DNA of 32,229 nt from Pseudorhodobacter sp. (GTDB lineage: Bacteria > Pseudomonadota > Alphaproteobacteria > Rhodobacterales > Rhodobacteraceae), in NCBI GenBank assembly GCA_024642045.1, contig JAHEBX010000016.1:1-32229 (forward strand), in the 5' to 3' direction. Made by a program: the position numbers and the translations under genes. Positions 1-32,229 of this stretch are shown here, piece by piece (position 1 is the first letter of the stretch; each line of letters begins with the position of its first letter). The notes under the pieces were generated by a model. That model ran no database searches. It saw nothing but the letters and a program-made list of their open reading frames with translations, and was not told the DNA's origin.

Positions 1-308
1 ATCTTGACCGAAGGCGCATCGGCGGGCATCACGATCACGGCGGGCAATCCGTGCAGCGCCGCAGCCAAGGCCACGCCCTGCGCATGGTTTCCCGAAGAAA
101 AGGCGATCACGCCCTTGGCCCCCTTCAGCGCTGATACCGCCGACCAACCGCCGCGAAACTTGAAACTTCCGGTCCACTGCAGGCACTCGGCCTTGACGAA
201 AATCTGCCGCCCCGCAAAGGCATCCAGCAACGGGGCGTTCAACAGCGGCGTGACCCGCGCATGGCCCCTGATCCGCTCTGCCGACGCTCTGATCATCTCG
301 ATATTCAT
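1..308 (-). CDS. threonine/serine dehydratase-like PLP-dependent enzyme (partial, C-terminal part outside window)
   Basis: Reverse complement reads MNIEMIRASAERIRGHARVTPLLNAPLLDAFAGRQIFVKAECLQWTGSFKFRGGWSAVSALKGAKGVIAFSSGNHAQGVALAAALHGLPAVIVMPADAPSVKI; GSFKFRG (PLP lysine) and SSGNHAQG motifs are typical of threonine ammonia-lyase/serine racemase types. Start ATG at 308 overlaps the stop of the upstream hydrolase gene. Confidence 0.88.
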   Translation of the reverse strand, partial: MNIEMIRASAERIRGHARVTPLLNAPLLDAFAGRQIFVKAECLQWTGSFKFRGGWSAVSALKGAKGVIAFSSGNHAQGVALAAALHGLPAVIVMPADAPSVK

Positions 309-1126
309 TGGCAAGCCTTGATAAAGGCGTGCAGAACCGCCTGTGCTTCGGGTTCGTCCAGAAAGGGGATATGGGCGCGGTCAGGCACCTCGGTTGTGAT
401 CATGTCAGGGCGGCGGCGCTGCATTTCTGCCATTGTCGCTTGCGTCAGCAAATCCGAATTCGCCCCACGGATCAGCGCGACAGGCAGCCCCGATAGCGCA
501 TCGAAAAACGGCCACAGATCCACCTCGGGTAACTTTAGCACCGCCAGCAAGGCATCGCGCAAGGCCGGATCATAGGTGATGCGCAGCCCGCCATCGACCT
601 CGCGGTAATGCAATTGCGCCTCTTGCAGCCAGCGGCTTGCCGGCACATTGGCAAATCCGGCCATCACCTCGGGCAAAACGGCGGCCATCGCGGCGTGACT
701 GCGCGCCGCAGGGTTGCGCCCCACATAATCGGCGATCCGCGCCATGCCGTCACGGTCCAGCGCAGGTCCGATGTCGTTGAAACAGACGCCCAGCAGCCGC
801 TCTTTGGCCACCGCCGCCAGCGTCATCGCGATCAACCCCCCGCGCGAAGTGCCAAGGATTGCTGCCTTGGCAACCCCCAGATGATCCAACAACTCCAGCG
901 CGTCGCGCCCCTCTTGCGGCACGGTATAGCTTGCCGCTCCCGTCCACGCGCTCTCACCGCGCCCGCGATAATCCATGCGGATCAGCCGCACGCCAGCCAG
1001 CGGCAGCATATAGTCGAAATCCCCCATCGTGCGCGTCAGCCCTGCCAGACACAGCAGCGCCAGCCCCTCGCCTTCGTCAGAATAGGCCAGTTTTGCGCCG
1101 TCACTCGCGGTAAAGAATGCCATCAT
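305..1126 (-). CDS. alpha/beta fold hydrolase
   Basis: ORF 305..1153; GTSRGG nucleophile-elbow-like motif, RMDYRGRGES, C-terminal D/H (DRAHIPFLDEPEA). Start probably the internal MMAFFTASDG (1126/1123), not the ORF maximum. Confidence 0.85.
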   Translation of the reverse strand: MMAFFTASDGAKLAYSDEGEGLALLCLAGLTRTMGDFDYMLPLAGVRLIRMDYRGRGESAWTGAASYTVPQEGRDALELLDHLGVAKAAILGTSRGGLIAMTLAAVAKERLLGVCFNDIGPALDRDGMARIADYVGRNPAARSHAAMAAVLPEVMAGFANVPASRWLQEAQLHYREVDGGLRITYDPALRDALLAVLKLPEVDLWPFFDALSGLPVALIRGANSDLLTQATMAEMQRRRPDMITTEVPDRAHIPFLDEPEAQAVLHAFIKACQ

Positions 1127-1251
1127 ACGCCTCCGTTTGGCGCAGACTGGCACGGTAAGACGCCGCGCGAAAGGGGGCGCGGCATTCGCGCCGCTTGCAC
1201 GAGGCGGTCCCTGACGTTATGCCCAACCGCAAAACGTGAAGGGCAGAACCT

Positions 1252-3030
1252 ATGGCCAAAGAACCGCTTCCGCAGCGCGCCACCTCGAAAAAGGTTGGCA
1301 ATCTTGCTGGCCTTTGGCCGTTCATCCGGCCCTACCGCGTGATGGTCGTAATGGCTGCCGTGGCGCTGGTGACCACGTCGACCGTTAGCCTCGTGCTGCC
1401 ACTCGCAGTGCGACGTGTGGTTGACAGCTTTGGCGTTGGTGATTTCCGGCTGTTGGATAAGTACTTTGGCGCGGCGATTTTGCTGGCTCTGTTGCTCGCG
1501 CTGGGAACCGGAGTGCGCTATTACTTCGTCACTCGCTTGGGCGAGCGCGTGGTGACAGACATCCGCGCGGCTCTGTTCAACCGCGTGATGGGCCTCTCGC
1601 CGGCCTTCTTTGAAAAGATCATGACCGGCGAGGTGCTCAGCCGGATCACTACTGATACAACGCTGATCCTCTCAGTGATCGGCTCGTCAATATCGGTTGC
1701 GCTGCGCAATATGCTGACGGTGCTGGGCGGCATGGTGCTGATGGGCCTGACCTCGGCCAAGCTGACGGGCCTTGTGCTGTTGATCGTGCCTGCGGTGGTG
1801 ATCCCGATTGTCACGCTGGGGCGGCGTTTGCGCACTCTGTCGCGCGACAATCAGGACTTGATCGCGCAATCCTCTGGCAAGGCCTCCGAGGCGCTTTCGG
1901 CGGTGCAAACCGTGCAGGCCTTTACCCACGAGGGGCTGACCCGCGCCGAATTCGGTGCCGTCAACGAAAAATCGTTCGACTCTGCCCGCGCGCGGATCAA
2001 GACCCGCGCGATTATGACGATGATCGTGATCTTCCTTGTGTTTGCAGGGGTGGTCGGGGTTTTGTGGATCGGCGCGCGCGATGTGCGTGATGGCACGATG
2101 ACGGGCGGCCAGTTGGTGCAGTTCGTGATCTATGCCGTGCTGGTGTCAGGGGCTGTTGGCTCGCTTTCCGAAATCTGGGGCGAATTGCAGCGCGCCGCAG
2201 GGGCCACCGAACGACTGGTCGAGATGATTAACGCTGACGACCCGCTGCCCGAAGCCGCGCATCCCATAGCGCTGCCAGCACCTGTGCGCGGCGAAGTCAC
2301 TCTGGATAACGTGCATTTTCAATACCCTGCGCGGCCTGATCGCTCGGCCCTCGACGGCGTCAGCCTGACGGTCAAGGCAGGCGAGACCGTGGCGCTCGTC
2401 GGCCCCTCGGGGGCTGGCAAGACCACCGTGCTGCAACTCCTGATGCGGTTTTACGACCCCCAAGAGGGCGCGCTGCGCTTTGACGGCATCGACCTGCGCG
2501 ATATGACACGCCAAGAGTTCCGCGCGCATATGGCGCTTGTGCCACAAGATCCGGTGATTTTTGCAGGCTCTGCGCTGGAAAACATCCGCTTTGGTCGCCC
2601 CGATGCGACCGAAGCCGAGGTGATCGAAGCCGCACGCGCGGCCGCCGCCGATGCTTTCATCACCGCCCTGCCGCAGGGCTATGCGACCTATCTGGGCGAA
2701 CGCGGCGTGATGCTGTCGGGCGGGCAAAAGCAGCGCATCGCCATTGCCCGCGCCATCCTGCGCGACGCCCGCGTTCTGCTGCTGGATGAGGCCACTTCGG
2801 CGCTTGACGCCGAGTCAGAACGCCTTGTGCAGGCAGCGGTCGAGCGTCTGGCCGAAGGCCGCACGATGATCGTCGTGGCCCACCGCCTTGCCACCGTCAA
2901 ACGTGCCGACCGGATCGTGGTGTTTGAAAACGGCCGCATCGCTGCCATCGGCACGCATGATGCGCTGGTGGCCGAAGGCGGGCTCTATGCCCGTCTGGCG
3001 CGCCTGCAATTCACCGACGGCGCTGTCTAG
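1252..3030 (+). CDS. ABC transporter, fused transmembrane and ATP-binding domains (MsbA/exporter-like)
   Basis: 592 aa; Walker A GPSGAGKTT, signature LSGGQKQR, Walker B VLLLDEATSALD, H-loop VVAHRLAT; N-terminal TM segments. Confidence 0.93.
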   Translation: MAKEPLPQRATSKKVGNLAGLWPFIRPYRVMVVMAAVALVTTSTVSLVLPLAVRRVVDSFGVGDFRLLDKYFGAAILLALLLALGTGVRYYFVTRLGERVVTDIRAALFNRVMGLSPAFFEKIMTGEVLSRITTDTTLILSVIGSSISVALRNMLTVLGGMVLMGLTSAKLTGLVLLIVPAVVIPIVTLGRRLRTLSRDNQDLIAQSSGKASEALSAVQTVQAFTHEGLTRAEFGAVNEKSFDSARARIKTRAIMTMIVIFLVFAGVVGVLWIGARDVRDGTMTGGQLVQFVIYAVLVSGAVGSLSEIWGELQRAAGATERLVEMINADDPLPEAAHPIALPAPVRGEVTLDNVHFQYPARPDRSALDGVSLTVKAGETVALVGPSGAGKTTVLQLLMRFYDPQEGALRFDGIDLRDMTRQEFRAHMALVPQDPVIFAGSALENIRFGRPDATEAEVIEAARAAAADAFITALPQGYATYLGERGVMLSGGQKQRIAIARAILRDARVLLLDEATSALDAESERLVQAAVERLAEGRTMIVVAHRLATVKRADRIVVFENGRIAAIGTHDALVAEGGLYARLARLQFTDGAV

Positions 3031-3170
3031 GCCACCCGACGCGTCCCCCAATACTGCCGTAAGCCGTGTGAAATTCCCCGCCCCTTTGGCTTGCACCCTG
3101 TCGCAAGGCTGTTAACCTTCGCGCATAACCTCGGTCCAGTCGTTGGCCGTGGCAGTGTAAGGAGATCATC

Positions 3171-3605
3171 ATGGGTTTGTGGAGTTTCGTAAAAGACGCA
3201 GGGTCGTCGCTGTTTGGCAGCAAAGCCGAAGCGGGCACCGTGCCAGCAGCAGAAGCCGTCAAGGCCGATATGGAAAAGATGGGCCTTGATACCAAGGGCG
3301 TCGAAATCAAAGTCGACGGCGACAAGGTCAAGGTCGAAGGCACCGCCGTCTCGCCCGAGATGAAAGAGAAAATCATCCTCGCCGCGGGCAACATCAAAGG
3401 CGTGGCAACGGTCGAAGCCGAATCGGACGCGGCAGAGCCTGTGTTCTACACGGTGAAAAAGGGTGACACGCTTTCGGCCATCGCCCAGCACACGCTTGGC
3501 AAAGCCAGCCTCTATCCTGCGATTTTCGAGGCAAACAAGCCGATGCTGTCGCACCCCGACAAGATCTATCCCGGCCAGATGCTGCGCATCCCCGCCAAGG
3601 CCTGA
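3171..3605 (+). CDS. BON and LysM domain protein (YgaU/Kbp-like)
   Basis: 144 aa; BON-like segment (GVEIKVDGDKVKVEGTAVSPEMKEKIILAAGNIKGVATVEA) followed by LysM (FYTVKKGDTLSAIAQHTLGKASLYPAIFEANKPMLSHPDKIYPGQMLRIP); AAGGAG RBS upstream. Confidence 0.92.
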   Translation: MGLWSFVKDAGSSLFGSKAEAGTVPAAEAVKADMEKMGLDTKGVEIKVDGDKVKVEGTAVSPEMKEKIILAAGNIKGVATVEAESDAAEPVFYTVKKGDTLSAIAQHTLGKASLYPAIFEANKPMLSHPDKIYPGQMLRIPAKA

Positions 3606-3616
3606 TCGCGCGATCT

Positions 3617-3653
3617 GCACGTCCCGCCCTGCGGTGTCAGGGGCGGGGCGTGC
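3617..3653. terminator. GC-rich stem-loop downstream of the LysM gene, possible terminator
   Basis: GCACG-T-CCCGCCC ... GGGCGGG-G-CGTGC inverted repeat 12 nt after the stop codon; no clear T-run. Confidence 0.45.
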
Positions 3654-3759
3654 GTGACACAGCGTCACAACCCCGTGCCCCCTTGGCAAAACCCGCATCT
3701 TTCCCCATCCTTACCCCATAATCAGGCCCCGAGATAAACGGGGCGCACGGGAGGGTGCT

Positions 3760-5649
3760 ATGGGAAGTTTTGCAACGCTTGCGGACCTGCAAGCCATCGA
3801 GGCCGAAGCTGCGTGGGAGGACCGCGCCCTGCCGCAGTCCGTCTACAGCTTTCTCGCGCGCACCACCGCCCAATACGGCGCTCGCCCCGCGATCAGCTTT
3901 CAGCTGCTTTCAGACCCCGACGCGGCGGCGCAGACCCTGACATGGGCCGCCCTGCAAGGCCGCGTCACCCAAGCCGCAAACCTTTTCCGAAGCCTTGGTG
4001 TCGGCGAGAGCGATGTCGTGGCCTATATCCTGCCCAATGCCTTGGAAACTGCGATCACGCTTTTGGCGGGCGCTACGGCGGGCATCGTCAATCCGATCAA
4101 CCCGCTGCTGGAACCCGAACAAATCGCCTCTATCCTGCGCGAGACGGGGGCCAAGGTCGTCGTCACCCTCAAGGCCTTTCCCAAGACCGATCTGCCGCAA
4201 AAGGTGGCCGAGGCGCTGTGCAATGCGCCCAACGTCAAGACCGTGCTCGAGGTTGATCTGAACCGCTATCTCACCCCGCCCAAAAGCTGGATCGTGCCGC
4301 TGGTGCGCCCGAAAAATCCGGTGCGCCACACCGCCCGCGTGCTGGATTTCGCTGCCGAATGCCGCAAACATTCGGCGGATCGGCTTAGCTTTCCCGACCG
4401 CACCGCCGATCATACCGCCGCCTATTTCCATACGGGTGGCACCACGGGCATGCCCAAAGTCGCCCAGCACCGCGCCAGCGGCATGATCTATCAGGGCTGG
4501 CTTGGCCAACGCCTGCTGTTCAACGAAAATGACGTGATGATGTGCCCGCTGCCGCTTTTTCACGTCTTTGCGGCCTATCCGATGCTGATGTCCGCCATCG
4601 CCTCGGGTTGCCATATCGTGTTTCCCACCCCCGCGGGCTATCGCGGCGAGGGGGTGTTCGACAACTTCTGGAAGCTGATTGCGCGCTGGAAAATCACCTA
4701 TATGGCCACGGTGCCCACAGCCATTTCTGCGCTGCTGCAACGCCCTGTTGATGCCGACATCACCACCCTGCGCGGCGCGTTTTCCGGCTCTGCCCCGCTG
4801 CCGATCGAACTGTTCAATCGCTTTGAAAAGATCACTGGCGTGCAGATCGTCGAAGGCTATGGCCTGACCGAGGCCACGTGCCTCGTCTCGATCAACCCGC
4901 CCGAGGGCACCAAGAAAATCGGTTCTGTCGGCTTGCCCTTCCCGCATTGCCACGTCCGCATCCTGCAAAAAACCCCTGACGGTTTTCGTCCATGCGCCAC
5001 GGATGAGGTTGGCGAGATTTGCATCGCCAATCCGGGCGTCATCCCCGGCGGCACCTATACCGAGGCTGACAAGAACCGCGATCTCTTTGCCGAGGGCATC
5101 TTTCTGCGCTCTGGCGATCTGGGGCGGCTTGATGCCGAGGGCTATCTTTTCATCACAGGTCGCGCCAAGGATCTGATCATTCGCGGTGGCCATAACATCG
5201 ACCCCGCCGTGATCGAAGAGGCGCTGATGGGCTGTGATGGCGTCGGCTTTGTCGGGGCGATCGGGCAGCCGGACGCCCATGCGGGCGAGCTTCCCTGCGC
5301 CTATGTCGAACTGACCAAAGGGTCAAGCGTGACCGTGGCCGATCTGCACAGCTATGCGCGCGATCACATCCTTGAACGCGCGGCCCTGCCCAAACATATC
5401 GAGATCTTGTCCGAGCTGCCAAAGACCGCCGTGGGCAAGGTCTTTAAGCCCGACCTGCGCCGCATGGCCATCACCCGTGTTTACAACGCGGCGCTGGCAG
5501 AGGCGGGCCTGCCTGCTCAAGTGGCATCGGTGATCGAGGATAAAAAGCGCGGCCTTGTGGCCCGGATCAGCCGTTCAGGCGATGTCACAGACGCCCAAGC
5601 AGGCGCAGTCTTGGGCCAATTCGCCCAAGGTTGGGAGTGGGCCGAATAA
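3760..5649 (+). CDS. acyl-CoA synthetase (AMP-binding, ANL superfamily)
   Basis: 629 aa; HTGGTTGMPK P-loop-like motif, EGYGLTEATC, RSGDLGRLDAEGYLFITGRAKDLIIRGGHNIDP, and PKTAVGKVFKPDLR catalytic lysine region. Confidence 0.92.
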   Translation: MGSFATLADLQAIEAEAAWEDRALPQSVYSFLARTTAQYGARPAISFQLLSDPDAAAQTLTWAALQGRVTQAANLFRSLGVGESDVVAYILPNALETAITLLAGATAGIVNPINPLLEPEQIASILRETGAKVVVTLKAFPKTDLPQKVAEALCNAPNVKTVLEVDLNRYLTPPKSWIVPLVRPKNPVRHTARVLDFAAECRKHSADRLSFPDRTADHTAAYFHTGGTTGMPKVAQHRASGMIYQGWLGQRLLFNENDVMMCPLPLFHVFAAYPMLMSAIASGCHIVFPTPAGYRGEGVFDNFWKLIARWKITYMATVPTAISALLQRPVDADITTLRGAFSGSAPLPIELFNRFEKITGVQIVEGYGLTEATCLVSINPPEGTKKIGSVGLPFPHCHVRILQKTPDGFRPCATDEVGEICIANPGVIPGGTYTEADKNRDLFAEGIFLRSGDLGRLDAEGYLFITGRAKDLIIRGGHNIDPAVIEEALMGCDGVGFVGAIGQPDAHAGELPCAYVELTKGSSVTVADLHSYARDHILERAALPKHIEILSELPKTAVGKVFKPDLRRMAITRVYNAALAEAGLPAQVASVIEDKKRGLVARISRSGDVTDAQAGAVLGQFAQGWEWAE

Positions 5650-5659
5650 ACACGGCTCG

Positions 5660-5693
5660 CCTGTGCGCAGGGTAGCATGACTGTGCGCACAGG
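5660..5693 (+). terminator. rho-independent-like terminator after the acyl-CoA synthetase gene
   Basis: Perfect 10-bp inverted repeat CCTGTGCGCA/TGCGCACAGG (14-nt loop) followed by TTAATTTTTGG. Confidence 0.75.
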
Positions 5694-5744
5694 TTAATTT
5701 TTGGTAAAGCTGCCAAGCTAACCTATTGATTTGTCACGTCTCTG

Positions 5745-5769
5745 GAAATGTCGCACTGTGCGACGTTTC
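5745..5769 (-). terminator. stem-loop at the 3' end of the SixA-like gene (possible terminator)
   Basis: GAAATGTCGCA-CTG-TGCGACGTTTC near-perfect hairpin overlapping the stop codon at 5768; no strong T-run. Confidence 0.4.
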
Positions 5770-6271
5770 AGGCCTCAATCTCGCGTGGGATGACAAAATC
5801 CACCGTCGCGCCCATGCCGAATTCCACATCGGCCCAGCTGTCGGTCACAAAGTCGACAACCAGCGTCGCCCCCGTCGGATAGCGGCCAAATTCCGAATTC
5901 AGCGGCGGATGCGCGACCAGTTTTGCAGCGAAATCCGCAATGCCCGGATTGTGTCCGATCATCATCACCACATCCGCCTTTGCATGCTGCAAAACCGCCA
6001 GCATCACATCCGGACCGGCATGATAAAGCGCCGGCTTCAATTCCAAGACCGGCGTGCCGGGCAGGGCAGGGGCCAGCCCGGACCACGTCGCCCGCGTGCG
6101 GACCGAATCCGAACACAGCACTTTTTCCGGCACATAGCCGCGCGAAGCCAACCATTGCCCCAGATCCGCTGCCGCAGCCTTGCCCCGCTCATTCAGCGGG
6201 CGGTCATGGTCGGGCATCAACGGATCGTCCCAAGCAGATTTGGCGTGACGAGTCAGGATAAGGCGCTTCAT
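5768..6271 (-). CDS. histidine phosphatase family protein, SixA-like
   Basis: MKRLILTRHAKSAWDDPLMPDHDRPLNERGKAAA: RHA(K)S motif plus DRPLNERG; GHNPGI second catalytic His. Start chosen at internal M. Confidence 0.88.
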   Translation of the reverse strand: MKRLILTRHAKSAWDDPLMPDHDRPLNERGKAAAADLGQWLASRGYVPEKVLCSDSVRTRATWSGLAPALPGTPVLELKPALYHAGPDVMLAVLQHAKADVVMMIGHNPGIADFAAKLVAHPPLNSEFGRYPTGATLVVDFVTDSWADVEFGMGATVDFVIPREIEA

Positions 6272-6909
6272 TTGTGGAATATTCCCATGTGATAGGCCGA
6301 GTGTTCCGCCAGTCTTGCACGGCCCGCAGGCAACGGGCAAGCCCGCCGCACAGCGCAGCCCGAATTCAGGCAGTCTGCCCCTTCGGACTGATCCAGAAAT
6401 GCGTGACAGGCTGGCAGGTCATACCCTGCCGTGCTCAGGGCGCCGACCGGGCAAGCGGTCAGGCAAGGGGCCGGGCAGGTGGAACAGGGATTTTGCGCAC
6501 GCGGCACTTGCACAACCTCGTTCAAGGCCAGCGCTCCGCGAAAGCTGACCATCAGCCCGAATTGATCGTGGACCAACAAGCGAACCGGACTTTCCCACAC
6601 CCGCCCAGTCCGCAAAGCCCAGGTGTAAAACGGATGATAGGGTTTGCCGCCAAACGGAAACAGCGCCTTTGCCCCTAAATCGCAAGCCAGTCCGCCGATC
6701 ACCCGCTGTGACCAACGATCTATCGGGTCAGGCGCGCCGTCCTGCCACTCTGGGCTCGCCGTGATTTGCGCCCAATAGTCGGGTTCGGCCGGACCTAGTA
6801 GCAATAGGCTGCGGGTGCCCGCTGGCAGGCTTTCGTCTCCGTCGCAGATAAACCCACCAAGCACCGTCAGACGATGCGCCGCCGCCTTTGCCTCGATCTG
6901 GGCCAGCAT
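6268..6909 (-). CDS. ferredoxin-like / 4Fe-4S protein
   Basis: 213 aa; cysteine cluster CSTCPAPCLTACPVGAL ... CLNSGCAVRRACP. ATGA overlap with the downstream SixA-like gene and TAATG overlap with argB. Confidence 0.8.
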   Translation of the reverse strand: MLAQIEAKAAAHRLTVLGGFICDGDESLPAGTRSLLLLGPAEPDYWAQITASPEWQDGAPDPIDRWSQRVIGGLACDLGAKALFPFGGKPYHPFYTWALRTGRVWESPVRLLVHDQFGLMVSFRGALALNEVVQVPRAQNPCSTCPAPCLTACPVGALSTAGYDLPACHAFLDQSEGADCLNSGCAVRRACPLPAGRARLAEHSAYHMGIFHK

Positions 6910-7808
6910 TACCGCTTGACGCGTGGTGTGACCCTTGGGGCGGTCGAGCGGATCTGACTGCCCGCGCCATGATCGGTGAACAGTTCCAGCAGACAGGCAT
7001 TCGGAATCCGCCCGTCCAGAATTGTAACCGCCCGTGTGCCAGCCTCAATCGCCATAAGCGCGGTTTCGGTTTTTGGAATCATCCCGCCCGCGATCACACC
7101 GTCGATGGTCATTTGGCGAATTTCCTCGGGTGTGATCTGGGTCATCACCTCGCCCGCCGCATTCTTGACCCCTGCCACATCGGTCAAGAGCAGCAAACGA
7201 TCGGCTTGCAAGGCGCCGGCAATCGCCCCCGCTGCGGTGTCACCATTGACATTAAACGTCTCGTTGTCGGCCATGCCTGTTGCGACGGGCGCGACCACGG
7301 GAATGATGCCCGCGCCGTAAAGATCGCGCAAGACCTGCACGTTCATTTCGACAGGGCGGCCGACAAAGCCCAACTCGGGGTCGTCGGTGACACAAACCAT
7401 CATGTCATCGTCTTTGCCCGAGATCCCGACCGCGCGCCCACCGGCATCCATGATCGCCTGCACGATGCGCTTGTTGACCAGACCCGACAGGATCATCTCG
7501 ACCACCTGCACCGTGGCCTTATCGGTCACGCGCTTGCCGCGCACGAATTTGCTTTCGATGCCAAGCTTGTTCAGCATGTCGTTGATCATCGGCCCGCCGC
7601 CATGCACCACGACCGGGTTCACACCGACCTGCCGCATCAGCACGATGTCGCGCGCAAATTCTGCCATCGCTGCATCATCGCCCATGGCGTTGCCGCCAAA
7701 TTTCACCACCACCACTGCGCCGGAAAAGCGTTGAAGATAGGGCAGCGCTTCGGAAAGCATTTTGGCGGTTGAAATGGCGTCGGTCATGGTAAGGGTCTGC
7801 TTCTGCAT
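6909..7808 (-). CDS. argB: acetylglutamate kinase
   Basis: [25 protein letters not shown]-type N-terminus (here [27 protein letters not shown]), [40 protein letters not shown]: classic NAGK motifs. Start at [13 protein letters not shown]. Confidence 0.96.
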
Positions 7809-7935
7809 AGGGAGACTCCGATTTTTCAACAGTTTAACGACCTTATCTCGCCCTGCCAAGCTGGCATACCCCTAAAGGGCCGCTGCTTGCATTCCGCCAA
7901 CAAACACCTACCTTGGCGGCAGAAACGGAGGCCCC

Positions 7936-8667
7936 ATGTCTGACGCCAAAACAATCGTTCTGACCGGTGCAAGCCGTGGCATCGGACACGCCACCGTCAA
8001 GCGTTTCGGTTCGGAGGGCTGGCGCGTGCTGACGTGTTCGCGCCACCCGTTTGATCCGCGCTGCCCGTGGCCGGGTGGCGAAGACAATCACATCCAGATC
8101 GACCTCGCTGATCCGAAAAAGACCATCGAGGCAATTGAAACCATCAAGGCCAAGGTCAATGGCCGGCTTGATGCCTTGGTCAATAACGCAGGGATTTCCC
8201 CCAAGGGTGAAGGCGGCAAACGTCTGAATACGTTGGAAACGGATTTGCGCACTTGGGGGCATGTGTTCCACGTCAACTTCTTTGCTCCTGTAATTCTTGC
8301 GCGGGGTTTGCAAGACGAACTGGTTTCGGCACAGGGGGCGGTGGTCAATGTGACCTCTATCGTCGGCTCGCGCGTGCATCCCTTTGCGGGGGCGGCCTAT
8401 GCCACGTCAAAGGCGGCGCTGGCAGCGCTGACGCGCGAAATGGCGCATGATTTCGGGCCTTTGGGCGTTCGCGTCAATGCTATTGCGCCAGGTGAGGTTG
8501 AAACCGCGATCCTCTCGCCCGGCACGGATAAGATTGTCGAAACGCTGCCGCTGCGTCGTTTGGGCCAGCCCAAAGAGGTGGCCGAAGCGATCTGGTTCCT
8601 GTGCAACGCCCAGTCGAGTTACATCACGGGCACCGAGATTCAGATCAACGGCGGCCAACACGTCTGA
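7936..8667 (+). CDS. SDR family NAD(P)-dependent oxidoreductase
   Basis: 243 aa; TGASRGIGHAT, NNAG, YATSKAAL (YxxxK), C-terminal SSYITGTEIQINGGQHV; GGAGG RBS. Confidence 0.93.
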   Translation: MSDAKTIVLTGASRGIGHATVKRFGSEGWRVLTCSRHPFDPRCPWPGGEDNHIQIDLADPKKTIEAIETIKAKVNGRLDALVNNAGISPKGEGGKRLNTLETDLRTWGHVFHVNFFAPVILARGLQDELVSAQGAVVNVTSIVGSRVHPFAGAAYATSKAALAALTREMAHDFGPLGVRVNAIAPGEVETAILSPGTDKIVETLPLRRLGQPKEVAEAIWFLCNAQSSYITGTEIQINGGQHV

Positions 8668-8676
8668 TGGGCATGC

Positions 8677-9330
8677 CTAGACAAGCGTCGCGATAATCGC
8701 GCGCAAGGTCTCGATCCCGTCGCCCTTTTCCGACGAGGTCACCACGATTTCCGGATAGGCAGCGGGGTGTTTTTTCATCGCCTCGATCGACAGCGCGATA
8801 TTCGCCTCGCGTTCGGTTTTCGACACTTTGTCGGCCTTGGTCATCACCACCTGAAACGTCACGGCAGAGCGGTCGAGCAGCGTCATGATCTCTTCATCCA
8901 CTGCCTTTACCCCGTGACGCGAATCGATCAGCACAAAGGCACGGCGCAGGGTTTGCCGCCCCGCGAGATAGGATTTCAGCAGCGCCTGCCACTTGGCCAC
9001 CACGGCAACGGGCGCCTCGGCATAGCCGTAGCCGGGTAGGTCAACCAGATAGCGGTTCATCTCGCCAAGTGCGAAATAGTTGATCTCTTGCGTCCGACCT
9101 GGTGTGTTCGAGGCGCGGGCAAGGTTCTTACGTCCGGTCAATCCATTGATCAGACTTGATTTCCCGACGTTCGAGCGGCCTGCAAAGCATACCTCTAGCC
9201 GGTCAGGCTCGGGCAGTCCCGACATGGCGACCACACCTTTGACGAACTCAACAGGGCCAGCGAACAGCAGCCGCCCCGCCTCGCGCGCCTCGAACTCGGG
9301 TTCAGGGGCAAGGGTGAATTGCAGGCTCAT
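8677..9330 (-). CDS. engB: ribosome biogenesis GTP-binding protein YihA/YsxC (EngB)
   Basis: FAGRSNVGKSSLINGLTGRKNLARASNTPGRTQEINYF, DLPGYGYAEAPV, MTKADK: EngB G motifs. Start at MSLQFTLAPEPE. Confidence 0.96.
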   Translation of the reverse strand: MSLQFTLAPEPEFEAREAGRLLFAGPVEFVKGVVAMSGLPEPDRLEVCFAGRSNVGKSSLINGLTGRKNLARASNTPGRTQEINYFALGEMNRYLVDLPGYGYAEAPVAVVAKWQALLKSYLAGRQTLRRAFVLIDSRHGVKAVDEEIMTLLDRSAVTFQVVMTKADKVSKTEREANIALSIEAMKKHPAAYPEIVVTSSEKGDGIETLRAIIATLV

Positions 9331-10073
9331 GCCAGTCTCCATTCATCGCCGACCGCGATGGGTCCGCTTTCCACCACCATGGCATAGACGCCAAAATCCT
9401 GATGGCCATAATTTTCTTGCAATGCGGCCAGCGTTGGTGCGCTGACGCGGCCGGTCTCGGGATCCACCGTGGTCGCACTGCACCGCGTTATCCGCGCCGT
9501 CACTTCCAGCGTTGCGCCACCGATGGCCAGACGCTTGCCGACCCAATCGAATTCGGCCCAAGGAGCCGCACCTTCCAGCCATAGATTGCCGCGCCAGCGA
9601 TTTACCGACAGCGGCGTGCCCATCTTGGCCGACAGATCCGCCAACGAGGCCGTCGAAAGGATCGAGAGCGTCTCGGCAGGATCATCGGTCATTCCGCGCC
9701 CCGCCGTGACAATCGCGGCAGGCTGGGCGCGATCCGCTGGATTCAACGGGCGCACCCAGTCCAGAAATCGCGGCAGATCGGCGGTATCGTCGGGGCGAAA
9801 GGCGATTGTGCCGCGCTCGGGGTGGCGCAGCGTCACCACGCCCAAGGCCTCGTCAAATGTCGAGGTGATCGCCATCAGCGCAGGCGCCTTGGCCCCACGC
9901 GCGAAATTTGCGCAGCGATTCCAGCCCTCTACCAGCTTGGCCGCGTCATGCGCCACCGCCCAATGCCGGTCCCAAGGCAGGCACTGACCCGCCAAAAGAC
10001 GAACGGACGCGAGGTTCTCGCGTCCGTGTCCCTTGATCGGGTGCCGGCAAATCTGTGCCAGCCGAGCTGTCAT
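9327..10073 (-). CDS. MOSC domain-containing protein
   Basis: IKGHGRE, NRWRGNLWLEGAAPWAEFDWVGKRLAIGGATLEVTARITRCSATTVDPETG: MOSC-like conserved Cys region. ATGA overlaps with yidC (upstream) and engB (downstream). Confidence 0.88.
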   Translation of the reverse strand: MTARLAQICRHPIKGHGRENLASVRLLAGQCLPWDRHWAVAHDAAKLVEGWNRCANFARGAKAPALMAITSTFDEALGVVTLRHPERGTIAFRPDDTADLPRFLDWVRPLNPADRAQPAAIVTAGRGMTDDPAETLSILSTASLADLSAKMGTPLSVNRWRGNLWLEGAAPWAEFDWVGKRLAIGGATLEVTARITRCSATTVDPETGRVSAPTLAALQENYGHQDFGVYAMVVESGPIAVGDEWRLA

Positions 10074-11926
10074 TTCTTCGCCACCGCCGGAGCCTTCTTG
10101 AAGCCCGATTTGATGTTGCCAAAGATATCCGGCTTATGCCCGTGACTGCGCATGATCATGTACTGCTGCGTGAAGGTGATGGTGTTGTTGGTGATCCAGT
10201 ACACCACCAGACCGCTTGCAAAACCACCGAGCATGAACATGAAGACCCAAGGCATCCAAGCGAAAATCTGTTGCTGCACGGGGTCGGCGGGGGCTGGGTT
10301 CAGTTTTTGCTGCAACCACATCGAGACGCCGAGCAAGATCGGCAGCGCGCCGATAAAGATCGTCGCGAGCAGGGTGCCGTGTACGGGCGCTGCCCAGGGC
10401 AGAGCGCCAAACAGGTTGAACAAAGACGAGCTGTCGGGTGCCGACAGATCATTCAGCCAGCCAAAGAACGGCGCTTGGCGCAATTCCAGTGTCACAAATA
10501 TCACTTTGTAAAGGCTGAAGAAAATCGGAATCTGGATCAGGATCGGCAAACAGCCCGCCGCCGGATTGACCTTCTTTTCCTTGTAAAGCTGCATCATTTC
10601 TTTTTGCAGCTTTTGCTTGTCCTCGCCGGCACGCTCTTTCAGCGCCTCGATCTCGGGCTGCAATTCCTTCATCCGCGCCATCGAAACGTAGGATTTATAA
10701 GCCAGCGGCAGCACAAGCAATTTGAGGAAGAACGTCAGGCCGATGATCGCCAGACCCATGTTGCCGATCCAGCCGTGCAAAAGATGCAGGATCATAAAGA
10801 TCGGCTTGGTCAGGAAATAGAACCAACCCCAGTCGATCGAATCGATAAAGCCTTTGATCTGTGGGCTGTTGGGGTCGACCTTTGCGCCAAAAAGCTGCGA
10901 CAGCCAGCTTGGATCGTTTTCATACTTGCCAATGGTTTCCCAGACCTTCGCCCCGGCGAAAAGCTGGGTCGAGGTTTCAACCGAAGCGCCGGGCGCCACG
11001 GTGACCAAGGGTTCGCGCACTTCGGCTTGATAGATATCGGCGCCCGCGACGTATTTCACCACCGAGGTATAGGGCTTGCCCTGCTCGGGGATCAGCGTGG
11101 TCATCCAGTAGTGGTCGGTAAAGCCGATCCAGCCGTCCGTTGTGGCCTCTTTCACTTCGGCGTGGGCCGATTCCGCAGGCACCTCGGGCAAGCCGGTGAT
11201 CTTTTTGTATTTGATCTCTTCAAGGCTGCCATCGGTGCGGCGCACCAGACCTTCGTGCACGACATAGATATTTTGCAGCTTTGGCAGGCCGTGGCGCGCA
11301 ATAATACCGTAGTTATAAAGGCTTGCAGGCGCTGCGCCGTTGTTTTGTACCTTGTCAGAAACGGTGAACATGAAGTTTTCATCCACCGAAATCGTGCGGA
11401 GGAAACTCATGCCCTTGCTGTTTTCCCAGTGCAGGGTGACAGGCTGACCGACCGAGAGCGTGCCGCCCGAAGCCAGTTTCCATTCTGATTTAGCGCCCGG
11501 AACATCGTCAGCCGTCAGACCAGCCCCCGGAGCCCAGCCAAAGACCGCATAATAGGGCGCTGTCTTGCCCACAGGCGAAAGCAACCGCACATCAGCAGAA
11601 TCCTTGGCTAGCGTTTCCTTGAAGGTTTTAAACTCCAGATCATCCAATCTCCCACCCAAGAGCGAGATCGAGCCTGCCAGCATCGGTGTGTCAATCGTAA
11701 GCCGCGGCGCTTCGGGCAAAGGTTCGGCCGAGGTCACCGGCGTCGTTGCCGCCACCGTGCCCGTGCCCGCAGCCTCGGGTGTGGTCGGGGCCACCGCCGT
11801 CGCCTCAACCGCAGCCGGGTCGGGGAACCATGCTGGGAAAAGTTTGGGGCCCACGACGAACCAGCCAAGGATCACCAGAAAGCACAGCACTGTCGTGAGG
11901 ACTAGATTTTTATTTTGATCGTCCAT
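10070..11926 (-). CDS. yidC: membrane protein insertase YidC
   Basis: MDDQNKNLVLTTVLCFLVILGWFVVGPKLFP N-terminus; VNPAAGCLPILIQIPIFFSLYKVIFVTLELRQAPFFGWLNDLSAPD; C-terminal insertase core. Confidence 0.97.
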   Translation of the reverse strand: MDDQNKNLVLTTVLCFLVILGWFVVGPKLFPAWFPDPAAVEATAVAPTTPEAAGTGTVAATTPVTSAEPLPEAPRLTIDTPMLAGSISLLGGRLDDLEFKTFKETLAKDSADVRLLSPVGKTAPYYAVFGWAPGAGLTADDVPGAKSEWKLASGGTLSVGQPVTLHWENSKGMSFLRTISVDENFMFTVSDKVQNNGAAPASLYNYGIIARHGLPKLQNIYVVHEGLVRRTDGSLEEIKYKKITGLPEVPAESAHAEVKEATTDGWIGFTDHYWMTTLIPEQGKPYTSVVKYVAGADIYQAEVREPLVTVAPGASVETSTQLFAGAKVWETIGKYENDPSWLSQLFGAKVDPNSPQIKGFIDSIDWGWFYFLTKPIFMILHLLHGWIGNMGLAIIGLTFFLKLLVLPLAYKSYVSMARMKELQPEIEALKERAGEDKQKLQKEMMQLYKEKKVNPAAGCLPILIQIPIFFSLYKVIFVTLELRQAPFFGWLNDLSAPDSSSLFNLFGALPWAAPVHGTLLATIFIGALPILLGVSMWLQQKLNPAPADPVQQQIFAWMPWVFMFMLGGFASGLVVYWITNNTITFTQQYMIMRSHGHKPDIFGNIKSGFKKAPAVAKK

Positions 11927-12109
11927 GGGGACCACCACCATTCCTGTTCAAGGTCAGGCGTGGTTCAACGATAGGGGGCGGCAAAGGTCAAGCGCTTTTC
12001 CCCCTTTAGGGGTCTCTCGGTCGGGGTTTGGTGTCAGATTAGCGTGGGTTTTCCCGATTTTCACCATAACACTCCAACGAGGCGCTTTGATGGGCCGGAA
12101 CAGGCCGGT

Positions 12110-13651
12110 TTAGTTGCGGGCCACGAACTTGGGAACTTTGGCGAGCTGAGCGCGGTGCCGCACGATCCAATCCAGCGTCTCATCGACGGCCATCGGGCGG
12201 GCAATCCCGAACCCCTGCACGTCGCCGCAGCCCAGTTGCGCCAGTATCGCATGCTCTCCGGGCGTTTCTACACCCTCTGCCAGCGTTTCAAGACCAAGCC
12301 GCTCAGCCATTGAGAGAATCGCCGAGACCATCTTTTGCTGCTCTCGGTCCTCGTCCAACTTGGTAACAAAGCTCCGGTCGATCTTGATGCGTTGCACAGC
12401 AAAGCGGCGGATGGAGGTGATTGAAGCATGTCCGGTGCCGAAATCGTCCAGATCAATGCCGCAACCAAGGCGGGCAAGGGCCGCAATATTGGCGACAATC
12501 ACATCGTTTTCGGTTTCAGCCACCACGTTTTCGAGAATTTCGATCGACAGTCGTTTCGGTTCCAGATCAAAGCGATCCAGTTCCCATTTCAGCCGATCGG
12601 TCAGGCGAGGATTGCGCAGCTCTTGCGCCGAGAAATTGACCGCAACGGTTGGCACCCGCAGCCCAGCCATGTCCCAGCGCGAAAGCGCGGTCAGAGCGTG
12701 GTACAGGATTGTCTCCCCAAGCCGATCCTCAAGCCCGGCGTCTTCAATAAGTGGCAAGAATTCCGCAGGAGGGATCACGCCTTTTTCCGGATGATACCAA
12801 CGGGCAAGCGCCTCGAAGCCGGTGATTTCACCGGTGTGAGTTGAGATCTGTGGCTGAAAATTGGGGCGGATCTGCCCTTCGTCCAACGCGAGTTCCAGCT
12901 CTGCGCGCAGAGAATCGCGGTCAGCTCGGGTGCGCGCCATGTCGGGCGAATAGGCGCGCAGGCCGTTCGGTCCGCGCCGACGCGCTTCGTCTGCGGCGAC
13001 CTGCGCCGCGTTCAGCAGGCTCGCTCCCGTCGTTTCTGGCGCGTGCGCACTGTGACAAAAGCCAACCGAGCAAGTGATGTAGAGCCGCGAGGCATCCAGA
13101 CTTACAGGAACGGCGACTGCTGCCTGTAAGCGAGAAGCAAGCTGCACCAATGCCTCCAGCTCCAGTCGACGCACGGGCGCCAGAGCTACAGCAAAACCGC
13201 CGCCTTCAAGCCGTGCCACGATATCGCCCCCGCGCAACACTGCGCAGATCCTTTCTGCCGAACGGGCCAGCACCTCGATCTGCGCGGCGCGACCAAACCG
13301 GTCGATCAACCGGTCGCTATCATCAAATTGCAGCACAAAACAGGCTGTGCTGCGCCCCGTTACGGGACCGTCCTGCAAAATCGTGTCGAGCGTGCCGATC
13401 AATTGGCCGCGCAAGGACAACCCTTCCAGCACATCGGGCAAGTTTGCGCCCGATTGTGGCGCAGCACTGCGTCCGGTGACGGCAAACACGAGCGGCGCCA
13501 GCAGAGCCGCGAAGATCAGGCTGCGCTCGCCAGCGATCCAATAGCTCGCCAACGCAAGAGCGGGCAGCATGACCAGAACCTCGGGGCGGCGCAACAAGCT
13601 GCCAAAGCGATGAATCCGTGAAATCGTTCTGGAAATGGTCTTCGAAACCAT
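12110..13651 (-). CDS. membrane-anchored GGDEF-like (degenerate)/EAL-domain c-di-GMP phosphodiesterase candidate
   Basis: 513 aa; two N-terminal hydrophobic segments; GGDEF position reads LEGGGF (degenerate); EAL domain retains GFEALARW, LDDFGTG, IKIDRSFV, LAEGVET. Confidence 0.92.
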   Translation of the reverse strand: MVSKTISRTISRIHRFGSLLRRPEVLVMLPALALASYWIAGERSLIFAALLAPLVFAVTGRSAAPQSGANLPDVLEGLSLRGQLIGTLDTILQDGPVTGRSTACFVLQFDDSDRLIDRFGRAAQIEVLARSAERICAVLRGGDIVARLEGGGFAVALAPVRRLELEALVQLASRLQAAVAVPVSLDASRLYITCSVGFCHSAHAPETTGASLLNAAQVAADEARRRGPNGLRAYSPDMARTRADRDSLRAELELALDEGQIRPNFQPQISTHTGEITGFEALARWYHPEKGVIPPAEFLPLIEDAGLEDRLGETILYHALTALSRWDMAGLRVPTVAVNFSAQELRNPRLTDRLKWELDRFDLEPKRLSIEILENVVAETENDVIVANIAALARLGCGIDLDDFGTGHASITSIRRFAVQRIKIDRSFVTKLDEDREQQKMVSAILSMAERLGLETLAEGVETPGEHAILAQLGCGDVQGFGIARPMAVDETLDWIVRHRAQLAKVPKFVARN

Positions 13652-13824
13652 GGTTCTGCCCCCAAAATTCGCCGGGACGCATCGCCTCCCGGCCTCAGGT
13701 CTAAGGCCTGACGCTGATCGGAGCGTTAATAGTCAAAAAGATAATGCGCAGAATTTTTGGAAATAAGTTTGGCTTCAGTTAAGCTCTCTGACCTTCGCGC
13801 CTGAATTGATTTCAGCTGCCAAGC

Positions 13825-14073
13825 CTAAGATTTGACGTCGTGTTCAGGGTCGGTTCCCGGGACAGGGTCATAGCCCGACCCACCCCAAGGGTGGCAGCGA
13901 CACAGACGATGAACCATCAGATAGCCGCCTTTGGCCGCTCCGTGCCGCTCCAGCGCTTCAAGTGCATAGACCGAACAGGTGGGCTGGAAACGGCAACCAT
14001 GCCCAACCCAAGGGCTCAGAACCAAGCGGTAGGCCTGCACAGGCAGGGCGAGAAGGCGCGCCAGCGGAGTCAT
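13825..14073 (-). CDS. yidD: membrane protein insertion efficiency factor YidD
   Basis: 82 aa; YRLVLSPWVGHGCRFQPTCSVYALEALERHGAAKGGYLMVHRLCRCHPWGGSGYDPVP is the YidD signature; overlaps rnpA stop. Confidence 0.97.
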   Translation of the reverse strand: MTPLARLLALPVQAYRLVLSPWVGHGCRFQPTCSVYALEALERHGAAKGGYLMVHRLCRCHPWGGSGYDPVPGTDPEHDVKS

Positions 14074-14483
14074 CGCGTGCCTCGATGCAGCATGGCGAGT
14101 GCTGCGACCAGATCGGCGCGCATATCGGCGAAATTGCGGTTGTTGGTGGCTTCGGGCTTTGCGACAATGACGTAATCCCAGCCAGCTTGAGCAAACTTAG
14201 GCAAGATCTCGCGGGCCAAAGCGCGCAGGCGGCGCTTTGCATGATTGCGGGCGACGGCATTGCCGATCTTTTTCGACGCGGTGAATCCGATACGCATGGC
14301 CGCGCTCGCATCCTCGCGCGCCCGGCCCTGCACCAGAAAGCTGGCTGTGCCCTGACGTCGCCCCTGAGCGGCGCGCAAAAAATCAGGCCGATTCTTGAGC
14401 GTCTCAAGACAAACGGAAACCGCCGGAGGCGTTTCGGACGCTTCGGCAGTCATGCCAATGTCCGATGCCTTCGGCGGTGTCAT
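14070..14483 (-). CDS. rnpA: ribonuclease P protein component
   Basis: LKNRPDFLRAAQGRR...RIGFTASKKIGNAVARNHAKRRLRALARE: RnpA RNR-type motif (NAVARNHAKRRLR). ATG at 14483 has GGAGCAACG upstream. Confidence 0.95.
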   Translation of the reverse strand: MTPPKASDIGMTAEASETPPAVSVCLETLKNRPDFLRAAQGRRQGTASFLVQGRAREDASAAMRIGFTASKKIGNAVARNHAKRRLRALAREILPKFAQAGWDYVIVAKPEATNNRNFADMRADLVAALAMLHRGTR

Positions 14484-14524
14484 TCGTTGCTCCTGAAAGT
14501 CAGCCCCGAAAGGCCGATCAGAAC

Positions 14525-14659
14525 TTAAGCCGACAGCTTCTTGCGGCCCTTGGCGCGGCGGGCTGCCAGCACAAGACGGCCACCCTTGGTAGCCATGCGC
14601 GCACGGAAGCCGTGACGGCGGGCGCGAACCAGGTTCGACGGTTGAAAAGTGCGCTTCAT
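14525..14659 (-). CDS. rpmH: 50S ribosomal protein L34
   Basis: [44 protein letters not shown], 44 aa, canonical L34. Confidence 0.98.
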
Positions 14660-14939
14660 CGCGGTCTCCATCAGACATGCGCCGACCCATTGGATTCGAC
14701 GACGTAAACTTGAAGCCCGTCCTTTAGGGGGGGATTTGCGGTAAGTCAACGCGGAGTGCTGCAGATTTCTGCAACAATTCGCGCCGTTGTGACGAAGATC
14801 CCGCCCAAATGTTTCAAACCTTGGGCTTTGAGCGTCGCAAAACACACCGCAGATCAAGGCCGCGTGATCCTTGGGGCGTAGCGGCTGGCCAGAGAGGCAT
14901 GAAATCGCCATCTTGACCGGACTTTCAAAAGGATGCCCC

Positions 14940-15641
14940 ATGTCTTCTATCGCCCGCAAGCTGCCAATTCTGCTGATTCTGGCGGCGGCCCTGATGGGTG
15001 CGCTGTTCTTGCGCGACAAGATCAGCTTCGAGGCTTTGGCGGAGCATCGCGCGACGCTGCTTGCTTATCGCGACGCGCATTTCGTTTTCGCGAGCCTGGC
15101 GTTTGTTGCTGTATATGTCGTGATCGTCGCGCTAAGTTTGCCTGGGGCGACCATCGCCACACTGACGGGCGGCTTTCTGTTCGGGCTGTTTCCCGGCATG
15201 ATCTACAACGTCACGGGTGCAAGTATCGGAGCGATTGCAGTCTTTTTGGCCGCGCGGGCCGGGTTTGGGCAAGCGGCGGCGGCGAAAATGCAGGCCAGCA
15301 ACGGGGCGGTGAGCAGATTGCAAAGCGCGTTGCGTGAAAATCAGTGGTCGGCCTTGTTGATCATGCGGCTGGTGCCGGCGCTGCCGTTCTTTCTGGCCAA
15401 TCTGATCCCTGCGTTTATCGGCATCGGGCTTATGCCTTTTGCGGTGACGACGTTTTTGGGCATCATGCCAGGGGCTTTTGTCTATACGTCGATCGGCTCT
15501 GGTCTGGGAGAGGTGTTTGCGCGTGGCGAGACCCCTGATCTGGGTGTGATTTTTACCCTGCCCGTGCTGGGTCCGCTGTTGGGGCTGGCTGCGCTTTCCG
15601 CCCTGCCGATCATTATCAAAGCCTTGCGTAAGGAGCGTTAA
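14940..15641 (+). CDS. TVP38/TMEM64 (VTT domain) family membrane protein
   Basis: Starts [27 protein letters not shown] features: [45 protein letters not shown] and [20 protein letters not shown]. Confidence 0.9.
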
Positions 15642-15642
15642 G

Positions 15643-17052
15643 ATGGCCCGGATAGATACCGACCTTTGCATCATCGGTGCTGGCTCTGGCGGGCTGTCGA
15701 TTGCGGCAGGTGCCGTGCAGATGGGCGCGCGCGTCGTTCTGATAGAAGGTGGAGAAATGGGGGGCGATTGCCTCAACTATGGCTGCGTGCCGTCCAAGGC
15801 TCTGCTGGCCGCGGCAAAAACCGCGCAGACCATTCGCAAAGGGGCTGCTGGCGTGGCAGGTGCCGACCCGCAGATCGACTTCGCGGCCGTCAAAGCGCAG
15901 GTGGCGAGTGTCATCGCGGGAATCGCTCCTGTTGATAGCCAAGAACGGTTTGAAGGTCTGGGCGTGCAGGTTATTCGTGCCTATGCCCGATTTACCGCGC
16001 CAAACGAGGTCGACGCAGGCGGCACAGCCATCCGGGCGCGCCGCTTTGTGATCGCCACAGGCTCGCATCCGATGATCCCGCCGACGCCCGGGCTGGAGGA
16101 TGTGCCCTATCTGACCAACGAGACGATCTTTGCCCAGACCACGCGGCCAGAGCACCTGATGATTCTGGGGGCGGGGCCGATTGCGCTTGAGATGGCGCAA
16201 GCGCACAGACGGCTGGGCTGCCGCGTGACGGTGATTGCCCGCTCGCGCGCGATGGGGCGTGACGACCCGGAGGCGACGGCCGTTGTGGTGGCTGCGCTGC
16301 GTGCCGAAGGCGTCGAGATCCGTGAGGGCCACGATGCGACCCGTTTTCGCGCCATCCCCAAAGGGGTCGAGGCTGTGCTGGATGATGGCACCACGCTGAC
16401 CGCCTCGCATCTTTTGGTGGCGGTGGGGCGCAAGACCGCAACGGCTGGGCTGAACCTTGAGGCAGCCGGCGTGGACTATACCGACAGGGGTGTCGCCGTT
16501 GGCGCGAACCTGCGCACAAGCAATCGCCGCGTCTATGCGGTGGGGGATGTGGCGGGCGGGCTGCAATTCACCCATGTTGCGGGCGCGCATGCGGGCGTGG
16601 TGATCAGGCAGGTTCTGCTCGGCCTGCCCGCCAAGGCCGCTACGGTGGTGCCTTGGGTCACCTTTACCGACCCCGAACTGGCCCAGATCGGGCTTACCGA
16701 AGCCCAAGCGCGCAAGGCTCACCCACAGGTCACGGTGCTGCGGCAAGAGTTTCACCACAATGACCGGGCCCTTACCGAAGGCAAATCGGCAGGATTTCTG
16801 AAGCTGATGGTGGTCAGGGGCCGCGTCGTAGGGGTCACAATCGTGGGGGCGGGGGCAGGCGAGTTGATTGGCCTTTGGGCGCTGGCGATGGCTTCGGGGC
16901 TCAAGATCGGCGCCGTCACCGGCATGATTGCGCCCTATCCGACCTTGGGAGAGATCTCGAAACGCGCAGCAGGGGCCTATTTCTCGCCCAAGCTTTTTGA
17001 TAACCCTATATTAAAGACAGCTGTTCGTCTGGTGCAGCGTTTGGTGCCCTAG
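15643..17052 (+). CDS. FAD-dependent pyridine nucleotide-disulfide oxidoreductase (mercuric reductase/dihydrolipoyl dehydrogenase-like)
   Basis: GAGSGGLSIAAGA, redox motif GGDCLNYGCVPSK, ILGAGPIALEMAQ, VYAVGDVAGG, dimerisation domain. Confidence 0.93.
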   Translation: MARIDTDLCIIGAGSGGLSIAAGAVQMGARVVLIEGGEMGGDCLNYGCVPSKALLAAAKTAQTIRKGAAGVAGADPQIDFAAVKAQVASVIAGIAPVDSQERFEGLGVQVIRAYARFTAPNEVDAGGTAIRARRFVIATGSHPMIPPTPGLEDVPYLTNETIFAQTTRPEHLMILGAGPIALEMAQAHRRLGCRVTVIARSRAMGRDDPEATAVVVAALRAEGVEIREGHDATRFRAIPKGVEAVLDDGTTLTASHLLVAVGRKTATAGLNLEAAGVDYTDRGVAVGANLRTSNRRVYAVGDVAGGLQFTHVAGAHAGVVIRQVLLGLPAKAATVVPWVTFTDPELAQIGLTEAQARKAHPQVTVLRQEFHHNDRALTEGKSAGFLKLMVVRGRVVGVTIVGAGAGELIGLWALAMASGLKIGAVTGMIAPYPTLGEISKRAAGAYFSPKLFDNPILKTAVRLVQRLVP

Positions 17053-17120
17053 GGCAAGCAGGCGGGGGTTTCACGCCTGCGCACGCCTTAGGATTTTTAC
17101 AGAGAGAGGATAAGGGCAAA

Positions 17121-18527
17121 GTGGCAGGCAAGAGGAGAGGATTTCTAAACACCCTCTCGGGACGGTTTTTGCTGCTGACAGTGGCCTTTGTCATGCTGGC
17201 CGAAGTGCTGATCTTTGTGCCCTCGATCGCACGGTTTCGTTATGACTTTCTGACCATGCGGCTGGAAAAGGCGCAGATCGCCGCTTTGGCGCAACTGGCG
17301 GCCGAGGACATGGTGACGCCGGCGCTGGAAAAGGAACTTCTCGCCAATGCCGAGGTTTATAACGTCGTGCTGCGGCGCGACGAGGTCCGCCAGCTGGTGC
17401 TGTCCTCGCCGATCCCGACCCCGATTTCCGGCACCTATGATCTGCGTGAGGCGGGACCCTGGGAGCTGATCCGCGATGCTTTTGTGTGTTTGTTTGATGG
17501 CCATGACAAGATCATTCGGGTCATCGGTTACCCTGTGCAAGCTGCCGGTCTGCTGATCGAAGTCACAATGGACGCTGCCCCTTTGCGGATGGCGATGTTG
17601 GATTATGGCGAAAGGATTTTGCTGCTGTCGGCGCTGATCTCGGTGGTGACGGCGTTTTTTCTGTTTCTGGCAGTGCAGCGGTTGATTGTGTTGCCGATCC
17701 GCCGAGTGGTTTCGCATATGAAGGCCTACGCCGAGGCGCCACAAGACGCCCGGCGCGTCATCGCGCCTACGGCCACAGTGGTTGAACTGCGGGACGCCGA
17801 AGAGGCGATGCAATCCATGCAGACCCAATTGACCGGGTCACTGCGCCAGAAAGAGCGTTTGGCGCAGCTGGGCGGGGCCGTTGCCAAAATCAGCCATGAT
17901 CTGCGCAATATCCTGACCACGGCGCAGCTTTTCGCCGACAGAATCGAAGGGTCGGAGGACCCGATGGTTGCGCGTGCGGCCCCCAAACTGGTCAATTCGA
18001 TCAGCCGCGCGGCGGCGCTGTGCGAATCAACGCTTGCTTTTGGCAAGGCCGAAGAACTCGCGCCCAGCCTGCGTCGTTTTTCGTTGGCAGGTCTTGCCGA
18101 AGAGGTGGCCGAGGCCGAAGGTCTGTCTGGGCCGGGGACTGTAAGCTGCCTGATCGAAGTGCCCGAGGCGCTGATGATCGTGGCTGATTACGACCAGCTT
18201 TATCGGGTGTTGTCGAACCTTGTGCGCAATGCGCGTCAGGCTATTGAGGCGACCAACGCCGAGGGCAGCATCGAGATCTCGGCCGGAGAGACGCCTGCCG
18301 AGTGGTGGATCAGCGTGGGCGATACGGGGCCTGGCCTGCCAGAGCGGGCACGTGAGCATCTCTTCGAGGCGTTTCAGGGCGGCGCACGCAAGGGCGGCAT
18401 CGGTTTGGGGCTGGCGATTGCGGCGGAATTGGTCAAAGGCCATGGCGGGCGACTCGAGCTTTTCCGCAGCGATTCCGAAGGGTCCGAATTTCTGATCCAC
18501 CTGCCGAAAACGCTTGATGACCGATAA
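17121..18527 (+). CDS. sensor histidine kinase (GTG start)
   Basis: Two N-terminal TM regions, HAMP-like linker, H-box KISHDLRNILTTAQLFADRIE, N box NLVRNARQAIE, G boxes DTGPGLPE, GGIGLGLAIAAELVKGHGG. Confidence 0.9.
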   Translation: MAGKRRGFLNTLSGRFLLLTVAFVMLAEVLIFVPSIARFRYDFLTMRLEKAQIAALAQLAAEDMVTPALEKELLANAEVYNVVLRRDEVRQLVLSSPIPTPISGTYDLREAGPWELIRDAFVCLFDGHDKIIRVIGYPVQAAGLLIEVTMDAAPLRMAMLDYGERILLLSALISVVTAFFLFLAVQRLIVLPIRRVVSHMKAYAEAPQDARRVIAPTATVVELRDAEEAMQSMQTQLTGSLRQKERLAQLGGAVAKISHDLRNILTTAQLFADRIEGSEDPMVARAAPKLVNSISRAAALCESTLAFGKAEELAPSLRRFSLAGLAEEVAEAEGLSGPGTVSCLIEVPEALMIVADYDQLYRVLSNLVRNARQAIEATNAEGSIEISAGETPAEWWISVGDTGPGLPERAREHLFEAFQGGARKGGIGLGLAIAAELVKGHGGRLELFRSDSEGSEFLIHLPKTLDDR

Positions 18528-18665
18528 ATTTTGCAACCAAGTGAGAGGCTTAGAGAAATTCTGACGGCCTTCACCTTGCCGTTTGTTTTTGTCGGTGAAG
18601 TTGCAAAAGCTTGCAGAATTGCCCTTGCAATGCGGCGCTGGGGCGGTTAGATGCAGCGGCAAGAT

Positions 18666-18742
18666 GGATCCATAGCTCAGCTGGATAGAGCATCAGACTA
18701 CGAATCTGAGGGTCGGGCGTTCGAATCGCTCTGGGTCCACCA
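18666..18742 (+). tRNA. tRNA-Arg (anticodon ACG)
   Basis: 77 nt including encoded CCA: GGATCCA ... TGGGTCC acceptor pairing + ACCA, D-arm AGCTCAGCTGGATAGAGC, anticodon loop ctACGaa, T-arm GTTCGAATC. Confidence 0.96.
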
Positions 18743-19160
18743 TTCTTCCCCTTATTGACGACCCGTAAACCGGCGCTTTGCGCTGCGAACGCCGTCGTTG
18801 TTGCACGAACGCTTGCGATCAGAACCATCGTTCGTCGGTTGCAGTGGTCGCGCTAGACCCACATCTTAATCTGCCTCTTTCCACGGCCAAAGCCGCAAGC
18901 TCGAACCATACGTTAAGGGCGGCTGGGCCTATGTGCCTTCCCTTACGTCATGTACGCCTTAAGTGGTGGCCGGGTAGCAGAAACGGCGAATATGTGTATA
19001 GTGATCACAAGAATTTAAGGAACACCGATCGTGGCTTTCTACAGGCAAGTCTACTTGTTCGGCCTGGCGCAACTGCGGCGAAACCCGCACAATCGGGCCT
19101 GCCCGGCAGGCTTTCATGTTGATGCCAGTCGTTGCCTTACCAAACCGGAGAATACACTGA

Positions 19161-20126
19161 ATGACACCATTCGCTATCGCAGGCGTGCAGATGTACGTGA
19201 ACGCCCTGCAGTCCAATGTCGAAGGCATGCGCCATCGGCTCGACGTATTGATGGCTCGCTTTCCCTGGACCCAAATGGTCTTGTTCAGCGAGCTTGCAGC
19301 CTTTGGGCCGCTGCCACGCTTTGCTCAACCCTTCACAAACGAAACGGTTAATCTGTTTCGCGAAGATGCGCGGCGCCATAATATCTGGCTGATCCCCGGT
19401 TCGATGTTCGAGAAAACAGAGGACGGACGGATTTTCAACACCTCTGTCGTCATTAATCCGGACGGGGATATCGTTACCTCTTACCGCAAGATGTTTCCAT
19501 TCCGCCCCTACGAGGCCGAGGTTGAGGCGGGCACCGAGTTCTGCATTTTTGACGTACCGAATGTCGGGCGCTTTGGCCTGTCAATCTGCTATGACATCTG
19601 GTTCCCGGAGACGACGCGCCAATTGACGAGCGCTGGGGTCGAGGTGTTGCTGCATCCCGTGTTGACCGGCACCACCGACCGCGATGCCGAACTGGCCATT
19701 GCACGCGCCACGGCGGCGCAGTTCCAGTGCTATGTCATTGATGTGAACGGCCTTGGCGCAGGCGGTGTTGGGCGGTCTTGTGTCGTTGATCCGACCTCGC
19801 TGGTGCTGCACCAAAGTCAGGGTCAAGAAGACATGTTCCCGATTGAAGTCGACCTTTCAATGGTGCGCCGTCAACGCGAAACGGGGATGAAGGGGCTGGG
19901 GCAAGTGCTCAAAAGCTTCCGTGACCGTTCAGCCGATTTCCCGGTCTATGACCGCAGCAGTGGGTCAGATGCCTATCTGAACTCGCTTGGACCACTGTCG
20001 ATCCCGACTCAAGGGTCGCGCGCTGGGCTGCATTTCGACATGCCCACGGCCAAGATCGCGCCGGCGACCGGCGTGGCGCCCGATCTGACCCTGATGCCAA
20101 TCTACGGCAAGACCCACGGCGGCTGA
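19161..20126 (+). CDS. carbon-nitrogen hydrolase (nitrilase superfamily)
   Basis: 321 aa; putative E-K-C triad: FSELAAFGP, SYRKMFPF, GLSICYDIWFPE. Confidence 0.92.
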   Translation: MTPFAIAGVQMYVNALQSNVEGMRHRLDVLMARFPWTQMVLFSELAAFGPLPRFAQPFTNETVNLFREDARRHNIWLIPGSMFEKTEDGRIFNTSVVINPDGDIVTSYRKMFPFRPYEAEVEAGTEFCIFDVPNVGRFGLSICYDIWFPETTRQLTSAGVEVLLHPVLTGTTDRDAELAIARATAAQFQCYVIDVNGLGAGGVGRSCVVDPTSLVLHQSQGQEDMFPIEVDLSMVRRQRETGMKGLGQVLKSFRDRSADFPVYDRSSGSDAYLNSLGPLSIPTQGSRAGLHFDMPTAKIAPATGVAPDLTLMPIYGKTHGG

Positions 20127-20130
20127 GCTT

Positions 20131-20169
20131 CGGGCGGAGCCCTGCAAGCTGCAGCGATTGCTCCGCCCG
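20131..20169. promoter_or_regulatory. intercistronic stem-loop between C-N hydrolase and decarboxylase genes
   Basis: Perfect 10-bp arms CGGGCGGAGC (20131-20140) and GCTCCGCCCG (20160-20169); the 19-nt loop contains a nested CTGCA-AGC-TGCAG. Confidence 0.6.
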
Positions 20170-20206
20170 CCCATTCGGTCGTCCTGACTCACAAGGACTA
20201 AGCCAT

Positions 20207-22945
20207 ATGCATTCGATGAGTGACTACTATTCTGCCATCCAACTGCGCTCTGACCAATGGAGCACCCTGCGCGAGGCAACCGATGCACTTGCGCGTGGGC
20301 CTGATGCCAAGGGCGCAGCTGCCTATCGCAAGACGATCGTGCAGCAATTTCAGTCGCTTGCGCTGATCGAGCCCTATTGGGCGTTTCCGGGGATGGCGGT
20401 GTTCGAGCATATGCGGCGCCAATTTGAACATGGCAGTCTGGATGATCTTGCCTTTGCGACACAGCGCGTCACACGTGCATTGACCACTGGCGCTTATCGC
20501 CGCCGCCACATTCCTCTGGACCGCGATAAGGCAGAAGACGAAGAGCATGACGACGAGGCAATGCTGTCGCCCGAGGCGCGCGCGTTGACCAAGCCGTATT
20601 TTGAAGTGATGATCGTTGATGCTGTCAACGAACAGCAAGAGCGTTGGCTAAAGACCAACGTCGCCCGAATGCGTCGCCCGGATGATCCCTTCATTTATGA
20701 AGCGGTGGTTGTGCCCAGCCTCGAGGACGCGCTGATAGGCATTTTGTTCAATCACAATATTCAGGCCATCGTGGTGCGCCCCGGACTGGTTCTGAAATCG
20801 AAAAACGCCTTGCCGATCCTCAAGCGCTATCTGAAACGCGCGGGCGGGTCTTTGGATATCGACACGCTGATGCCCGAAGACTATGGCCCCGAGCTGTGCC
20901 GCATGATTGCCAAGGTGCGGCCCGAGTTGGATGCCTATCTTGTAACCGAACGCTCGGTCGAAGAAATCGCAGGCCTTGACCTCGGCATCTGCCGCCGCGT
21001 TTTCTATAATCAGGAAGACTTTATCGAGTTGCACCTGAACATCCTGCGCGGCGTGCAGGCGCGGTTCAAAACGCCCTTTTTCACCGCTCTTGTCGAATAT
21101 TCCAAGCAGCCTACCGGCGTGTTTCATGCCATGCCGATCAGCCGCGGAAAGTCGATCAGCCGCAGCCATTGGATTCAGGATATGGGTGCCTTTTACGGCC
21201 CCAATATCTTTATGGCCGAAACATCGGCGACGTCGGGCGGTTTGGATAGTCTGCTGGAGCCCCATGGCCCGATCAAGGAGGCGCAGGAACTGGCCAGCCG
21301 CGCCTTTGGGTCCAAGCAGACGTTTTTCGCCACCAACGGCACCTCGACCTGCAACAAGATTGTGGTGCAAGCGCTGGTGCGGCCCGACGATATCGTGCTG
21401 GTGGACCGCGATTGCCACAAATCACACCACTACGGCATGGTGCTGTCGGGTGCGAATGTTGTCTACCTCGACAGCTATCCGCTGAATGAATACTCGATGT
21501 ATGGCGCGGTGCCGCTACGCGAGATCAAGCATCAATTGCTGGAGTTGAAGGCTGCGGGAAAGCTGGACCGGGTCCGGATGCTGTTGCTGACGAACTGCAC
21601 ATTTGACGGTATCGTTTATAACGTCGAGCGGGTGATGGAGGAATGCCTTGCTATCAAACCCGACCTGATCTTTCTGTGGGACGAGGCTTGGTTTGCCTTT
21701 GCGCGATTTGGCCCGACGTACCGTCAGCGCACGGCGATGAATGCGGCCAATTCTATGCGCGAAAAACTGCGCAGTGATGCGCATGCCAAGGAATATGAAG
21801 CCCAGCAGGCCAGTCTGAAGGACGCGGATGCCGAAACCCTGCTGAACACCCGTCTCATTCCCTCGCCCAAAGCACGTGTTCGCGTCTATGCGACGCAATC
21901 GACGCACAAGACGCTGACATCTTTGCGGCAGGGGTCGATGATCCATGTCAACGATCAGGATTTCAAGGGCGAGGTCGAACAGGCCTTCCACGAAGCCTAT
22001 ATGACCCACACTTCGACCAGTCCGAACTATCAGATCATCGCCAGCCTTGATGTCGGCCGGCGGCAGGTCGAACTCGAGGGGTTCGAGTTTGTGCAGCGTC
22101 AGGTCGAGGCAGCGATGGCGATGCGGCGCGCGATTTCGACGCATCCGCTTTTGCAGAAATACTTCAAGGTGCTGGCCGCGGGCGACATGATCCCCGAGGA
22201 ATACCGCGAAAGCGGCGTCAGCAGCTATTACAATCCTGAACAGGGGTGGACCGACATCTGGGATTGCTGGGAAAAAGACGAATTCGTGCTGGACGCTACC
22301 CGTGTGACCTTGGCGGTGGGCGGCACAGGCTGGGATGGCGACACGTTCAAGACCGATATCCTGATGGACAAATACGGCATCCAGATCAACAAGACCTCGC
22401 GCAATACCGTGTTGTTCATGACCAATATCGGCACGACCAGGTCCTCGGTTGCCTATCTGATCGAAGTGCTGGTCGAGATCGCAAAGGGTTTGGACGAGCT
22501 TTTGGATGATGCCTCCAAGATGGAGCGTCTGGCCTTTGACCGGCGCGTGAAAAACCTGATGCAGGATTTTCCGCCTCTGCCCGATTTCAGCCGGTTCCAC
22601 GATGCCTTCCGCGCCGATCTGGTGACGCCAGAAGGCGATATCCGCACCCCGTTCTTTATGAGTTATGATGAGAACAACTGCGATTATCTTGATCTGACCG
22701 GATCTTTGAAACAAGCGCTGGATGCGGGCGAAGAGGTCGTTTCGGCCTCGTTCATCATCCCCTATCCGCCGGGTTTTCCGATCCTTGTGCCGGGGCAGGT
22801 GGTCAGTAAAGAGATTCTGGAATTCATGCTGGCGCTCGATGTCAGTGAAATCCATGGCTATCGCGCCGACCTCGGCCTGCGGGTGTTCACCAAAGAGGCT
22901 TTGGCCAGTCGACTGGAAGGCAGACAGCTCAAGAAACCAGAATAA
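20207..22945 (+). CDS. Orn/Lys/Arg decarboxylase-like fold-type I PLP enzyme (large, 912 aa)
   Basis: TNGTSTCNKIVVQALVRPDDIVLVDRDCHKSHHYG, FLWDEAWFAF (PLP Asp region), ATQSTHKTLTSLRQGSMIHV (PLP lysine motif), C-terminal YPPGFPILVPGQVV as in Orn/Lys/Arg decarboxylases. Confidence 0.92.
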   Translation: MHSMSDYYSAIQLRSDQWSTLREATDALARGPDAKGAAAYRKTIVQQFQSLALIEPYWAFPGMAVFEHMRRQFEHGSLDDLAFATQRVTRALTTGAYRRRHIPLDRDKAEDEEHDDEAMLSPEARALTKPYFEVMIVDAVNEQQERWLKTNVARMRRPDDPFIYEAVVVPSLEDALIGILFNHNIQAIVVRPGLVLKSKNALPILKRYLKRAGGSLDIDTLMPEDYGPELCRMIAKVRPELDAYLVTERSVEEIAGLDLGICRRVFYNQEDFIELHLNILRGVQARFKTPFFTALVEYSKQPTGVFHAMPISRGKSISRSHWIQDMGAFYGPNIFMAETSATSGGLDSLLEPHGPIKEAQELASRAFGSKQTFFATNGTSTCNKIVVQALVRPDDIVLVDRDCHKSHHYGMVLSGANVVYLDSYPLNEYSMYGAVPLREIKHQLLELKAAGKLDRVRMLLLTNCTFDGIVYNVERVMEECLAIKPDLIFLWDEAWFAFARFGPTYRQRTAMNAANSMREKLRSDAHAKEYEAQQASLKDADAETLLNTRLIPSPKARVRVYATQSTHKTLTSLRQGSMIHVNDQDFKGEVEQAFHEAYMTHTSTSPNYQIIASLDVGRRQVELEGFEFVQRQVEAAMAMRRAISTHPLLQKYFKVLAAGDMIPEEYRESGVSSYYNPEQGWTDIWDCWEKDEFVLDATRVTLAVGGTGWDGDTFKTDILMDKYGIQINKTSRNTVLFMTNIGTTRSSVAYLIEVLVEIAKGLDELLDDASKMERLAFDRRVKNLMQDFPPLPDFSRFHDAFRADLVTPEGDIRTPFFMSYDENNCDYLDLTGSLKQALDAGEEVVSASFIIPYPPGFPILVPGQVVSKEILEFMLALDVSEIHGYRADLGLRVFTKEALASRLEGRQLKKPE

Positions 22946-22966
22946 CCAAAACAGAGGGAGAGAATA

Positions 22967-24427
22967 ATGGCGACTAATGTGCTAAAGAACATTTCCGAAA
23001 TCCGGCGCCACTTTCACCGGAATGAAGATCCGATCTATTTCATCTCGGCCACCAACTTTAACCTGTTGGGGCTGGATGAATGGGTGAAGAATTTCAAATA
23101 TATCTGCTACATAGACTGTTATGACGGCAAGCACCCGAACGTGTTTTGCCCCTCGGAACAACCGCATGCGGAATTCCAGTCGATTGAAGATATCAACAAC
23201 TATCTGCTTCAGCACAAGGAAGTCATCGACTTCGTCAAGCGCCGTGGTGGCAAGCCGAAATTCGTCTTTCTGATGTTTGACGAAGAAACCGAGCGGCTGG
23301 CCAAGGAACTGGGGGCCGAGGTCTGGTTCCCCAAGGCCAAGCTGCGCACCAAGATGGACAACAAGATCGAAACCGTGCGTGTCGGTAACAAGGCGGGCGT
23401 GCCTTCGGTGCCAAACGTTCTGGCCGAGGTGAAATCCTATGCCGATCTGAAAAAGACCTGCGACAAGGCGGGCATCGGGCATGACCTCGTGCTGCAGTCG
23501 GCTTACGGCGATTCCGGCCACACGACGTTTTTCATCAAATCCGAAGCTGATTTCCGCAAGCACGAGCATGAGATTATCGGCGAGGGTGAGATCAAGATCA
23601 TGAAGCGGATCGACTGCCGCGGATCGGCGATCGAGGCTTGCGTGACGCGCGAGGGCACCATCGTTGGCCCACTGATGACAGAACTGGTCGGCTTCAAGGA
23701 CCTTACGCCCTATCGGGGCGGCTGGTGTGGCAACGAGATCTTTGCGACGGCCTTCCCGCCCAAAGTGCGCGAGCGCGCGCGCGATCTGACTTTCAAATTT
23801 GGTGAGCAATTGCGCAAGGAAGGCTATCACGGCTATTTCGAGCTCGATTTCCTGATCGACAAAAAGACCGGCGATATCTGGCTGGGCGAGCTTAATCCGC
23901 GCATCACGGGCTGTTCGTCCATGACCAACCACGCCGCCTTCGCCCATGCGGATGCGCCGCTGTTCCTGTTCCACCTGCTGGAATTCTCGAAAAAGCCCTT
24001 CAAGCTTGACGTGGCCGAGTTGAATGCCCGTTGGGCTGATCCGGCAATGATTGATGGCTGGTCGCAGATGGTGATCAAACACACCGAGGACACTGTGGAT
24101 ATCGTCACCCATGTACCCGAAACCGGCATCTACAAGATGCTGGAAGACGGGCGTGTGGTGTTCGACCGGTTCGACTATCACCGCCGCGCCGTCGAGTCCG
24201 AGAACGAGGCGTTCTTTCTGCGCATCCTGCAACCGGGCGATTATCGCTATGAAGGGGCCGACGTCGGCATTCTGGTGACCCGTGGCCGCTCGATGACCCA
24301 AGGGTTCCAGTTGAATGAGCGGGCAAAAAAGTGGATACACGGCATCAAGCAGGCCGTATCTGCCAAGCCGCTGCCAATGGCGGCCGCGGGACCGGCCTTC
24401 GCCGATCCGGCGTTCAAGATCATGTAA
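22967..24427 (+). CDS. ATP-grasp domain protein (carboxylate-amine ligase-like)
   Basis: 486 aa; LVLQSAYGDSGHTTFFI (glycine-rich loop), EIKIMKRIDCRGSAIEACV, GYHGYFELDFLIDKKTGDIWLGELNPRITGCSS (ExNPR Mg/ATP motif); GAGGGAGAG RBS. Confidence 0.87.
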   Translation: MATNVLKNISEIRRHFHRNEDPIYFISATNFNLLGLDEWVKNFKYICYIDCYDGKHPNVFCPSEQPHAEFQSIEDINNYLLQHKEVIDFVKRRGGKPKFVFLMFDEETERLAKELGAEVWFPKAKLRTKMDNKIETVRVGNKAGVPSVPNVLAEVKSYADLKKTCDKAGIGHDLVLQSAYGDSGHTTFFIKSEADFRKHEHEIIGEGEIKIMKRIDCRGSAIEACVTREGTIVGPLMTELVGFKDLTPYRGGWCGNEIFATAFPPKVRERARDLTFKFGEQLRKEGYHGYFELDFLIDKKTGDIWLGELNPRITGCSSMTNHAAFAHADAPLFLFHLLEFSKKPFKLDVAELNARWADPAMIDGWSQMVIKHTEDTVDIVTHVPETGIYKMLEDGRVVFDRFDYHRRAVESENEAFFLRILQPGDYRYEGADVGILVTRGRSMTQGFQLNERAKKWIHGIKQAVSAKPLPMAAAGPAFADPAFKIM

Positions 24428-24433
24428 CGTGCC

Positions 24434-24460
24434 ACCCGGCGGCCCTTGCGGCTGCCGGGT
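24434..24460 (+). terminator. stem-loop between ATP-grasp and C45 genes (possible attenuator/terminator)
   Basis: ACCCGGC-G-GCC-CTTGC-GGC-T-GCCGGGT just after the stop at 24427; weak T content downstream. Confidence 0.4.
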
Positions 24461-24483
24461 TGCCCCTTCGGACCCAATGACAA

Positions 24484-25476
24484 ATGCAGCTTCTGTGGCG
24501 CGCCATCAACGAACCGCAGCCGGGCCCGAAATGGGCTGCTCTTTTTGGTGAATTCTGGCCTGATTACCACCGATGGTGGCTCAGCGAGGGCGCTGATGCG
24601 CGACCGACGTATTGGCAGGGCTTACAGGCACTGAAGCTGCATATGCCTGAAATCGTTCCAATTTATGAAGAGCTTTGCGCGCTTGCTGGTGGAGGGGATC
24701 ATGCTGCGCGATTTCTCAGTTTCCATTGCCCGCCGCCCTATCTTTCAGGGTGCAGCCAGGCGATTTGGCCCGGCAAAGAGCCGGTTCTGGTGCGCAACTA
24801 CGACTATAATCCGACCGCTTTTGACCGGCTGATCCTGCGCACCGAATGGCTGGGGCGCACCGTGATGGGGACCAGTGACGGTCTTTGGGGGCTTGTCGAT
24901 GGGATGAACGATGCAGGCCTTGCGGTCTCGCTGACCTTTGGCGGCAGGAGTGTGGTGGGTGACGGTTTTGGTGTGCCGCTGATCCTGCGCTATGTGCTGC
25001 AGACCTGCACGACGACCCAAGAGGCCGGGCAGGCGCTGGCGCGTTTGCCGACGCATATGAGCTACAACGTCACCGTACTGGATGCAAAGCGCAATTATCT
25101 GACCGCGCTGATGGCACCAGACCGCCCCGCGATCCTGACCCATGCCGCTGTGGCGACCAACCATCAGGAAAAAGTTGAATGGGCCAGCCATGCCCGCTTT
25201 ACCGCAACGGTTGAACGCGAAAGGTTCCTGCTGCAACGCCTGACGCTGCACGTTGAGCCAGAGGAAAAGTTTGTTGGGGCGTTCTTGCGTCCTCCGCTTT
25301 ACTCAACAGCCTTTTCGCAAGGGTTCGGCACGCTTTACACGGCCGTTTACCGGCCTCGTCTGGGCCAGATGGAAGTGCAGTGGCCCAAAGCCGTCTGGCC
25401 GCTTGATATCCATGATTTCCGCGAAGACAGCCGGATGATTTATACGCCAGAAGGCCCGCAGGCCGCCTTGCGATGA
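24484..25476 (+). CDS. C45-family autoproteolytic acyltransferase/hydrolase (Ntn-type, acyl-CoA:6-APA acyltransferase-like)
   Basis: 330 aa; SGCSQAIWPGKEPVLVRNYDYNP (candidate G-C autocleavage and the RNYDYN motif), GLWGLVDGMNDAGLAVSLTFGG, AVATNHQEK. Confidence 0.82.
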   Translation: MQLLWRAINEPQPGPKWAALFGEFWPDYHRWWLSEGADARPTYWQGLQALKLHMPEIVPIYEELCALAGGGDHAARFLSFHCPPPYLSGCSQAIWPGKEPVLVRNYDYNPTAFDRLILRTEWLGRTVMGTSDGLWGLVDGMNDAGLAVSLTFGGRSVVGDGFGVPLILRYVLQTCTTTQEAGQALARLPTHMSYNVTVLDAKRNYLTALMAPDRPAILTHAAVATNHQEKVEWASHARFTATVERERFLLQRLTLHVEPEEKFVGAFLRPPLYSTAFSQGFGTLYTAVYRPRLGQMEVQWPKAVWPLDIHDFREDSRMIYTPEGPQAALR

Positions 25477-25499
25477 CGCGAACACGGGGTTGAGCGGCG

Positions 25500-26210
25500 T
25501 CAGGGCGAAGAAGTCGCCTTTTCGACATGGGCGCGCATGAAAAAGTCGACACCCCTTTGGACGCGTTGTTGCAGGAATTCAGTTTGAGGCGGTCGCGCCA
25601 GATAGCGCCCTTCAATGGCCGAAAAACCAAGCCAGAGGCCCAACAGATCTTCGGCAGCCGCGCGCGCGCAATCAAGGTTCATCACGCCACAGTCCATCGC
25701 CTCGGCCAACAGGTTTGCAAGCAAGTCGCGTACGTGGCCAGGGCCTGCGTTGAAGAAGGCACGGGCAAGTTCGGGGTTGCGCTGTTTCTCCAGACTCAGG
25801 CAGCGTTCCAGCGCCTGTCGGCTGGGTTCCGAGATCAACTCGATCAACAGGGTGCCGACCCGCGTCAGCTTTTGCGCCAGAGCGCCCTCGGTCTGCACCG
25901 CTTCGGCAACCAATGTGTCGATTCGACAGGTCTCCCGTTCGACCAATGCGATGATGATCGCGTTCTTATCCTTGAAATTGGCGTAGACAGTCACCTTGGA
26001 GACGCCAGCCGAAGCCGCAATCGCCTCCATCGGCACACCATCAACCCCCCGTTCGGCAAACAAAAACAAGGCCGCGTCAAGGATGGCGCACCGCTTTTCC
26101 ATATCCTTTGGTCGCCCCAGAGTGCGAGCGGCAATCATGTCTATCCCCTGTCGCGCTACCTGATTGGCCGTGCTAAAGGCTACTGTGTTCGTGTCCGTCG
26201 GGCAAGTCAT
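25500..26210 (-). CDS. TetR/AcrR family transcriptional regulator
   Basis: N-terminal HTH KRCAILDAALFLFAERGVDGVPMEAIAASAGVSKVTVYANFKDKNAIIIALVERE. Start uncertain: 26210 or 26138 (AGGGGATAG upstream of the latter); the longer ORF start runs into the upstream gene's terminator. Confidence 0.9.
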   Translation of the reverse strand: MTCPTDTNTVAFSTANQVARQGIDMIAARTLGRPKDMEKRCAILDAALFLFAERGVDGVPMEAIAASAGVSKVTVYANFKDKNAIIIALVERETCRIDTLVAEAVQTEGALAQKLTRVGTLLIELISEPSRQALERCLSLEKQRNPELARAFFNAGPGHVRDLLANLLAEAMDCGVMNLDCARAAAEDLLGLWLGFSAIEGRYLARPPQTEFLQQRVQRGVDFFMRAHVEKATSSP

Positions 26211-26230
26211 CACAAAACCCTCGAATGAAA

Positions 26231-26255
26231 ACGCCGGCCCCGTCGGGACCGGCGT
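26231..26255 (-). terminator. rho-independent terminator of the repeat-protein gene
   Basis: ACGCCGGCCCC-GTC-... /GGGACCGGCGT hairpin; on the minus strand followed by TTTTCATT. Confidence 0.75.
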
Positions 26256-26292
26256 AAGCGACTTTTCTAGGATTGTTCGTATCGGCTTTGGC

Positions 26293-26790
26293 TTAGTTGT
26301 TCTTGGACAGCGATTGTGCGTCCAAGGCAACCAGCTGCGACAAGGTGTAGTCTGCCGGGTTCAGGCCAAGGCGCGCCGCGATCTGGGCTTTGCCGGGGGT
26401 GACCGTGCCAACAGCGTCGTTGTTCATGCGGTTTTCACCCGAAACGATGTATTTGACGACTTCCGGCTGCATGTCGCGCTGGGCATTGATGATCGTCTGA
26501 AGTTCGTTGGCATTATATTTGCCCGGTTCAACTCCGGCCAGCTTGGCAAGTTGATTCGCCGCATCACCATCGGTGCTCGAGCGGTTGCCATGAGTCAGGT
26601 AGAAGTTCAGCGCAGTCTGGTTGTTCTCAAGGCGTGCGTTGTAGATGCTTTGAAGCTCGGCCACCGTGTATTGGCCAGCAGCTACACCGGCAGCACCGGC
26701 AAGCTGCGCGTCGGTGGACACTTCGCCCGCATGTGCGGCGCCGGCAAGCGACAGGGCGATCAGGGCGGGGGTCAGAACAGTTTTCAACAT
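26293..26790 (-). CDS. predicted secreted protein with about three internal repeats
   Basis: 165 aa; signal peptide MLKTVLTPALIALSLAGAAHA; repeated pattern LA..AGV.PG.Y...ELQ.I.NA (AGVAAGQYTVAELQSIYNAR, AGVEPGKYNANELQTIINAQ, LGLNPADYTLSQLVALDAQ). Confidence 0.83.
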   Translation of the reverse strand: MLKTVLTPALIALSLAGAAHAGEVSTDAQLAGAAGVAAGQYTVAELQSIYNARLENNQTALNFYLTHGNRSSTDGDAANQLAKLAGVEPGKYNANELQTIINAQRDMQPEVVKYIVSGENRMNNDAVGTVTPGKAQIAARLGLNPADYTLSQLVALDAQSLSKNN

Positions 26791-27036
26791 TTCATTTCTC
26801 TTTCGTTTGAGTTGCCTCCGCTGGCCCGGTCTCGCAGGACTCGGCGCTTTGGCGTTGATTTTTCAAGGGGTGGCAAGGCTTGTTCTTCAAGCGCCACTAT
26901 GGGTCTGGCTATCGGGGCCAGTAAGCGTAAGTCTTTCAGGAAGCTTAATTATCTTTCATGTCGATGGCTCCTGGCTTCGTTCGTCGTTTCGATGAGAAAG
27001 AGATATGCTGAACGCAGCCGTTTGCAAATACAAAAC

Positions 27037-27052
27037 TGAACGATATCGTTCA
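27037..27052. promoter_or_regulatory. perfect 16-bp palindrome, candidate regulator operator
   Basis: TGAACGATATCGTTCA equals its own reverse complement; lies in a ~530-bp intergenic region. Confidence 0.5.
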
Positions 27053-27072
27053 TTAAATTCGCGTGAGAGAGA

Positions 27073-27124
27073 CTTGAAATGTTTTCGCCTTCACCTAGCG
27101 CTGGCGAAAGCCTCATGTTTCAAG
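27073..27124. repeat. nested inverted repeat
   Basis: CTTGAAA ... TTTCGCC ... GGCGAAA ... TTTCAAG, two concentric 7-bp arms. Confidence 0.6.
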
Positions 27125-27271
27125 GGCGGAAAAGGCGGTAGTCTGCGGGGCAATTTTCGGATTGTTGCAAAAAAAATGTCTGCAAGCGGCTTGGCTCACG
27201 GGTTTTGTGTATGAAAATCGGTGCCGTAGCGGAAAATGGCTGACTCGTTTTGGGCCTTTGGCAATGAAAAA

Positions 27272-27297
27272 CGGCCAGCGAGTCGCCTCGCTGGCCG
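27272..27297 (-). terminator. rho-independent terminator of xylA
   Basis: Perfect 11-bp stem CGGCCAGCGAG-TCGC-CTCGCTGGCCG, followed on the minus strand by TTTTTCATT. Confidence 0.85.
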
Positions 27298-27317
27298 CCA
27301 AAATCACCCTAAGCGAC

Positions 27318-28619
27318 TCAGATATAGTCGTTCCACAGGTTTTCCAGCCGCTCTTGACGACCCGAACGTGGCTTCGGGTTGATGTTTTTGGCCAAGACGC
27401 TGGCGGCGACGTCTTCCAACGGCTGCTTCAGCATCGCCTTGGCCTCGGCACCCTGCCAGCCCGCATAGCGCTCGCGCCGCTTGGCTTCCAATGCGTCGGC
27501 CTCAAACAAAGCCGCCGCCGCCTTGAACGCGCGGGCACAGGTGTCCATGCCGCCGACATGCGCCAGGATCAGATCCTCGGGGTCCAAGGATTGGCGGCGG
27601 ATTTTGGCGTCAAAGTTGGTGCCGCCCGTGGTATAGCCCCCTGCGCGGATGATTTCGTAGAAGGCTACAGCCTTTTCAGCGTGGTTGTTCGGGAATTGGT
27701 CCGTATCCCAGCCGGATTGATAATCATTCCGGTTCATGTCGATCGACCCAAAGATGCCCAGAGCCGCTGCCAATGCAATTTCATGTTCAAAAGAATGGCC
27801 AGCCAGGATCGCGTGGCCTTGCTCGATGTTGACCTGAACTTCTTTCTCCAGACCGAAGTCCTTGAGAAAGCCGTAAACCGTGGCGACATCATAGTCATAC
27901 TGGTGCTTTGACGGTTCCTGCGGTTTCGGCTCGATCAGAATGGCCCCTTTGAAGCCGATCTTGTGCTTATACTCCACCACAGACTGCAAGAACCGTCCTG
28001 CATGGGCGCGCTCTTGTGCAAGGTCGGTGTTGAGCAGGGTTTCATAGCCCTCGCGGCCGCCCCAGAGCACATAGTTTGCGCCGCCCAGTTTCATCGTTGC
28101 ATCAAGGCACGATTTTACCGTTGCTGCCGCATAGGCATAAACTTCCGGGTCAGGGTTGGTGGCCGCGCCCGACATCCAGCGGCGATGGCTGAACAGGTTC
28201 GCAGTACCCCAAAGCAGTTTTGCCTTATGGCTTTCTTGTTTGACCCCCAGATAATCGACGATCTCTTCCAGATTGCGCAGGCTTTCGGCGAATGTCGCGC
28301 CCTCGGGCCGCGCATCAGCATCATGGAAGGCATAGAAGGGGGTGCCAAGGATATCGAACATCTCAAAAGCGACGTCCGCCTTCATTTTGGCCAGCGCCAT
28401 AGTGTCGCCAAACCAAGGGCGCTCAAAAGTTTGCCCGCCAAAAGGATCGCCCCCTGGCCAAGCGAAGGAATGCCAATAGGCGACGGCAAAGCGCAGATGC
28501 TCTTCCATCCGCTTGCCCATCACCACCTCGTCGGGGTTGTAGTGGCGGAAAGCAAATTCGTTCTTGGTGCCCACGCCTTCATATTTGATCGTGGGAATGT
28601 TCTTGAAGAAATCGGTCAT
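27318..28619 (-). CDS. xylA: xylose isomerase
   Basis: [90 protein letters not shown]: canonical XylA motifs. Confidence 0.98.
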
Positions 28620-30052
28620 GCAAGGCTCCTGATTGCAGATTGAGCGGCGCGGAAACGATCATGCCCCGCGTCGAAAGCGTCTTTTAAGGCGGGGTCCGGC
28701 AAGACCTCGCGGTGTATTTTCGGCAGCGTGGCGATCTCGGCCCCGGCGCCGGTTGCGGCCATCAGCGCCAGCCGCGCAGCCCCAAAAGCCCCGCCAAAGT
28801 CACCTGCCACGGGCAAGCTGACGGGACAATCAAGCGCGGTGGCAATGGCGCGCAGCCAATACTCCGACTTTGAGCCTCCGCCCACTGCCAGCAAATTCTC
28901 AATCTGCGTGCCCGTCGCTGCCAGCGCATCGCGGCAGTCGCGGATGGCAAAGGTCACCCCTTCCAGGACGGCACGCGTGCCCGCTTGGCGGTCTGTGGCA
29001 TGTTCAAGCCCCGTAAACGCACCACGGATGCTGGCCGAGTTGAGCGGCGTCCGCTCGCCACCCAGATAGGGCAGGAACACGGTTTTGCCGGGGGCTTGCA
29101 CCGCGCCAAGTTCGCTCGTCAGATGTGCCGCATCCTGTCCGACAAACCGGCCATACCAGTTGAGTGCATCGGTGGCGGCAAGGATCACCCCCATCTGATG
29201 CCAAGTGTTCGGCAGTGCATGGCAAAAGGTATGAACCGCCGTCGCAGGGTCGGGTTGATAGCCATCATTGGCGGCGAAAAGTACGCCTGACGTGCCCAAA
29301 GACACAAAGGCCTCGCCCGCCCGCACCACGCCGACGCCCACGCCCGAGGCCGCATTATCGCCGCCGCCGCCCGCCACGACCACGCCCCCAGACATGCCAA
29401 AGCGGCTGGCAAGATCGGCGCGCAACTGACCGGAGACCTGTGACCCCTCGACCAGACGTGGCATCTGCGTCTGCGTCAGCCCGCAGGCGGCCAGCAGATC
29501 TTCGGACCACGCGCGCGCGCCGGTGTCCAGCCACGAGGTTCCCGCCGCATCCGACATCTCGCTCACATGCTCGCCCGTCAGCCAAAGCCGCAGGTAATCC
29601 TTGGGCAACAGCACCTTTGCAACACGCGACCAGATTGCAGGCTCGTGCTTTCGAAGCCAATCCAGTTTTGGCGCGGTAAAGCCTGGAAACACGATATTGC
29701 CGGAAATCGCGCGAAACTCGGGCCGTGCATCCAGCGCCGCAGCTTCGGTAAAGCTGCGGGTATCGTTCCACAGGATGCAAGGGCGCAGCACCCGATCTGC
29801 GCTGTCGATCAGCGTTGCGCCGTGCATGTGGCCCGACAGGCCAATCCCTTTGACGGCGCCGAGGCCCTTGGCCGCCAACTGCGCCAGCACTGCCTCTGCC
29901 GCCGCAATCCATGACGCAGGGTCCTGTTCTGACCAGCCATCGGCAGGCCGCTCAACCGTCAACGACGCTGTTGCCTCGGCCAGAACGTGCTGGTCTTCAT
30001 CCATCAGGATGCCTTTTAGCCCTGATGTGCCCAGATCGAGCCCGATATACAT
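28616..30052 (-). CDS. xylB: xylulokinase
   Basis: [86 protein letters not shown]; overlaps xylA start. Confidence 0.97.
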
Positions 30053-30081
30053 ACGTCTTCCTCCACCGAAACCGCGCGCAT

Positions 30082-30091
30082 TTAGCGCTAA
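30082..30091. promoter_or_regulatory. LacI-family-like operator upstream of xylBA
   Basis: Palindrome TTAGCGCTAA about 30 bp upstream of xylB ATG; a second TTAGCG half (minus strand, 30114-30119) nearby. Confidence 0.55.
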
Positions 30092-30115
30092 CACGGCAAT
30101 CCTATAACGATTACG

Positions 30116-31018
30116 CTAAGCCGCTTCATCCTTCAACAATAACAAAAGTGCCAAAGCGGTTAGAATGACGCCGCCCAACACATTTAATGGCGGGGCAGGG
30201 CGACCGAGCGCCAATTCCCAGCAAATCACCCAAGATGGCACAAGGTAGGTATAGGCCATCACCTTGGCGCTTGGCAGACGCAGGGCCGCATATTGCAGCA
30301 GTACAAATGTCAATGCCGAGGCCGCAATTGAGACGTAGATCAGACAGATCCATACGATCGGGGGCAGCCCTGACCAATCTGTCGCCGCCACGGCGCGGCC
30401 CCCCCAAAGGCACAGCAGCACAAAGCCCGCTGTCATCACGCCAAAGGAAAACACCACCGCAGGCTCGCCTCGATTAAGCTTGCGTACCATTGGCGCATAG
30501 ATCGCGTGCGAGACACATCCGACGAAATAGATCAATTCGCCACGCCCGATCTCCAGCCGCATCAACGCCGACAGGTCGCCGCGAAAGATCACCCAGAGTG
30601 CGCCCGCAGCCCCGATTACCAGTGCAACCGCCATCCGTGTCGTAGTGATCTGGCGCAAGATCAACCAGCCAAACCCTGCCGCCATTACGGGCGTAAGTGT
30701 AAACACCGCCGCCGTCGGGACGGCCGCGGCTGTCTGCAAGCCCTTGAACATCAGAACGAAATAGGCCGCCAACAGCCCGCCCAGCACCAGATAGCGCCAA
30801 GGCGCATCCCATGCGCTGCGCGAAATACCACGCGTCAGCGCAGCCGTCGCGCCGACCAATGTGCCCGCAAGTGCAAAGCGCATGACAGTGATCGCCGCCG
30901 GGTCAATAAACCGAGCGGCCATTGAGCCCAAGCTAAACGACCCGGCCACCAGACCCGAAAAACACAGCATTGCGAGATGCCCGCGCTGGGTCGGGCTTAA
31001 ACGGTCAAGCCAGATCAT
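30116..31018 (-). CDS. EamA/DMT family transporter
   Basis: Ten-TM-like hydrophobic pattern; start at MIWLDRLSPTQRGHLAMLCFSGLVAGSFSLGSMAARFIDP; LGGVILTALALLLLL C-terminus. Confidence 0.88.
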   Translation of the reverse strand: MIWLDRLSPTQRGHLAMLCFSGLVAGSFSLGSMAARFIDPAAITVMRFALAGTLVGATAALTRGISRSAWDAPWRYLVLGGLLAAYFVLMFKGLQTAAAVPTAAVFTLTPVMAAGFGWLILRQITTTRMAVALVIGAAGALWVIFRGDLSALMRLEIGRGELIYFVGCVSHAIYAPMVRKLNRGEPAVVFSFGVMTAGFVLLCLWGGRAVAATDWSGLPPIVWICLIYVSIAASALTFVLLQYAALRLPSAKVMAYTYLVPSWVICWELALGRPAPPLNVLGGVILTALALLLLLKDEAA

Positions 31019-31899
31019 TGTCCGGGCTCGTCCTTGGCGACCATCGCCTTCAAATGGCTGATAAAGCTCTGCACCTTGAGCGTGCGATGCAGATCGACAT
31101 GGGTGACCAGCCACAACGGCACGTCCCATTCAGCACGCGGTGGCATGACCTCGATCAGATCGGGCGCGTCTTTGGCAAAAGAGCGGGCGACAAAGCCAAG
31201 CCCCAGCCCCGCCTTCACGGCCACCTGACCATCCTCGGGCGCAGTGACCCGAAAGACGACCCGATCCTCTGGCACCCGCGCCTTGAGCCATTGGTTGAAA
31301 GGTGCGCGGCTGTCGACGTTTTCAGAGCCAATAAAGCGATGCTTGAGCAGATCGGCCTCGTTTGCGGGCATTCCATGTGCCGCAATATAGGCTTGGGAAG
31401 CATAAAGCCCGACCCGCATATGCCGGAACAGACTGACCACGTTGTCCGGCTCTTGCGGGGCGGCACCTGCGCGAATGGCGACATGCGCCTCGCCATAGTC
31501 CAGCCGGAACAGGCGCATATCTGTCAGATAGCGGATGACCACCTGAGGATATTTTGCCTGAAAACTGGCGAAAATCGGCGCAAGCATCCCCGCCATGCCT
31601 GCGATTGAGGTCACCACCAATTCGCCTGCCACCTGCTCGCCCTGACCTTTGATGCGGCTGGCAAGCTGGTTGAACTGCTCTTGGGTCGTTTGGGCCACCT
31701 GTAGCAGGTCGCGTCCCGCTTCGGTTGGGGAATAGCCGCGCGCATGGCGTTGGAACAATTTGCTGCCCAGCCGCTTTTCCAGCGCGTCAATGTGGCGGAT
31801 CACGGTCGCATGGTGCACGCCCATAACCTCGGCCGCCCCCGAGACGGTGCCCACGCGGGCGACCTGAAAGGCGGTTCTGATCTCATCCCAGTTTTCCAT
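31015..31899 (-). CDS. LysR family transcriptional regulator
   Basis: N-terminal HTH: WDEIRTAFQVARVGTVSGAAEVMGVHHATVIRHIDALEKRLGSKLFQRHARGYSPTEAG. Confidence 0.94.
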   Translation of the reverse strand: MENWDEIRTAFQVARVGTVSGAAEVMGVHHATVIRHIDALEKRLGSKLFQRHARGYSPTEAGRDLLQVAQTTQEQFNQLASRIKGQGEQVAGELVVTSIAGMAGMLAPIFASFQAKYPQVVIRYLTDMRLFRLDYGEAHVAIRAGAAPQEPDNVVSLFRHMRVGLYASQAYIAAHGMPANEADLLKHRFIGSENVDSRAPFNQWLKARVPEDRVVFRVTAPEDGQVAVKAGLGLGFVARSFAKDAPDLIEVMPPRAEWDVPLWLVTHVDLHRTLKVQSFISHLKAMVAKDEPGQ

Positions 31900-32194
31900 C
31901 GCCTGACCCTTTGTGCTCAGGTCTGCATTGAGGCCGAACTGCGCTGCTCATGCAAGGCCGGAACGCCCAGAGCAGACGAAATCTCGACCGGCCTTACTGT
32001 GCGGGCGCTTGACTCTGCAGCGACGACGGCGTATCCGCGGCTCTAATTCCCCGGAGGCATGCGCTTCCGGTCCTTTGGCATATGCCGGGATCGCCACCTG
32101 TCAGCGCGTTGCGCCCACAGGTGCAGTTTCGCATTGGCCTTGGGAAACCCGCCATCGCGCCCCATATCGGGGCAAACAAGTTTAGGAGCGCGCT

Positions 32195-32229
32195 ATGTTT
32201 GAGAGCCTGTCAGAACGCCTTGGTGGCGT
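32195..32229 (+). CDS. ffh: signal recognition particle protein Ffh (partial, N-terminus only)
   Basis: ATGTTTGAGAGCCTGTCAGAACGCCTTGGTGGCGT = MFESLSERLGG, the typical Ffh N-terminus, with TTTAGGAGCG RBS upstream. Confidence 0.85.
   Translation, partial: MFESLSERLGG

Follow-up and report, generated by a model that had tools for sequence, protein, structure and literature searches.

Four adjacent genes and the question they raise

Do four neighboring genes of Pseudorhodobacter sp., encoding enzymes from families that handle amines and amides, make up one pathway, and if so, which? They lie in a stretch of 32,229 bp (assembly GCA_024642045.1, contig JAHEBX010000016.1, hereafter the window), in which the following features were delineated:

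18666..18742, + strand: tRNA-Arg(ACG), bordering the insertion on the left
18752..25602, no strand: 6.85-kb insertion relative to congeners G014 and G003, containing the four genes only
19161..20126, + strand: CNH, carbon-nitrogen hydrolase of the nitrilase superfamily (321 aa; PF00795; triad E44-K110-C143)
20207..22945, + strand: DC, Orn/Lys/Arg (OKR)-fold PLP decarboxylase (912 aa; PF01276 and PF03711; PLP lysine K568)
22967..24427, + strand: LIG, ATP-grasp enzyme of family PRK06524 (486 aa; ELNPR motif at 308-312)
24484..25476, + strand: C45, Ntn amidase/acyltransferase (330 aa; nucleophile Cys90 after Gly89)

As described in an initial annotation made from the sequence alone, the genes are consecutive on the + strand and closely spaced. 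The gaps measure 80, 21, and 56 bp in order, and all four reading frames start with ATG and are free of internal stops. The active-site motifs listed in that annotation (E-K-C, STHK, ExNPR, and GCSQ) are all present and are conserved in diverse homologs.

The gene set is conserved as a unit across bacteria

A genome scan for LIG yielded 323 relatives, and the best 80 of these, all apparently from Rhodobacteraceae or related bacteria, were combined with plasmid loci and wider genome samples into a set of 104 classified LIG loci. DC is found near LIG in 101 of the 104, C45 in 97, and CNH in 90. The order CNH-DC-LIG-C45 is kept in 81, with CNH-LIG-C45-DC, DC-LIG-C45, and split arrangements among the others, and four additional gammaproteobacterial loci are consistent with the same linkage. 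Hosts comprise Alpha-, Beta-, and Gammaproteobacteria as well as, on a plasmid, the Bacteroidota member Chondrinema, with LIG identity down to about 40%. LIG itself is uncommon: samples of 399 genomes from the phylum and of 395 from the class each included 11 with it. Across 85 loci, the pairwise distances of the four proteins correlate at r = 0.92-0.95, which partly reflects shared species history.

Since the genes are found together again, in varying order, at about 100 other loci, their co-location goes beyond chance, and the four genes form a real functional unit. Conserved linkage, co-divergence, and transfer as a block (see below) support one shared pathway, as had been suggested from the window alone; the finding that would have spoken against it, a lack of joint conservation elsewhere, did not materialize, with DC, C45, and CNH accompanying LIG in most of the 104 loci. 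That the genes merely sit together and serve separate functions is highly improbable: their families are broad, relatives of C45, CNH, and DC occur alone, and one LIG lacks the other three, but the linkage persists over large distances and through changes of order, together with co-divergence and block transfer.

The solitary LIG (46% identity; L143, 6477-10951) is located beside genes for the alpha subunit of a Rieske oxygenase and for a PRK07483-like aminotransferase, which points to a different pathway drawing on the same ligase family. In addition, partial LIG matches in two pieces, 38-39% of the query, were observed on plasmids of Sinorhizobium meliloti and S. medicae and may be remnants of operon copies that are decaying in these nodule bacteria.

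The four genes entered beside a tRNA gene as a block

LIG is absent from all 14 congeners, in which we observe two weak matches only, at 26-27% identity, to other ATP-grasp proteins. In G014, the sequences matching window positions 13837-18751 and 25603-27066 are separated by about 150 bp, revealing an empty site, and a second empty site of about 245 bp is seen in G003. We therefore read positions 18752-25602 as an insertion, the alternative of loss in all other congeners being less simple. The GC content is 57% within it versus 60% in the rest of the window. The four-gene operon is probably horizontally mobile and was moved as a block, and the clean insertion offers a natural presence/absence pair.

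Downstream content at the same tRNA-Arg(ACG) gene also differs in congeners G004, G005, and G007, which suggests a variable insertion spot. An integrase-type insertion is unsupported: the right edge contains no direct repeat of the tRNA 3' end of useful length (the longest word in common has 10 bp). Genes resembling integrases were not seen either.

Ligase and hydrolases of the module

LIG matches NF005096 (PRK06524) at 757 bits (cutoff, 684) but no Pfam family, and the biotin-carboxylase Pfam domains are absent. Proteins of PRK06524 are labeled "biotin carboxylase" in public records despite missing these domains, and the cassette contains no carrier or carboxyltransferase gene that would provide a biotin-carboxylase context. 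Against Pfam, 24 LIG relatives gave weak carbamoyl phosphate synthase (CPSase) ATP-grasp matches only; a profile built from 24 diverse LIGs likewise found only weak biotin-carboxylase/CPSase ATP-grasp matches in the PDB, the ligase 8yi6 being not significant (E, 0.23). The motif E308-L-N310-P311-R312 is conserved over diverse homologs, and the AlphaFold2 model fell short of a usable confidence (pLDDT, 41.6), its input relatives being too similar.

C45 matches PF03417 at 107 bits and NF040521 at 175 bits (cutoff, 85), with a G89-C90-S91-Q92 motif in which Cys90 is conserved among homologs. Its predicted model (pLDDT, 76) is best matched by isopenicillin N acyltransferase (2x1c/2x1d), NAAA, and acid ceramidase; the first of these shares its fold and Gly-Cys processing site, yet only about 15% identity. 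By score, nucleophilic cysteine, and the Ntn fold of the model, the protein belongs to the C45 family, and autoproteolysis is predicted.

CNH matches PF00795 at 109 bits, and its triad E44, K110, and C143 is conserved among homologs. No curated amidase model was reached at cutoff, and the protein is about equally far from the Nit, amidase, and N-carbamoylputrescine amidase models. Distant relatives of CNH and C45 point to no shared pathway except in three actinobacterial plasmids, where the genes for a distant CNH (36-40%) and an APC permease stand together as a pair (L156, 6983-9270; L157, 6908-9138; L158, 6818-9072).

A decarboxylase of probably altered specificity

DC matches PF01276 at 259 bits, in addition to PF03711, and its PLP lysine K568 (STHK) aligns with CadA K367, in keeping with an OKR_DC_1 domain. 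With CadA, AdiA, and SpeC of Escherichia coli it shares the PLP fold and the catalytic motifs (DC H404, D492, W495, and K568), whereas its N-terminal part is longer and its sequence is distant. The closest solved relative is Rv2531c of Mycobacterium tuberculosis (9n0n/9n0o; 824 bits across residues 14-904), a full-length homolog with the same IQINKT and PGQ motifs, which is not known to have a LIG, C45, or CNH partner. The structure of Rv2531c has been solved while its function is unknown (PMC12910592), and its deletion leaves growth on arginine unimpaired (PMC4569260).

At the position of CadA Glu526, which a model-based proposal assigns to holding the distal amine of lysine (PMC5607190), DC has Asn728. 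SpeC also has Glu here, Rv2531c shares the Asn, and AdiA has Thr in the alignment with DC. Furthermore, DC has PGQ in place of the PGE of CadA, AdiA, and SpeC, and both Asn728 and this Gln are invariant in 16 aligned DC relatives. With the Glu526 equivalent missing, lysine and ornithine are unlikely substrates, and we rejected an ordinary Lys/Orn decarboxylase; putrescine or cadaverine as the product is doubtful for the same reason. Arginine is not argued against, since AdiA, which acts on it, has Thr at this position.

Within the DC branch, a clade without LIG is paired with AspT-family aspartate-alanine antiporters (L118, 9968-14543; L119, 9950-14593; L120, 9959-14453; L122, 9959-14478) on plasmids of Rhizobium, Ensifer, Phyllobacterium, and Rhodobacter, one of the pairs having HdeA/HdeB nearby. 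This looks like an unrecognized decarboxylase-antiporter acid-resistance pair. The AspT-linked proteins form one long branch and are thus weak evidence on the substrate of the module; for this reason we did not conclude that DC requires an acidic substrate amino acid.

Neighboring genes converge on GABA and related omega-amino acids

In the 104 LIG loci, we observe a TAXI-TRAP importer directly upstream of the module in 39, a GabT-like aminotransferase near it in 35, a PRK07483 (class III) aminotransferase in 34 (immediately 3' of C45 in 27), an FMN glutamate synthase in 25, and a PuuR-like regulator in 24, counts that are not phylogenetically independent because most loci belong to one family. 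An ABC importer for oligopeptides is present in some other loci and an APC permease in others, and in 37 of the 104 gabT, the second aminotransferase, and TAXI are all absent within the sequence surveyed around LIG. No amine oxidase is found among the neighbors in these loci, and an aldehyde dehydrogenase is found in few. The TAXI-TRAP importer, found directly upstream together with a UspA protein, points to uptake and use. The earlier remark that no dedicated transporter is visible is true within the window but does not extend to related loci.

Chondrinema has the order gabD-gabT-CNH-DC-APC-LIG-C45, and in three gammaproteobacterial genera (L108, L110, and L151) the module is embedded in an ectoine-degradation operon, doeA-doeB-AsnC-[module]-doeC-doeD, the last two products of which are homologous to GabD/GabT (PMC5320631). 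On plasmids of clover and lentil Rhizobium, DC-LIG is accompanied in most cases by C45 and has glutamate dehydrogenase in its vicinity, several of the plasmids having an oligopeptide importer and an amidase there as well. In Shinella and strain XES5, LIG-C45 is surrounded by a guanidinobutyrase gene (511 bits to 3nio) and by genes for ketoarginine decarboxylase, aldehyde dehydrogenase, D-amino-acid dehydrogenase, and a racemase closely resembling ornithine racemase, and in XES5 DC is near arginase and ornithine cyclodeaminase. Elsewhere in the genome of the window there are a GABA transaminase (578 bits; cutoff, 507) and a PRK07483 enzyme (495 bits; cutoff, 485), both of common gene types. What the neighbors have in common is that they make or consume GABA or a closely related omega-amino acid, and the recurrent ones are compatible with a catabolism ending in such a compound.

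A proposed amide-protected route to GABA and its alternatives

We tentatively favor, at somewhat less than even confidence, the interpretation that the mobile operon encodes a catabolic, nitrogen-recovering route that passes through an ATP-made amide and releases GABA or a similar omega-amino acid. DC would remove the alpha-carboxylate of an amino acid to give an amine, and LIG would spend ATP to protect this amine as an amide, most likely with glutamate as the partner. The free end would be converted by an aminotransferase (class III, GabT-like, or DoeD), the gene for which adjoins the operon in relatives or lies at another place in the genome, after which C45 would cleave the amide to yield GABA or a similar omega-amino acid and CNH would cleave a primary amide or ureido by-product. 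A GABA transaminase and semialdehyde dehydrogenase of the host would finish the degradation.

This interpretation is supported by the linkage, co-divergence, and block insertion described above, by the GabT-like, PRK07483, PuuR-like, TAXI-TRAP, gabD-gabT, and doeC-doeD neighbors, and by the guanidinobutyrase and ketoarginine decarboxylase of Shinella, which also end in GABA. Further support comes from the PRK07483-like neighbor of the solitary LIG in L143, from the GABA transaminase and PRK07483 enzyme encoded elsewhere in the genome of the window, and from the precedent of the PuuABCD logic. An amide made with ATP by LIG and later removed by C45 or CNH is the best-supported scheme and comes near the gamma-glutamyl protection considered at the outset; its substrate, step order, direction, and acyl group are what we infer. 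Of the order of acylation, decarboxylation, and deacylation originally imagined, the acylating and deacylating logic fits the aminotransferase, GABA transaminase, and PuuR-like neighbors, whereas the gamma-glutamyl group and the action of DC on an acylated intermediate are conjectural. Counting against the favored route, amine oxidases are missing and aldehyde dehydrogenases scarce among the neighbors, ligase and hydrolase are of other families than PuuA and PuuD, a putrescine or cadaverine product of DC is doubtful, the neighbor counts lean on one family, 37 loci have none of the three main neighbors, and two hydrolases per one ligase lack an explanation.

The same context evidence overlaps with that for two other interpretations. 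In one of these, which we consider unlikely, the chemistry would be that of butirosin side-chain assembly: LIG would join glutamate and an amine into a gamma-glutamyl amide, DC would decarboxylate this amide (or glutamine) to a 4-aminobutanoyl amide, and GABA would be released by CNH from a primary amide and by C45 from a secondary amide. Asn728, invariant as it is and shared with Rv2531c, would suit such a substrate, as would the glutamate-linked neighbors (TAXI-TRAP, glutamate dehydrogenase, FMN glutamate synthase, and GabT) and the pairing of a related DC clade with AspT antiporters, which are carriers of acidic amino acids. However, the cassette encodes no acyl carrier protein, no carrier amine was identified, AdiA is likewise devoid of the Glu526 equivalent, and in the long-branched AspT-linked clade the substrate may have changed.

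The other interpretation, just as unlikely in our view, starts from arginine or citrulline as the substrate of DC. CNH would hydrolyze the product, an N-carbamoyl amine or guanidino-amide, and GABA or beta-alanine would arise through a ureohydrolase. It draws on the genes flanking LIG-C45 in Shinella and XES5, the DC of XES5, the residue of AdiA, a 3-guanidinopropionase-like gene 5' of the module in L138 and L140, and a gene 5' of DC in L112 and L153 that encodes a urea-transporter domain. These are few loci only, though, known arginine routes give LIG and C45 no role, and to yield an amide DC would have to decarboxylate oxidatively, a reaction for which this fold is not known. The gene in L112 (3483-5657) and L153 (14068-16185) lies 5' of DC-LIG-C45 and also encodes a C-terminal M23 peptidase domain; the two loci come from unrelated families.

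Finally, the module could serve the biosynthesis of a small amide, as an osmolyte or signal, with C45 as an acyltransferase. An ATP-consuming ligase, an acyltransferase fold, and placement with osmolyte genes in halophiles would fit, but the neighbors are importers, transaminases, and GABA genes, and no exporter was seen near the module in related loci, making this quite unlikely.

Should the favored, GABA-releasing route be correct, it would suggest functions for three families whose present names are wrong or lacking: the PRK06524 "biotin carboxylase," the C45 branch of the module, and a branch of roughly 900-aa decarboxylases that includes the orphan Rv2531c of M. tuberculosis. It would also constitute an independent way to handle reactive aminoaldehydes or amides en route to GABA, used by bacteria that take part in nitrogen cycling in the sea and in root nodules.

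Comparison with known systems

Literature searches for the four-gene set returned no description, in agreement with the initial impression that no characterized pathway has this composition. We put forward, a shade more cautiously than the route itself, that the module is an undescribed mobile pathway of amide-protected GABA formation that parallels gamma-glutamylation by means of nonhomologous enzymes, namely an ATP-grasp ligase, an Ntn amidase, and an OKR decarboxylase of new specificity. The butirosin side-chain genes, with the ligase BtrJ, the decarboxylase BtrK, and BtrG, ligate, decarboxylate, and deacylate around a GABA unit, and the module as proposed shares this logic. It differs in the decarboxylase and hydrolase families, in its catabolic-looking neighbors, and in the lack of an acyl carrier protein, the cassette consisting of four genes only with gaps of 80 bp or less.

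The gamma-glutamylation of putrescine by PuuABCD of E. coli follows a known logic (PMC9397018). Both it and the proposed route would combine ATP-driven amide protection, later amide hydrolysis, and GABA as the end point, and the PuuR-like regulators are in line with this. However, PuuA is of the glutamine synthetase type and PuuD of class I, whereas LIG is an ATP-grasp enzyme and C45 an Ntn enzyme; with ligase and hydrolase from different families, the module is not a Puu member by descent. It also lacks the FAD oxidase and has an extra decarboxylase and nitrilase. In its logic the module resembles the Puu pathway, with a chemistry that is here proposed.
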